Positions 1-48,831 of a stretch of 48,831 bases of DNA are shown in pieces. The position numbers were made by a program, and so were the translations under genes. Below the pieces are notes generated by a model. The model ran no database searches. It had not been told where the DNA came from and saw only the letters and a program-made list of their open reading frames with translations. Every line of letters starts with the position of its first letter. Within the stretch, counting starts at the first letter, position 1. Location of the stretch: the IMG/VR virus record IMGVR_UViG_3300033146_001161, positions 1 to 48,831 of that record; one strand, written 5' to 3'. This DNA comes from a virus.

Positions 1-101
1 AGAGCATCTTCAAAGAACATCATCTCTGTTATTTCTTCAACTTCTAATACGTAACCTCTGATATTGTCACTTCGTGATATTTTGATATCATTATAATCCA
101 T
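1..101 (-). CDS. Unidentified small protein, N-terminal part only
   Basis: The first 33 codons of a gene that runs off the left edge. The reading begins MDYNDIKISRSDNIRGYVLE and is acidic afterwards. The ATG at 99-101 is preceded by a good ribosome binding site (GAGGTGA) lying inside the end of the upstream gene, which it overlaps by 11 bases, so the two are probably translationally coupled. It lies downstream of the tail fibre gene in the same minus-strand run. No family is recognised. Confidence 0.6.
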   Translation of the reverse strand, partial: MDYNDIKISRSDNIRGYVLEVEEITEMMFFEDA

Positions 102-273
102 CTTCAATCACCTCGTCAATCCATTCTACAGCAACACCCGATTCATCGTAAATTATATTAGCTTGTTTACCTTCAATATATTCAGTTTCGAGTATTACTG
201 CTTTGTTTAATAAACTTTGAGGTAAATTATCGCCAATATAGTAATTTAATTTTTCAAATAAATATAGTTTCAT
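91..273 (-). CDS. Small acidic hypothetical protein behind the tail fibre
   Basis: A 60-residue protein with no recognised domain. The ATG has a fair ribosome binding site (AGAGGGGTG) in the short gap after the fibre gene. It is strand-matched and tightly spaced (12 bases from the fibre gene stop, overlapping the next gene), which supports real translation. By position it could be a fibre-associated accessory or assembly factor, but nothing in the sequence shows this. Confidence 0.6.
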   Translation of the reverse strand: MKLYLFEKLNYYIGDNLPQSLLNKAVILETEYIEGKQANIIYDESGVAVEWIDEVIEDGL

Positions 274-285
274 TTTTCACCCCTC

Positions 286-2382
286 TTATTCTACTGTAGC
301 ATCTGTTACGTTCCACCCGATTGCTATTAAATTAGCTATCGCACTATCTGATAGTGATGAACGAGTTAAGCCAGATATATTGAGTGTACCATCTGTTATT
401 ATTGTGTTATTATTTAAATTTATAATTGTTTGGTCACAATCGTTAGTCGATAAGCCGGTATTACTTAAAATCAAATATTTAAGTGTTGAGTGTGGATTTA
501 ATATTCCTGTTAATAATGTACAATTTTGGAAACTTGCTAAACTAGTTAAATTAGACAAAGCAGATATATTACCTGTTAATAATATACAGTTATTGAAATT
601 TGCATAACTAGTTAAATTAGACAAAGCGGATATATTACCTGTTAATAATGTACAATTATAAAAACTTGCTAAACTAGTTAAATTAGATAAAGCGGATATA
701 TCACCTGTTAATAATGTACAATTATAAAAACTTGCATAATTAGTTAAATTAGACAAAGCTGATATATCACCTGTTAATAATGTACAATTACCGAAACTTG
801 CTAAATAAGCTAAATTAGACAAAGCTGATATATCACCTGTTAATAATGTACAATTATAGAATTTTGCATAATTAGTTAAGTTAGACAGAGCGGATATATT
901 ACCTGTTAATAATATACAATTATAGAATTTTGCATAATTAGTTAAGTTAGACAGAGCGGATATATCACCTGTTAATAATGTGCAATTATAGAAATTTGCT
1001 AAAAAAGTTAAATTCCAAGGAATATCTATCAATTCTCCCACATAATTAGCATCAGTATCATTATTTCTTATCTCACTCGAACTATTCCAATCACCCACAG
1101 CGTATACTATTCCATCTTCTGCAAGAGTTACCCCAGGTCTTTCCAATGTACTAGTACTTCCATCTGGAAAATACCATTTTAAATTAGGTGTATTAGTAAT
1201 ACTAAAGTCCATCAATCCAGCCTTCATTCGAATTGGGAAAACCTCTTGATTAGTTGCTTTCCACTCCTTCTTGACGAAAAATTGATTATTTTCATTGGCA
1301 ACTTGAGATTCGACAGGTTTTACAATAGGCTGATGCGTTGTCAAATCATATAGAATACCTGTTATATCATGTATCCTGTCGAGATTTGACGGCGGGTCAG
1401 CTTTAAAATACAATCCATCTGGATTTAAAGTTCCGTCTGAATCGCAAAAAGCTTTATTCAACTTCAATCTTCCTACTGAATCTGCAATAGGATTTACCCC
1501 ATTTACGTAGGTAGCTAGCCGACCGTTTGACATTGCCGGCATTGATATTCCTTGACTAACAGGTATAAGACCTTCCTGGTCATGTGTGTAGCCTAGGTAG
1601 GGTTCGTAAGGCAATGCGGAAGTTCCGACGTTCACCATTACATCATCTTTAGGTTGACTAGCTTCATTATTAGATATTCTAGCATAACAAGCGTTACTAG
1701 GCTTTGTTGTAGGGTTTGTTGTTTGTGTACCACTTATATATTTTTTGTCCACATCAAAATAACATAGTCTGAAAAATGAGTAGTTGGTCATTAACGTAAA
1801 CACATCTATTGTTATTTCTTCAAGAAACATATAATCAGACACGTATCCGTTCGTGTTAGCTACTATATGTCCGTTTGTGTGGTCTAATCTATAATTTAGT
1901 GTTAAATTATCCTTATCAAACAAATTCTTACCCAAAGCCTTACTAACACTCATACCCTTGCTATCCTCTAAACTCACAACACTATAATTTTCTACTAAAG
2001 GTACCGCGGGACTTAAATATTGTTGCATCAACACTACGTCTGATTCATCATCTAAATTGTATAGAGATAATATACCGTCGTCTCGTGATGAGAAGTTAGA
2101 TTGATATGTTTTGCCTGTTGATTTGTTTGTCATTTTTAAGGATACTAGGTTTGCCAACAATTTATCAACTTCATTAAACCTACTAAGTATATACAACTTT
2201 GTAAAGTCTAATGTTATATCTGTCACTTTATACTTTAACCCTTCGTTCGTTACTACTCCACTAGATACTATGAAAGTTGTTGACGAAGTTAATATATATC
2301 CTGTTCCTACTCCGAATCTACAATCTAACAAGTAGTCATTGACAGGTGGGAAGACACTAACCTCAAACTCTATATCCCACAA
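286..2382 (-). CDS. Tail fibre / receptor-binding protein with leucine-rich-like repeats
   Basis: A 698-residue virion surface protein. The N-terminal third and middle carry the GKNLFDKD signature common in fibre and minor structural proteins of Firmicute phages. The C-terminal part, roughly residues 455-620, holds seven near-identical 22-residue repeats (66 bases each) with the core LLTGDISALSNLT, resembling a leucine-rich or BspA-like solenoid. A short non-repetitive cap follows. The likely role is binding to the host surface. The only usable start is TTG at 2380-2382, inside the last codons of the preceding 80-residue gene (13-base overlap), so translation is probably coupled to that gene, or the two are joined by frameshifting. 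Placement at the far end of the tail module fits a fibre. Confidence 0.75.
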   Translation of the reverse strand: MWDIEFEVSVFPPVNDYLLDCRFGVGTGYILTSSTTFIVSSGVVTNEGLKYKVTDITLDFTKLYILSRFNEVDKLLANLVSLKMTNKSTGKTYQSNFSSRDDGILSLYNLDDESDVVLMQQYLSPAVPLVENYSVVSLEDSKGMSVSKALGKNLFDKDNLTLNYRLDHTNGHIVANTNGYVSDYMFLEEITIDVFTLMTNYSFFRLCYFDVDKKYISGTQTTNPTTKPSNACYARISNNEASQPKDDVMVNVGTSALPYEPYLGYTHDQEGLIPVSQGISMPAMSNGRLATYVNGVNPIADSVGRLKLNKAFCDSDGTLNPDGLYFKADPPSNLDRIHDITGILYDLTTHQPIVKPVESQVANENNQFFVKKEWKATNQEVFPIRMKAGLMDFSITNTPNLKWYFPDGSTSTLERPGVTLAEDGIVYAVGDWNSSSEIRNNDTDANYVGELIDIPWNLTFLANFYNCTLLTGDISALSNLTNYAKFYNCILLTGNISALSNLTNYAKFYNCTLLTGDISALSNLAYLASFGNCTLLTGDISALSNLTNYASFYNCTLLTGDISALSNLTSLASFYNCTLLTGNISALSNLTSYANFNNCILLTGNISALSNLTSLASFQNCTLLTGILNPHSTLKYLILSNTGLSTNDCDQTIINLNNNTIITDGTLNISGLTRSSLSDSAIANLIAIGWNVTDATVE

Positions 2383-2612
2383 ACTAAACTCATACTAGCC
2401 ACACTATCTCTCGTAGCCTTTCCTACTTTATCTATTAAGGGTGTTGTATAGCTCGTTAATCCACAATTACTAACCAACCATTGCCACTTTTCATACCCTG
2501 TTAATTGCCCTCTGTATATTATCCCATACACAGGTGTTCCTATATATCCTAAGTAGGTATCACTCCCCATAGGGTTTAATCCGATACCTACTATATTTCC
2601 TACGCTTGCCAT
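2370..2612 (-). CDS. Small tail-associated protein overlapping the fibre gene
   Basis: An 80-residue glycine- and tyrosine-rich protein beginning MASVGNIVGIGLNPMGSDTY, with ribosome binding site AGGTGAGG. It overlaps the fibre gene by 13 bases and supplies the ribosomes for its TTG start. It could be a separate small virion protein or the original N-terminus of the fibre (an attachment domain) now in another frame. Nothing identifies its fold. Confidence 0.55.
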   Translation of the reverse strand: MASVGNIVGIGLNPMGSDTYLGYIGTPVYGIIYRGQLTGYEKWQWLVSNCGLTSYTTPLIDKVGKATRDSVASMSLVCGI

Positions 2613-2666
2613 ATATATTACCTCACCTTCTATATCTTTCTATATTGTATTTTCCAACTAGAAAGA

Positions 2667-3026
2667 TTATGAAATAGTCTTAGCAAATTGCAAACTAACA
2701 TATCCAATCTTTCCATCATTTAATATTATTTTATACCATCTATTGTCACCATTACATAATCCACCTATGATAGTTTTGTTTTCATCTAGTTTCAATTTAC
2801 TACCATCTTCCATAGTGGCAATTGTCTTAGTTAGCATATTAGGATTAATTTTTATCTTAATTTTATATTTATGTGACAATTTGATAAATATATCATTCTT
2901 TGAAGTTTTAACTTTATCTGATTTATTCGCCTTATCACTTTTCACACTTTTAACACTTTTAACTTTGTCCGGATTTCTGGATTTCATATCATCTATCTTA
3001 CCTTTGTATTTATTTATGCTAGTCAT
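2667..3026 (-). CDS. SH3-like domain protein with a basic N-terminus
   Basis: A 119-residue protein. Residues 1-50 are a Lys/Ser/Asp-rich low-complexity arm with repeated KSVKS/KSDK steps. Residues 70-119 read like a bacterial SH3 domain (core GDNRWYKIILNDGKIGYVS), a fold that often binds cell-wall peptides in phage lysins. The start has a strong ribosome binding site (AAGGAGG, 7 bases upstream). It sits between the papain-like protease region and the fibre, so it may be a detached cell-wall-binding module used with the lysis or tail-tip enzymes. The SH3 call rests on the pattern alone. Confidence 0.55.
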   Translation of the reverse strand: MTSINKYKGKIDDMKSRNPDKVKSVKSVKSDKANKSDKVKTSKNDIFIKLSHKYKIKIKINPNMLTKTIATMEDGSKLKLDENKTIIGGLCNGDNRWYKIILNDGKIGYVSLQFAKTIS

Positions 3027-3038
3027 ATGATATCCTCC

Positions 3039-3410
3039 TTAGTATGATAATCCAGTTATATAATATTGTGCTCCACTAGTATTACTAAATTTTACTCCAC
3101 CCATTGAAACTCCACTAACTGTTATGCTAGATTCTGCTTCCACAAAGAATACGAAACTGTCAGTAAAATCGAATTCACTTAGCTCAGTTGGTGCAATATT
3201 TGCCTTAGATGGTAATATACTAAAAAATAAATCTTGCGTTCCTGCTGTAACATTTATAGAGTTACAAGTTACATTATCATTATCTGTCTTATCCTTAAAT
3301 ATTATTAATTCTTGATTTACAGTAGTTGCACTGAATCTACTTGCTATTGCACTCCCAGTATATTTTAAACTAGAGTATGTTCCATTACTTGCTATTTGTC
3401 CGTTAGCCAT
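3039..3410 (-). CDS. Hypothetical beta-rich virion protein
   Basis: A 123-residue protein rich in Thr, Ser, Asn and Val with alternating hydrophobic residues, suggesting a beta-sandwich. It starts at ATG with AGAGGG upstream. No Cys pair, signal or membrane segment of note. The context, between a surface protease and an SH3-like protein, fits a small tail-tip or decoration component. No family is recognised. Confidence 0.5.
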   Translation of the reverse strand: MANGQIASNGTYSSLKYTGSAIASRFSATTVNQELIIFKDKTDNDNVTCNSINVTAGTQDLFFSILPSKANIAPTELSEFDFTDSFVFFVEAESSITVSGVSMGGVKFSNTSGAQYYITGLSY

Positions 3411-3431
3411 ATTATTTTCCCTCTTTCTCTA

Positions 3432-4448
3432 TCAATCTTCGTATGTGTTATTCACATAATTCCCAACAGTTGCCATTCTTGTATTATTATCCCATGTTAC
3501 ATTTAATCCTAATGCTTCACATATTGCTCTAGCCGGCATAAGGAATCTTCCATCTACTATCATAGGTGGAACATCCATATCTATTGTATACCAATTTTCA
3601 CCTTCTTGAACATACAATTTAGTATCGTTCTCTCTGAATGACACCTCTTTATTGTTTGCTCTAAATTTCTTATCAGTTACTCCAAATACTTCCATAACTT
3701 GTTTGTAATCATGTGGAACATAATAAAAACCCTTATCTGCCACTTTATCTCCCCATGAGTTAGCAATTATCCAATGTAATTTATTATCGATAGTTTTCCA
3801 ACCTACATAATAACTGCAATGTCCACCTAGGAACTTAGAGTGAGAACTATCAGTTTCTTTTACTATACCGTCGCTAGTTACATTACCTAAGCTTGAAAAT
3901 AATTTCCAACCTATGACAACTGCACCATTTTCCACTATAGATTGTTTAATTGCATCTATATCTCTTGTACCTATTCTATAATATGATTTGAATCCATTCT
4001 CTTTAGCCTTGGGTTTAAGAAATGTTAACTTTTTATCTAATGCTACTTTAACCTCATAATATGTTCCCAATTTATCGAAGTCATTAAATGAGCATGTCCC
4101 ATATTGTACTGCCATTTTCAAAACTTCTTTTAACACTAACCCTTCACCTTGATAGTCATCATTTTCTCTGACACCATATATAAATCCGGGAGAATATCTC
4201 TCATATATCCCAGTTTCTTTATAGTTAAACATAGACATAATACTTGATAGGGTAAATCCGCCACACATTCCAGTATGCCCTTGATTATATATTGGTACCA
4301 ACTCAGGTGTAATATAATTTGCTTGATTCATTTTTGATTTTATATCCAAATTCCCACTTACCAAGAAATCCTTTGCGTGATAATCTCTTTCATCATAATC
4401 AGATGGAATAAGATCGATTGTTTTTATTTTGTCTAAAATTTTATCCAT
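3432..4448 (-). CDS. Papain-like cysteine protease with copper-amine-oxidase-type C-terminal domain
   Basis: A 338-residue C1A (papain-fold) peptidase. The expected residues are in order: oxyanion Gln56 and nucleophile Cys62 in PIYNQGHTGMCGGFTLSS, catalytic His210 in GGHCSYYVGW, and Asn230 in IIANSWGDK. Residues from about 285 to 335 (core GRFLMPARAICEALGLNVTW) match the copper amine oxidase N-terminal-like domain, common in clostridial cell-surface proteins and thought to anchor or bind at the wall. There is no signal peptide, so release would need the holin or packaging into the particle. It lies next to the amidase, so it may cut cross-linked surface protein during lysis or entry. It ends TGA TAG. 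Confidence 0.8.
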   Translation of the reverse strand: MDKILDKIKTIDLIPSDYDERDYHAKDFLVSGNLDIKSKMNQANYITPELVPIYNQGHTGMCGGFTLSSIMSMFNYKETGIYERYSPGFIYGVRENDDYQGEGLVLKEVLKMAVQYGTCSFNDFDKLGTYYEVKVALDKKLTFLKPKAKENGFKSYYRIGTRDIDAIKQSIVENGAVVIGWKLFSSLGNVTSDGIVKETDSSHSKFLGGHCSYYVGWKTIDNKLHWIIANSWGDKVADKGFYYVPHDYKQVMEVFGVTDKKFRANNKEVSFRENDTKLYVQEGENWYTIDMDVPPMIVDGRFLMPARAICEALGLNVTWDNNTRMATVGNYVNNTYED

Positions 4449-4509
4449 TATTAATTTCTCCTATCTATATGTTCATATATACATATATATATATATATAC
4501 TACACATTC

Positions 4510-5274
4510 CTATACATTTCCTGTCATCGCATTGATATCTTTCAATAATTTCTTTAACATCATATTTTCATCTTCTAATTGATTTATTTCATTCTGCAAA
4601 TTGTCAATGATATCATCCTTATTAATTTCTGGAATATCTAATGTTCCATCTCTATCTACTTCTGCAAAATACTTCTTAATTCCCACAAATACCTTTTTAG
4701 CGACTTTTCTTATAAAGTTTATATCTAGCATCATCATAGCCTCCTCATATACATCCATAAACCCACACTCTAATAATACTGCAGGCATATATGTCTCTCT
4801 CAACACATGGAAATTGGATGCTTTCACTCCCCTATCTCTCATTGGCTCGCTATTTACATTATGCAAAGGTGATAGTTCTGGTTGAATATAATTTGCTATT
4901 TTCTTACCTTGTGTAGACTTATCATGATGATGTGTTTCATATCCACCACCATTAGTGCCCCATTTGCCATCATATGCGTTATAATGAAATGAGATAAACA
5001 CAGCTTTGTTTCTATTATTTACATTTGATTTATAGTGCCTATTTGCTTTTTCACTTCTCTCTGATAATGAAATATCCTCATCTTGGACTTTGTCATATAC
5101 CTCTACAATTGTATACCCTTCTGATTTAGCAAACTTTGAAAATTCACTAGCTACTACTCGATTGAACTCAAACTCTCTAATGCTTTCACCTTTGAAAAAA
5201 CCCTTAGTAAATATAGGTGTTCTCTTGCCACTTGTATCCATTCCATGTCCCGCATCTACATATAATACTCTCAT
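4510..5274 (-). CDS. N-acetylmuramoyl-L-alanine amidase (endolysin)
   Basis: Zinc amidase of the Amidase_3 type that cuts the bond between muramic acid and the stem peptide of peptidoglycan. Metal and catalytic residues are visible: His10 in VDAGHG, Glu34/36 in SIREFEFNRV, His97 in FISFHYNA and Glu169 in LLECGFMD. The last 35 residues form a short acidic coiled coil instead of a typical wall-binding domain. I place the start at ATG 5272-5274 because AGGAGG lies six bases upstream. The frame stays open into a repeat array to 5403, but that extension is not protein-like. Product 254 residues. It is the main lysis enzyme, downstream of the holin-like gene. Confidence 0.85.
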   Translation of the reverse strand: MRVLYVDAGHGMDTSGKRTPIFTKGFFKGESIREFEFNRVVASEFSKFAKSEGYTIVEVYDKVQDEDISLSERSEKANRHYKSNVNNRNKAVFISFHYNAYDGKWGTNGGGYETHHHDKSTQGKKIANYIQPELSPLHNVNSEPMRDRGVKASNFHVLRETYMPAVLLECGFMDVYEEAMMMLDINFIRKVAKKVFVGIKKYFAEVDRDGTLDIPEINKDDIIDNLQNEINQLEDENMMLKKLLKDINAMTGNV

Positions 5275-5361
5275 CTCATTCCTCCTAACCACATGTATAT
5301 ACATTTTATTATCCATTTTAATATATCTGACTATATCTGACGGTATCTGGATATAGATATC

Positions 5362-5484
5362 TGGATACCTATATCTGGATATAGATATCATCGCCTCATA
5401 CATGGATACCTATATCTGGATATAGATATCATCGCCTCATACATGGATACCTATATCTGGATATAGATATCATCGCCTCATACA
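5362..5484. repeat. Three 41-base tandem repeats, each with a 7-2-7 palindrome
   Basis: Exact 41-base units begin at 5362, 5403 and 5444. Each contains CTATATC-TG-GATATAG, and a partial fourth copy lies at about 5340-5361. The array fills the leader of the amidase gene, upstream of its ribosome binding site. It could be an operator array controlling lysis timing or a recombination product. Confidence 0.9.
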
Positions 5485-5519
5485 TACCCAAATACCGTCA
5501 TTATATCGTTGTCAGACAC

Positions 5520-5559
5520 ATTAAAATAGGTTGGAATACAATAACACTACTCCACCTAT
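5520..5559 (-). terminator. Hairpin terminator candidate after the holin-like gene
   Basis: On the minus strand ATAGGTGGA pairs with TCC-A-ACCTAT (one bulge), followed by TTTTAA. It lies just past the stop of the coiled-coil gene and before the repeat array ahead of the amidase, so the amidase may have its own promoter. Confidence 0.5.
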
Positions 5560-5570
5560 AAAACGTTTAA

Positions 5571-6146
5571 TTAGGTTAATATAGCACTTGCTATCAATCC
5601 TATTATCCATAAAGTAACACTTCCTACCATGATTCCCATGATATTATTTAATAGTTTCTTAGCTTTAATAGCATCCTTAGTTTCCATCTCTCTTAACAAT
5701 TTTTCGCTACTATCACATATATCTTTTCTGATATTTTCATTTTCATTTTTCATTTCAACTAATTTAATCTCATATTCAGATATTATTTCATCGTACCTGA
5801 TTCTTTGGTCAGACATATCATCTCTAAGTTTAGATACAACACCATATAATGAGCTCACAACTTCTTTAGTTTCCATTTTAGCTTCAATTCCATCTATCTT
5901 TTCTTCATGTAAACTGAGTGTTTCAACTATCTGCTTTGTAGTATTCGCTATCAACGCAACATTGGTACTCATCTCATGGATACTACTTATTAATTTTTCT
6001 TGATTATTCAGCCTAGTAGTATTGGATTTAGAACGCGAGTCTATCTCTGCTATTTTTTTAATATGCTCTTTCATTAATGCATCATCTGCCCCGCATATAT
6101 TAACTACCCTACTTACTTTATTTCCATCTTCCATCTTTTCTTCCAT
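5571..6146 (-). CDS. Coiled-coil protein with C-terminal membrane anchor (holin/XhlA-like)
   Basis: A 191-residue protein. Residues from about 20 to 160 are a long Glu/Lys-rich coiled coil. Residues from about 168 to the end (IMGIMVGSVTLWIIGLIASA) are one transmembrane helix. This layout, and the phrase STNVALI followed by heptads, recalls haemolysin XhlA-type proteins that help holins in Firmicute phages, though XhlA is usually much shorter. The ATG at 6144-6146 is preferred over an upstream TTG because AGGGAGAA precedes it. The position beside the amidase supports a lysis role. It could also be a virion membrane-contact protein. Confidence 0.55.
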   Translation of the reverse strand: MEEKMEDGNKVSRVVNICGADDALMKEHIKKIAEIDSRSKSNTTRLNNQEKLISSIHEMSTNVALIANTTKQIVETLSLHEEKIDGIEAKMETKEVVSSLYGVVSKLRDDMSDQRIRYDEIISEYEIKLVEMKNENENIRKDICDSSEKLLREMETKDAIKAKKLLNNIMGIMVGSVTLWIIGLIASAILT

Positions 6147-6245
6147 ACGCAAATTCTCCCTACACTAATATATTATTGTCTATTATTATTTTATCTCTCT
6201 CTCTCTATATATTTCTATAATATCTCCATAATATTCTTACAATAT

Positions 6246-6473
6246 TTAAACGTCATCTAGTAATTCCAACCATTCTTCAAAAGTTAAATCATCTAGATTA
6301 TCTCTACCTTCTGTTTCTAAAAATTTGCTAATATCCTTTGCCTTCGCTCCACCTATTTGTCCACCAAGAACTCCATCGGCATAGAAAGCCATTCCAGTAA
6401 TCATTTCACCCCTTAGCTTATATCCTCTGGGATTATTCTCATCTCTTATTAGAAAAATATCTTCATATTTCAC
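6246..6473 (-). CDS. Small acidic hypothetical protein
   Basis: A 75-residue protein, GTG start with AAGGGTGG upstream. The C-terminus is very acidic (EEWLELLDDV). A glycine-rich centre (GVLGGQIGGAKAKD) is the only notable feature. It sits in the lysis-side cluster between two membrane protein genes. No family recognised. Confidence 0.55.
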   Translation of the reverse strand: MKYEDIFLIRDENNPRGYKLRGEMITGMAFYADGVLGGQIGGAKAKDISKFLETEGRDNLDDLTFEEWLELLDDV

Positions 6474-6499
6474 AAGAACCCACCCTTCTATTTACTACA

Positions 6500-6784
6500 T
6501 TAAATGCCATTTCTCACACTGCATTTTGTTTTATATACTTTGTTAAATACACTATACCATGTGACATTATATGTTGCACCTTCTATTAATCCCTCATAAT
6601 ATGCAGGAATACCATCCATATTAGGTATATGATTATCTTCTTGGCATGTAAAATATGTACTAGAATTATCAAATGCGAATACAACAACAGATGCTATAAT
6701 AGCTATTAATATGATAATGAAAATTGTATATTCCAATCTGTATGTTGAAAATGAATTGAATATTTGACTTAACATATTATTCAC
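6500..6784 (-). CDS. Single-pass membrane protein with two external cysteines
   Basis: A 94-residue protein with one membrane segment at about residues 18-38 (YTIFIIILIAIIASVVVFAF) followed by a polar domain with two cysteines (FTCQED, KTKCSV) that could form a disulfide outside the cell. That topology suits a spanin-like, antiholin or superinfection-exclusion role, but none is proven. Its leader holds a run of eight 5-base repeats directly upstream of the ribosome binding site. Confidence 0.6.
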   Translation of the reverse strand: MNNMLSQIFNSFSTYRLEYTIFIIILIAIIASVVVFAFDNSSTYFTCQEDNHIPNMDGIPAYYEGLIEGATYNVTWYSVFNKVYKTKCSVRNGI

Positions 6785-6790
6785 CCTTTC

Positions 6791-6833
6791 TTAATTTAAT
6801 TTAATTTAATTTAATTTAATTTAATTTAATTTT
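6791..6833. repeat. 5-base microsatellite (TTAAT) x8 in a gene leader
   Basis: Eight perfect TTAAT units plus a remnant lie immediately upstream of the ribosome binding site (GAAAGGGTG on the minus strand) of the membrane protein ending at 6784. The copy number could change by slippage and alter expression. Confidence 0.9.
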
Positions 6834-6950
6834 GTTTGTTTAATTTGATAATTATATGCAGAGTATCCTATCGTTAGATACTTTTAACTGATGCTATTTC
6901 GAACTACCAAACTGCATATATTGTTATTGATATTTGTTATTTGTCACTTG

Positions 6951-7238
6951 TTATTTAATACCTAGTAATTCTGCTAACTCTGATTGCTCTTCTTTACAAT
7001 CTATATCAAGTAATTTCTTATCTGATATAGATTGTCTAAGTTCTACTATGCGGAATTGATTAGATTGCTCAAGTTTTTGTGATTCGATAGCAATGGTATC
7101 CTCTGTGAATGTACCATCTTCATTATATATCATGCCACATTGTACAGTTGAATCAGATGTAAATATTTCACCATTTACTATAGATTTTCCTGTACGTGTT
7201 GCTACTACCTTATTATCTTTATCCAGTGTTATATACAT
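6951..7238 (-). CDS. Small tail-module hypothetical protein
   Basis: A 95-residue protein. The N-terminus reads as a beta-rich strip (MYITLDKDNKVVATRTGKSI) and the C-terminal half as an acidic helix. Small proteins of this build commonly follow fibre or baseplate genes in Firmicute siphophages and act as assembly helpers. Strong ribosome binding site AAAGGAGG. It starts 12 bases after a large virion gene. Function is inferred from position only. Confidence 0.55.
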   Translation of the reverse strand: MYITLDKDNKVVATRTGKSIVNGEIFTSDSTVQCGMIYNEDGTFTEDTIAIESQKLEQSNQFRIVELRQSISDKKLLDIDCKEEQSELAELLGIK

Positions 7239-7250
7239 GGATTACCTCCT

Positions 7251-8585
7251 TTAATTGAATTCTAAAATTTGCCAATGTATCACGCCGTCATTATTTGCAT
7301 TACCTGTTGTTAATCCTAATGAAGTTGCATTATTTAACCGTCCTCCTCCGTCTGTTGGTGTATAGTATAGTAAACCTCCTGTATTTGTTGAATAAAAACT
7401 AGATATTACTATACATTTATCAACATTTACACTAGATATTACAACACTTTCACCACTATTAAGAATTGTTTTATCTCCCTTTTGTAAACTTTTAACATTT
7501 TCATATTCTATAACTTGCCAGTATAAATATACGATTCCTGTCGATGCCCCTAATTCAAAGTTTATTGTGTTGGCGTCTACTATTGATGCTTTAAGAGTGA
7601 CTTGTGCTACTTGTGTAGAAGCACCTATGGTACCAGCTCTATTGAATAAAATTATACTCTTACTTGGGTCTATCTCGGATATTGTTACATTTGTTCCACC
7701 AGGACTATTATAATTTGTAGCCGAAACGCCTCCACTTTGTATACTTTTTATTACAGGTAAACACCCTTTCCCATTCATATCATTATCAAACAACATCACC
7801 TTACTCTTAAACCCTTGATACACTTGGTCTGTTTCTGGATTAGCCATTTCAAGTATACCATCTATAGTAGCTTGTAAGTCTGTAAAAACAGTAGCTTTAG
7901 TTGTCGGTGGGATTGTTTGACCGCTTCCGCCATCATTTATAAAAGTTTCATAAAACTCATTATATACATATTCTCCAGTTTTTACAGTTACATCTTTGCC
8001 TTTATCATCTTTTAATATAGCGTTAGTGCCATCATATTGTTGCAACCATGTTATATTGCCTCCACTTTTAGAGGCTAGTAAAAAAGCCGTTGATTTATCC
8101 CATATTGTATATATACCTGCTTCCAACTCTGTCGCCTGTTCAGTTAAAGCGTAATCAGTATATAATACTTTGGCTCCATCACCATTTTTATTTATAGTTA
8201 TATTGCCTGTTATCGCACTAGCTATTTCTAATTGAAATTTACCATCCATATCCACATTTACAACTATGGCATTTGATGTTCCACTCGTAGGTAAAATTGT
8301 TTCTAACGATTGATTTATACCATCTACCATTTCAGAATATGTATCTGCATCATATATATAATCCTTTAATTTAGGTGGACTAACATTATATAACAATAGA
8401 GCAAGTCCCGCAGATCCTTGATTCTGATAAATCGTCCCCACAGTTGTATAACTAGCTAATGTTCTAGGATTAGTCCATGCTACATCTCCGCTAGTACTCC
8501 TACTTGGGTCACTTGATATTCTCTGATATTCTTCCATCTCTTCTATATAAGAATCTGGAAGTGGAATTTTATTTGAAAGTGACAT
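7251..8585 (-). CDS. Large tail-tip / fibre-like virion protein
   Basis: A 444-residue Thr/Gly/Asn-rich protein. Residues from about 105 to 190 (including the stretch DGKFQLEIASAITGNITINK) resemble the N-terminal domain of the first beta-propeller protein at 12,209-13,381, pointing to a shared virion attachment domain. The C-terminal half is beta-rich and repetitive, typical of tail-tip accessory proteins. No catalytic motif is visible. Its place after the tail hub genes and before the lysis genes fits an upper fibre or baseplate accessory. Confidence 0.6.
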   Translation of the reverse strand: MSLSNKIPLPDSYIEEMEEYQRISSDPSRSTSGDVAWTNPRTLASYTTVGTIYQNQGSAGLALLLYNVSPPKLKDYIYDADTYSEMVDGINQSLETILPTSGTSNAIVVNVDMDGKFQLEIASAITGNITINKNGDGAKVLYTDYALTEQATELEAGIYTIWDKSTAFLLASKSGGNITWLQQYDGTNAILKDDKGKDVTVKTGEYVYNEFYETFINDGGSGQTIPPTTKATVFTDLQATIDGILEMANPETDQVYQGFKSKVMLFDNDMNGKGCLPVIKSIQSGGVSATNYNSPGGTNVTISEIDPSKSIILFNRAGTIGASTQVAQVTLKASIVDANTINFELGASTGIVYLYWQVIEYENVKSLQKGDKTILNSGESVVISSVNVDKCIVISSFYSTNTGGLLYYTPTDGGGRLNNATSLGLTTGNANNDGVIHWQILEFN

Positions 8586-8632
8586 TATTCACCATTCCTT
8601 TCTATTTGTTTTATTTCTATATATTTTATTTT

Positions 8633-8911
8633 TTATTTCTTATACAATATTACACAATTCCCTAAGCTCCCACTTGGACTATGTAATATTACCTCATCAC
8701 CACTTGATAATGTCTCCCATGTTTTATTTTTAATACTTATAGGTGGATTCGCACTATCTCCATTTATATACACATTACACATTACGTTGGGAGATGCAGT
8801 TGGACTAGCTATAATCCCACTCCACTCTTTAGGCATATTTTTAATATGTTTGACCACTATTTTTGTAGCAATGGAATTTACTAATGTTATAAAATTATAC
8901 TTTGTATCCAT
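8633..8911 (-). CDS. Small beta-rich virion protein
   Basis: A 92-residue protein with segments such as SGDEVILHSPSGSLGNCVIL that suggest a compact beta fold. It lies between the tail hub candidate and a large fibre-like gene in the same direction, so a baseplate or tail-tip role is likely. No family recognised. Confidence 0.5.
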   Translation of the reverse strand: MDTKYNFITLVNSIATKIVVKHIKNMPKEWSGIIASPTASPNVMCNVYINGDSANPPISIKNKTWETLSSGDEVILHSPSGSLGNCVILYKK

Positions 8912-8935
8912 ATACTATTATCACCTCTTCTCATT

Positions 8936-10093
8936 CTACAATAATATTGGAGCCGGTGGAGTTAAATCGATATCGAATGTTTCCACTAAATTTATACTCA
9001 TACTTGAATTGTCAAATGGTATAGTAATAGAATCAATCAAACCTCTCTCACTATCGCTATCTAACCTACTATCAGTTATTTTAGCCACCTTATCTACATC
9101 TAAATGATATATAGGAATAGAAGAATATCTACCTGTCGATAACACTTTATTAACACGTTTCATTTCATATTTACATCTCTCTAATGCTAATGTGTTATTG
9201 TATATTATATCATCTGATATAACTAGAGTACGCTCAAATCCAATATTAGGAATAGATGTATCACTAGTTAAATCATTATTCGATAGAGATGCACGAACAA
9301 TGCTTCCATTGATATTATCGCCAATAACCAATATGGTATTATATACTTTACTATAATCATACTGCTTACTTCCACTTTGATAATTAACTTCTTCTATTAA
9401 ATCACCATCAAAACTCCAGATAGAACCTTTCTCACCATCTGATACATCACGTTCAAATATCAAATATCCATCTACATTATAGTATATATTACAACTAAAT
9501 GCAAAAGCTATCTCGGTTAACATCTTACCCAATGTATCACCTTCTTCACCTATCATCTGATATGGTAATGTTTCTGCAATCAAACTATTCTCTATTATAG
9601 GTGGGTTTGGGTCTTGTGATATTGTCATCAATGTTCTAATGGCAGTTTCTAAATTTGTGCCACTATTTATAATTGTAAGTTGATTCACTTCACCACCTAG
9701 ACTTCCGTCTAATTGACCAAATTTATCGACCCCATTTATAGTGACACTTCCATCACTGTTTATACTTGGAGTATCTATAACAAATACCCCATTAGATATA
9801 AGATAATCCTCTCCACTAATATTGACTCCTAGATATAACTTAACCTTATCTGCTATCCATATACTAGAATCTAAACTAGGGAAAAACAACTTACTCTTAT
9901 TATCTAATGTTACACTAAATGTACGTCTTACACCATTTTTATTATTTATATTTAGACTACCATCTAATCTTAATTCTGTAATTATTTCTTTATATGGAGT
10001 CTCATCTTCTTTTCTAAGAAATTCCAATTTTAATATAGGTTTCCTTATAGTAGATGATTTCATTTCATTTATATAATCTTGAAAGCTAATCAT
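8936..10093 (-). CDS. Tail hub / baseplate protein (gp27/gpD-like candidate)
   Basis: A 385-residue protein. The first 130 residues look like a beta-barrel with alternating strands (LRLDGSLNINNKNGVRRTFS; VNISGEDYLISNGVFVIDTP). This resembles the N-terminal part of tail hub proteins that form the ring below the tail tube in siphophages and myophages. Position after the Dit-like gene (8-base overlap) matches the Dit-then-hub order. There is no visible peptidase or lysozyme domain, so wall cutting would come from separate proteins. Confidence 0.6.
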   Translation of the reverse strand: MISFQDYINEMKSSTIRKPILKLEFLRKEDETPYKEIITELRLDGSLNINNKNGVRRTFSVTLDNKSKLFFPSLDSSIWIADKVKLYLGVNISGEDYLISNGVFVIDTPSINSDGSVTINGVDKFGQLDGSLGGEVNQLTIINSGTNLETAIRTLMTISQDPNPPIIENSLIAETLPYQMIGEEGDTLGKMLTEIAFAFSCNIYYNVDGYLIFERDVSDGEKGSIWSFDGDLIEEVNYQSGSKQYDYSKVYNTILVIGDNINGSIVRASLSNNDLTSDTSIPNIGFERTLVISDDIIYNNTLALERCKYEMKRVNKVLSTGRYSSIPIYHLDVDKVAKITDSRLDSDSERGLIDSITIPFDNSSMSINLVETFDIDLTPPAPILL

Positions 10094-10958
10094 TTAAATC
10101 ACCTATTTCTGTGTATGCAAATGATATTCTATATATAGTTTCACCTTGACTAGTTAGACTTTGTTTCTTCATTTTAGCAAAATTATTAGTAATTACTCGA
10201 TAAGTAAACCCTTTAGGAAATTTGATTATTTTCTCTTCTCCATTGTTTATAAAGTCTTCCAAATTGCGTAAAAATTCTATGTCCTGTGTTAATTCTGGTT
10301 CAGTTATAGAATTACTATTTGCTAACACTCCAACTGTACCTACTCTATAATTTCTATTACCCTTTAGCATAGTTGGATATTTTCCTCTGGTATCATTTAT
10401 GCTCACATCTTCCACGGTGCTAATCTCGGAAAGTGACATATCTAGACATAGTGAATATCCAACTTCTGTATCTGGGTCTAGTAAAATAACCTTATTGAAA
10501 TCTGTATCTAAAGCATCTGACTCAATTGGCTCGCCTAATAAATCTGTTGCTTTGGGTATAAACTGGTATGTGTAATTATCGTTAGATTTTGCTAACCTGT
10601 CGATATACACTTTTTCAGAAACGCCTATTTCTGATATCTTGCTAAACTTTGAATCAAATTTTGATTTACGTAAGACTAGCCATGAGGTAATCGGAGTAGG
10701 CAAGGAAGTAATATTCCCTGCCTGTAGATTACCATTAAATTTAGCTAGTAAAAATGTTTCCCCATCCCATGTAGGACTTTCTGCAAAATCAAGAGAAGAG
10801 ATTTCACTCTGTGTCATTACCCTTGATATCCCATGTAAATCATCAAAATATCCACTACCATGTATTCTTACTTTCTGATATGTTGACGGCGTAGGAACTT
10901 CTGATATTTGTGTAAATTGATTTTGTGAATTGAAATATGATATGTTGAAAATTGACAT
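10086..10958 (-). CDS. Distal tail protein candidate (Dit-like)
   Basis: A 290-residue protein located between the tape measure/propeller region and the hub, the usual place of Dit, the hexameric ring linking the tail tube to the tip. The C-terminal stretch (FLRNLEDFINNGEEKIIKFP) is typical of adaptor proteins that pack against the tube. It overlaps the hub gene by 8 bases. Sequence alone is weak, and the call rests on order and size. Its leader carries a 5-base tandem repeat. Confidence 0.5.
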   Translation of the reverse strand: MSIFNISYFNSQNQFTQISEVPTPSTYQKVRIHGSGYFDDLHGISRVMTQSEISSLDFAESPTWDGETFLLAKFNGNLQAGNITSLPTPITSWLVLRKSKFDSKFSKISEIGVSEKVYIDRLAKSNDNYTYQFIPKATDLLGEPIESDALDTDFNKVILLDPDTEVGYSLCLDMSLSEISTVEDVSINDTRGKYPTMLKGNRNYRVGTVGVLANSNSITEPELTQDIEFLRNLEDFINNGEEKIIKFPKGFTYRVITNNFAKMKKQSLTSQGETIYRISFAYTEIGDLND

Positions 10959-10990
10959 TTATAAAGTCCTCCTCTCTTCTCTTGATTGTT

Positions 10991-11040
10991 ATGTTATGTT
11001 ATGTTATGTTATGTTATGTTATGTTATGTTATGCTATGTT
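10991..11040. repeat. 5-base microsatellite (ATGTT) x10 in a gene leader
   Basis: Ten ATGTT units (one imperfect) lie upstream of the AGAGGAGGA ribosome binding site of the Dit-like gene. The arrangement copies that at 6,791: a short perfect repeat just before the ribosome site. Confidence 0.9.
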
Positions 11041-11045
11041 ATTTC

Positions 11046-11387
11046 CTACACTTCTTCTTTAACAGGCTTTAAAGCTTTTAATCTTTTCCATTCCGCAATT
11101 GCATCATCATAGCTTAAATATACAACCTCTAAGCCAATAACACCACATGCAGTTTTAAACTTATTAGCCTGTGTTTCATCTACAATAGGTAACAAGTAAT
11201 GAGTTTCATTAATCTTATCACCATCTTCATCAACTTCAATCATATTTGCACCATCTATTGCATCTAGATTAATAGCACTTGAAGTTGTACCGATTTTATC
11301 CCATCCCCATGAACCCATTGTATGCTCTACTACTGGTCTTAATTGATTAGTTACTATGTGCATATACTTTTCTGCTTTTACATTCAT
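11046..11387 (-). CDS. Hypothetical tail-module protein
   Basis: A 113-residue mixed alpha/beta protein beginning MNVKAEKYMHIVTNQLRPVV with a charged C-terminal helix. It lies between the propeller-like proteins and the Dit-like gene, in the same transcript. No recognised family. Confidence 0.55.
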   Translation of the reverse strand: MNVKAEKYMHIVTNQLRPVVEHTMGSWGWDKIGTTSSAINLDAIDGANMIEVDEDGDKINETHYLLPIVDETQANKFKTACGVIGLEVVYLSYDDAIAEWKRLKALKPVKEEV

Positions 11388-11432
11388 AATTTAATACCTC
11401 CATATTGTTTGTTAGTTATATTATACCACAAC

Positions 11433-12209
11433 TTACTGTGGCTTTGTATCTAAGAATATTTCATTTAAGTTGAACGTGTTACCTTTGAAAGTTGCTTTTT
11501 GGATTATTAATTTTGTGACTGTTAGCGTTCTTTTTATACCTCCAGCTCCGTTTGAGGTAGTACCTGAGTTTGTACTTATAACTAATATTGTATCTGGATC
11601 TAATTCTGCCAAATTTCCTGTGGCTCCTTGATACAGTCTATTTATTATACCCCCTATACCCCTATCGTTTGATAGATCCCCAGCAGATGCGCTGTTTATC
11701 TGTAGTTTAGTATCTGGATCTAACTCGTATCTTGTGTCGGGAGACCCACTAAGATGGTATAACCTACTACCTATACCGCCTGTTCCGTATAGATTCCCTG
11801 TCGGACTTGCTGCATTAGACAAAGGTAATAAAGTATTTAGATCCAGCTCATATATCAAATCTGTGTTAAAATCTGAATGGTATAGTCTGTCAGTAGGATT
11901 GGATATACCCCCTACTCCTGATGGAAAAACACTAGGACTTGATACCGTATTAATAGGTAATAGAGTATCTATATCTAATTCGTATATATTATCTATGTTT
12001 AAATCACAGTGATATAGCCTATTCTTTACTCCTCCTATATCATAAGGCTGTGAACTTGGTGAGGCTACCGATTTTAATACTACTTTAGTATCTTTATCTA
12101 TTTCATATAATAGATCGTCAGCATCATTACATCCATATAACGCGTCATCATCCAGTACAGGGTTAACCACCTCAGGTACCCACTTTAAACCGTTAAAAGT
12201 TCCTGGCAT
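11433..12209 (-). CDS. Beta-propeller-like virion protein (paralog B)
   Basis: A 258-residue protein built of five repeats of about 40 residues with the pattern GGI-x-RLYH-x-YELDxDTxLxI. Each repeat could form one blade of a beta-propeller, often used by virion proteins to bind glycans or proteins. The C-terminal tail has its own short beta domain. Its ATG shares one base with the stop of the upstream paralog (TAATG), so the pair is translationally coupled and probably arose by tandem duplication. Five blades are fewer than most propellers, so the two paralogs might complete one ring together. Base composition is richer in G+C than the neighbours. Confidence 0.65.
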   Translation of the reverse strand: MPGTFNGLKWVPEVVNPVLDDDALYGCNDADDLLYEIDKDTKVVLKSVASPSSQPYDIGGVKNRLYHCDLNIDNIYELDIDTLLPINTVSSPSVFPSGVGGISNPTDRLYHSDFNTDLIYELDLNTLLPLSNAASPTGNLYGTGGIGSRLYHLSGSPDTRYELDPDTKLQINSASAGDLSNDRGIGGIINRLYQGATGNLAELDPDTILVISTNSGTTSNGAGGIKRTLTVTKLIIQKATFKGNTFNLNEIFLDTKPQ

Positions 12210-13381
12210 TATACTACACCTCCCGACACTCTGAAACAGCTATCGTCTGTTAACTCGTACTCTGTCCCGTTAAATTCTACTTTAGTTATCTGGATACCTA
12301 CTACGCTACCACTTCCTTTAACTCCGCCTATATCTCTAGGCGTAAAAGATAGACTAGAGCTGCTAGCTATTTGTAGCTTAGTATCTGGATCAACCTCAAA
12401 CAACAGATCTGTATCGTAATTCGCACTATATAACCTAGTTCCAATACCTCCAGCTCCCGCTAAACTTGCCCCCATACCTGCAGCACTCGAAATTTGTAGC
12501 TTAGTATCTGGATCTAACTCATACATTAATCCTGTATTATAATCTGCGTGGTAAAGTCTATCCGTCGGATCTGATATACCCCCAACTCCTGCCGGATTAG
12601 AGGCCGGAGCTGCCGCACTTGATATTTGTAGCTTAGTATCTGGATCTAATTCATAAATTAAGACTGTAGTTAAATCCGTATGGTACAGTCTACTAGCTAT
12701 ACCTCCCATACCTCTAGAGTTAGATCCTGGTCTAGCTGCGCTTGATATCGGTAAAAGAGTATTTACGTCTAACTCGTATAAAAGAGCTGCACCTATCAAA
12801 CAATGATACAGCCTATTTTCGGTACCTCCTATCCCGTAAGGGTTTAGGGCCACTGACGGAACGGCATTAACCGCTAATCTTGTATTTACATCAAGTTCGT
12901 ATATCGTATCGTCTCCATCATCACAGTAAAATAGTCGCCCGAACGTCTCGTCTATTATAAACTTCAGTCCTCCCCACTCGTCTGCCCCCTTAGGAGCTAA
13001 GTAAAAAGCCGATACGTCCTCATACACATCAAAGAATCTGCCATCTTGTGATAATTCAGTCACATTTGTTCCATCTGGATTTAATAAATCTTTAGCAGGC
13101 TCATTATTTCTAGCTATTGTTATATCACCACCTGTTACCGTAGTCTTTATATCAAGTGTAAATTTCTTATCAGTAGTATTTGGAGTCATAATAGTTATCA
13201 ATTGTGATATAACCGCAGTAGGTTCTATCGGAGTTAGTGCTTGCGACACTCCATTTGCATTTATTTTCATAGTCGAATCTATAACGTTCATAGTTAAATT
13301 CTGATTCACTACCAATGCATCTACAACATCATCTGTACCTTCATTCAACTTTAAACTATAATTCGTTGTATTATTTGCCAT
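12209..13381 (-). CDS. Beta-propeller-like virion protein (paralog A) with N-terminal attachment domain
   Basis: A 390-residue protein. Residues 1-140 form a domain related to part of the 444-residue protein at 7,251-8,585 (both carry a TGxITI core followed by an acidic strand and a FYLAPK/FLLASK stretch). Residues 150-350 hold five propeller-type repeats (YELDPDTKLQISSAA being the most regular). Likely a tail-tip or side-fibre adhesin displayed on the particle. It is coupled to paralog B by a one-base overlap. The repeat DNA is notably less AT-rich than the surrounding structural genes (12,421-12,480 counts 50% G+C), a sign of recent transfer or a different selective regime. Confidence 0.65.
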   Translation of the reverse strand: MANNTTNYSLKLNEGTDDVVDALVVNQNLTMNVIDSTMKINANGVSQALTPIEPTAVISQLITIMTPNTTDKKFTLDIKTTVTGGDITIARNNEPAKDLLNPDGTNVTELSQDGRFFDVYEDVSAFYLAPKGADEWGGLKFIIDETFGRLFYCDDGDDTIYELDVNTRLAVNAVPSVALNPYGIGGTENRLYHCLIGAALLYELDVNTLLPISSAARPGSNSRGMGGIASRLYHTDLTTVLIYELDPDTKLQISSAAAPASNPAGVGGISDPTDRLYHADYNTGLMYELDPDTKLQISSAAGMGASLAGAGGIGTRLYSANYDTDLLFEVDPDTKLQIASSSSLSFTPRDIGGVKGSGSVVGIQITKVEFNGTEYELTDDSCFRVSGGVV

Positions 13382-13410
13382 ATATATTTCTCACCTTCCT
13401 TTGTTAATTA

Positions 13411-14532
13411 TTAATCCGTGTATGATATGTCATCTATTGTATCTCCACTATAGCTATCTATTATTCCACTTAAATCTTCTACCTGTGTATATAAAACTTT
13501 ATATTTAAATAAGGCTACGGTTGGAAGCAACACTATATAGAACAACGTTCCTGCTATATCTATCTGTTTGCTATAATTTACTACACCATTTATATCATAA
13601 TAAAATCTTCCACCGGTATATCCAAATTTATAAGACATATCACCTAAATCACATATGATACCTTCAAATGAATTTGATATTGGCTTCCATTTAAACTTGA
13701 CACTAAAATCAAGTGGTATTGCTACGTCAAATTCTACATTGGAACTTGCATCACCTAATTTTAAAACCTCATCTCCAGATGTAAATATGTTATCTGTATA
13801 GGAAATGTCGCCCGTTCCAACTCCAGGTATCTGTACAACCTCTGGTCTAGTTAGCGTTATTAAACTAGTATTATTATCTACTTGTGCATCTAATCTCATA
13901 TCAATTCTAGGACTCGAATATGTCACAACTACACTTTGCAACCCACTATCAAATGGTTGGTTGCCTGTTGTATTACCATAGAGTCTAATATATAAGTTAT
14001 CACCATTTACAAATCCTTCAAATTCATATGATATATTAAAACTAGTTATCTTACCACTTGATTCTATAAATCGTTGATTACTATCATATAAATCAAAAGT
14101 ATAGTTATTTACTATATCACCCTCTGCCTGTGCTACTGTAGCTTCAAATGTATATGCCTGTGTAACTATTGGACTATCAAATGTAAATATTAAAACAGGA
14201 GTTGTTTTAGCAGTAAATTGAAACTCTCTACTTGTAACACTCTCTGCACCATTCCACACTTCAACAGACCATTTATATGACTCGGTGCTACTATTTGCTA
14301 TTGTTCCACCAATGATAGTATGATTTAATAATTCCCCATCGCTAAGTGGAGTAGACAAATGGAGTTTTGTAGTGTCGAACAATAATGTATTATCCGACAC
14401 CTTATATATTTTTATTTGATAATCAGTACATTTAACACCATCTATATTAGAGTTAAATATTTGATTTATACTCATGTCTCTTACTTCATTTTTAGGTGAA
14501 GCATTTTGCACTGGAAATATTGTATTCACCAT
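13411..14532 (-). CDS. Tail protein with Ig/FN3-like domains
   Basis: A 373-residue protein. Residues from about 1 to 200 look like two immunoglobulin or fibronectin-type beta domains (EVWNGAESVTSREFQFTAKT) and the rest like a LamG/lectin-type beta sandwich (FDVAIPLDFSVKFKWKP). It is directly downstream of the tape measure gene (17-base gap). Such proteins decorate tails and bind host sugars. The exact family was not identified. Confidence 0.5.
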   Translation of the reverse strand: MVNTIFPVQNASPKNEVRDMSINQIFNSNIDGVKCTDYQIKIYKVSDNTLLFDTTKLHLSTPLSDGELLNHTIIGGTIANSSTESYKWSVEVWNGAESVTSREFQFTAKTTPVLIFTFDSPIVTQAYTFEATVAQAEGDIVNNYTFDLYDSNQRFIESSGKITSFNISYEFEGFVNGDNLYIRLYGNTTGNQPFDSGLQSVVVTYSSPRIDMRLDAQVDNNTSLITLTRPEVVQIPGVGTGDISYTDNIFTSGDEVLKLGDASSNVEFDVAIPLDFSVKFKWKPISNSFEGIICDLGDMSYKFGYTGGRFYYDINGVVNYSKQIDIAGTLFYIVLLPTVALFKYKVLYTQVEDLSGIIDSYSGDTIDDISYTD

Positions 14533-14549
14533 CTTTTCACCTCACCTTT

Positions 14550-17500
14550 CTATCCTTCAAATATCTTAACTGCTCCCATCATATCTTTTACTAATGTGTC
14601 AAGGTCTTTTGCACTAGATTTCACAGTAAGATGATTAATATCTACTTTAGATGTGTTTCCACCAGATGCCTTTGTAGTATTTAGATTAGAATTATTTGAT
14701 GGGCTAGATGCTATAAGTTTACCTTTGTTCACATTTAATTCCCCACTAGTTTTAAACTCTTTATTTGTTGTAGGTGTATTATTCTTAAATGAATCATCTA
14801 TAGAACGTTGCATGTTATTGATAACTCTTTGTTGACTTGCTAATTGTGATATCTTAGCATTATACGCATTTACAAACCCACCTAGATTAGATAGTCTATT
14901 TGAATACGAGCTGCTTTCTATACCCTGTAATATGCCTGCTAAGTTTCTAGTCATTGATTCAGTTATCTTATTACCATTTTCAACTTCCATATTTATCGTA
15001 CTTTGGAATGATTCAACTTCAAGTATTCTAAGGTCATAACTATCTGACTCTGCTTGTTTCTGCTTTTCTAATGAGTCTATCTGCTCTTGTAGAACTTTCT
15101 CATTTTCAGATTGTACTAAGCTACGTTTAAAGTCATTTATATCACGTTCAGAACTTTCTATATCACGCTCTACATTTCTTAATTCCTCAGGGTTAGTAAT
15201 ATACTCAAATCCAACTTCTGCATCTTTTACAATTCTAGCTTTCTTATTGTTCAATATATTTTGTCTACGTTCACGCAAATCTTGTAAGTTAGCTAGCATA
15301 CGTTCAAGTTCAATTCTATCTTCAACTTCTGAATTGGTTTCAATTAACTTTTGTAGCTCATCTTCTTTATCACTTATCAAACCGTCATAGTAATCATTAG
15401 ATGCTTTTTTCAATTCTTCAATTTTATCAATTTGAATATCCAACTCATCATTAATAGCTTTGATAGCATCTTCAATTTCACTCTCAGTAATTGCTTTGCT
15501 CGCTTCTTTCGCAGATAATGCCATTTCCATATTTGCTTTTGCATAGTTATAAATATTATTTGTAGCATCTTCTATCGATAGCGACAATTCGTAAGTTTTC
15601 TGGATATATTCGTCATACCCTTCTTCGCCACGTTTTATAGATTTGTTCACATTGTCTAATTCGACTTGCTGGTCTATTAATGATTGCTTTAACTTTCCAT
15701 ATAAACCTATTAACTTTGTATTTATCCTCGCCTTTGTTTCATCTCCATCTGTTCTTGACAATAGTTTTTGTTGTATCTGTATTTGGAAATTGATATTGTT
15801 AAGAAGTAATTGTAAATCCGTCAAAGCTTTAATCTCTTTTTCAGTGGATGCTGTAGATTTACTAGATGTTTCTAGATTTTTAGCTCTTTGAATATCTACT
15901 CCTTCAAGCGATTTTAAAGTATTGTCTAACAATGCCAAATTGTTCTTAGCATTTTGAATCTCGGTTTCCTGTTGTTTCAACCCTCTTAATTTATTTACTA
16001 AGGATAATGGTTTTACTAATAAGAATAATGCCTTAGCTTCTTCTTTTATAGCAATGATTCTACTTTTAGCAACTGCTAATTCAACTTCCCACTTCTTTCT
16101 TAAATCTGATATTTGGTCGATTATAACCTGTCTAGTTGTAGCCCCATACTGTTCCATGCCTTCTTTTGTCAATTCAGTAACCGAGACAATATCGCTAAAC
16201 TCTGCTTGGAGCTTTCTAATACTTTCTGCCGATAAATATCCACTCTCTTCTAGTTCTTCCATAGCATTTGACAATAATTGATATCCATCTACTCCATGAT
16301 TTACGACTCCACTAGTTATACCTTTTAAGTCTGCTAATTGTTGAGCCAGTTTTTCGGCACTAGTCAGTTGTTTATCTAATTCATCGGTAGAGTTAGATAT
16401 TGATATTCCCCACGCCCTATATGTATCTGTTATCAAATCTAAGGCTTCGTCCGCCTGTGCAATTGCTAATAAATTCTGATTATATCTATCAGTACCTTTG
16501 TCCAGTTCTTTATTAGCATCTATCAGATTAATCTTCATTGACAATAAAATAGATTCATATTCTGCCAAATGCTTTGCAGATGTATCTATAACATCGTTTA
16601 ATTTATCAGAACCTTCTACATATTTTCCCATATTATATGTTATAGTATCTATTGCAAATGAAACCCTTTTACTTTGTTTGTCTATTTCGTCCGCATATTC
16701 ACTAGATAATAATCTCTTTTCCGCATCATTCAACCTTACAATTGCTTCATACTGAGCTTCTAAAGTTGCTAGATATCTAAGGCTTGATGCATCCAATTCA
16801 TCTTGTCTGTTTTTTAAATTTGTTATCTTTTCTGACAATGATGTCAATTGAACTTCATAATCTTGAATCTTTGCTACAGTTTCATCTATCCTATTTCCAT
16901 ATATTTCTGTTAGACTAGATATCTGACTTAGAGCTATTATAGCAATTCCTACAGTTCCAAGTAAGGCACTTACACCTACTGTCATAGCAGCGACCGCTAA
17001 TGTTAAAGTTGCTATAACTCCAGTTACCATAGGTGCTTTGTTGATTATAACATCTAGCATATTTATAAAGCCAATTAATCCATTTAATAGAATCTTCATA
17101 GTTTTATTGCTTGTTAACTTTTGTAAAAATTGATTCCATGTTTCTTTTAATTTATTTGTAATACCTTCGAGACTTTCCATATACTTTACATTGGCTCTAG
17201 CAACTTCACCAGATGAGTTTAAAGCATCTTTAACTGCTTGTTCCGCAGTATCAAAGTTATCCAACATTGCGATAAGAATATTCTTCTGTCTCTTTCCAGC
17301 CATTTTCTCTAGTAATGATTCACGAGTTAAATCATCTAACCCTTTGTATATTTGTGAAAACTCTTTAAATATATCATATACATTTTTAAATGAACCATCT
17401 ACATTTTGTATTTCTATTCCAACTGCTTTGAAATCTTTAGCTAAAGTGGGGATTGCTTCTCCTTCTTTACCAATACCTCTAATACGAGATGATATTGTTT

Positions 17501-18305
17501 TGAGAGCAGTTCCAACTTTAGCAGAGTCCTGTATAGCCTCATTAGCACTGGCAATAAGTGCTGCCGATTGTTCTAATGATGCTCCTGCCATTTCTAGTGT
17601 ATTTGCAGAACGTAAAAACGCTTCACCTATACCTTCTAGATTGATAGCAGTTGTATTTGCTACTCTAAATAATACATCTAATACTCTAGCACTCTCTTCT
17701 GCTTCAAGTTTAAATGCTTTAAGTCCAGCTATCAAGAATGTGGTTACTTTTCCTAATTCTGTATCACCAACATTTGCACCTCTTATTGCATTGTATGCTA
17801 ATGTCATAGAGTCAGATATACTATAACCGGCTCTTGTGAATTCAGTAACTGCATTTATTACTTCTTTTTTCAATTTACCAAGAGATACTGTCATATTGTT
17901 TATTTGAATATCTATCTTTGATAATTGGGTAGCAGTAGCTTTAGACACTATACTTAAATTAGTATAAGCTTTGTCTAAATCATACATTAATCCTATCTGT
18001 CTACCTATTTGACCAGTTATAGTTTTAAATATAGTTTGTACAATTGTGAATTTTACCATACCTTTAAATACTGTATTGTAGTCTTTTCCCAACCTACTAA
18101 GTAAGCTACTTTGAGTTTTCAAGTCTGCATTTGTTTTAGCTTGATTTTTAGCCTCTTTATCCTTTTGGCTTTTTGCTTTTCTATATCTTTTATCACTCTG
18201 TCTGTCTAAATCATCTTGTATCTTCTTTGCTTGTTTTAATAATGATGCCTTATCTTCTAGTACTAAACCAACTTTGAGTGTAAGTTTATTTATTTTTCCT
18301 GCCAC
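14550..18305 (-). CDS. Tail tape measure protein
   Basis: A 1251-residue protein that sets tail length and fills the tube. Evidence: the tape-measure core at about residues 200-330 (ANTLEMAGASLEQSAALIAS followed by GTALKTISSRIRG), hydrophobic membrane-inserting stretches near residues 425-460 (MTVGVSALLGTVGIAIIALS), and very long coiled coils elsewhere. By the usual rule of about 1.5 angstrom per residue, the tail would be near 190 nm, a long non-contractile tail. GTG start with GGTGAG upstream. No peptidase motif noticed. Confidence 0.9.
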   Translation of the reverse strand: MAGKINKLTLKVGLVLEDKASLLKQAKKIQDDLDRQSDKRYRKAKSQKDKEAKNQAKTNADLKTQSSLLSRLGKDYNTVFKGMVKFTIVQTIFKTITGQIGRQIGLMYDLDKAYTNLSIVSKATATQLSKIDIQINNMTVSLGKLKKEVINAVTEFTRAGYSISDSMTLAYNAIRGANVGDTELGKVTTFLIAGLKAFKLEAEESARVLDVLFRVANTTAINLEGIGEAFLRSANTLEMAGASLEQSAALIASANEAIQDSAKVGTALKTISSRIRGIGKEGEAIPTLAKDFKAVGIEIQNVDGSFKNVYDIFKEFSQIYKGLDDLTRESLLEKMAGKRQKNILIAMLDNFDTAEQAVKDALNSSGEVARANVKYMESLEGITNKLKETWNQFLQKLTSNKTMKILLNGLIGFINMLDVIINKAPMVTGVIATLTLAVAAMTVGVSALLGTVGIAIIALSQISSLTEIYGNRIDETVAKIQDYEVQLTSLSEKITNLKNRQDELDASSLRYLATLEAQYEAIVRLNDAEKRLLSSEYADEIDKQSKRVSFAIDTITYNMGKYVEGSDKLNDVIDTSAKHLAEYESILLSMKINLIDANKELDKGTDRYNQNLLAIAQADEALDLITDTYRAWGISISNSTDELDKQLTSAEKLAQQLADLKGITSGVVNHGVDGYQLLSNAMEELEESGYLSAESIRKLQAEFSDIVSVTELTKEGMEQYGATTRQVIIDQISDLRKKWEVELAVAKSRIIAIKEEAKALFLLVKPLSLVNKLRGLKQQETEIQNAKNNLALLDNTLKSLEGVDIQRAKNLETSSKSTASTEKEIKALTDLQLLLNNINFQIQIQQKLLSRTDGDETKARINTKLIGLYGKLKQSLIDQQVELDNVNKSIKRGEEGYDEYIQKTYELSLSIEDATNNIYNYAKANMEMALSAKEASKAITESEIEDAIKAINDELDIQIDKIEELKKASNDYYDGLISDKEDELQKLIETNSEVEDRIELERMLANLQDLRERRQNILNNKKARIVKDAEVGFEYITNPEELRNVERDIESSERDINDFKRSLVQSENEKVLQEQIDSLEKQKQAESDSYDLRILEVESFQSTINMEVENGNKITESMTRNLAGILQGIESSSYSNRLSNLGGFVNAYNAKISQLASQQRVINNMQRSIDDSFKNNTPTTNKEFKTSGELNVNKGKLIASSPSNNSNLNTTKASGGNTSKVDINHLTVKSSAKDLDTLVKDMMGAVKIFEG

Positions 18306-18323
18306 TGATTCTCACCTACTTCC

Positions 18324-18830
18324 TTATTCTAATGAAGTGCCATATCCTAATTTATACATAGCATCCTTTAGCATTTCAGATACTAGTTTCTTCAACTTCC
18401 CACCACTTGTTAATCTAGCCTGTGCTTTCTCTACAAATTTCTTTCCTTCATATTGTATAGCAACTCCTTTATAGTATCCTTTATGTCCATCGTTTAACCA
18501 ACCTACTATATTCTCACTATTATCAGTTCCATTATTTCCTTGATTAGGATACCATGATGGATATTTACCTCTTGGCTCTATTCCAACTTCAATAAGTCTT
18601 CCTGTATTTATCACACCATTTCCATATTTAGTAGTTGTTGCAGTAGCCATTCCACTTAGACCAAATGTATTCTCATAAAAATCATTATGGGACACATCAT
18701 TATATAATTCTTCTTCTACAGCTCTATCCAATTCTTCTTCTGCTACAGTAGATATTTTATCTTCTATTTTCTTCATAGTAACCGTATTTGTATAATAGTA
18801 TAATGAATCCAAACTATTGAATATTGGCAT
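18324..18830 (-). CDS. Minor tail / head-tail joining protein candidate
   Basis: A 168-residue protein with an N-terminal helix and a Gly/Asn/Trp-rich middle (GNGVINTGRLIEVGIEPRGK; SWYPNQGNNGTDNS) that recalls HK97 gp10-type tail-completion proteins. I start it at ATG 18,828-18,830, where AAGGGTGTGA lies upstream, not at the GTG nine bases earlier. It sits just before the tape measure gene, where tail chaperones are often found, but shows no frameshifted pair. Confidence 0.45.
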   Translation of the reverse strand: MPIFNSLDSLYYYTNTVTMKKIEDKISTVAEEELDRAVEEELYNDVSHNDFYENTFGLSGMATATTTKYGNGVINTGRLIEVGIEPRGKYPSWYPNQGNNGTDNSENIVGWLNDGHKGYYKGVAIQYEGKKFVEKAQARLTSGGKLKKLVSEMLKDAMYKLGYGTSLE

Positions 18831-18868
18831 ATATATCACACCCTTCCTATTTACTATTTATCAATTTA

Positions 18869-19492
18869 CTACTTGAATATATCACCCAATCCATTTTCTT
18901 GAAGCTCTAATATTATAAATTCAAATATCTGTTGTATCATTTCATCTGTATGTTTCTTTAAATCGTCTATAAAATCAGATTCAATATCTATAAGTTTAAA
19001 CCTCTTGTTGAAATCATTTTCATATTCCCCTGATTTAAATACAAAATTAGACATATCAAAACTAGTAAGCCTTCTGATTAATTCTATATATATAAGCTTA
19101 TATTCCGAAGATTCAAAATCTGGTAATTCACATGAAAGTTCACTTGTCTCCACATCTAATTCAAATGATATATTGGCATTTATAATTTTTCTCAACTCTA
19201 AGAAATCTAGATTATCCTTATCGAACTCCATATTTCCATATATATTTTTCACTCTTGGCAAATCATATAATTCTATTTGTATATATTTACTTACATTTAT
19301 TATTCTTTTTATTGGTAAATCCCATTTAGGAAACATTATATCTACTTCCTGTTTTATCATATCATCCATATCATATCTAAAGTTGCTAAACAATATATCT
19401 AATGAAGCTATAAAGCCCGCCTTCCACATTAGATAAAATGTAAATACTGTAATACCTACCATTGATAATCCCATTAATAATTCTCTACTCAT
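18869..19492 (-). CDS. Hypothetical protein with N-terminal membrane segment
   Basis: A 207-residue acidic protein. Residues 5-30 (LLMGLSMVGITVFTFYLMWK) form one membrane helix or an uncleaved signal. The rest is charged and helical. It lies in the usual place of tail assembly chaperones between tube and tape measure genes. A membrane segment is unusual for that role. No family recognised. Confidence 0.55.
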   Translation of the reverse strand: MSRELLMGLSMVGITVFTFYLMWKAGFIASLDILFSNFRYDMDDMIKQEVDIMFPKWDLPIKRIINVSKYIQIELYDLPRVKNIYGNMEFDKDNLDFLELRKIINANISFELDVETSELSCELPDFESSEYKLIYIELIRRLTSFDMSNFVFKSGEYENDFNKRFKLIDIESDFIDDLKKHTDEMIQQIFEFIILELQENGLGDIFK

Positions 19493-19665
19493 TTTAATTC
19501 CTCCTTTTGTATATTCCCACTTTCCTACACTATTTGTTTATACTTGCTATCATAATACCGTCATACGCCTGTTTTAAGCTACATTTTAACCCTCTCAGAC
19601 AAGAGTTATTTACCCTAAAGTGTTGTTGTATCAAAACGTAAATAAAAATAGAAATACGACTAAAA

Positions 19666-19715
19666 ACTAAAAAAAGAGTGAAGGATAGATTGTCTATATA
19701 TCTATCTATCACTCT
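19666..19715 (-). terminator. Strong terminator after the tail tube gene
   Basis: On the minus strand AGAGTGATAGATAG pairs with CTATCcttCACTCT and is followed by seven T. A/T runs on both sides make it possibly bidirectional. It lies about 50 bases past the tail tube stop and caps that highly expressed message. 19,493-19,763 holds no convincing gene. Confidence 0.85.
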
Positions 19716-19763
19716 AAATTTTTTATAATTCATCGAACAGTTTACTACTCTTTTACTGGAGTA

Positions 19764-20489
19764 TTATACTACTACAGTAATATATTTACCGAACTCACCT
19801 TTTTCATTAGGTAGAACTCTAGCCGTTATTTCAGTAACACTATTAGTCGCTCCTGTTAATGCAAGCGATAAAGCACCGTCGCCAACAACTTTATCAAGCT
19901 TCCAATATAGATCTGCAACGATTTCATTTGTTGATGGGTCATACGCAATTGTATGAATTGTAATACCATGAACTTTAGGCATATCATTAACTGTAAAAGT
20001 TAAAACATCGCCTGTTACTGATGTCTCATATGATACAATACCTGCAGAACCAGCTAAAGAAGCTCCACCTGTCACTGTTACTGTTCCACCAGAATAAGTT
20101 GCAGGATAGAATTTACCTTGTGAATCTTGTACTTTTACGATATCATTCAAAGGTGTTCCTGTAATAGCACAAGTCGCATCTGATGAAGATAATACAAACT
20201 TAACTGCTTCATAAGTCCAAACATCCTCTGTCCCACTTGCAAAAGTATTTCCACTTGCGTCCTCTAAAAAGTAATCATTCCAAAATCCCGGAGTGAATGT
20301 TAATTTCATATCTGGGTTAGTATACATAATTGCAGACAATCCCCAACCTACTCCACATCTAATATCTTCTGAATCAAGAGTCTTTTCAATCCCTGCTGTA
20401 TTCATACAACCAAAATATCTTGTATCTCCATTTTCAAAATGGTAAAACACATCTGCTGTGCTTTTTACTAATACTTTACCGTTTGCCAT
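19764..20489 (-). CDS. Major tail tube protein
   Basis: A 241-residue protein with the composition of a tail tube subunit: Gly/Thr/Ala/Val-rich beta strands, with an Ig-like insertion or C-terminal domain at about residues 115-190 (VTVTGGASLAGSAGIVSYET). It is the first tail gene, placed before the tape measure, and is followed by a strong terminator, as expected for an abundant structural protein. The ATG at 20,487-20,489 follows GGAGG by nine bases, and an upstream TTG is ignored. Confidence 0.75.
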   Translation of the reverse strand: MANGKVLVKSTADVFYHFENGDTRYFGCMNTAGIEKTLDSEDIRCGVGWGLSAIMYTNPDMKLTFTPGFWNDYFLEDASGNTFASGTEDVWTYEAVKFVLSSSDATCAITGTPLNDIVKVQDSQGKFYPATYSGGTVTVTGGASLAGSAGIVSYETSVTGDVLTFTVNDMPKVHGITIHTIAYDPSTNEIVADLYWKLDKVVGDGALSLALTGATNSVTEITARVLPNEKGEFGKYITVVV

Positions 20490-20504
20490 AATCAAATTCC
20501 TCCA

Positions 20505-21290
20505 TTATTTACCGTTAGCTAAAGGGTTAGTTTTCTTTAGCTCTTCTATACTATTATATTCTTTTTCTTCATCGCCTTTTACTGCTCTAAATGAAGCATC
20601 CCAATCTACTATCTTAACACTGTCTTTTGAATCTACCGTCTTATACAAAGTAGTAGTTTCATAACCTTTAACAAGTGTTATTCTATCATATGCAGAATTA
20701 AACTGCCTCAGTGTTAAATTATTTATTTCATCTGGGGTTTTTCCGCCACCAATCCCAATCATTAAAGCAGAAAACATTGTATCAAATTCCAACATTCTAC
20801 TTTTCTTAAAGGCTATATATGAATTTATCCTGTTGTATCTTTCAATTCTAGAATTAGGATTTGCCTCATATAGATGTATTTTGTTAAATTTCAATATAAG
20901 CTTCCTAAGATTGTCAAACTCAGTTTGTGTCATCTTCCAGAACGAAATCTCTTCAAAATTGTCTATAAACATACTGAATACTCTTAAATAATTATCTTTC
21001 AATCCAAATAAATTAAGCCTAATACAGACAATAAGCTCATTGTTTTCTAAATCTTTAAGCATAGTCTCATGTACAAAATCTGTTTCTGAATAGATATTTT
21101 TCAACATGTTTACAATTTCCCAACCTTGTTGTTTTATAAAATCTATCTCATCTCTATACTCTAAAGATTGATAAACTTTCAATGCCTTTATAAATCCATA
21201 ATCTGTTATGAGAGGATAACCTTGTATCCATTTCTCTTCTTCTAATTCAGTTACAAACAGTTTTGTATCTCTCGTCTTTTCTTCATCCAT
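20505..21290 (-). CDS. Hypothetical head-tail region protein
   Basis: A 261-residue, mainly helical protein with aromatic and charged residues and no recognised motif apart from a glycine-rich turn (MIGIGGGKTPDEINNL). It lies between the putative tail terminator and the tail tube gene. It may act in tail assembly. The last part is acidic. Confidence 0.5.
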   Translation of the reverse strand: MDEEKTRDTKLFVTELEEEKWIQGYPLITDYGFIKALKVYQSLEYRDEIDFIKQQGWEIVNMLKNIYSETDFVHETMLKDLENNELIVCIRLNLFGLKDNYLRVFSMFIDNFEEISFWKMTQTEFDNLRKLILKFNKIHLYEANPNSRIERYNRINSYIAFKKSRMLEFDTMFSALMIGIGGGKTPDEINNLTLRQFNSAYDRITLVKGYETTTLYKTVDSKDSVKIVDWDASFRAVKGDEEKEYNSIEELKKTNPLANGK

Positions 21291-21334
21291 ATTATACTAC
21301 ACCCCTTATTTGCAATCGTAAAACTATATTAGAG

Positions 21335-21898
21335 CTATCCAGAAGTTGCCATTAATGTAAACTGATAACCCTGATAATCAGAATTAAATGTTACTATATT
21401 ACCTCTAGTCCCATTATTTGACATTCTCCCTATACCCTTATATACATAAGCATTATTAAATATTCTATAAATTTCATGTCTTAATAAATTCAAAGTTGTC
21501 TTTCCAATATCCTTTAATGCAATTATTTTATTATTTGATATTATCTCGACACCTAGTGCAATATCATATACGTTTTGACTTCTAATATTCCAAGCACCAT
21601 CGAACAATCTAATCTCACTATGGGCTGTAGTGGATATATCACTGTTGAATTTAGTTACTTTTATACGAGTCAATTCATCTCCATCTGCATTAATATTATT
21701 CTGTTTTATCATATCATATTTATCTTGTAGTGAAATTGTATTTGATGGATTTGTAAGTGCATCAATTTCTCCATATTTTAATATTTTCCAGAAATCATCA
21801 CTTGCTTCATCCACCAATATAGATAACATTTCATTTATTAATTCATCGGAGAATTGCAAGTCATTTCCTAATTCACATTTTTTATAATTTGTAGACAT
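21335..21898 (-). CDS. Tail terminator / tail-completion candidate
   Basis: A 187-residue mixed alpha/beta protein. The length, helix-first layout and place two genes before the tail tube fit a tail terminator, which caps the tube and joins the head. No diagnostic motif. Ribosome binding site AAGGAGG. Confidence 0.45.
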   Translation of the reverse strand: MSTNYKKCELGNDLQFSDELINEMLSILVDEASDDFWKILKYGEIDALTNPSNTISLQDKYDMIKQNNINADGDELTRIKVTKFNSDISTTAHSEIRLFDGAWNIRSQNVYDIALGVEIISNNKIIALKDIGKTTLNLLRHEIYRIFNNAYVYKGIGRMSNNGTRGNIVTFNSDYQGYQFTLMATSG

Positions 21899-21913
21899 TG
21901 CACAGATTCCTCC

Positions 21914-22864
21914 TTATATCATACTTTTAAGTATCAATGGTATCTTAGTTTCTACTAAACTACCATCTTCTATTGCAACTAATTCGCCTGCATAATAGAA
22001 GTCTAATGACTCTATTTTTACAGAATTACTAGTCGCAGATATTATGCTAAATTTATTACTGTCTATTCCATCTATTCTAAATGTGAAAGTAGCTCCAGTG
22101 TCTATATCATTTATATATTCATATACAGAGATGTCTTTTGTCAACCCTTTAGGTATTGCAACTTCATCCTTGTAAGAGAAATAAACACCATTCTTACCTA
22201 ACGTTCCATCCGTTTTAATCGTGTAATTATTTACTGCAATTCCACTATTAAAATCATCACCTTTTAAAATCTGAGTAGCTTCCATAGTCAGTTGTAAGAT
22301 TCCATGTTTTGTAAAATTATCCATAACAGTTATTTTATAAGGTTTAAAAAATCCTAATATAAACCTTTGATTTTCAAATAACTCTTTTGTACTATCATTA
22401 AACTGAACCCATATCTGTTTTCTATTTTCACTAATCGGAATAGTGTAGTTATTATCTTGTGAACCCATACCATTTTTTACAATATAATATGGTATACTAT
22501 GGAGATTTCCATATGAATCATTCCACAATAAACTATCTTCCATCTTTTGTAATTTTCCAAAGTCTGATATTGTACTATGATTATCTTGTTCAACTACTAA
22601 ATAATCACAACCATCATCGGTATAATGTATTATACATCCCTTCTTAATAGAGTAGTTAGGATGCAACACAAACTTCCTCTCACCGTCAGACTTTGTTGTA
22701 AAGATATGAAATGGGTATTTTTCTGTAGATAATACACCTTCTATAGTTACGTAGTATTCACCATAAGCTTCTGACCTATCAAAACTTCTTAAAATTAATT
22801 TATTTTCCCTCGTTTCAAATCTATCCCTATAGCCACCTGTACCTGTTTGATTGTATACACTCAA
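21914..22864 (-). CDS. Head-closure / neck protein candidate with Ig-like end
   Basis: A 316-residue protein. The N-terminal 130 residues are beta-rich with a DDGCDYLVVEQD strand pair recalling head-closure (stopper) proteins. The C-terminal 80 residues look like an Ig-like domain ending LVETKIPLILKSM. TTG start with a G-rich ribosome site (GGGGGTGGG). Placed between connector-type genes. Confidence 0.45.
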   Translation of the reverse strand: MSVYNQTGTGGYRDRFETRENKLILRSFDRSEAYGEYYVTIEGVLSTEKYPFHIFTTKSDGERKFVLHPNYSIKKGCIIHYTDDGCDYLVVEQDNHSTISDFGKLQKMEDSLLWNDSYGNLHSIPYYIVKNGMGSQDNNYTIPISENRKQIWVQFNDSTKELFENQRFILGFFKPYKITVMDNFTKHGILQLTMEATQILKGDDFNSGIAVNNYTIKTDGTLGKNGVYFSYKDEVAIPKGLTKDISVYEYINDIDTGATFTFRIDGIDSNKFSIISATSNSVKIESLDFYYAGELVAIEDGSLVETKIPLILKSMI

Positions 22865-22896
22865 TTATTACCCACCCCCAACTTTCTCAATATATA

Positions 22897-23202
22897 TTAT
22901 TCTAGCTCTTTCATGATTCTACTGATTATCTCAACTGAATCTAAAACTATTTTCTTCCTAACATTGTAGTCTGTCACTTTTTTAATGCCATTTAACTTCA
23001 TAACGACATCTGTTAATTTGTTTCCATTTTTAGTATTAGAATAATACCTCTTGCTACCATCTACTTCGATAATTATTTTTTCTATAAATTTTTCTATATT
23101 AAAGAAAGCTTCATCATCTTTTGCATTTTTAGTTAAATCTAAAACACTAAATAATTTGGTAATAAGAGTATTTCCATATTTTACTAGCTCATAATTTTCC
23201 AT
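22897..23202 (-). CDS. Small hypothetical neck-region protein
   Basis: A 101-residue charged helical protein. The ATG at 23,200-23,202 is preferred to the adjacent TTG because GGAGAA lies at normal distance. It follows the connector candidate by 12 bases. No family recognised. Confidence 0.55.
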   Translation of the reverse strand: MENYELVKYGNTLITKLFSVLDLTKNAKDDEAFFNIEKFIEKIIIEVDGSKRYYSNTKNGNKLTDVVMKLNGIKKVTDYNVRKKIVLDSVEIISRIMKELE

Positions 23203-23214
23203 CAAATATTTCTC

Positions 23215-23640
23215 CTATTTTAGAAAAGAAATTATATCCATTACAGATTGTTTTACTGCTGTTACACCTGCTTGCATGTCTGCGTATTTAGACAAGCCCT
23301 CAAGAGCCTTTATCCTATTAGCAGGAGAGAATCTCTTATATTCCAATGTAGTAAAATTTGTCTCAAACAATTCTTGATTATTCATATAAGGTTTTATCCA
23401 TGCTTTTACCATAAATCCAGCTAGCACACTCTGCTCCAACTCTGTCAATTCAAAATTGAATGTTAATAATAAATCATCTCTATCTTGTAAGTTAGAAGTG
23501 CATACAAAATATGAAATTATAGCCTCTTTCAACAGTTTAACTTCTATCTCTGTCTTGTTTGTTGGGATTAAATCATGAAGGTCATAATCAGTTATCATCC
23601 CCTCAAATCTTTCGAAAACTACAGAATATTCCGTATTCAT
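23215..23640 (-). CDS. Head-tail connector candidate
   Basis: A 141-residue mostly helical protein of the right size and place (after the capsid genes) for an adaptor ring protein that docks on the portal. It contains SPANRIKALEGLSKYADMQA near the C-terminus. The call is positional. Confidence 0.5.
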   Translation of the reverse strand: MNTEYSVVFERFEGMITDYDLHDLIPTNKTEIEVKLLKEAIISYFVCTSNLQDRDDLLLTFNFELTELEQSVLAGFMVKAWIKPYMNNQELFETNFTTLEYKRFSPANRIKALEGLSKYADMQAGVTAVKQSVMDIISFLK

Positions 23641-23676
23641 AATATATACACCTCTTTCCTATTATATTACTTATGT

Positions 23677-24300
23677 TTAGATATCAAAATCCAGTTCGAT
23701 TCCTAATTTCTCGGCTATCATTTTAGTTTTGAAATAGTCAAGCTTTTCTTTATTTTTAATTTTACTGAACAATATTTGAGTCACGATTCCAATTGTAGCT
23801 TTACTTGCTCCGTCTATGAATTTTAAAATATCATTCACATCGCCATTTAATAATTCTACGACATCTTCAAGTTTGCCCATCTTTTCATAAACTTTTTCAA
23901 GTCCAAGCTCTCTTATGGCATCTTCATCTAGAATATAAAGCATTTCCTCAAATATCTTAGTCCCCTTCTTTTTTCTGCTTACTAACGTTCCATATCTTAC
24001 AGGCTCTACTGCAAGAAATTTATTGAATTCAGTTACATCAAAAGGTTTCTCCTCATTTATAACAATAGTAGTTCCCGATTGCATACTTGCAACTTGAACC
24101 ATATCATCATCGTCAAATGTTTTCTGAGTAGTTTTGATAGTACCTGTAGATTTTGCAATTTCTATCTTGTTCATCAATTTCTCTTCTGTTGTAGCTGTAA
24201 CATTCTCAACTACTTTTTTAACCTCTGCCTTTTTCTTAACAGGTGGTTTCTTTTTAGCTTGCGATTTTCCTTTTACTGATGTTTTACTTTTTTCTGCCAT
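23677..24300 (-). CDS. Head-region protein with a lysine/proline-rich basic tail
   Basis: A 207-residue protein. Residues 1-30 are very basic (SQAKKKPPVKKKAEVKKVV), similar to histone tails, and could bind packaged DNA. The rest is an acidic helical domain (EDVVELLNGDVNDILKFIDG). It follows the major capsid gene and its terminator. It may be an internal head protein or a connector. No family recognised. Confidence 0.5.
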   Translation of the reverse strand: MAEKSKTSVKGKSQAKKKPPVKKKAEVKKVVENVTATTEEKLMNKIEIAKSTGTIKTTQKTFDDDDMVQVASMQSGTTIVINEEKPFDVTEFNKFLAVEPVRYGTLVSRKKKGTKIFEEMLYILDEDAIRELGLEKVYEKMGKLEDVVELLNGDVNDILKFIDGASKATIGIVTQILFSKIKNKEKLDYFKTKMIAEKLGIELDFDI

Positions 24301-24360
24301 TTGCTTTCTCTCCCATCTATAATTATTCCCTCATGTATATGTACTTGTCTATGTATCTAT

Positions 24361-24405
24361 CTAAAAAATACTAATAGTCGAGATGCCCAGTTTGACACCT
24401 CGACT
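24361..24405 (-). terminator. Terminator after the major capsid gene
   Basis: A 10-bp stem on the minus strand (AGTCGAGGTG with CATCTCGACT, one G-U pair) with a ten-base loop, followed by ATTAGTATTTTTT. It would end or attenuate the abundant capsid message before the neck genes. Confidence 0.85.
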
Positions 24406-24452
24406 TTAAATTGTAAATCTTTGATGTTTCTATTTATTTCTTCTAATTTGGA

Positions 24453-25463
24453 TTACGAAGCCCAAGTTAATTTACCATATTTTGCACCAGTAACAACTGA
24501 AACTCCAACTTCTCTGTAGAACATATGCTCGATTGAGAAGTCCGCATTGTCTCCAATATTATTTGAAGTAACAATTGGCTTACCTTCTTGAACAATCTTA
24601 ACAATTGAACCTAAATCTGCTGGGATAATCATAACCTGCTTATTAGATAATAAGAAGTTATAAGTAGATTTAATGTGCATTTGGTCTAACGCTACTAAAG
24701 TATAACCTTCTGCAGATTTATAAATTCCACTCTCGTACATATCTTTATTTGCTTGCTCAGTTGAAACAATAGGAGTAAACTTTCTTAAAGATTGTCTAGA
24801 TCCTACAATTACTACATTAGAGTCCATATTCTCTGCTTGTACATGGTCAACTAATTCATATGCTTTTTCAATATCAAAAGGACCTGCAATATTTACATTA
24901 AATGCAGAGTTTCCGCCTACAGGAGTGGAATTATAGAAAGCTAAATAAGTTAATTCTCTAATATGCTTAATGTAAGAATCAGACATTTTAGTTAACATTT
25001 TAGACCAGTTAATTCTTCCCGCTAAAAATTGCTTGAAAGGAGCGTAGATTTTGATAGAACATGCTTCCGTTGGAACAACTAATCTGCCATCTACTAATCT
25101 TTGTCTACGTGTATTTCCATTTCCTTTTGCTACAGTTACAATATCATATAAGTCTACGTTCTCGATAAAGAACTCATTAACGTCGCCCCATTCTGTGTCA
25201 ATAACTTCTGCAAAAGGTAATGCTTTAGCTAAATTATCAGAAGAAACATCTCCTAATGCGACACCTACGAATTTATAGAATAATCCCTTGTTTGGCGATG
25301 CTTGAATGTCTAAGAAATCTGGTTTTTCAACACCAAATAATTCTGACATTTTGTCTCTAAGTTTGCTCTCCATATCTTCGCCAGAGAACTTAGTTGATTG
25401 ACCTTTTGAAACTAAAGTAAGCTCTTCGATAAGACCTTGAATTTCTAAAATATTTTCGTTCAT
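24453..25463 (-). CDS. Major capsid protein (HK97 fold)
   Basis: A 336-residue capsid subunit. The order (protease/scaffold candidate, decoration, capsid, connectors) and the content (helical N-arm, then P-domain and A-domain-like stretches such as VDHVQAENMDSNVVIVGSRQ and the terminal HMFYREVGVSVVTGAKYGKL) match HK97-type capsids that contain no separate cleavage domain. A terminator follows within 50 bases. Strong ribosome site GGAGGAATATT before ATG. Confidence 0.85.
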   Translation of the reverse strand: MNENILEIQGLIEELTLVSKGQSTKFSGEDMESKLRDKMSELFGVEKPDFLDIQASPNKGLFYKFVGVALGDVSSDNLAKALPFAEVIDTEWGDVNEFFIENVDLYDIVTVAKGNGNTRRQRLVDGRLVVPTEACSIKIYAPFKQFLAGRINWSKMLTKMSDSYIKHIRELTYLAFYNSTPVGGNSAFNVNIAGPFDIEKAYELVDHVQAENMDSNVVIVGSRQSLRKFTPIVSTEQANKDMYESGIYKSAEGYTLVALDQMHIKSTYNFLLSNKQVMIIPADLGSIVKIVQEGKPIVTSNNIGDNADFSIEHMFYREVGVSVVTGAKYGKLTWAS

Positions 25464-25534
25464 AATATTCCTCCACTGTGTGTTTAATTAAATTGTTAGT
25501 TAGTTATAAATTATTTTCGTACAACATTCTGTGA

Positions 25535-26011
25535 CTATGCGAATTCTACGATCGCTCTAGTAGCAGGGTTTGATTCATATCCAATAGTTTTATTTACATC
25601 AACTACTCTAAAATACGCTTTTCCTACAACAGAAGCATTAGCTTTTAATATTAAAGAATTGTTTTGAATTACTAAAAATTGTCCCGCTACCGCAGTTCCT
25701 GTGATTAAAGTGTTATCAAATAAAACTTGATCTCCCTCCGTTAAGATGTAAGCTGGAGCGGGAGTATCCGCATCTATTACAAATTCTTCAATGCTCTTTC
25801 TCTCGTCTGCCATAGTTTCATCTGCATAGATTAATACCATTTTCTTTGAATCGAAGTTTGCAGTTAATGGAACTTCAACTTCGAACACATCGTCCTTTAA
25901 TTTTGCACCTAAAAATGCAACATTACCATTCTTCATTTCTTCATCGTGTTGAATATTTTTGATGTTTCCGTTGTAAATTGCTTGACAAATTTCTAAATTA
26001 ATCATTGACAT
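25535..26011 (-). CDS. Head decoration / stabilisation protein candidate
   Basis: A 158-residue beta-rich protein with strands such as GDQVLFDNTLITGTAVAGQF. It precedes the capsid gene and probably binds the outer capsid surface. GGAGG ribosome site nine bases before ATG. Confidence 0.6.
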   Translation of the reverse strand: MSMINLEICQAIYNGNIKNIQHDEEMKNGNVAFLGAKLKDDVFEVEVPLTANFDSKKMVLIYADETMADERKSIEEFVIDADTPAPAYILTEGDQVLFDNTLITGTAVAGQFLVIQNNSLILKANASVVGKAYFRVVDVNKTIGYESNPATRAIVEFA

Positions 26012-26049
26012 AAGTTCATTCCTCCGTTATGTTCTATATTTTATATATA

Positions 26050-27609
26050 TTATTTATCAGATAAAAATAGATTATCTAATTTATGCGACTTTGCTTTTGG
26101 CTCTTGATTTGGTATAAAGTCATCTTTGATTGGATTCTCTTTCGCTACAGAGAATTTTAAATTCTTTCTACCAATCATTTTAATAACTTCTTCTTCAAGT
26201 GTTTCGATTGTAAAGTCTGTGATTTTATCAATTAAAGTTTCTTTTTCAACCTCGTCTAAATTCTCAATTTTAGAGACATAGTCTAATTTATCTTTCTTTA
26301 ATGATTCACTCTCAAAACTTGCCAATCTTTTTAACTCGGTATCTTTTTCTTCAATTTTAGCTTCATAGTCAGCCTTAATCTTGACAATTTTAGTCTCATA
26401 TTCTGTTGAGACCTCTACTTTAGCATTTTCTATCTCTTTGATACTTTTTTCATAAATAGTCTTGGCAACTTCATCAACTGCAAAATTTGTAGATGTTCCC
26501 TCTTCTATTCTAACAGGTTGCCATAGTATCGCAAATTTACTATTGATATCGATTTTATATCTATCTCCATCTTCTGTAAAAGTAAATCCGTAAGTCATAT
26601 AATCTGAATAATCAATAACATAAACTTCCTTCATTTCAAAATCAACATCTTTAAAACTATATCTTGATTCAGAATAATATCTATCTTCTAAGACTTCTAA
26701 TTCTTCTACATCTTTTTTTAACAGACGTTGCTTTGCTCCAATAGTTAATGCAAATTGTACCTCGTTTTCTTTTTTAAGAATTTCTTCTAAATTATCTTTA
26801 GTCTCATAAGTATCAAGCTTGCCTTTGATTTCCTCAACAAACTCAGTAGAAACATATTGATAATTCTTAAGAATTTCTTCTAAAGTTTTAATATCCAATA
26901 AGGTATCTCCTCTCTCGTTATTTTGAGTAAACTTATTAGCATACTCGATTTCTTCCAACACTGATTGCAAATTATTTCTTGTAAATTGAGTTTTCTCAAT
27001 AAGCCCTCCGACCATAGCCGGTATTGATGAATCCCCAAGGATACACAATGCTTCAAATTTGGCAGATGTAACTTTAAATATCTTTTCAACTGAGTCAAAT
27101 TCACCTTCGAAACTATCTAATTCAAGTTCCATGCTTTGACCCTTTTGGATATCGTTGTCAAATATTTCTTTAGCATTTCCAAATTTGTTCATGATTACAC
27201 CATCGCATACTAAATACTCTCGCTCGACCCCATCTACTTCAATGAATTCAAACCTAGCATTATTAGACTCTGGAATAACTCCATACATTCTACCTAAATA
27301 CTCTGTAGATATACCATTTTCTGTAATTATATATCTTTCTTCATGTGCTTTAAAATCTTTTGTATTATCATCATTTACCATGATAAATCCTACAATTGGC
27401 ACATTTGATAAACTAGGTATCATATTTTCTAAAACTTCTTTACTGAAATCAGATTTATTTAAATTTACTCCTGTATGAGCTATAACAGCCCTAACCTTCG
27501 TAAATCTTGCATCTGTATCATCATCTGTATCATCATCACTCTCTTGTTCAAATTTTTCAAATTTAACAATTTTAAAACTAGTGAGTTTCTGTAAGTCTTT
27601 TATTTTCAA
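26050..27609 (-). CDS. Prohead protease-scaffold fusion candidate
   Basis: A 519-residue protein. The first 220 residues resemble a phage prohead protease of the XkdF/S78-like class (IAHTGVNLNKSDFSKEVLEN; LGRMYGVIPESNNARFEF; ILGDSSIPAMVGG with a candidate serine). Residues 370-450 are a long Glu/Lys coiled coil typical of scaffolds. The protease would process the head shell and the scaffold guide assembly, then be removed. TTG start with AGGAG. Catalytic residues are not certain. Confidence 0.6.
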   Translation of the reverse strand: MKIKDLQKLTSFKIVKFEKFEQESDDDTDDDTDARFTKVRAVIAHTGVNLNKSDFSKEVLENMIPSLSNVPIVGFIMVNDDNTKDFKAHEERYIITENGISTEYLGRMYGVIPESNNARFEFIEVDGVEREYLVCDGVIMNKFGNAKEIFDNDIQKGQSMELELDSFEGEFDSVEKIFKVTSAKFEALCILGDSSIPAMVGGLIEKTQFTRNNLQSVLEEIEYANKFTQNNERGDTLLDIKTLEEILKNYQYVSTEFVEEIKGKLDTYETKDNLEEILKKENEVQFALTIGAKQRLLKKDVEELEVLEDRYYSESRYSFKDVDFEMKEVYVIDYSDYMTYGFTFTEDGDRYKIDINSKFAILWQPVRIEEGTSTNFAVDEVAKTIYEKSIKEIENAKVEVSTEYETKIVKIKADYEAKIEEKDTELKRLASFESESLKKDKLDYVSKIENLDEVEKETLIDKITDFTIETLEEEVIKMIGRKNLKFSVAKENPIKDDFIPNQEPKAKSHKLDNLFLSDK

Positions 27610-27629
27610 AAGAACACACTCCTATCAAC

Positions 27630-29306
27630 CTAAAGGTTTCTATCTCTGGATTTTCTTCCATCTTCGCTTAATTTAGATTCGATCTTTTTATCACCGACTT
27701 CTCCACTATCTGTATTTGCATCTCCCACATGGCTAGATTGGAATGGAATCATACTTTCTTTAATATTAAGCTTATCTAATATTCTACCAGAATTTATCAT
27801 ACTCAACTGGCTTCTACCCATAACTGCATTAACTTCGAATTCAGTATTAAAGCCAAACTGACCTGCTTTCAAATATCTTTCAAATAGTACATCTGAGTTG
27901 TAATGTGTATGATTTAAGAATTTTAAATTGTATTTATAAGTTTCTTTATTATATAAAAATAATCTCTTTCTCATAAACTTCTCATATTGCCTTAATACTT
28001 TGAACATCATATTTTCATCAACTTGAATATTCTTATCCAATCCTGTTGCACTTGTAGATGAGCCATTAAACAGTAATTGAGACGTTCCAGATTGTGTTAA
28101 CACATTTGTTAATTGTTTCTTAACTATCCCATCTTCTGCTGTTCCTATTCCATTTTTTAATGTTATAGCTTGGACTTCCATAGGACTTGTAAATATACCA
28201 ACACCCGGAGGAGCAGTACTTTCTAAGTTTTCATGGAATTGTTTTAAATATCCACCACTCAATGTGAATGAGTCAATCTGACCACTCTCTGTTTCCATGA
28301 TGGCTTTCTGATGTAATAGTTTATAATTGTCAGATACTGCACCAACTACTTCTACATCTTTTAACTCTGCTAATCTAATTAAATCTACAAACATTCCACT
28401 AAAGAAGGGTAATACAAAATCTACGCTTTCATCAAATTTAAATGCAATAGCCTTTTCACCATTTAATTCAAATACCATATTATTTCCAGCCAGAGATTCA
28501 TTTAATGACTTCTTTCTACTTTTGGAACTTTTACCTGCTTTATTTCTAGTATCTCTTATTGAATTGTATCTACTTGCAAACTCTACTGGAAACTTATCCA
28601 ACTCTGCCGGATACAAATCAAAGTAACTATAATCAAAACCAACTCTATATGTTTCAAATCTATCCTTACCTATTATTCTACAATATTCAGTAGGGAGTTT
28701 TTTCCATATATAATTCTTACCACTATTGTCAGATACTTCATATGCAAAATACACATCATCTCTGACTAGGATTTTAGTAGCTATTGCAAGCTTGCTGTTT
28801 AACGCATAATTTTCTACAAATTTAATATTTTTAATATAATCATCCATATCAAAACTATCATCTACAACATTGCTACATTCTAATACATTTGAATATGTAA
28901 GCATATTGCTCTTATATTCTATTATACCTTTGTACTCTTGTGTCTTTATATAGAAATACAAACTCATCCTGGTTAATTCATCTTTAAACTTATAAGGTGA
29001 ATCCATAATAGCATTTATTGTTTTTGATGTATACTTCCTACGCATTACAGTAGATGTTATATTGCCATATATTCCATTTATAAAAGTATCCATGTTAAAT
29101 ATATTTTTCCTATTGCTATTCACTGAAAAGGAAGCGTCGAAACTTTGATTAACTGCTTTATGTAGCTTGCTAACATTATCTCTTATTTGTTCTTCTGTTA
29201 ATCCGTCTGAAATTGGCGAATTTTTATAATCATTGTACAAATAAGATATAGATTTGTTATCAAACTTTTCACCATCTTCTTTGCTGTTATTTTTGTCCTT
29301 GTTCAA
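27630..29306 (-). CDS. Portal protein
   Basis: A 558-residue portal subunit forming the ring through which DNA enters the head. It lies straight after the large terminase and before the protease/scaffold, the standard order. It has the portal mix of long helices and a Gly/Ser-rich loop region (GGYLKQFHENLESTAPPGVG; FNGSSTSATGLDKN). TTG start with AGGTGTGAG. Confidence 0.8.
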   Translation of the reverse strand: MNKDKNNSKEDGEKFDNKSISYLYNDYKNSPISDGLTEEQIRDNVSKLHKAVNQSFDASFSVNSNRKNIFNMDTFINGIYGNITSTVMRRKYTSKTINAIMDSPYKFKDELTRMSLYFYIKTQEYKGIIEYKSNMLTYSNVLECSNVVDDSFDMDDYIKNIKFVENYALNSKLAIATKILVRDDVYFAYEVSDNSGKNYIWKKLPTEYCRIIGKDRFETYRVGFDYSYFDLYPAELDKFPVEFASRYNSIRDTRNKAGKSSKSRKKSLNESLAGNNMVFELNGEKAIAFKFDESVDFVLPFFSGMFVDLIRLAELKDVEVVGAVSDNYKLLHQKAIMETESGQIDSFTLSGGYLKQFHENLESTAPPGVGIFTSPMEVQAITLKNGIGTAEDGIVKKQLTNVLTQSGTSQLLFNGSSTSATGLDKNIQVDENMMFKVLRQYEKFMRKRLFLYNKETYKYNLKFLNHTHYNSDVLFERYLKAGQFGFNTEFEVNAVMGRSQLSMINSGRILDKLNIKESMIPFQSSHVGDANTDSGEVGDKKIESKLSEDGRKSRDRNL

Positions 29307-29336
29307 ATTATCTCACACCTTTCTTTTGAATATCAA

Positions 29337-31220
29337 TCACTTCTTTCTTGTGCTACACAAGTTTAGTATTGTACTATCTTTCTTCCTTCTTCTTTTACCT
29401 TTGGTCATCTTATCGTTTTCTCTAAGACCATGTAAATGATGGGCAAACATTAACAATGTGTAAAATCTGTCATCATGGAAATCTTTCCCTAGTGATTTAT
29501 CGAGTTGGTATATATAATTCCCTGCATTTGTTTTATATTTATGTATAGATTTACATTCTATCTTTGCAAGGTCTATATTAATTAAAGCCAATTGCTCTTC
29601 CTCTGTCAGATACCTTCTTGTTAATTCAGTCATTTCCTCAGATACACCGTCTTCATCTTCTACAAATACACCAGTTGGTTTCTCGACATCTATATATCCA
29701 CTTCCATTATACAATTTTGGAAATCTAATTAATCCCAAGTCTAACAAATCTATAAGCTCTTGAACCATTGTATTTCTCCATTTTTGTGGTGAAATCATTT
29801 CAAGCATTGGATATGCGTTTGGATAATCCTTCATTTTCTCTTCGAAATAAACCTTATCTATTACACCCCTATGTCTTTTTCCGACTTTATCTCTAAAATC
29901 TAGCATAAGTGTTCCTGCATATAAGAGTCCACCTCCACCTGTTCCACTGTCTATCAAGAGTTTCTGTATATTTTCATATTCTACATCTGAGTTGTTGTAA
30001 GCAATTAAATAATGTCTCAATCTTTCGATTTGGTCTTGGTATAACATTTGACGATTCTTCTTAGATGTATCTTTTAAATCTTTGAAGTTAGTCATATTTG
30101 CAACATTTCCAATCCAACCCAATTTCTCATCATAATCGAATCTACCTATTGTTAAGATAGAGTTATCCGCAGATTGTGCAGGGTCATAGAACATTGCATA
30201 CTTGCCATTTTTAACAGGAGAAATATCTGGAAATAAAAATGTAGAATTTCTCTCTATCATGAATGATTTTATTATTTGATCTTCACTCTCATTTGCCCAC
30301 ACGTTGAAATACTCTTGTTTAGCCTTTTCTGGATTTGTAGCCATATCTGCATCCACTACAGATTTCTCTAAAAGTGGAGCATATTTTTTTCCATTCATAT
30401 ATGGTGCTAATGGAGTATCAATCTTTATATCTAAACAGAAATGATTTTTACTGCCAGCTGCCATATACATCCAATTATATCTATACTTTCTATAGAAATA
30501 AGATTCTTGACTGCTTACAGATGATATCATTAAGTTTCTGTTTGGCTTATTTTTTCTTGCACCACGTGGTTCGAAGAATTCATCATCTCCACCTGTCTTA
30601 AATGAAGAGTTGGTATTAAGGAATGGGTTCACTGTCTGAAATATACTATCATCTATGAAACCAGCCTCATCACCTACACTAAATGTGCTACGTTGACCTC
30701 TAGCATTTTGAGTACTAGATCCACCACCTGTGTTAAGAGTTTGCACTACTGAGTTATTTCCAACTAATTTAAATTTATATCCACTTGAACCATGTGTGAA
30801 TCCACTTACATTTTGAGGAGATGTTTTTATCTCTTTTGCAAACAAATCCGGCAATGTTCCAAATTTAGACTCCAGTTCTCCTAGTGCTAACTGCTCTATA
30901 TAAGTGAACAATTTTTTAGAGGCTAGACCAGATGTAGCATATATCCATTCTTCTTCGTTTGGATACAACAGACTATTAATCATCAGTAAAATTGCAGAAA
31001 GTAATGATTTTCCGGCATTTCTACAAAACGCTAATGTTGCATGCTCAGATTTCATTACCATTTCAACTGTTAAAACTTGAAAGTCTAAAAGTTGTATCCC
31101 TAACAATTCTTTAACTGCGATAGATGGGTTTCTACGATAAAATCTTATGGTTCTAGAATTATCATAATAATTTTTATATTGATTCTCCGTTAAGAGTTCC
31201 ATCGTTATCTCTCTACTCAT
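29337..31220 (-). CDS. terL: Terminase large subunit
   Basis: A 627-residue packaging motor. ATPase: Walker A-like FCRNAGKS (residues 65-72) and Walker B FSVGDEAGF with Asp184-Glu185. Nuclease: Asp346 in YDPAQSADNS, Asp424 in LLIDSGTGGGG, and a late acidic site in KDFHDDRFYT. It overlaps the upstream zinc-finger gene by 8 bases. Stop is TGA, showing that TGA is a normal stop in this genome. Confidence 0.95.
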   Translation of the reverse strand: MSREITMELLTENQYKNYYDNSRTIRFYRRNPSIAVKELLGIQLLDFQVLTVEMVMKSEHATLAFCRNAGKSLLSAILLMINSLLYPNEEEWIYATSGLASKKLFTYIEQLALGELESKFGTLPDLFAKEIKTSPQNVSGFTHGSSGYKFKLVGNNSVVQTLNTGGGSSTQNARGQRSTFSVGDEAGFIDDSIFQTVNPFLNTNSSFKTGGDDEFFEPRGARKNKPNRNLMISSVSSQESYFYRKYRYNWMYMAAGSKNHFCLDIKIDTPLAPYMNGKKYAPLLEKSVVDADMATNPEKAKQEYFNVWANESEDQIIKSFMIERNSTFLFPDISPVKNGKYAMFYDPAQSADNSILTIGRFDYDEKLGWIGNVANMTNFKDLKDTSKKNRQMLYQDQIERLRHYLIAYNNSDVEYENIQKLLIDSGTGGGGLLYAGTLMLDFRDKVGKRHRGVIDKVYFEEKMKDYPNAYPMLEMISPQKWRNTMVQELIDLLDLGLIRFPKLYNGSGYIDVEKPTGVFVEDEDGVSEEMTELTRRYLTEEEQLALINIDLAKIECKSIHKYKTNAGNYIYQLDKSLGKDFHDDRFYTLLMFAHHLHGLRENDKMTKGKRRRKKDSTILNLCSTRKK

Positions 31221-32484
31221 CTAAAAGTTCACCACCTAGATTTATAACTAATTTTTTATATTTTTTTAACTCTTTGGCTAATTCAGTTGCCTCTGTATAC
31301 TTTCTAGTAATTTCACTATCTTTTGAATCTATTAATTCTCTCTGAATTTTAAATAATTCTTTCATATCATCATCTGAAAAGTTAATTGCAGACATAATCG
31401 ACTCATTAGATATGTCAAATAGTTGTCTGAATCTTTTACTTTCTCTCTCACTAAAAAAGTCTACCTCTGCATCTTCAAATCCTAATTTAGAATATTTCTG
31501 CATCATTTGAGTAAGCCTTGTTCCAGCTTGTGAAGTTTCAGTTAACCATTTATTATCCTTTGTTAAACTAGCAAGGTTTGATATCAGTTTATTTTTACTC
31601 CCTTGGATAGAACCTACTAATGTTTGATTCTTTTCAAGTGCAAGTAAATCATAAGTTAATAATGAAAGATATCTATTGTATCTAGATAATTCACTATTTA
31701 TAGAAATGATATTCATTACAACTGATAATCTATACTGTGAATTTAATATAGAATCATCTTCCAAGTATGGTACTAATGCTCTATATAATTCTCCCAACTC
31801 TCGCTTTGATAATTTTGTAAATCCATCAAATGGGTCATTGCCTAAAAGTTTAATTATATCCTCTCTAGCTCTCTTTTCTGCTCTAGAAAGTTTATCCTTC
31901 TTTTTCTCTTCTAATGCTAGTTCATCATTTATTAATGAAACAGAACTATCTATATCAAAATTAACAGGGTCAGAATGTTCAAAAAGAGTTAGTTCTTGTC
32001 TCTCATTACGAAGAGTCGAGTTAAATACTGCTAAATAATATCCAACCATTGAGGCAGGGTTATTTGCATCTACTCTCTTCTTTGCACCTTGATATAAAGT
32101 TAGATAAAATGCAACATCTAACCTTTGTAAAGTATGATATAAAGCCTTCATATCATTTTCAAATCTAGTTAAGTAATCCAGATATATCTTTCTAATACAT
32201 GTCTTACACACTGGAATAAATCCAATGCCAGAAAAAATAGATTTCTCTGAACACTTACTATATCTTTTATTTCCAACAGAATATGATTTACCACATTTTG
32301 TACAAGTTAGATTTCTCTCGCCTGTATTTGTAACTTTTGAATCATATATAGCTTTCTTTCTAGCTTCCTCTTCTTTTTTCTTCTCTTTAGCTTCTTTTCG
32401 CTTTTTACTTTCTCGGACTTCCTTTTCAACTAAAACTATCTCAGTCGATGAAATCTCTTCCTCTGTAGGTTTCTTTCTAGCCAC
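31213..32484 (-). CDS. Zinc-finger protein in the small-terminase position
   Basis: A 423-residue protein. Residues 1-50 are a basic coiled coil. Residues 60-100 form a four-cysteine zinc ribbon (CTKCGKSYSV ... KCSEKS ... VCKTCIRKIY). The remainder is helical. It sits right before, and overlaps, terL, so it is probably the small terminase or a DNA-recognition partner. It is much larger than classic small terminases (about 150-200 residues). GTG start with GGGAGGG upstream. Confidence 0.6.
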   Translation of the reverse strand: MARKKPTEEEISSTEIVLVEKEVRESKKRKEAKEKKKEEEARKKAIYDSKVTNTGERNLTCTKCGKSYSVGNKRYSKCSEKSIFSGIGFIPVCKTCIRKIYLDYLTRFENDMKALYHTLQRLDVAFYLTLYQGAKKRVDANNPASMVGYYLAVFNSTLRNERQELTLFEHSDPVNFDIDSSVSLINDELALEEKKKDKLSRAEKRAREDIIKLLGNDPFDGFTKLSKRELGELYRALVPYLEDDSILNSQYRLSVVMNIISINSELSRYNRYLSLLTYDLLALEKNQTLVGSIQGSKNKLISNLASLTKDNKWLTETSQAGTRLTQMMQKYSKLGFEDAEVDFFSERESKRFRQLFDISNESIMSAINFSDDDMKELFKIQRELIDSKDSEITRKYTEATELAKELKKYKKLVINLGGELLDE

Positions 32485-32585
32485 AGTAACCCTCCCTATC
32501 CTATTCTACTTCTAATTATTTTGTTTCTTCCCATTTTATTGCTAACCACTATTATTATTTCTAATTATCTCTAATTAAAAGTTTC

Positions 32586-32624
32586 ATTAAAAAACACATT
32601 AGATATAATGCAACTAATGTGTTT
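32586..32624 (-). terminator. Terminator before the packaging genes
   Basis: A perfect 11-bp stem on the minus strand (AAACACATTAG / CTAATGTGTTT) with an 11-base loop and a following T run. It separates the metallophosphoesterase transcript from the terminase operon, whose promoter should lie in 32,490-32,585. No clear sigma-A promoter is visible there. Confidence 0.85.
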
Positions 32625-32664
32625 GAAATAATACTTTTATTATTAATTTATTAATCTTTGAATA

Positions 32665-33118
32665 TTAAAACCCGATCTGATTAAGCCTACCATTAACTAT
32701 TAGATTATTGCTTTTCATATCTATATCTGATTGATTATTAATTTCTACTATACTCTCTTTGAATCCATTTTTAGAATTAGTTTTAGATTGTTTTATTCTA
32801 TCATCTAAGAATTCACCAAAATAAGGACAAGTACTCTCATCTAATATTCAACTTTCACAATCCTCGATACATTCAAATTCATTTTCTTCCTGTAAGTCAT
32901 ATCCAACTGCAGGAGCTTTTTCATTTTTTGTATATGACTCTAAATCATATCCTTGATTACTAGACCAAACTTGATACCTAGTAGTCTTGTATCGTATGCT
33001 TAGAATCGACAATAGTCTGAACCCATGCTAAACCACTCTGAATGAAAGGAATCGCTATCAAGCCTATGGATACACCTATTAATAGTGTAATTGTGTTGTA
33101 TGATAGTATATTAGTCAT
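32665..33118 (-). pseudogene. Broken small gene: membrane segment piece, then a frameshifted acidic piece with an internal TGA
   Basis: An intact 46-codon reading (32,978-33,118) begins MTNILSYNTITLLIGVSIGL with one membrane helix and ribosome site AAGGATGTG, and ends at TAG. In another frame the DNA continues as coherent, Asn/Glu-rich protein (YQVWSSNQGYDLESYT) that is cut by TGA at 32,848-32,850 and resumes (LDESTCPYFGEFLDDRIKQS) to TAA at 32,665. Two lesions in 450 bases suggest decay. The 46-residue part may still be made. Confidence 0.55.
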
Positions 33119-33130
33119 GATTACACATCC

Positions 33131-34429
33131 TTATGAGTTCTGTAAATTTATTTCAAACGGAACAACATCTCCATTCTTTCTAAATATAATAACACCTTGT
33201 GATGCATCGGCAGTAGATTTAACTTTAGTTTTACCATATTCATTAGAACCTTGCAATCCACCAGAGTACATTTCAAACGTATCACGATTCCTGCGGATTA
33301 TTATTCCATGATGTAGATGACCAAATACTATTATATCATATTGTGTATTATCAGTACCGTTGTACTTTTCGATTTTCTTCTCATCACCTTTTGAATCCAA
33401 GTGTCCATGTTGGTATCTTAAAGTTTTATTAAATATTTGCTCAACTTGATATAATCCAAAATCTTCCGATTCTAATATTTTTATATTATCAAATTTATCT
33501 ATTCCATTCTCTTTTGCAAATTGTAATAATTCATAGATATTTTTCATAACAACATATACTGCATTATCTCTTCCGACAGATTTTGATTTTTCACCAACTA
33601 GTCTATCATGGTTACCCAGAACCCCTCCAAGTGAGATATTGCAATGCTTTGCAAGCTTTAATACAAATTGTAATATCAACTTTTGAACTGCTACTAGCTG
33701 CTCAGATAGTGTTAATTCTAAATCATATTGTTGATTCAACCTCATATTACTTCCTTCGATTATATCTCCTAATATTGTAATAGATATCTCTGTGCAATTT
33801 TCAAGTTTTGCAGTTTCTAGCAATTTATCTGCATATCTATTTAATCTTCTTTTAGCTACATTTAAATTATATATATTATAATCCTCATCTATACTAACTC
33901 CAATATGCAAGTCTGATAAAAAACATTTTAAAATAGTTCCATTTTCATTATCTGATATTGGTTCAAATTCATCAAATTCTGGAATCTTTATTTCACCACT
34001 TTTTAAAAGATTTTTATATTGTTCGGTTAGTAGTACATATGGTGTAACATCTCTCACCAACTTTGACAAATCCAATCTTTCAAGTTGCATCTCTCGCTTT
34101 TTTATATTATATTCGCCAAGAATATCTTCAAACTTGCTTAGATGAGTTTTTGGCATCAATGTTTTTATTCCACCATTCGACTCTGTCTCACTGATAGTAT
34201 CAGCCGTCTCTTCTAATCTTTTTTTGTATCCATCATCATATCCTTCAAGATATTTTCTAGTATTTTTTCTATGAGCAGACTCGTCTTTAGAGTTTTCTGG
34301 ATATTCTTGATTTATAATAAAGCCAACAACATCATTTTTTAGATTCCAAGCATCTTGGTTTCTATATATTCTTATACAGAATTCATCATACGTCTCCCCT
34401 TCTAGCTTTGCATACTTCTCTTTTTCCAT
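33131..34429 (-). CDS. Calcineurin-like metallophosphoesterase
   Basis: A 432-residue phosphoesterase of the calcineurin superfamily using two metal ions. All motifs are present in order: SDLHIG (172-177), LGDIIEG (220-226), GNHDR (272-276), HGHLD (341-345) and FGHLHHG (369-375). The N-terminal 150 residues are a charged, helical extension that may bind nucleic acid or a partner. The substrate is unknown: nucleic acid ends, cyclic nucleotides or protein phosphates are possible. It starts after a 500-base gene-free stretch that probably encodes a structured RNA. Confidence 0.85.
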   Translation of the reverse strand: MEKEKYAKLEGETYDEFCIRIYRNQDAWNLKNDVVGFIINQEYPENSKDESAHRKNTRKYLEGYDDGYKKRLEETADTISETESNGGIKTLMPKTHLSKFEDILGEYNIKKREMQLERLDLSKLVRDVTPYVLLTEQYKNLLKSGEIKIPEFDEFEPISDNENGTILKCFLSDLHIGVSIDEDYNIYNLNVAKRRLNRYADKLLETAKLENCTEISITILGDIIEGSNMRLNQQYDLELTLSEQLVAVQKLILQFVLKLAKHCNISLGGVLGNHDRLVGEKSKSVGRDNAVYVVMKNIYELLQFAKENGIDKFDNIKILESEDFGLYQVEQIFNKTLRYQHGHLDSKGDEKKIEKYNGTDNTQYDIIVFGHLHHGIIIRRNRDTFEMYSGGLQGSNEYGKTKVKSTADASQGVIIFRKNGDVVPFEINLQNS

Positions 34430-34509
34430 TTTTATTCCTCCATTTTTATTGCACTCATTTTACTATTTACAATGTTATTATTATATTTTATTTAGTACAA
34501 GAAATGCAC

Positions 34510-34925
34510 TATAAAACAACCATTCACACTTTTTGCAAATAGTTGTTTTAACTATATTTCTTTTTATATCATCTGAGATTTAAGATATAAACACACCAAT
34601 TTATATTAGGCGTATTTACTACTTTTGAAGTCGCCATACTGTGGTAATGGCAAACCGGTTGATATAATATCACCCTCTACTATGGCTAGAGTTTTCTCCA
34701 TGTTATCGTTCCTACTATGGCTAGGATTCTCCAATTTGACTTTCAACTGAATAGTATTCGAACCGCTATCCTCGGGTAATGATTAAAAACACCCATAATC
34801 CAACAAATGGGTTTATCGTTCCCTACTATGGCTAGGATTCTCCATCTTAAATCTCAACAATAAACGATATTGATAACATAACAGGTAGTATTAGGCTAGC
34901 GTTATAGACTAGAATCACTTCCTGC
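34510..34925 (-). ncRNA. Candidate structured RNA with three hairpins sharing the loop GCCAUAG
   Basis: This gene-free stretch carries many stable stems in an otherwise AT-rich setting. Three hairpins at 34,675-34,691, 34,710-34,726 and 34,821-34,837 have 4-5 bp stems and an identical seven-base loop (GCCAUAG in the minus-strand RNA). Each is preceded by UGGAGAA, and two are followed by ACGAUAA. Further stems: 34,657-34,674, 34,633-34,651, 34,585-34,606, and a 12-bp stem 34,513-34,549 that could end the RNA. The strand is inferred from flanking genes. It is not a tRNA by any fold I could make. Large phage RNAs such as ROOL or GOLLD are families to compare. Confidence 0.5.
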
Positions 34926-34933
34926 TATGAAAT

Positions 34934-36166
34934 TTATAATACAATAGACTGACCCAGTTTAGGTATTGTTACTTTTGCATTTGGGAATGATTTTCCTAAC
35001 ATTTTGGCAAAACCCAAACATTGTGAGTCATCGCCATGTTGTACTATTATATTTTTAACTTTTTTCTTTTCCACTGTAGATAATGATTCAATTATCTCAA
35101 TACCACTCGCATGAGAGGAAAGTCCAGTGAACATATCGGTCTTAGCTCTAATTATAATAGTTTCTTTTATTCCATCTCTATACGTTATAATTTGTTTTTG
35201 TTTATTATTGATTATTAATGAACCTTCTGTTCCGTCTGCCAAAAATCCTGTAAAGCTAACTTTATTCTTTCTAGACTTCAATATAGTTGGCAATACCAGA
35301 TTATTTACTCCATGCGTCGACATTCCACTTGAAGCCAATATAATCATCGACTCATCTTTATTTATAATTCTTTCGACATCTTTAAACTCGCTAATCATTG
35401 TAATTTGACTCCAATTAAATAAATCCATTTCAGATCTCCACTCATCATCATAAAATTCTTCACCTAGACTTATTTCTCGATGTATTTTACACATCAACGG
35501 TGACATCGCATATATCTTGATTTTCTTTAATTCTGGATATTTCTCAAATGTCTTTTTTAAATATAACATTACATTAGTACTTCTTGCAAAACTAAAGACT
35601 GGTAATAAATACTTTCCATTCTTATCGATACAAGTTTCCACTATATTATCATGTAATTGCTCTATCATTTCATCTACACTTTTAGGCTTAACATAATTAT
35701 CACCATAAGTAGACTCTAAAACTATATCAGTAAATTTATAATTTTTATCAGACAAATCTAATTTTTTAGTATATGGCATATATCTATCACAAGATGTATC
35801 TCCACCAAATAATAATCGCTTAATATCATACCCATCTTTCACTTCCAATATAATAGAAGCGGAGCCTGATACGTGTCCATTTGGTATGAATTTAAATTTA
35901 ATATATTCATTGATTATTATCCATTTATCATATCCATATCCACGAATCATACTAGACATTTGTTCTTTAGTTTTTTCATTCATAAATGGGAATACATGTT
36001 GATGTTTCTTATTATGTTTATTTAACATCTCGATTGTTTTAAGATGTAGCTTTACTGAATCATCTATTATATGTTTTGATATATTCATAGTTAGTTCAGT
36101 CATATGTATTACTCCATCAAATTGTAATCTTGGTAATTGACTAAGATTTCCTACATGGTCTATCAC
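34934..36166 (-). CDS. Beta-CASP metallo-beta-lactamase RNase-like protein, C-terminal piece
   Basis: 410 codons, beginning GTG ATA GAC CAT, so the product starts M-I-D-H, the second half of the HxHxDH metal motif. Other beta-CASP (CPSF73/RNase J-like) motifs are present: LESTYGD, VFSFARSTN, ILASSGM, GLSSHASG and VQHGDD. The GTG overlaps the TGA of the N-terminal piece (GTGA). Either two coupled polypeptides form a split enzyme or the gene carries a small insertion/frameshift. Such enzymes cut RNA ends or mature RNAs. Confidence 0.7.
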   Translation of the reverse strand: MIDHVGNLSQLPRLQFDGVIHMTELTMNISKHIIDDSVKLHLKTIEMLNKHNKKHQHVFPFMNEKTKEQMSSMIRGYGYDKWIIINEYIKFKFIPNGHVSGSASIILEVKDGYDIKRLLFGGDTSCDRYMPYTKKLDLSDKNYKFTDIVLESTYGDNYVKPKSVDEMIEQLHDNIVETCIDKNGKYLLPVFSFARSTNVMLYLKKTFEKYPELKKIKIYAMSPLMCKIHREISLGEEFYDDEWRSEMDLFNWSQITMISEFKDVERIINKDESMIILASSGMSTHGVNNLVLPTILKSRKNKVSFTGFLADGTEGSLIINNKQKQIITYRDGIKETIIIRAKTDMFTGLSSHASGIEIIESLSTVEKKKVKNIIVQHGDDSQCLGFAKMLGKSFPNAKVTIPKLGQSIVL

Positions 36167-36405
36167 AGATGGGCATGTGTAATTAATACATGCCCAATAT
36201 CCTCCATATCTCTAGTTAATCTATTCATCTCTATTAATTGTTTTGCTTTTGCATTTTTCTGCAACATGCCACAATCTATTAATATTTTGTTTTCTACACC
36301 GCCAACTTTTATACTTAATAATGTGGCAGAGCCAGTAACTTCGACATCTGCTAATAATTTCTGGTATTTAATTTGTATTTTATTTTGACTCTTGCCCAAT
36401 ATCAC
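36163..36405 (-). CDS. Beta-CASP RNase-like protein, N-terminal piece ending in THAHL
   Basis: 80 codons matching the start of a metallo-beta-lactamase fold (GSATLLSIKVGG; KILIDCGMLQ) and stopping right after VLITHAHL. The next residues needed (DH) lie in the following gene, in another frame. Removing five bases at the junction would restore a continuous THAH-x-DH enzyme of about 490 residues. Start GTG (36,405) or nearby TTG (36,399); AAGGA lies upstream of both. Confidence 0.65.
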   Translation of the reverse strand: MILGKSQNKIQIKYQKLLADVEVTGSATLLSIKVGGVENKILIDCGMLQKNAKAKQLIEMNRLTRDMEDIGHVLITHAHL

Positions 36406-36435
36406 ACATCCTTAGTGCTGCAATAGTTAATTATA

Positions 36436-36741
36436 TTACCCTAATTTATATTCTCTATCTATATATTTAGCCCATTCAGATTTTTCATTCAATCTATGAT
36501 TAAGCAAATATAAAACTTTGTAATTCATTTCATGTTTTCCTTTTAGCATCTTTTTAAGATACTTTAATTTTAAATTATGCTCTTTTGCAAATCTTGGTAT
36601 GTTTAAATTTTGTCTACGAATTTTCGCATTTAACTCCTCTAACTCGAATATTCCGATTCTTCTTTTGAAATTATTGCATACTCCTGTTCCTACAAATAAA
36701 TTCTTGCAGTCAAACAAACACTGGCTACACATCTCATCCAT
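36436..36741 (-). CDS. Small zinc-finger and helix-turn-helix regulator candidate
   Basis: 101 residues. The N-terminus has a CxxC-x3-C-x8-C cluster (MCSQCLFDC ... GVCNNF) able to bind zinc. The middle (RFAKEHNLKLKYLKKMLKG) looks like a Cro-type helix-turn-helix. It is likely a transcription regulator acting with the RNA polymerase gene upstream. Its leader is the pseudoknot RNA region. Confidence 0.6.
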   Translation of the reverse strand: MDEMCSQCLFDCKNLFVGTGVCNNFKRRIGIFELEELNAKIRRQNLNIPRFAKEHNLKLKYLKKMLKGKHEMNYKVLYLLNHRLNEKSEWAKYIDREYKLG

Positions 36742-36784
36742 CTGTCATCTCTCGCTTTCTTAAAGTGATTTGAAAAATAATAAT

Positions 36785-36871
36785 GCCCCATACAATTAAT
36801 TAAAAGGAGTTTTGCTAAAAAAGTTAGTTTTAAAATAACCTAAAGGAGGTCGCAAAATTATTGTATGGGGC
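36785..36871. repeat. Long hairpin: 12-bp arms with nested stems
   Basis: Arms GCCCCATACAAT and ATTGTATGGGGC (36,785-36,796 and 36,860-36,871) enclose a nested TTTTGC/GCAAAA stem and a small CTAA/TTAG hairpin. On the minus strand it is followed by ATTATTATTTTT, so it may end the structured RNA upstream. On the plus strand two ribosome-site-like AAAGGAG sequences lie in the loop. Confidence 0.8.
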
Positions 36872-36892
36872 GAAAAATAGTAAGTTAATTAT

Positions 36893-37022
36893 AGAGTGTG
36901 TGGCTACTAACAAACCTTGTAGCAGTTTGAGTACTCTGCTCTCTCTGTGGTTTCACCCATTAGAATTCATACAATTTCTTCTCCAAGCAAATTATATGTG
37001 CATGCTCCAATTTCCACACTCT
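36893..37022 (-). ncRNA. Candidate cis-RNA with an H-type pseudoknot
   Basis: On the minus strand CAAAC-U-GCUAC-AAG-GUUUG-UUA-GUAGC (36,929 down to 36,903) forms a textbook H-type pseudoknot. The 130-base domain is closed by AGAGUGUGG (37,014-37,022) pairing with CCAC-AC-ACUCU (36,893-36,903), a 9-bp long-range helix with a two-base bulge. It lies between the RNA polymerase gene and the zinc/HTH gene, as a riboswitch, ribozyme or leader element would. The remaining gene-free sequence (36,742-37,156) shows only this and the long hairpin. Confidence 0.45.
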
Positions 37023-37156
37023 CTCTATTAAAGGTTGTTACGAGCCGTTGCAATTGCTATATTATTACTGTATATTCGACCATTTTTTTCATATTTTTAC
37101 TTATTTTTACCAATTTTATACCATATATTGTTTAATCGCACATCTCAAATCTATAT

Positions 37157-39880
37157 CTAGTGGGTAAACGAATCCAATAATCCCAATCTATTTATATGGT
37201 ATATCGCATTTAAATATGTTAACGCAACAGAATTTCCATCATATTTTCCTCTAGCATCTTCTGTTAAAAGCCTCTTTACTATATATCCAACTGTTTCATC
37301 CGTTAATTTATATTTGGACAATTTAGTCTTCATCTCATATATAGAATCTTCTAACATACTTACCCTTATTTTTTTAGCATCTTCCCTCGTTAGCAGTATC
37401 AAGTTCTTATTATGAGTGGCAAATGCAACTTTTATACTATTCGAAAATTTATCTATAACTATAGTCACTCTGTCCATCTGTCTCTTATCCTTCTTGGTTG
37501 ATACTGTCTTTTTTGAATTAAGTATAAACACCATGTCAACAGGTTTTGTCTTACTTTTCACTCTATCTATTTTGCTCATTATATCAAACAAATAATCCAT
37601 AGAAGTGTCGAACCTTTTTAAATTCCCCTTCTTTATTTTTGATTGACTTACAAATGTGAAAAAGTTTGGTTTAATTCCTCCTAAATTCAATACTTCATTG
37701 GTAGCCTTAATCTGACTTGCAAAGTCTACATCATACATTTTCTTCGCTAAGTCAATTGCTATCTCGGAAAGTATAGTGCATATATCAACTTGTCTTAGTA
37801 TCTCTTTAGCTCTATCACCATCTCCATTGTTATACACTTCATCCCAATAACTAGACATTGCTAACTGCCCTAGGTTTACAACTTGACCTATTACTGATTG
37901 AGATTTAGATAATACATTGTCTATTTTAGCCATATTATATGTCGATACTTTGTAATTGTTTTTCTTTCCAGATACTTCATTATCACATACATTATACATG
38001 CCATAGCACCTTCTTGTTACTGATAACATTTGCTTATTGTCAAATACTACAACAGTGTCTGAGTCTACATCCTGTCCAGATAATATCCGATTTATCTCTA
38101 TTTTTATTGCATTTGTATATATTATATTATCAGTGCTATTCATATATTTATTAATAAACATACTCATAATATTTTCAAGTATTAATCCATTACTAGGAGA
38201 TGTATTCGGATTCCTAAATACTGAATATTCTCCCCCATAATCATGTAGTGTAAAATGAGCTTGATTACCAATTAATTCCATATGGTCTTTCCATCTGTCA
38301 TAATCCAATATATTATCATCGTGAGGTAATAATCCTATGGTATGATATAACATTTCTTTAGGATTCTGACATATCGTACAATAATCACCTTTTATTCTAA
38401 CCTTACCTTTTCTGACTAAATTAAGATGGTTATTAATATCTTTCCCACGTTTATTCTTAAATTGCTTCGTGTTCACTATATTTTTATTCACAGTGTAAAT
38501 ATCTATCAACATATTATTAGAGTTCATCGCATTTGCATTCTCATTTAAATAATCTAAATATACATTGTCGTCATTTTTTAATCTGGATATATAATTTACC
38601 TCTAATTTAGTTAGCACTTTCATTTCATCGTATGTGAATGGCATAGCATTTAAAATCTGATAACTCGTGCGGTTTAATATTTTACCATTGTCATGATACC
38701 CCCTTTTACTCTTCTTCTCGAATTTACACACTCCGAATAGGCAGCCATCTTTTACAATTTTATTTTTCCAGTGTTCGTACATTTTAGCTTTGCTACCTTT
38801 ACGTTTATAGAACTTCAATGCCTTTACACTATTTGGAGTTGTTATCAACATAATATCTTTAGCATATATCATATTTCCAAACATATCTTCAAGTTGCCAT
38901 TTTTGATAATCCATACCTAATGGACACATGTCTCTTAGAAACAATTGTATGTTAGTATTATTTGCATTACTCTTGAACATGTGGTTTCTAAGCAACATAC
39001 TTCCTTTCTCTGAGGCATCTCCTGTAAAATATGAAATATCTAGTAAACTTTGCCCATCGAATAGGTCTGACTCCATCTCATGGTTGATTTTAAATACACT
39101 AGACAATGTTCCTACATCATTATTTCTAACAACATTTGCATCTGTCTTAAATTTAGATATCACATCTGTTATTACAAATATGTTTTTTACATCTATCTCA
39201 ATCCGTCCAATTATACTTGAGCTAACCAGGGACTCATACGCCAGTAAGCTAGGAAAGTCTATTCCATCATCTAATGATAGTCCATCTAGATTCATGCCAA
39301 GTCTTGCCCACCTTATAGCCTTATCTTTCAGCTGCTTCTTGATGAACATACATTGTCCTGTCCTACTTTTAGCTCCAGACCTTTTATAAATTACATATTC
39401 AATATTGTTAAATGTAAATCCATCTTGGTAAAACAACTCTCTCAAATCATTGATTGGTATTTTACTTCTTCTTTCGTGTTTAATCAAATCTAAATAATCT
39501 ACCATTTTACTCATATTTTGTATTATGTATTTTTGTTTCTTTATTTCAGATTTAAAGCTACCTTCATAATTCTCTAGGTTCTCTATTCTATGGCTTAGAT
39601 TTTCTCTCATAGCTTCTACATCATATTTGCCAGTAATATCTTCATAGTATTTTACAGACATTTTAAATCTAACATTTATTATATCATAACTTTTTAGCTT
39701 TCCGTTTCTACCAGACTTAACCTTTAACCCCATTTCACGCAATTTTATAGACTCTAAAGAATATGGTATCATTCCTATAAAATCATTCTTAATAGGTCTA
39801 CCTTGCATGCTTTCATATAAATCAGAAGCTTCTAGCGAATTGATATAAATATTCTCCTTTGTCACATCAATCTTTTTCAA
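37157..39880 (-). CDS. YonO-like single-chain DNA-dependent RNA polymerase
   Basis: A 907-residue protein with the two-barrel signature of the YonO/QDE-1-type RNA polymerase family: metal-binding DVDSD at residues 604-608 (in LSGQDVDSDTVVVFDN), preceded by RNPNTSPSNG near 560, and an upstream barrel with DGQSLLD (275-281) and KGSMLLRNHMFKSNANNTNI. SPbeta YonO (about 900 residues) is the best-known relative and transcribes late phage genes. The likely role is transcription of the phage's own middle or late genes. TTG start at 39,878-39,880 with AAGGAGG 8 bases upstream; the open frame to 39,934 is not used. Confidence 0.75.
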   Translation of the reverse strand: MKKIDVTKENIYINSLEASDLYESMQGRPIKNDFIGMIPYSLESIKLREMGLKVKSGRNGKLKSYDIINVRFKMSVKYYEDITGKYDVEAMRENLSHRIENLENYEGSFKSEIKKQKYIIQNMSKMVDYLDLIKHERRSKIPINDLRELFYQDGFTFNNIEYVIYKRSGAKSRTGQCMFIKKQLKDKAIRWARLGMNLDGLSLDDGIDFPSLLAYESLVSSSIIGRIEIDVKNIFVITDVISKFKTDANVVRNNDVGTLSSVFKINHEMESDLFDGQSLLDISYFTGDASEKGSMLLRNHMFKSNANNTNIQLFLRDMCPLGMDYQKWQLEDMFGNMIYAKDIMLITTPNSVKALKFYKRKGSKAKMYEHWKNKIVKDGCLFGVCKFEKKSKRGYHDNGKILNRTSYQILNAMPFTYDEMKVLTKLEVNYISRLKNDDNVYLDYLNENANAMNSNNMLIDIYTVNKNIVNTKQFKNKRGKDINNHLNLVRKGKVRIKGDYCTICQNPKEMLYHTIGLLPHDDNILDYDRWKDHMELIGNQAHFTLHDYGGEYSVFRNPNTSPSNGLILENIMSMFINKYMNSTDNIIYTNAIKIEINRILSGQDVDSDTVVVFDNKQMLSVTRRCYGMYNVCDNEVSGKKNNYKVSTYNMAKIDNVLSKSQSVIGQVVNLGQLAMSSYWDEVYNNGDGDRAKEILRQVDICTILSEIAIDLAKKMYDVDFASQIKATNEVLNLGGIKPNFFTFVSQSKIKKGNLKRFDTSMDYLFDIMSKIDRVKSKTKPVDMVFILNSKKTVSTKKDKRQMDRVTIVIDKFSNSIKVAFATHNKNLILLTREDAKKIRVSMLEDSIYEMKTKLSKYKLTDETVGYIVKRLLTEDARGKYDGNSVALTYLNAIYHINRLGLLDSFTH

Positions 39881-39911
39881 AATATAATCCTCCTTATGTT
39901 TTGAAACATCG

Positions 39912-40199
39912 CTAGAATATGCCTTTGATATCATTTATATTTAAACTACTTCCACAATAATTACAATATCCATAACCATCATGTCCTCTAACCCTTCCAC
40001 ATATGTCACATTCATAATCATCTTTACTATATTTGTGAGTTGGTGTCTCTGATATTTTATATGATGATTCTTCATCTGCAATGCTCTCTTCTAATAATTT
40101 TATAATTTCTGCATCTATACTATTACTTCTCGCAGTTTTTACATATTCTCTAATTGTCTTATTTCCCATTTCTATTTCAATTTCCATTTCCTTATTCAT
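39912..40199 (-). CDS. Small zinc-ribbon protein
   Basis: A 95-residue protein with a helical acidic N-terminus and a C-terminal zinc ribbon (CDICGRVRGHDGYGYCNYCG). It lies just before the RNA polymerase gene in an early operon. Zinc ribbons in such places often touch DNA or RNA polymerase. It might be a polymerase partner or a host-polymerase modifier. Confidence 0.65.
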   Translation of the reverse strand: MNKEMEIEIEMGNKTIREYVKTARSNSIDAEIIKLLEESIADEESSYKISETPTHKYSKDDYECDICGRVRGHDGYGYCNYCGSSLNINDIKGIF

Positions 40200-40236
40200 A
40201 ACTTATTCCCCTCTTATGATTATATTCCTATAATGT

Positions 40237-40605
40237 CTACTTATCTTTCCCTAGTGTATGTGCCCATGTATTTAATATGCCTGTAAAACTATCTATCTTA
40301 TCATTTAGTATATCGATTTTTCCAGATACCTCTTTTAGTCTATCCAATTCATTCTTTGAAGAAATATTCATATTGTCTATCATCTCTCCAATCTCATTTT
40401 TAGCAATCCTTTTTACTGCTAATCTAAGAGTAGGATAATATTCAACTTCATATTTATCATTTTTTAATATAATTTCTTTCCCTGTTTTTCCTACAGCTTT
40501 GACATCTCCCATCTTATTAATTCTTATATGTAGTTTAAATTGCATTCCATCCCATTCGATGTTATAACTTCCTAATTCGATAATCGTCTTATTCATTCTT
40601 CCCAT
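40237..40605 (-). CDS. Early hypothetical protein
   Basis: A 122-residue protein: a beta-rich first half (SYNIEWDGMQFKLHIRINKM) and a helical second half with a heptad pattern. AGGAGAA ribosome site 8 bases upstream of ATG. Second gene of the left early operon, two bases after the first. No family recognised. Confidence 0.6.
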   Translation of the reverse strand: MGRMNKTIIELGSYNIEWDGMQFKLHIRINKMGDVKAVGKTGKEIILKNDKYEVEYYPTLRLAVKRIAKNEIGEMIDNMNISSKNELDRLKEVSGKIDILNDKIDSFTGILNTWAHTLGKDK

Positions 40606-40607
40606 TT

Positions 40608-40859
40608 CTAATTCTCCTCTTCTTCTGATTTAATTTTTAATCCATTTGCAATATTCTTCATTTTACAGTTTAGATTATCTTTTTCAACTCTATGTCTTAG
40701 AGTATCTTCTAACCAATATTTAAATTCTGCTAATGTCATATCACATTTATAACCCACTGGTAATTTTCCCAATATATTAATAAGACCTTGAATTTGTGTC
40801 ATTGAAACACTATCTGTTAAAAGTTTAATTGTTTCCAATTTTGTTCCTGCTTTCTTCAC
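40608..40859 (-). CDS. First protein of the left early operon
   Basis: An 83-residue helical, charged protein starting at GTG with a perfect AGGAGGTGA site seven bases upstream, driven by a near-consensus promoter. No family recognised. The position suggests an immediate-early host takeover or regulatory role. Confidence 0.65.
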   Translation of the reverse strand: MKKAGTKLETIKLLTDSVSMTQIQGLINILGKLPVGYKCDMTLAEFKYWLEDTLRHRVEKDNLNCKMKNIANGLKIKSEEEEN

Positions 40860-40878
40860 TTAATCACCTCCTACATTT

Positions 40879-40907
40879 ATTATATCACGACAATCTATAT
40901 ACGTCAA
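40879..40907 (-). promoter_or_regulatory. Left early promoter (sigma-A)
   Basis: TTGACG (plus-strand 40,902-40,907), 17-base spacer, TATAAT (40,879-40,884), with TGA just before the -10. It starts the leftward operon that leads to the RNA polymerase gene. Confidence 0.9.
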
Positions 40908-40966
40908 CATATATATATATTATATTTATTTGAATTATTTTTATAGATTTATTCTGCCTTATATAA

Positions 40967-41018
40967 TATACTATAATATAGTTGCATCTGTGATTTGTAA
41001 CCATTATATTATAGTATA
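40967..41018. repeat. 14-bp inverted repeat with a 24-base centre
   Basis: Arms TATACTATAATATA (40,967-40,980) and TATATTATAGTATA (41,005-41,018) are perfectly complementary. It lies between the divergent promoters. It could be an operator, a cruciform or part of an origin. Confidence 0.9.
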
Positions 41019-41078
41019 GATATTTTGTTAAGGATTGTTTATATTAAATGCAACCACTACCAAGAATCACGGTGTCTA

Positions 41079-41283
41079 TTTCACCTACCTGAGAGGTATG
41101 TCAAATTTCAACCTACATATCTGTGAAACAACTAGAAACACTATCTTTTAAACTTTAAATAAGTCCAATGTTAAGATAACTCTCAAATAAGCATTGAAAA
41201 ATTTGACATACCTCTCAGGTAGGTGAAATTTTAATTCATGCCAAATATGCTTAAATTTCACCTACCTGAGAGGTATGTCAAAT
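41079..41283. repeat. Three 28-base repeats, two direct and one inverted
   Basis: Identical 28-base units at 41,079-41,106, 41,256-41,283 (direct) and 41,201-41,228 (inverted). Each carries the small palindrome TACCT-GAG-AGGTA. The last two form a near-perfect hairpin of about 31 bp. They look like iterons or operators of a dimeric DNA-binding protein. Confidence 0.95.
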
Positions 41284-41339
41284 AGACAGGACTTAAGAGA
41301 GAATAATGATAAACCTAATAACAATAAAGAATAGTAAAA

Positions 41340-41424
41340 TATAAAAATCAAAAATATAGAAATCAAAAATATAGAAATCAAAAATATAATAATCGAAAAT
41401 ATAGAAATCAAAAATATAATAATT
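41340..41424. repeat. 15-base A/T tandem array (five units)
   Basis: Five imperfect units of AAATCAAAAATATAG just upstream of the rightward promoter. A-tract phasing and low melting energy suit a DNA-unwinding or bent region. It explains the low-complexity Tyr/Ile/Phe reading on the other strand, which is not a gene. Confidence 0.85.
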
Positions 41425-41439
41425 TAACTTAAATAAATG

Positions 41440-41468
41440 TTGACATATAATATTCATAGTGATAATAT
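41440..41468 (+). promoter_or_regulatory. Right early promoter (sigma-A)
   Basis: TTGACA (41,440-41,445), 17-base spacer ending TGA, TAATAT (41,463-41,468). About 50 bases upstream of the replication-protein gene's ATG, which has AAGGAGG before it. Confidence 0.9.
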
Positions 41469-41519
41469 ATTCATAGACAGGATAACTATAAATTAAAACA
41501 ATAACATGAAGGAGGAAAT

Positions 41520-42473
41520 ATGAGTGAAAGAAATGTAATACTGGAGGAAGGATATGCAAGTTTTATAAAAATTCCAAAGAGTTTATTTTTAAAAGGATTT
41601 GTAAAGAACGATAATATGATAATATCTACATACTATCAAGTCGCTATGAGCAAAGGTATGGATGGAAAGTTATCAATAAATAGTCATATCAGATTACCAG
41701 AAATGGGGATGATTCGAAATAGATATAATATCAATAAGTTTAAAAATGGAATAAAACTACTATATGATAATAGGTATATAGGAGATGAAATAGGCATTGT
41801 AAGTAAAAATGAAGTAATTTCACTTTCATACAGTGGCTTGGCAAAAATCGATAAAAACTATTTCAAATTATCAGTTTATGAGTATGATGAAATTGTAAAC
41901 AGTGGATACCCGTTAAAGGTTGCATTAGGCATGCTAAACCAATATTGTATATATAAAATGTTCCAGTCTAATAATAATGATAATTGGAAATATACCAAAG
42001 GGACAGCTAGTGTGGGATACGATAAAATAAAAGAACTTACAAATCATTCAAAAAGTTCCGTTGCAAAATATAATTCCATATTATCAGATGAGTTGGTATT
42101 ATTAGAAATTGGGAATGTTGGATTATATGCAAATATCAATGGAGATATAAAGACATTTAATAATATATATAGTCCTATTTCACAATCTGGGATAGCTTGT
42201 ATTGAAAGTGCAAGACGTGACATTCAGATATCATTAGAAAAGATTAATAAATGGATGGTAGGGGCTGGATACAATTTTAAATGCCATATAAAAAATTCTG
42301 ATATTAGGTCTTTGAATGGTAAAATATCGTACTATGGAAATAAGATTAAAAATAATATTGCAACGGATGATGATGTAGATGAGCTTGAAAAAGCGATGAT
42401 TGACAAACAGATAATGAAAGGCGGAACAATAGATGATGATATATGTGATATAGATGGTTTTGAGAATGTATAA
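41520..42473 (+). CDS. Replication-initiator-like protein (RepA_N/DnaD-type winged helix candidate)
   Basis: A 317-residue protein. The opening (FIKIPKSLFLKGFVKNDNM) and the pattern after it resemble the RepA_N/DnaD-type initiators of Firmicute plasmids and phages. A second winged-helix-like stretch (DKIKELTNHSKSSVAKYNSI) lies at about 165-195, and the acidic C-terminus may bind a partner. It sits next to iteron-like repeats, as a Rep gene does. Not certain: it could instead be a transcription regulator of the divergent promoters. Confidence 0.5.
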   Translation: MSERNVILEEGYASFIKIPKSLFLKGFVKNDNMIISTYYQVAMSKGMDGKLSINSHIRLPEMGMIRNRYNINKFKNGIKLLYDNRYIGDEIGIVSKNEVISLSYSGLAKIDKNYFKLSVYEYDEIVNSGYPLKVALGMLNQYCIYKMFQSNNNDNWKYTKGTASVGYDKIKELTNHSKSSVAKYNSILSDELVLLEIGNVGLYANINGDIKTFNNIYSPISQSGIACIESARRDIQISLEKINKWMVGAGYNFKCHIKNSDIRSLNGKISYYGNKIKNNIATDDDVDELEKAMIDKQIMKGGTIDDDICDIDGFENV

Positions 42474-42491
42474 ATTAATTTAAATATACTA

Positions 42492-42520
42492 TTGACATAT
42501 TAATTATGCAATGATATAAT
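42492..42520 (+). promoter_or_regulatory. Consensus sigma-A promoter
   Basis: TTGACA (42,492-42,497), 17-base spacer ending TGA, TATAAT (42,515-42,520), about 60 bases before the 81-residue gene. Confidence 0.9.
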
Positions 42521-42578
42521 GTACCTAGATAGTAAGAGTGATAGCAGCACAAAATAATAAAGAGAGGAGATTATATAT

Positions 42579-42824
42579 ATGGGAATGTATACTTACGTTG
42601 GTAATGTTGAGAGAATCAAAACTTTGGTAAAAGAGATATATGACGAATGCGAAGATGTAAAAGATTTAGAAAAAGTGGAATATGATATTATTGATATTAT
42701 AGAGTTAATTTCAGAGGAATGTAAAGGTAGATTAATATCTAATTCAAGACACAATAATATTCAAGCTAAGATAGACCATCAATTGGAGTTGTATTTACAG
42801 AAAAAAAAGGCATTAGAAGATTAG
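42579..42824 (+). CDS. Small acidic helical protein
   Basis: An 81-residue, highly charged helical protein with its own consensus promoter and AGAGGAG ribosome site. Strong expression of a tiny early protein often marks host-takeover or anti-defence functions. No family recognised. Confidence 0.65.
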   Translation: MGMYTYVGNVERIKTLVKEIYDECEDVKDLEKVEYDIIDIIELISEECKGRLISNSRHNNIQAKIDHQLELYLQKKKALED

Positions 42825-42838
42825 CTAGTTAGATATCG

Positions 42839-42940
42839 ATTATATAAGCCCATAGACAGGTTTTATTACCTTAGGCATACAATAGTATTCAAAACTATAT
42901 AAATGCTTACCACAGGCTTATATAAGCTATATTTGGGCAT
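42839..42940 (+). promoter_or_regulatory. Leader with mutually exclusive stems before the NAD operon
   Basis: TATATAAGCC (42,841-42,850) pairs perfectly with GGCTTATATA (42,915-42,924). Alternatively GCCCA (42,848-42,852) pairs with TGGGC (42,934-42,938). The two share bases, so only one can form. This is switch-like and lies 115 bases before the operon's first ATG. A TATAAT follows at 42,942-42,947 with a weak -35. Confidence 0.4.
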
Positions 42941-43053
42941 GTATAATGGATATGTTAGGTAGGATAATGTAGTATAGTAAAGTATTAATGAAATATTAGG
43001 ATAATTAAGAGGAAATTAAGAGGAAATAATAAACTATAAAAGGAGAGTAAATA

Positions 43054-43872
43054 ATGATTATATTAAATAACAAGGAAGTATATGTCGTACGTTTTCCAAA
43101 TGGGGAAACTAACATTGACATTGAAGAATTATGTATATTAGAATCAAAGCCGAATATTATGAGATTTAAATTTGAAACTAATGAGGATTTGATAACTTTA
43201 ATGTTCTTAAAGAAACATTTAGATGAATATGAAAATGGTATGAAAATTGCCTTAATAATTGATTATATGCCTTATAGTAGAATGGATAGGAAGATAGAGG
43301 GTAAAGTATTCACTCTCAAATATATATCTGAATTCTTAAATAATTTAAATTTCAATCAAATATATGTACATGAACCTCATAGTGATGTATCTATTGCATT
43401 ATTAAATAGTTGCCACTTTGGTTATACGACTGTGGAAATTGCAAAGAGAGCTATGGAAGATATGAGTTTTAATAAAGATAAAGATTATGTATTATTTCCA
43501 GATGCGGGTGCACAAAAGAGATATGGAGAAACTTTTTCAGAGTTCAAAACTTTAATAGGATTCAAAACTAGAGACTTAGATAGTGGCAAAATAGAATCAT
43601 TAGCTATATACGGAGATGGCAAACTAGAAGGGAATAAAGTTTTAATAATAGATGACTTATGTAGCAGAGGTGAAACATTTATGAGAAGTGCAGAAGCGGT
43701 TGAAGCAATTGGTGGTGGTGATACATATCTTGCGGTAACCCATCTGGAGAATAATGTATTGACTGGATACTTACCTACATCACATTTAATTAAAGGTGTA
43801 TATGCATCCGAATCTATCTGTACTAGGGCAAGTTTTGAGAAACTAACATTGTTCAATTTGGAGGATATGTAA
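43054..43872 (+). CDS. PRPP-synthetase-like enzyme, possible ADP-ribose pyrophosphate synthetase (Adps-like)
   Basis: A 272-residue member of the ribose-phosphate pyrophosphokinase family, shorter than the usual 310-320. Motifs: YMPYSRMDRK (71-80), HEPHSD (106-111), PDAGAQKRY (149-157), and the PRPP-loop equivalent VLIIDDLCSRGET (196-208). It transfers pyrophosphate from ATP to a ribose-5-phosphate (PRPP synthesis) or, as in NARP1 Adps, to ADP-ribose. Its operon with a macro-domain protein and a NAMPT-like enzyme makes a role in NAD+ rebuilding likely. Which substrate is used cannot be read from sequence alone. Ribosome site AAAGGAGAG. Confidence 0.8.
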   Translation: MIILNNKEVYVVRFPNGETNIDIEELCILESKPNIMRFKFETNEDLITLMFLKKHLDEYENGMKIALIIDYMPYSRMDRKIEGKVFTLKYISEFLNNLNFNQIYVHEPHSDVSIALLNSCHFGYTTVEIAKRAMEDMSFNKDKDYVLFPDAGAQKRYGETFSEFKTLIGFKTRDLDSGKIESLAIYGDGKLEGNKVLIIDDLCSRGETFMRSAEAVEAIGGGDTYLAVTHLENNVLTGYLPTSHLIKGVYASESICTRASFEKLTLFNLEDM

Positions 43873-43873
43873 T

Positions 43874-44332
43874 ATGAGTGTAGAGATAATCAAGGGTGAT
43901 TTATTTGAGACGGATTGTCAAGTAATTGGACATCAAGTAAATTGTAAAGGTGTAATAGGAAGTGGAGTAGCTTTGCAAGTAAGAAAGAAGTACCCAATAG
44001 CATATAGACATTATTTAGCCAGGTCTGAAATCTCAAATGTATTTGGAACAGTAGGTGTTGTCAAAGTATCGGACAATCTACATATAGCAAATATATATAG
44101 CCAAGATAGTTATGGTTACGACGGTGAGCAATATACTAGTCTAATCGCATTCGAGAACGCTTTAAAGCTATTAAATAGAACGATGAGACAAATAGGTTTG
44201 ACAAGTGTGGCATTGCCATATAAAATAGGATGTGTAAGAGGTGGTGCAGATTGGAATATGGTATCATCTATTATAGAAAAAACACTAGGATATAATTTAA
44301 CTGTTAAACTATATCAGCTAGATAAAGGATAA
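43874..44332 (+). CDS. Macro-domain protein (ADP-ribose-binding type)
   Basis: A 152-residue single macro domain. Signature: IIKGDLF at the start, NCKGVIGSGVALQVRKKYP (23-41) as the glycine-rich ligand loop, and SVALPYKIGCVRGGADW (136-152 region in family order) near the end, closest in look to the Poa1/TARG1/DarG group. Such domains bind or hydrolyse ADP-ribose derivatives: ADP-ribose-1''-phosphate, ADP-ribosyl-DNA or protein. It lies one base after the PRPP-synthetase-like gene and 15 bases before the NAMPT-like gene, so it is part of the NAD+ operon. Catalytic ability is unproven. Confidence 0.85.
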   Translation: MSVEIIKGDLFETDCQVIGHQVNCKGVIGSGVALQVRKKYPIAYRHYLARSEISNVFGTVGVVKVSDNLHIANIYSQDSYGYDGEQYTSLIAFENALKLLNRTMRQIGLTSVALPYKIGCVRGGADWNMVSSIIEKTLGYNLTVKLYQLDKG

Positions 44333-44347
44333 AAGGAGAAATAAATT

Positions 44348-45850
44348 ATGAAAAATATTAATACAATGTTATTACTCGATGGATACAAACTGGGACATAG
44401 GATTCAATATCCAAAAGGTACTGAAAAAGTATACTCTACATTTACACCAAGAGGGAGTAGAATAGATGGAGTGGATGAAATTGTATTCTTCGGACTACAA
44501 GCATTTATAAAAAAATATCTAATAGATTACTATAATGTAAACTTTTTTGAGGAAGATATAGATGAAATAGTAAATGACTATAAGAGATTTATTAAATATT
44601 ATTTAGGAGATGATGATGCAGACGTAGAACACATTAGAAATCTACATAAACTTGGTTATTTACCAATTGAAATTAGAGCAATTAAAGAAGGTTTGAAAGT
44701 TCAAATGAGAGTGCCTATGTTTACAATAGAGAGTACTCATCCAGAGTTTTCATGGATTACAAATTATCTAGAAACGCTTGTATCATCTGAAATGTGGTAT
44801 CCAATTGTTAGTGCAAATACTTCTTTAATGTATAGAGATATTGCAGATAGGTTTGCAAAAGAAACCATTGGGGATACAGGGTTTTCAAAGTTCCAATGTC
44901 ATGACTTCTCACAAAGAGGACAACATTGTACTGAAAGTGCAATATTAAGTGGCATGGCTCATATGTTAAGCTTTGTAGGTACAGACGTTGTCCCAGCAGT
45001 TGTAAATATTGAAAAATATTACAATGGAAATATGGAGAAAGAAATGATTGGGGTTTCTGTAAATGCAACAGAACATGCAGTAATGTGTGCTGGTGAAAAA
45101 GATTCTGAATATGAAACTTATAAGAGATTATTAACTGAAACATACCCAAAAGGTATTATATCTATTGTATCTGATACGTGGGATTATTGGAATGTATTAA
45201 CTGATATTTTGGTTAAATTAAAACCTATCATAATGGAAAGAAATGGTGTTACAACTCTTCGCCCCGACTCAGGAAATCCTTTCAAAATAATTTGTGGTGA
45301 CCCAGAGTCAAATTTAGAACATGTTAGAAAAGGTTCTATAGAAGTATTATGGGATTTATTTGGCGGAAGTATCAATAATCTTGGATATAAAGTATTGGAT
45401 AGCCATATAGGACTTATTTATGGGGAGGCTATACAACCTCAGTTAATGGAAAGTATCCTTAAAAGATTAAAAGAAAAAGGCTTTGCTTCGACAAACATTC
45501 TATTTGGAGTTGGCTCTTATGGATTTTTAAGCGGTGGCGTTGGAGGTGGTATTGCAACTAGAGATACGTTTGGAATCGCATGTAAGGCTACTTATGTTGT
45601 AGTAAATGGCGAGGAGAGAAAAATATTCAAAGACCCTAAAACTGATGATGGATTGAAGAAGTCTCAAAAAGGTATGGTAGTTGTTGCATTAAATGAAAAT
45701 GATAAAATGATTGCAATTGATGACAACACATCATCAGAAAGGGATTATTTGAGTTCAGTAGACTTATTGGAAGTTGTATTTAAAAATGGAAAACTAATAA
45801 GAGATGATTCTATCTCTGATATTAGAAATAGGATTCATAATAACTTTTAA
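44348..45850 (+). CDS. NAMPT-like phosphoribosyltransferase (or NAD+-forming Namat)
   Basis: A 500-residue member of the nicotinamide phosphoribosyltransferase family, the usual length. Substrate residues match human NAMPT: Arg190 in HDFSQRG, Asp213 in GTDVVPA, His243 in NATEH, and Arg305/Asp307 in LRPDSGNP. The GGVGGGIATRD loop and FKDPKTDDGLKKSQKG tail fit as well. It joins nicotinamide to PRPP, giving NMN, or to ADP-ribose pyrophosphate, giving NAD+ directly (NARP1). Third gene of the tight NAD operon. Ribosome site AAAAGGAG. Confidence 0.9.
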   Translation: MKNINTMLLLDGYKLGHRIQYPKGTEKVYSTFTPRGSRIDGVDEIVFFGLQAFIKKYLIDYYNVNFFEEDIDEIVNDYKRFIKYYLGDDDADVEHIRNLHKLGYLPIEIRAIKEGLKVQMRVPMFTIESTHPEFSWITNYLETLVSSEMWYPIVSANTSLMYRDIADRFAKETIGDTGFSKFQCHDFSQRGQHCTESAILSGMAHMLSFVGTDVVPAVVNIEKYYNGNMEKEMIGVSVNATEHAVMCAGEKDSEYETYKRLLTETYPKGIISIVSDTWDYWNVLTDILVKLKPIIMERNGVTTLRPDSGNPFKIICGDPESNLEHVRKGSIEVLWDLFGGSINNLGYKVLDSHIGLIYGEAIQPQLMESILKRLKEKGFASTNILFGVGSYGFLSGGVGGGIATRDTFGIACKATYVVVNGEERKIFKDPKTDDGLKKSQKGMVVVALNENDKMIAIDDNTSSERDYLSSVDLLEVVFKNGKLIRDDSISDIRNRIHNNF

Positions 45851-45879
45851 AAAAATAATTAAATTAATTTCAATAAGTG

Positions 45880-45908
45880 TTGACACATCAGAAATGGTGT
45901 GTTATGCT
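45880..45908 (+). promoter_or_regulatory. Sigma-A promoter overlapping the KilAC gene start
   Basis: TTGACA (45,880-45,885), 17-base spacer, TATGCT (45,903-45,908). It lies on top of the first codons of the open frame that follows, so the true coding start must be further right. Confidence 0.7.
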
Positions 45909-45943
45909 TATATCAACCTAAAGCAGATAACTATGAAATATTA

Positions 45944-46213
45944 ATGGACTCCAAAGGTGATATTGATTTTGCATCTTTTGTGAAGAGTGCCAATTTAATA
46001 TTTGGAAGAAATACATTTGTCAACAAATTAAGAGATAATGAGATAATCAGATCCAAGCCTAGTACTGAACCATATCAAAGATTTATTGATATTGGATATT
46101 TCAAGGTAATCCAAACTGTTAAAGGACTGCATAGTTATCCTAAAACATTGATAACTAAAAAGGGTATAGATTGGTTAATGAAAAAATGTAAAGAGTGGGA
46201 GATTTTAAAATAA
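45944..46213 (+). CDS. KilAC-type antirepressor domain, N-terminally truncated
   Basis: 89 residues matching the C-terminal KilAC/ANT domain of phage antirepressors (ASFVKSANLIFGRNTFVNKL and the closing TLITKKGIDWLMKKC). The usual N-terminal Bro/Ant or DNA-binding half is missing. The frame is open from GTG 45,899, but the promoter overlaps that codon, so I start at ATG 45,944, which lacks a clear ribosome site. It is likely a remnant or a free-standing antirepressor module. Confidence 0.55.
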   Translation: MDSKGDIDFASFVKSANLIFGRNTFVNKLRDNEIIRSKPSTEPYQRFIDIGYFKVIQTVKGLHSYPKTLITKKGIDWLMKKCKEWEILK

Positions 46214-46245
46214 CCTACGACTACTCAAATTCGTATAGCCTCAAA

Positions 46246-46273
46246 AATAAGCTATAAGCTATAAGCTATAAAC
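46246..46273. repeat. 7-base tandem repeat (AAGCTAT) in the RtcB leader
   Basis: About four units, the last imperfect, directly before the AAAAGGAG ribosome site of the RtcB gene; another example of short repeats placed in gene leaders. Confidence 0.8.
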
Positions 46274-46291
46274 TATAAAAGGAGAAATAAT

Positions 46292-47497
46292 ATGTATGAA
46301 ATAAAAGGAAAATATGGAGTAGCAAAGATAATGTCTGAAAACTTAGATATTAAATCATTTGACCAAATTCAAAAATTAATGGATAATCCTAGTGCAGAGG
46401 GAAGTAAAGTTAGAATTATGCCAGACTATCATTATGGAGCAAGTTGTGTAATTGGAACTACTATGGAAGTAAAGGATAAGGTTATCCCCAATGTAGTTGG
46501 AGTAGATATAGGTTGTGGGGTTTTAGCAGTTAAGATAGCAGAGAAAGATATTAATTTAAAAGAGATTGATGATTTTATTACTAATAATATACCAAGTGGG
46601 TTCAGAGTTAACAAAGAGCCAATTGAATCATTTGATATAACTAAACTAAGATGTTTAGACAACTTGAAATTAACTTCTAAAGATGTTAATAGAGCGATGT
46701 GTTCAATCGGAACATTAGGTGGTGGAAATCATTTCATAGAAATAGATGAGGATTCAAGTGGTAAGAAATATATCATAGTACACACTGGAAGTAGAGGATT
46801 AGGATTAAAAGTTGCCAATTATTATCAAGACTTAGCAATTGATATGATGAAAAAAGAAAACTCATTAAGAAGAAGTCAAGCAGTGGATGCTTTGAAAAAA
46901 TTGGGAAAAGAAGAGTCTATAGAAGGAGTATTGAAAAATATAGGGAGATTAATACCAAAAGATATGTCGTATTTATCTGGTCAAGGGTTAGAGGACTATT
47001 TACACGATATTGGTATTATCCAAAGATATGCAGAGTTAAATAGGGAGACTATAATAAATAGGATAGTGAGTGAGTTTGGATTCAATATTGAATTAAAGAT
47101 TGAAAGTGTTCATAATTTCATAGAAGATAGTATACTTAGGAAGGGTGCCATATCTGCAAAATTAGGTCAACCTGTAATAATACCACTAAATATGAGAGAT
47201 GGTTGTATACTTGGGTTTGGTAGAGGCAGAATAGATTATAATGAATCTGCACCTCATGGAGCCGGAAGAGTGTACAGCAGAACAAAAGCTAAAAAGGAAA
47301 TATCTATGGATGATTATATAAAATTTATGGAAACTGTATACTCTACAAGTGTAAATAAATCAACATTAGACGAAGCTCCACAAGCATATAAAAATATGGA
47401 TGAGATAATAAAAGAGGTAGATAAAACTGTTGAAATTTCAATGGTAATTAAGCCTATATATAATTTCAAAGATAGTAAGGAGGTTTACACATGCTAA
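46292..47497 (+). CDS. rtcB: RtcB-type RNA ligase
   Basis: A 401-residue RNA ligase that seals 2',3'-cyclic phosphate and 5'-OH ends with GTP and manganese. Metal residues: Cys75 (VGVDIGCG), His147 (TLGGGNHF), His164 (VHTGSRG), His274 (SVHNF); guanylylated His322 (PHGAGRVYSR). Length as in E. coli RtcB (408). In phages it can repair tRNAs cut by host defence nucleases. The segment before the last histidine (PLNMRDGCILGFG) differs from the usual PGSMGTASY form, so it belongs to a divergent branch. Confidence 0.95.
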   Translation: MYEIKGKYGVAKIMSENLDIKSFDQIQKLMDNPSAEGSKVRIMPDYHYGASCVIGTTMEVKDKVIPNVVGVDIGCGVLAVKIAEKDINLKEIDDFITNNIPSGFRVNKEPIESFDITKLRCLDNLKLTSKDVNRAMCSIGTLGGGNHFIEIDEDSSGKKYIIVHTGSRGLGLKVANYYQDLAIDMMKKENSLRRSQAVDALKKLGKEESIEGVLKNIGRLIPKDMSYLSGQGLEDYLHDIGIIQRYAELNRETIINRIVSEFGFNIELKIESVHNFIEDSILRKGAISAKLGQPVIIPLNMRDGCILGFGRGRIDYNESAPHGAGRVYSRTKAKKEISMDDYIKFMETVYSTSVNKSTLDEAPQAYKNMDEIIKEVDKTVEISMVIKPIYNFKDSKEVYTC

Positions 47498-47733
47498 ATG
47501 ATACATTATATAGTTTTATAATAGCATCACTAGTAGTAACATCATTAAATGTGATATTGACATATTTAATTGTTCAAGATGATGATGTAGATGAGCTAAC
47601 AGTATATGAAAATAAAGATATATTAAATTTATATATATTGGGAGCCATGTCTGTTATACCATTTTTAAATTTTGTAGTATTATTCAATATGATATTTACA
47701 TTGTTATTTTTAAGAGAGCCGGATGAGGAATAG
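47491..47733 (+). CDS. Small two-helix membrane protein
   Basis: An 80-residue protein with two membrane helices (about 7-29 and 48-73) joined by an acidic linker (VQDDDVDELTVYENKD). It overlaps the end of the rtcB gene by 7 bases, with AAGGAGG before its ATG, so it is co-translated. Possibly a superinfection-exclusion or defence-related membrane protein. No family recognised. Confidence 0.65.
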   Translation: MLNDTLYSFIIASLVVTSLNVILTYLIVQDDDVDELTVYENKDILNLYILGAMSVIPFLNFVVLFNMIFTLLFLREPDEE

Positions 47734-47757
47734 TGTGAATTACAAGGAGAATGTAAA

Positions 47758-48450
47758 ATGAAAAACTTAAACAATATGAGATTACCAAAAGATATAATAA
47801 TCAATGGAGTTACACTAGAAGAAATATTAAAACTACATAGTTTATGGCTAAACAATGACGTCTCTGGAGTTCGTGCAGATTTAAGACATGCAAATTTAAC
47901 TAATGCAAATTTAAAACATGCAAATTTAGGAAATGCGGATTTAACTGGTGCTGATTTAAAATATGCAAATTTAAATGGTACAAATTTAAGATATGCCGAT
48001 TTAACTGATGCCGATTTAACTGGTGCAAATTTAGAAAATGCAAATTTAACTAATGCAAATTTAAAACATGCAAATTTAGGAAATGCGGATTTTAAATTCG
48101 CGAAGTTAACCAATGCAGATTTAAGATATGCTGATTTAACTAATGCAAATTTAAAACATGCAAATTTAATTGGTGCGAAGTTAACCAATGCAGATTTAAG
48201 ATATGCTGATTTAACTGGTGCCGATTTAAAATATGCGAATTTAAAACATGCAAATTTAACTAATGCGAATTTAAGCGATGCAAATTTAAGCGATGCAAAT
48301 TTAAAATATGCGAATTTAACTGGTGCAAATTTAACTGGTGCAAATTTAACTGTTGCAAATTTAGAAAATGCCGATTTAAGATATGCAAACTTAATTAATG
48401 CCGATTTAAGACATGCAAATTTAACCCAAATTATGATGACAAGCAAATAA
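47758..48450 (+). CDS. Pentapeptide-repeat protein (copy 1, probably frameshifted at its end)
   Basis: A 230-residue protein. Residues 1-38 are a unique N-domain (LPKDIIINGVTLEEILKLHS). Residues 40-225 are about 37 pentapeptides of the A(D/N)Lxx type, forming a right-handed square beta-helix. Some members mimic DNA and protect gyrase (Qnr/MfpA), but many are of unknown role. The stop TAA at 48,448 comes right after a short shifted stretch. In another frame the DNA continues 54 codons as coherent protein, so the native C-terminus is probably lost by a one-base deletion in an A run near 48,428. Confidence 0.85.
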   Translation: MKNLNNMRLPKDIIINGVTLEEILKLHSLWLNNDVSGVRADLRHANLTNANLKHANLGNADLTGADLKYANLNGTNLRYADLTDADLTGANLENANLTNANLKHANLGNADFKFAKLTNADLRYADLTNANLKHANLIGAKLTNADLRYADLTGADLKYANLKHANLTNANLSDANLSDANLKYANLTGANLTGANLTVANLENADLRYANLINADLRHANLTQIMMTSK

Positions 48451-48593
48451 TTCAACAATTATTCCACGTAATGAGTCATATTCAAAATAGCAATAATGCA
48501 ACTGAAGAAATAAAAGAATTACTAACTGATGTAAATTTGAAATGGGCAAATAAATTTCATAGAGTTGAGGGATGTGGAAAGATTGAAATTTAA
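48429..48593 (+). pseudogene. Out-of-frame C-terminal tail of pentapeptide copy 1
   Basis: 54 codons in the -1 frame (NYDDKQIIQQLFHVMSHIQN ... VEGCGKIEI) that read as a helical tail. An ATG at 48,471 could start a 40-residue product, but it has no ribosome site. Best explained as the former C-terminal domain of the preceding gene. Confidence 0.5.
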
Positions 48594-48606
48594 TTTGAAT
48601 AAAGTG

Positions 48607-48635
48607 TTGACTCCATATACATTATATGATATTAT
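48607..48635 (+). promoter_or_regulatory. Sigma-A promoter for pentapeptide copy 2
   Basis: TTGACT (48,607-48,612), 17-base spacer ending TGA, TATTAT (48,630-48,635), preceded by the TTTGAATAAAGTG extension shared with other early promoters here. Confidence 0.85.
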
Positions 48636-48646
48636 GTATATGGAAT

Positions 48647-48704
<58 letters not shown>

Positions 48705-48721
48705 TACAAGGAGAATGTAAA

Positions 48722-48831
48722 ATGAAAAACTTAAACAATATAAGATTACCAAAAGATATAATAATCAATGGAGTTACACTAGAAGAAATATTAAGATTAC
48801 ATGGTTTATGGTTGAACAATGATATCTCTGG
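48722..48831 (+). CDS. Pentapeptide-repeat protein copy 2, N-terminal part
   Basis: 36 codons before the window ends, nearly identical to the N-domain of copy 1 (LPKDIIINGVTLEEILRLHG), with the same ribosome site region (ACAAGGAGAATGTAAA). A tandem duplicate with its own promoter and a tetranucleotide-repeat leader. The rest lies outside the window. Confidence 0.85.
   Translation, partial: MKNLNNIRLPKDIIINGVTLEEILRLHGLWLNNDIS

Follow-up and report, generated by a model that had tools for sequence, protein, structure and literature searches.

ToxI-like pseudoknot units at a noncoding phage site suggest a natural RNA mimic of a type III antitoxin

ToxI is the H-type pseudoknot RNA antitoxin of the type III ToxIN abortive-infection systems, in which ToxN is the endoribonuclease toxin. 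In type III loci, the toxin gene directly follows the antitoxin repeats (PMC5086642). Escape mutants of phage PhiTE multiply ToxI-like repeats and in this way evade ToxN, the toxin being suppressed by this pseudo-ToxI (PMC3475682). The wild type carries 1.5 repeats without a complete pseudoknot RNA, and evasion of ToxIN is confined to the expanded mutants (Blower et al. 2012, PMC3475682). Within the literature searched, which includes few subscription papers or preprints, mimicry of an antitoxin RNA is documented for one phage, and only after mutant selection.

The window, that is the whole 48.8-kb stretch of phage DNA analysed here, comes from an SPbeta-like phage and includes a noncoding gap of 504 nt (34430-34933) with no ORF of at least 60 aa inside. 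As the first-pass annotation had described, the gap lies between an RNase-like gene, encoding a beta-CASP metallo-beta-lactamase (34934-36166), and a gene for a calcineurin-like phosphoesterase (33131-34429). The neighbouring genes are all on the minus strand, as are the three motif copies considered below, and we regard the minus strand of the gap as a putative structured RNA. Its fold compared with shuffles gives z -4.5 on this strand and z -3.1 on the plus strand, in line with the earlier view of a hairpin-rich, structured region. The 12-bp stem reported at the gap end is indeed present near the RNA 3′ end (about 34513-34549), and the fold places another hairpin, CAUAGCAGG...CCUGUUAUG, on the 5′ side (34877-34929). 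A 13-bp stem without mismatch, previously overlooked, encloses the three units in both MFE and centroid folds (5′ arm 34844-34856, 3′ arm 34574-34586, minus strand). A clear promoter or terminator was looked for at the gap and none was found. Two further observations concern this region. Between units A and B, a GGAUAG-CGGUUCGAAUA-CUAUUC hairpin (~34756-34780, minus strand) contains GGUUCGAAU, which resembles a tRNA T-loop. The beta-lactamase-fold RNase gene (36163-36405 + 34934-36166) is frame-split at a THAHLDH-type motif, which points to a sequencing error or else to a frameshift; another phage locus, L006, carries such a gene in a single frame.

The motif CTAGCCATAGTAG is present in exactly three exact copies in the window, all on the minus strand (34677-34689, 34712-34724 and 34823-34835). 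When the whole window is shuffled, 0.79 matches occur at two mismatches or fewer, and none of 100 shuffles reaches four. The copies define units A (34812-34846), B (34700-34735) and C (about 34664-34702, delimited from the sequence). B and C stand head-to-tail about 33-35 nt apart, which is the ToxI spacing and had escaped the first reading, and 111 nt separate A from B. The three copies and the compensating stem changes that had been noted are real: CC/GG alternates with CU/AG, and the outer pair is T-A, T-G or C-G. The fixed seven bases are, however, not a mere loop, as their CCA can pair with UGG of the lead-in to form a stem S1, next to the stem S2 formed by UCCUA and UAGGA. Lead-in and loop would both be fixed because of this UGG-CCA pairing, while the S2 arms vary as pairs. 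Unit C has a CUCUA/UAGAG stem and a first loop (L1) longer by 2 nt. S1 of the phage units comprises only 2-3 bp and the A-rich linkers typical of real ToxI are poor in them; pseudoknot pairing is nonetheless possible in all three. The sequence argues strongly for reading the window hairpins as H-type pseudoknots like that of ToxI. A simple DNA operator was considered and rejected, since a constant spacer separates arms that vary as pairs and the units match ToxI.

No Rfam family matched at its own threshold anywhere in the window, and the comparison with ROOL-like RNAs made in the first-pass annotation is not supported: ROOL, GOLLD and HEARO gave no covariance match in the gap region even at E 10. 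The Rfam search which it had proposed did bring out ToxI, RF02519 aligning with unit B over positions 1-34 of 34 at 26.7 bits under permissive settings, below its gathering threshold of 50 bits and with a covariance model that cannot represent the pseudoknot. With regard to the tandem repetition of ToxI (34-36 nt), B and C are in tandem and A stands apart, while a related locus, L001, has one unit only. The notion of a functional structured RNA or protein-binding array gains substance here, the units matching the pseudoknot that binds ToxN. Altogether, there is a strong case from sequence that the three-unit RNA is a ToxI-type antitoxin RNA without its toxin.

Genuine ToxI arrays were obtained from bacteria. 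A Tepidimicrobium genome gave access to one class, in which ToxN (PF13958) was found in 36 of 391 genomes, and the DNA upstream of these clostridial genes contains tandem repeats that are real ToxI arrays. Repeats of one array (L022), GGAGTATCCTACCATAAGTGGAG and GGAGTATCCAAGCCATAAGTTGGAA, are very close to the phage sequence GGAGAATCCTAGCCATAGTAGGAA, and the ToxN next to them matches that of B. thuringiensis, whose structure is solved (4ato, E 2.4e-24). We built a covariance model, R1, from 35 ToxN-adjacent ToxI repeats, phage sequences being excluded. Pairs in both helices of its alignment covary, a result reached in 0 of 500 shuffles; covariation in an alignment of phage, L022 and Rfam sequences, the check suggested earlier, appears as well, in S2 (1 of 500 shuffles). 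Over 123 kb comprising the window and relatives, the six best R1 places all fall on the CTAGCCATAGTAG motif, those of the unit shared by L001 and L002 being the same places within four overlapping loci. Unit B scores 19.3 bits, the L001/L002 unit 17.4 bits and unit A 14.9 bits over its full length; the best window unit has E 0.0089 and the second E 0.18, R1 E-values being rough. Unit C was not recovered by R1 in these 123 kb, probably because of its longer L1.

To find a host ToxIN carrying exactly this repeat, a strict pattern was run on genomes of 84,980 species; it gave six single places and no repeat array. The ToxI consensus found no match among plasmids. One match to a looser pattern (L007), near a serine recombinase gene, is probably not ToxI.

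The ToxI-like units recur among relatives. Through the neighbouring 925-aa RNA-polymerase-like protein (YonO type), we reached 80 related phage loci. In 1.24 Mb of related phages, the top four R1 matches (33.1, 26.9, 25.1 and 18.9 bits) come from three phages (L055 twice, L056 and L067) and share one intergenic site; the best elsewhere is 17.2 bits. This site lies downstream of the yonO-like gene, between the HU-like gene (yonN) and the PhoH, YonK or phosphoesterase genes. L055 and L067 each carry two tandem units. SPbeta has at this site about 1.7 kb without annotated genes and one ToxI-like unit, at about 59811-59849 of NC_001884; 18 nt of the unit are identical to L055 where shuffles reach at most 11. 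On R1 alone, this unit scores 14.9 bits, within noise for its 20 kb; we accept it because of the site, the 18-nt identity and the SPbeta-group variants L154 and L172 at 19.6 and 19.4 bits. The Goe11 group keeps the SPbeta unit, and an IMG/VR search with the SPbeta/L055 core led to further phages, including L163 (25.6 bits with R1) and L170 (27.9 bits). In the stretches scanned of the cultured phages FADO, 2S-4 and Sundance, no ToxI unit was found.

No ToxN (PF13958) is present in the window record, and none was detected in three further records (G001-G003), in 32 relatives or in seven others, among them the complete SPbeta and phi3T; the two later searches (relatives and seven more records) included a bacterial positive control. 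SPbeta, Goe11, L154, L163, L170 and L172 thus add to the carriers of a unit without ToxN. The gene after the window units encodes the phosphoesterase, and with no ToxN the locus is therefore not a type III toxin-antitoxin locus as defined in PMC5086642. The units, being real ToxI units, could still be the antitoxin of a type III system of the phage's own, serving addiction or superinfection exclusion, with a toxin elsewhere or unrecognised, all the more so as the 48.8-kb window record is possibly a fragment. We hold this to be improbable, given that a type III toxin directly follows its repeats and that about 40 phage records, several of them of 110-217 kb or complete, are ToxN-negative.

Other RNAs occupy the same site. 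Skipping-rope RNA (RF02924) stands beside the ToxI-like unit in L001/L002 (L001 2210-2309) and L055 (11130-11232), and weakly in L056; it shares a record with the unit in L163, stands alone in L071 (5581-5678), and was also located in L097 (10874-10952). Since several phages have it at or close to the yonN-yonK position, its function may be linked to counter-defence. DUF3800-VIII RNA (RF03075) is found at this site in SPbeta, Goe11 and phi3T; in SPbeta, it lies within the stretch without annotated genes (59409-59474, L140 9410-9475). In phi3T (L144) and BUCT083 (L148), units of the form GUUG-N-CARG-CAAC-AUAAAAA-CUUG, with CGAG in BUCT083, replace the ToxI-like unit right after the same hairpin. 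They can fold into an H-type pseudoknot whose L1 is a single base and whose L2 is A-rich, as in published descriptions of the type III antitoxin CptI (PMC4627078). None was found beside a toxin gene in bacterial genomes, so that the CptI-like reading is only a lead; two matches in 398 genomes of the phylum were unrelated single matches and were set aside. Small hairpins with changing stems precede these units in phi3T and BUCT083, and similar pairs occur on megaplasmids of Aneurinibacillus and Jeotgalibacillus (L151, L152). Two kinds of tRNA-like sequence with an abnormal anticodon arm were also seen, an element in L001 (2654-2728) with stem UCUGAC/GUCAGA, loop UUCA and no anticodon, and tRNA-Leu-like elements with an altered middle near yonN in phi3T, BUCT083 and SPbetaL1.

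This exchange of contents bears on a second explanation, in which the RNA would be structural or serve packaging (pRNA-like, terminase-associated), or would regulate late genes in cis, the pseudoknot being shared with ToxI by chance. The noncoding region does immediately precede the genes for the phosphoesterase, a TerS-like protein and TerL, at a site that is conserved. This explanation nevertheless appears unlikely in view of the sequence-level match to real ToxI arrays and of what fills the site: SPbeta has a ToxI-like unit there, phi3T a different pseudoknot, SPR and SPbetaL3 neither of the two, and a staphylococcal SPbeta-like phage no such gap at the corresponding place. A non-functional remnant of a captured ToxIN locus, which the single unit of L001/L002 and the uneven spacing in the window might recall, is the least probable of all in the face of three units with compensating stem changes, an enclosing stem, and a 26-nt block common to the window phage and one whose TerL is only 44-46% identical.

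One may tentatively go further and imagine the yonN-yonK/phosphoesterase site of SPbeta-like phages as a modular island of swappable RNA mimics, decoys for RNA antitoxins and tRNAs of the host, comprising ToxI units, CptI-like pseudoknots, tRNA-like elements, DUF3800-VIII and skipping-rope RNAs, each directed against a different RNA-based defence, although we would put this at somewhat less than an even chance. If true, skipping-rope RNA would also gain a role.

The reading that we favour, with a probability of about 0.72, is that the window RNA acts as an antitoxin mimic, a decoy neutralising host ToxN during infection. It builds on what was observed, namely relatedness to genuine ToxI repeats, a potential for pseudoknot pairing, the spacing of the tandem units, the lack of ToxN in the records searched and recurrence at a syntenic site; from these we infer transcription, ToxN binding and a counter-defence role. 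The minus strand of 34430-34933 would give a structured RNA displaying three ToxI-type pseudoknots. As the phage shuts down host transcription, host ToxI would decay and ToxN be released, in keeping with the freeing of ToxN when host transcription stops (Guegler and Laub 2021, as cited in PMC9391042). The phage RNA would then bind ToxN-family endoribonucleases, filling the RNA-binding groove and active site, and by analogy saturate ToxN; with ToxN occupied, abortive infection would be prevented. Against the decoy count the missed RF02519 threshold, the poor A-rich linkers, the distance of unit A from B, the lack of a matching host ToxIN among the genomes searched, the lack of a clear promoter or terminator, and the fragmentary record, in which a toxin gene elsewhere in the phage would be missed. 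The selectivity of ToxI-ToxN pairs (PMC5086642) also speaks against it.

At the right end of the window, a plus-strand cluster (43054-47497) contains genes for a PRPP-synthetase-like protein, a DarG-like macrodomain (152 aa), a NAMPT-like protein and an RtcB RNA ligase. These are likely counter-defence genes. The combination of Prs and NAMPT domains resembles that of NARP1, a pathway that restores NAD; the macrodomain may be an antitoxin lacking DarT. Such a counter-defence and RNA-repair setting fits the decoy reading and does not prove it.

What looks new is that a classical phage group would have a noncoding site for RNA mimics that is natural, conserved and swappable. The mimicry device seems here to occur naturally and in several copies, conserved at a fixed position in a well-studied group, and the membership of SPbeta of B. 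subtilis makes the idea directly testable. The finding suggests a role for the 1.7-kb stretch of SPbeta that has no annotated genes. It also gives a starting point for work on skipping-rope and DUF3800-VIII RNAs, which share the noncoding site in relatives but have other folds and were not found in the window.

Phage inhibitors of defensive toxin-antitoxin toxins are already known in T4 TifA and in a Vibrio phage antitoxin mimic acting against DarTG (PMC10853763, PMC11481870), but these are proteins and not RNA. RNA anti-CRISPRs (Racr, PMC10651486) come near in another way, being phage noncoding RNAs that mimic the RNA part of a defence; their targets are Cas proteins, whereas that of the window RNA would be a toxin. 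With the ToxI of ToxIN-Bt, AbiQ and ToxIN-Pa (RF02519), the window units share a 34-36-nt H-type pseudoknot, in tandem for B and C, a GG/CC stem S1, a UCC/GGA stem S2 and AUAG/UAAG between them. They differ in that the phage RNA is followed by neither a ToxN gene nor a terminator, has reduced A-rich linkers and carries its units inside a larger folded RNA closed by the 13-bp stem. The pseudo-ToxI of PhiTE is likewise a phage-borne ToxI-like sequence without ToxN, but the window phage naturally has three complete units, at a site conserved across its group.

Follow-up and report, generated by a model that had tools for sequence, protein, structure and literature searches.

A NARP1-like operon with an embedded macro-domain gene, and the recurrent linkage of macro domains to phage NAD+ rebuilding

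Results

We analysed a whole IMG/VR virus record (the window; 48,831 bp, linear, perhaps a fragment), in which three intact ORFs follow one another on the + strand: gene 1 (43054-43872, 272 aa), a macro-domain gene (43874-44332, 152 aa) and gene 3 (44348-45850, 500 aa), with gaps of 1 bp between gene 1 and the macro gene and 15 bp between the macro gene and gene 3. A first-pass annotation of this DNA had described an operon of PRPP-synthetase-like, macro-domain and NAMPT-like proteins with these same gaps, and both the exact ORF boundaries and the PHROG family matches bore this out. Each gene is preceded by a Shine-Dalgarno-like (AGGAG-type) sequence on the + strand, namely AAGGAGAG at 43040..43047 for gene 1, GGAGG at 43860..43864 (within the 3' end of gene 1) for the macro gene, and AAGGAGA at 44333..44339 for gene 3. 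A consensus scan placed a candidate promoter, TTGACA-17-TATAAT (12/12; 42492..42520, +), upstream of an ORF at 42579-42824 and of the operon, and no terminator-like site was found in a scan across the operon (42400-46400). Downstream lie a KilAC-domain ORF (45899..46213, +; Pfam ANT 1e-14), which is probably separate and is preceded by a promoter-like TTGACA-17-TATGCT at 45880 (consensus scan), and an RtcB RNA ligase gene (46292..47497, +; Pfam RtcB 7e-58), which starts 441 bp past gene 3 and is a neighbour, at most a possible member of the system. The tail and portal genes of the record are on the strand opposite to the operon.

The outer two genes resemble the Adps (ADP-ribose pyrophosphate synthetase; PRPP-synthetase fold) and Namat (nicotinamide ADP-ribose transferase; NAMPT fold) of Bacillus phage SPbetaL1, a biochemically tested NARP1 system whose NAD+- and nicotinamide (NAM)-bound Namat structures define the Namat family (Lan et al. 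2026, PMC12774641). The product of gene 1 is 43% identical to SPbetaL1 Adps over 258 aa, as against 24% to E. coli Prs, and belongs to PHROG 619 (ribose-phosphate pyrophosphokinase, E=1e-64). The product of gene 3 is 55% identical to SPbetaL1 Namat over 486 aa, as against 29-31% to NadV of KVP40-type Vibrio, Klebsiella and Rhizobium phages, and matches the PHROG of nicotinamide phosphoribosyl transferase (5e-187); its top two PDB matches are closely similar chains, probably of the same protein. Among 50,697 phage records the best matches were to SPbetaL1 and Alicyclobacillus KKP_3916, with SPbetaL1 ranking first for gene 3. In trees, the window Namat falls inside the NARP1 clade, as a long, lone, deep branch, and is split from classical NadV (KVP40-type, Klebsiella) with 100/100 support. 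Thus, as in NARP1, it is an Adps homologue and not a Prs that accompanies Namat, in the same operon and in the same order as in SPbetaL1, with the difference that a macro gene is inserted between them.

Alignments with SPbetaL1 showed that the NAM pocket and catalytic core of gene 3 are retained (D213, A240, F187, R190, R305 and H243, where the SPbetaL1 pocket residues are Asp215, Ala242, Phe189, Arg192 and Arg306). Asp213 (44984..44986, +) corresponds to the Asp215 that hydrogen-bonds nicotinamide, and its retention makes the window Namat nicotinamide-type. His243 (45074..45076, +) occupies the family's catalytic His position, kept in 138/138 ungapped sequences, which we take to be that of the catalytic His of human NAMPT. 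Arg38 (44459..44461, +), equivalent to SPbetaL1 Arg40, provides the stacking residue (Arg/Lys/Tyr) of the selectivity-clamp loop that is expected of NARP1. The selectivity clamp helix, in contrast, is altered: where the published Namat signature is GSX-phi-X-phi-X-phi-TRD (PMC12774641), the window has GSYGFLSGGVGGGIATRD, with the spacing lengthened by 7. This helix, GVGSYGFLSGGVGGGIATRD at 45506..45565 (+; SPbetaL1: GIGSFTYQYNTRD), carries a 7-residue insertion, keeps the GS, the first aromatic (Tyr391; SPbetaL1 Phe392) and Thr404-Arg405-Asp406, but has no counterpart of the second aromatic (SPbetaL1 Tyr396). In the predicted structure the inserted stretch is disordered (residues 395-401, pLDDT <50), and canonical spacing is found in 104 of the 130 Namat clusters with a readable motif. 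Because the insertion breaks the signature, that the window Namat uses ADP-ribose pyrophosphate (ADPR-PP) is something we infer, and we term the locus NARP1-like.

These data bear on two readings of the outer genes that the first-pass annotation had put forward. In its alternative, classical salvage, gene 1 would be a PRPP synthetase and gene 3 a NAMPT producing NMN, from which the host would complete NAD+. The folds are common to both enzyme classes, SPbetaL1 Namat still converts PRPP to NMN (PMC12774641), and the window's altered clamp helix could favour PRPP. Yet both proteins are far closer to Adps and Namat than to Prs or NadV, the clamp Arg, first aromatic and TRD are retained, and the 48.8-kb record, possibly incomplete, has no match to PF01467 and hence no recognizable NadM/NadR/NadD-type nucleotidyltransferase. 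Plain Prs/NadV salvage was rejected on sequence and tree, there being no clustering with such enzymes, and we regard the classical route as improbable. The annotation's NARP1 reading held in that both enzymes fall with Adps and Namat (by identity, and for Namat by tree), and faltered at the Namat signature; that the outer two genes form a NARP1-type pair is, in our judgement, very probable.

The middle protein was assigned to the macro domains by its predicted structure (AlphaFold2, pLDDT 94), whose top Foldseek matches are DarG (E 6e-13), TARG1, Poa1p and BT1257. It has the macro fold with the ADP-ribose (ADPR)-binding loop, and matches the PHROG 'phosphatase' (macro) family (6e-39), the DarG-macro NCBIfam model (7e-20, below the model cut-off) and Pfam Macro (E 5e-4, below cut-off). 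Similarity to Poa1p, TARG1 and DarG lies in the fold (TMq 0.79-0.84), whereas identity is 21-26% and the window macro is a stand-alone protein. In the alignment of NARP1-linked macros, its His20 (43931-43933, +) and Asn23 (43940-43942, +) coincide with Poa1p His23 and Asn26, and among 28 such macros the His is kept in 27/28 and the Asn in 28/28. Such conservation speaks in favour of a protein that hydrolyses an ADPR derivative at its 1'' position. Where DarG has its lysine pair the window macro has Q77-D78, and no DarT-like neighbour was present among the genes scanned; on these two grounds we rejected a DarTG antitoxin reading.

We then examined how often macro genes accompany NARP1, using 80 Adps and 80 Namat loci from IMG/VR plus 10 close ones; loci picked for their macro genes (L016-L022) were excluded from the frequency statistics. 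A scan of viral contigs with the window macro as sole query gave no match. With clustering at 90% Namat identity, which leaves deeper kinship among clusters in the counts, 22/128 Namat clusters contain a macro gene either flanked by Adps and Namat or at most 1 kb downstream, and 83% of the surveyed clusters have none within 1 kb. All macros in the surveyed loci (30/30) are on the same strand as the NARP1 genes, and their density is 15 per 121 kb just downstream vs 1 per 537 kb upstream (p=1.2e-10). The Adps-macro-Namat order of the window recurs in Vibrio phage 184E37.1 and seven further loci (L061, L081, L095, L096, L113, L145, L166), and in many other loci the macro gene comes last (Adps-Namat-macro), overlapping by 1-4 bp. 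Mapped onto the Namat tree, the macro state requires no fewer than 15 changes and the 'between' state requires 7, and the linked macros belong to at least four lineages, one of which presumably resembles Poa1p (KINSG...VPW motif). The several macro lineages and varied gene orders indicate that the association arose several times.

The simplest explanation for linkage this tight and convergent is a metabolite that the proteins have in common, and we hold with considerable confidence that the macro is functionally coupled to the NARP1 pair. One could instead suppose that the macro gene lies there by chance, phage genomes being mosaic, given the abundance of macro genes in large phages (PMC9503650) and the majority of Namat loci that lack one. 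At the level of the family this is refuted by the linkage statistics, by the shared strand and by the several independent, overlapping arrangements, and for the window we regard it as exceedingly improbable. The survey that the first-pass annotation had proposed thus revealed an association that is frequent, same-strand and convergent, and neither random nor a rare accident.

Several described systems approach that of the window. In mycobacteriophage DyoEdafos, RyDEP is a third enzyme within a NARP1 operon and a proven feeder of ADPR to Adps and Namat for NAD+ synthesis (PMC13232231); it shares with the window macro its place inside the operon, and differs in being a RyR-domain glycosidase with a demonstrated substrate (2'/3'cADPR), while the inserted window gene encodes a macro domain and no RyR domain (PF02026). 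Pseudomonas phage Adele carries NARP1 followed by a downstream macro gene, for which its authors argued hydrolysis at the 1'' position and proposed release of ADPR for NARP1 (PMC12846349). The idea that a macro supplies ADPR to NARP1 is therefore already published, and the first-pass remark that its author knew of no described NARP operon with a macro gene is superseded, with RyDEP as a further case of a third gene. Adele and PAK_P1 (Pakpunavirus) share the three protein families of the window, but in the order prs-orf-nadV-orf-macro and with a macro of another lineage (35% identity to the window macro); according to a report cited in PMC12846349, infection by the related Pakpunavirus PaP1 lowers NAD+ despite such genes. 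Vibrio phage 184E37.1 has a gene order identical to that of the window, with one overlap and a 13-bp gap, yet its sequences are distant (Namat ~36%) and its macro is of another lineage. The trio of that phage is annotated as PRPP synthase/Appr-1-p/NAMPT, with no comment. Lastly, in the NARP2 locus of Rhizobium phage RHph_I1_18 (NadM-NadV-macro) the macro gene overlaps a NAMPT-family gene, but the route is that of PRPP and NMN, and Adps is lacking.

This last pairing, with a NadM-NadV system that makes no use of ADPR, suggests that the macro may have a broader role in NAD-based conflicts, and it leads to the reading in which the window holds an ordinary two-enzyme NARP1 whose macro is an anti-defence partner that supplies no ADPR and would instead bind (as a sponge) or cleave a signal such as a cyclic ADPR isomer, or remove ADP-ribose that DarT-type toxins place on DNA or protein. 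The closest folds, DarG and TARG1, are de-ADP-ribosylating enzymes, the best NCBIfam model is that of DarG (though below its cut-off), macro genes lie away from NARP1 in many phages, and phage macros have been proposed to counter small ADPR derivatives in a 2022 Viruses survey (PMC9503650). The missing DarG lysine pair, together with a convergent linkage far closer with NARP1 than with the flanks, speaks against a macro of this sort, and we consider it doubtful. A macro that supplies ADPR by hydrolysis is the reading to which we lean, by a little over even odds.

Among genomes in GTDB, the closest NARP1 loci are mostly from Paenibacillaceae and Bacteroidota. KptA converts NAD+ to ADPR 1'',2''-cyclic phosphate. 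In 80 genome loci we found KptA in 38, NADAR in 35 and macro in 12, always on the strand of Namat and upstream of it, and a Flavobacterium cluster comprises an NrtR-type Nudix regulator (L264), Adps, macro, KptA, NADAR (L218) and Namat. With ADPR 1'',2''-cyclic phosphate as the KptA product, a macro that finished it to ADPR would, together with Adps and Namat, close a coherent NAD+ loop, so that these clusters lend indirect support to the ADPR-supply reading. In phages, NADAR genes likewise occur beside NAD+ salvage genes (PMC9503650).

The same clusters could be taken as a sign that the window operon serves to regain the NAD+ and ADP-ribose consumed by RNA repair, given KptA and NADAR within bacterial NARP1 loci, the KptA-macro-Adps-Namat clusters of Bacteroidota, the RtcB gene near the window operon and another RtcB gene between Adps and Namat in locus L042. 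KptA, however, is absent from the window record and present in just 1/24 related NARP1 records, and RtcB chemistry is not known to use NAD+. We judge an RNA-repair recycling cluster to be highly improbable here.

A further variation emerged in gut phages. In 24 Namat clusters the NAM-contact Asp is replaced by Ala or Ser, the second NAM contact (SPbetaL1 Ala242) is Ser (24/24), the clamp helix is enlarged, and PncA (nicotinamidase-like) and/or NadE is encoded in the operon (24/24); neither PncA nor NadE occurs in the operons of ~115 other Namat clusters. The PncA set keeps Asp57, Lys149 and Cys183 and the metal residues Asp96, His98 and His115, the NadE set keeps SGGKDS, and a macro gene is present in 15/24 clusters. 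As all 24 fall in one clade, this set of traits counts as one evolutionary event. Gene content and residues suggest a deamidated route comprising nicotinamidase, Adps, switched Namat, NAD synthase and often a macro: the nicotinamidase would convert NAM to nicotinate, the switched Namat (D to A/S, A to S; enlarged clamp) would form NaAD from nicotinate and ADPR-PP, and this NaAD would be amidated to NAD+ by NAD synthase. A rival is a Preiss-Handler pathway with PRPP and host NadD; a CTP_transf_like protein (possible NadD or NadM) is found in just 3/17 records of this branch. A limited literature search found no prior description of the branch. The window shares its enlarged clamp, and the window macro groups with the macros of this branch (support 92/87); the window nevertheless keeps the nicotinamide-type D213/A240 and has no PncA or NadE in its 48.8 kb, and is not counted among the deamido loci.

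Discussion

Taken together, we read the locus as an operon that rebuilds NAD+ in the NARP1 manner and has gained an enzyme for recovering ADP-ribose, a reading to which we give a probability of about 0.6. Onto the observed homology, operon structure, conserved active-site residues and recurrent, convergent linkage we lay the following scheme. Upon cleavage of NAD+ by a host defence such as TIR, SIR2 or Thoeris, Adps would pyrophosphorylate ADP-ribose with ATP to ADPR-PP, and Namat would join ADPR-PP to nicotinamide, restoring NAD+. For the macro, whose hydrolytic role and substrate we infer, the most likely reaction is hydrolysis of a 1''-linked ADP-ribose (a 1''-phosphate, an acetyl, glycosyl or cyclic derivative, or an ADP-ribosyl adduct) with release of ADP-ribose, by which it would both remove a signal or a toxic product and provide Adps with substrate.

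New here are the frequency of the macro-NARP1 linkage, its convergent origin and the finding that unrelated phages have precisely the 'between' arrangement. More broadly, NARP1 may be a modular ADPR-recovery platform that has time and again recruited ADPR-freeing enzymes (macro in the window, RyDEP elsewhere), with one gut-phage branch deamidated, a view to which we give an even chance.

The role of NARP1 in bacteria was left open by the authors who described Namat (PMC12774641), and the bacterial clusters tied to KptA bear on its purpose there. The deamido relatives point to a second way of rebuilding NAD+, via nicotinate and NAD synthase. The macro domain appears as a recurrent, convergently recruited partner of phage NAD+ rebuilding, which turns a suggestion made for one phage into a family-wide pattern.

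Gene neighbourhoods of NARP1 and related loci

Two gene families other than macro recur as inserts in NARP1 operons. One matches the PHROG family 'phosphoheptose isomerase' (viral locus L104:4505-4999 and 11 relatives, with eight lying between Adps and Namat), and the other is nucleoside 2-deoxyribosyltransferase-like (viral locus L027:5829-6329 and relatives); both are candidates for further ADPR-handling third genes of NARP1. In one gut-phage locus, a SIR2-family protein gene lies between Adps and Namat (L045:6225-7016). This position is occupied by an RtcB gene in viral locus L042, and an RtcB RNA ligase gene is also found in the window (46292-47497), 441 bp past the operon end.

Elsewhere in the window, 34934-36405 (minus strand) encodes a Beta-CASP/RMMBL metallo-beta-lactamase ribonuclease-like protein, its gene apparently split into two overlapping ORFs (34934-36166 and 36163-36405), and 47758-48450, close to the contig end, encodes a 230-aa pentapeptide-repeat protein.

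The macro gene of Rhizobium phage RHph_I1_18 is coupled to NARP2, not NARP1, in the order NadM-NadV-macro, with the genes overlapping (L018:1481-4459). Among the bacterial loci L188-L267, several of Bacteroidota (L264:981-7476, L218:2407-7479 and others) carry chromosomal NARP1 genes clustered with KptA, NADAR and macro genes, sometimes together with an NrtR regulator, a PurA-like gene or a nucleoside-deoxyribosyltransferase-like gene.

Finally, a gut-phage NARP1 branch comprises L016 and 23 more clusters within L037-L079 (e.g., L057:4196-4900 and L044:7290-8057). Here, a nicotinamidase-like gene precedes Adps and an NAD synthase gene follows Namat, while Namat itself has switched NAM-contact residues (D to A/S and A to S) and an enlarged clamp helix. 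This branch possibly represents a deamidated NAD+ reconstitution pathway.
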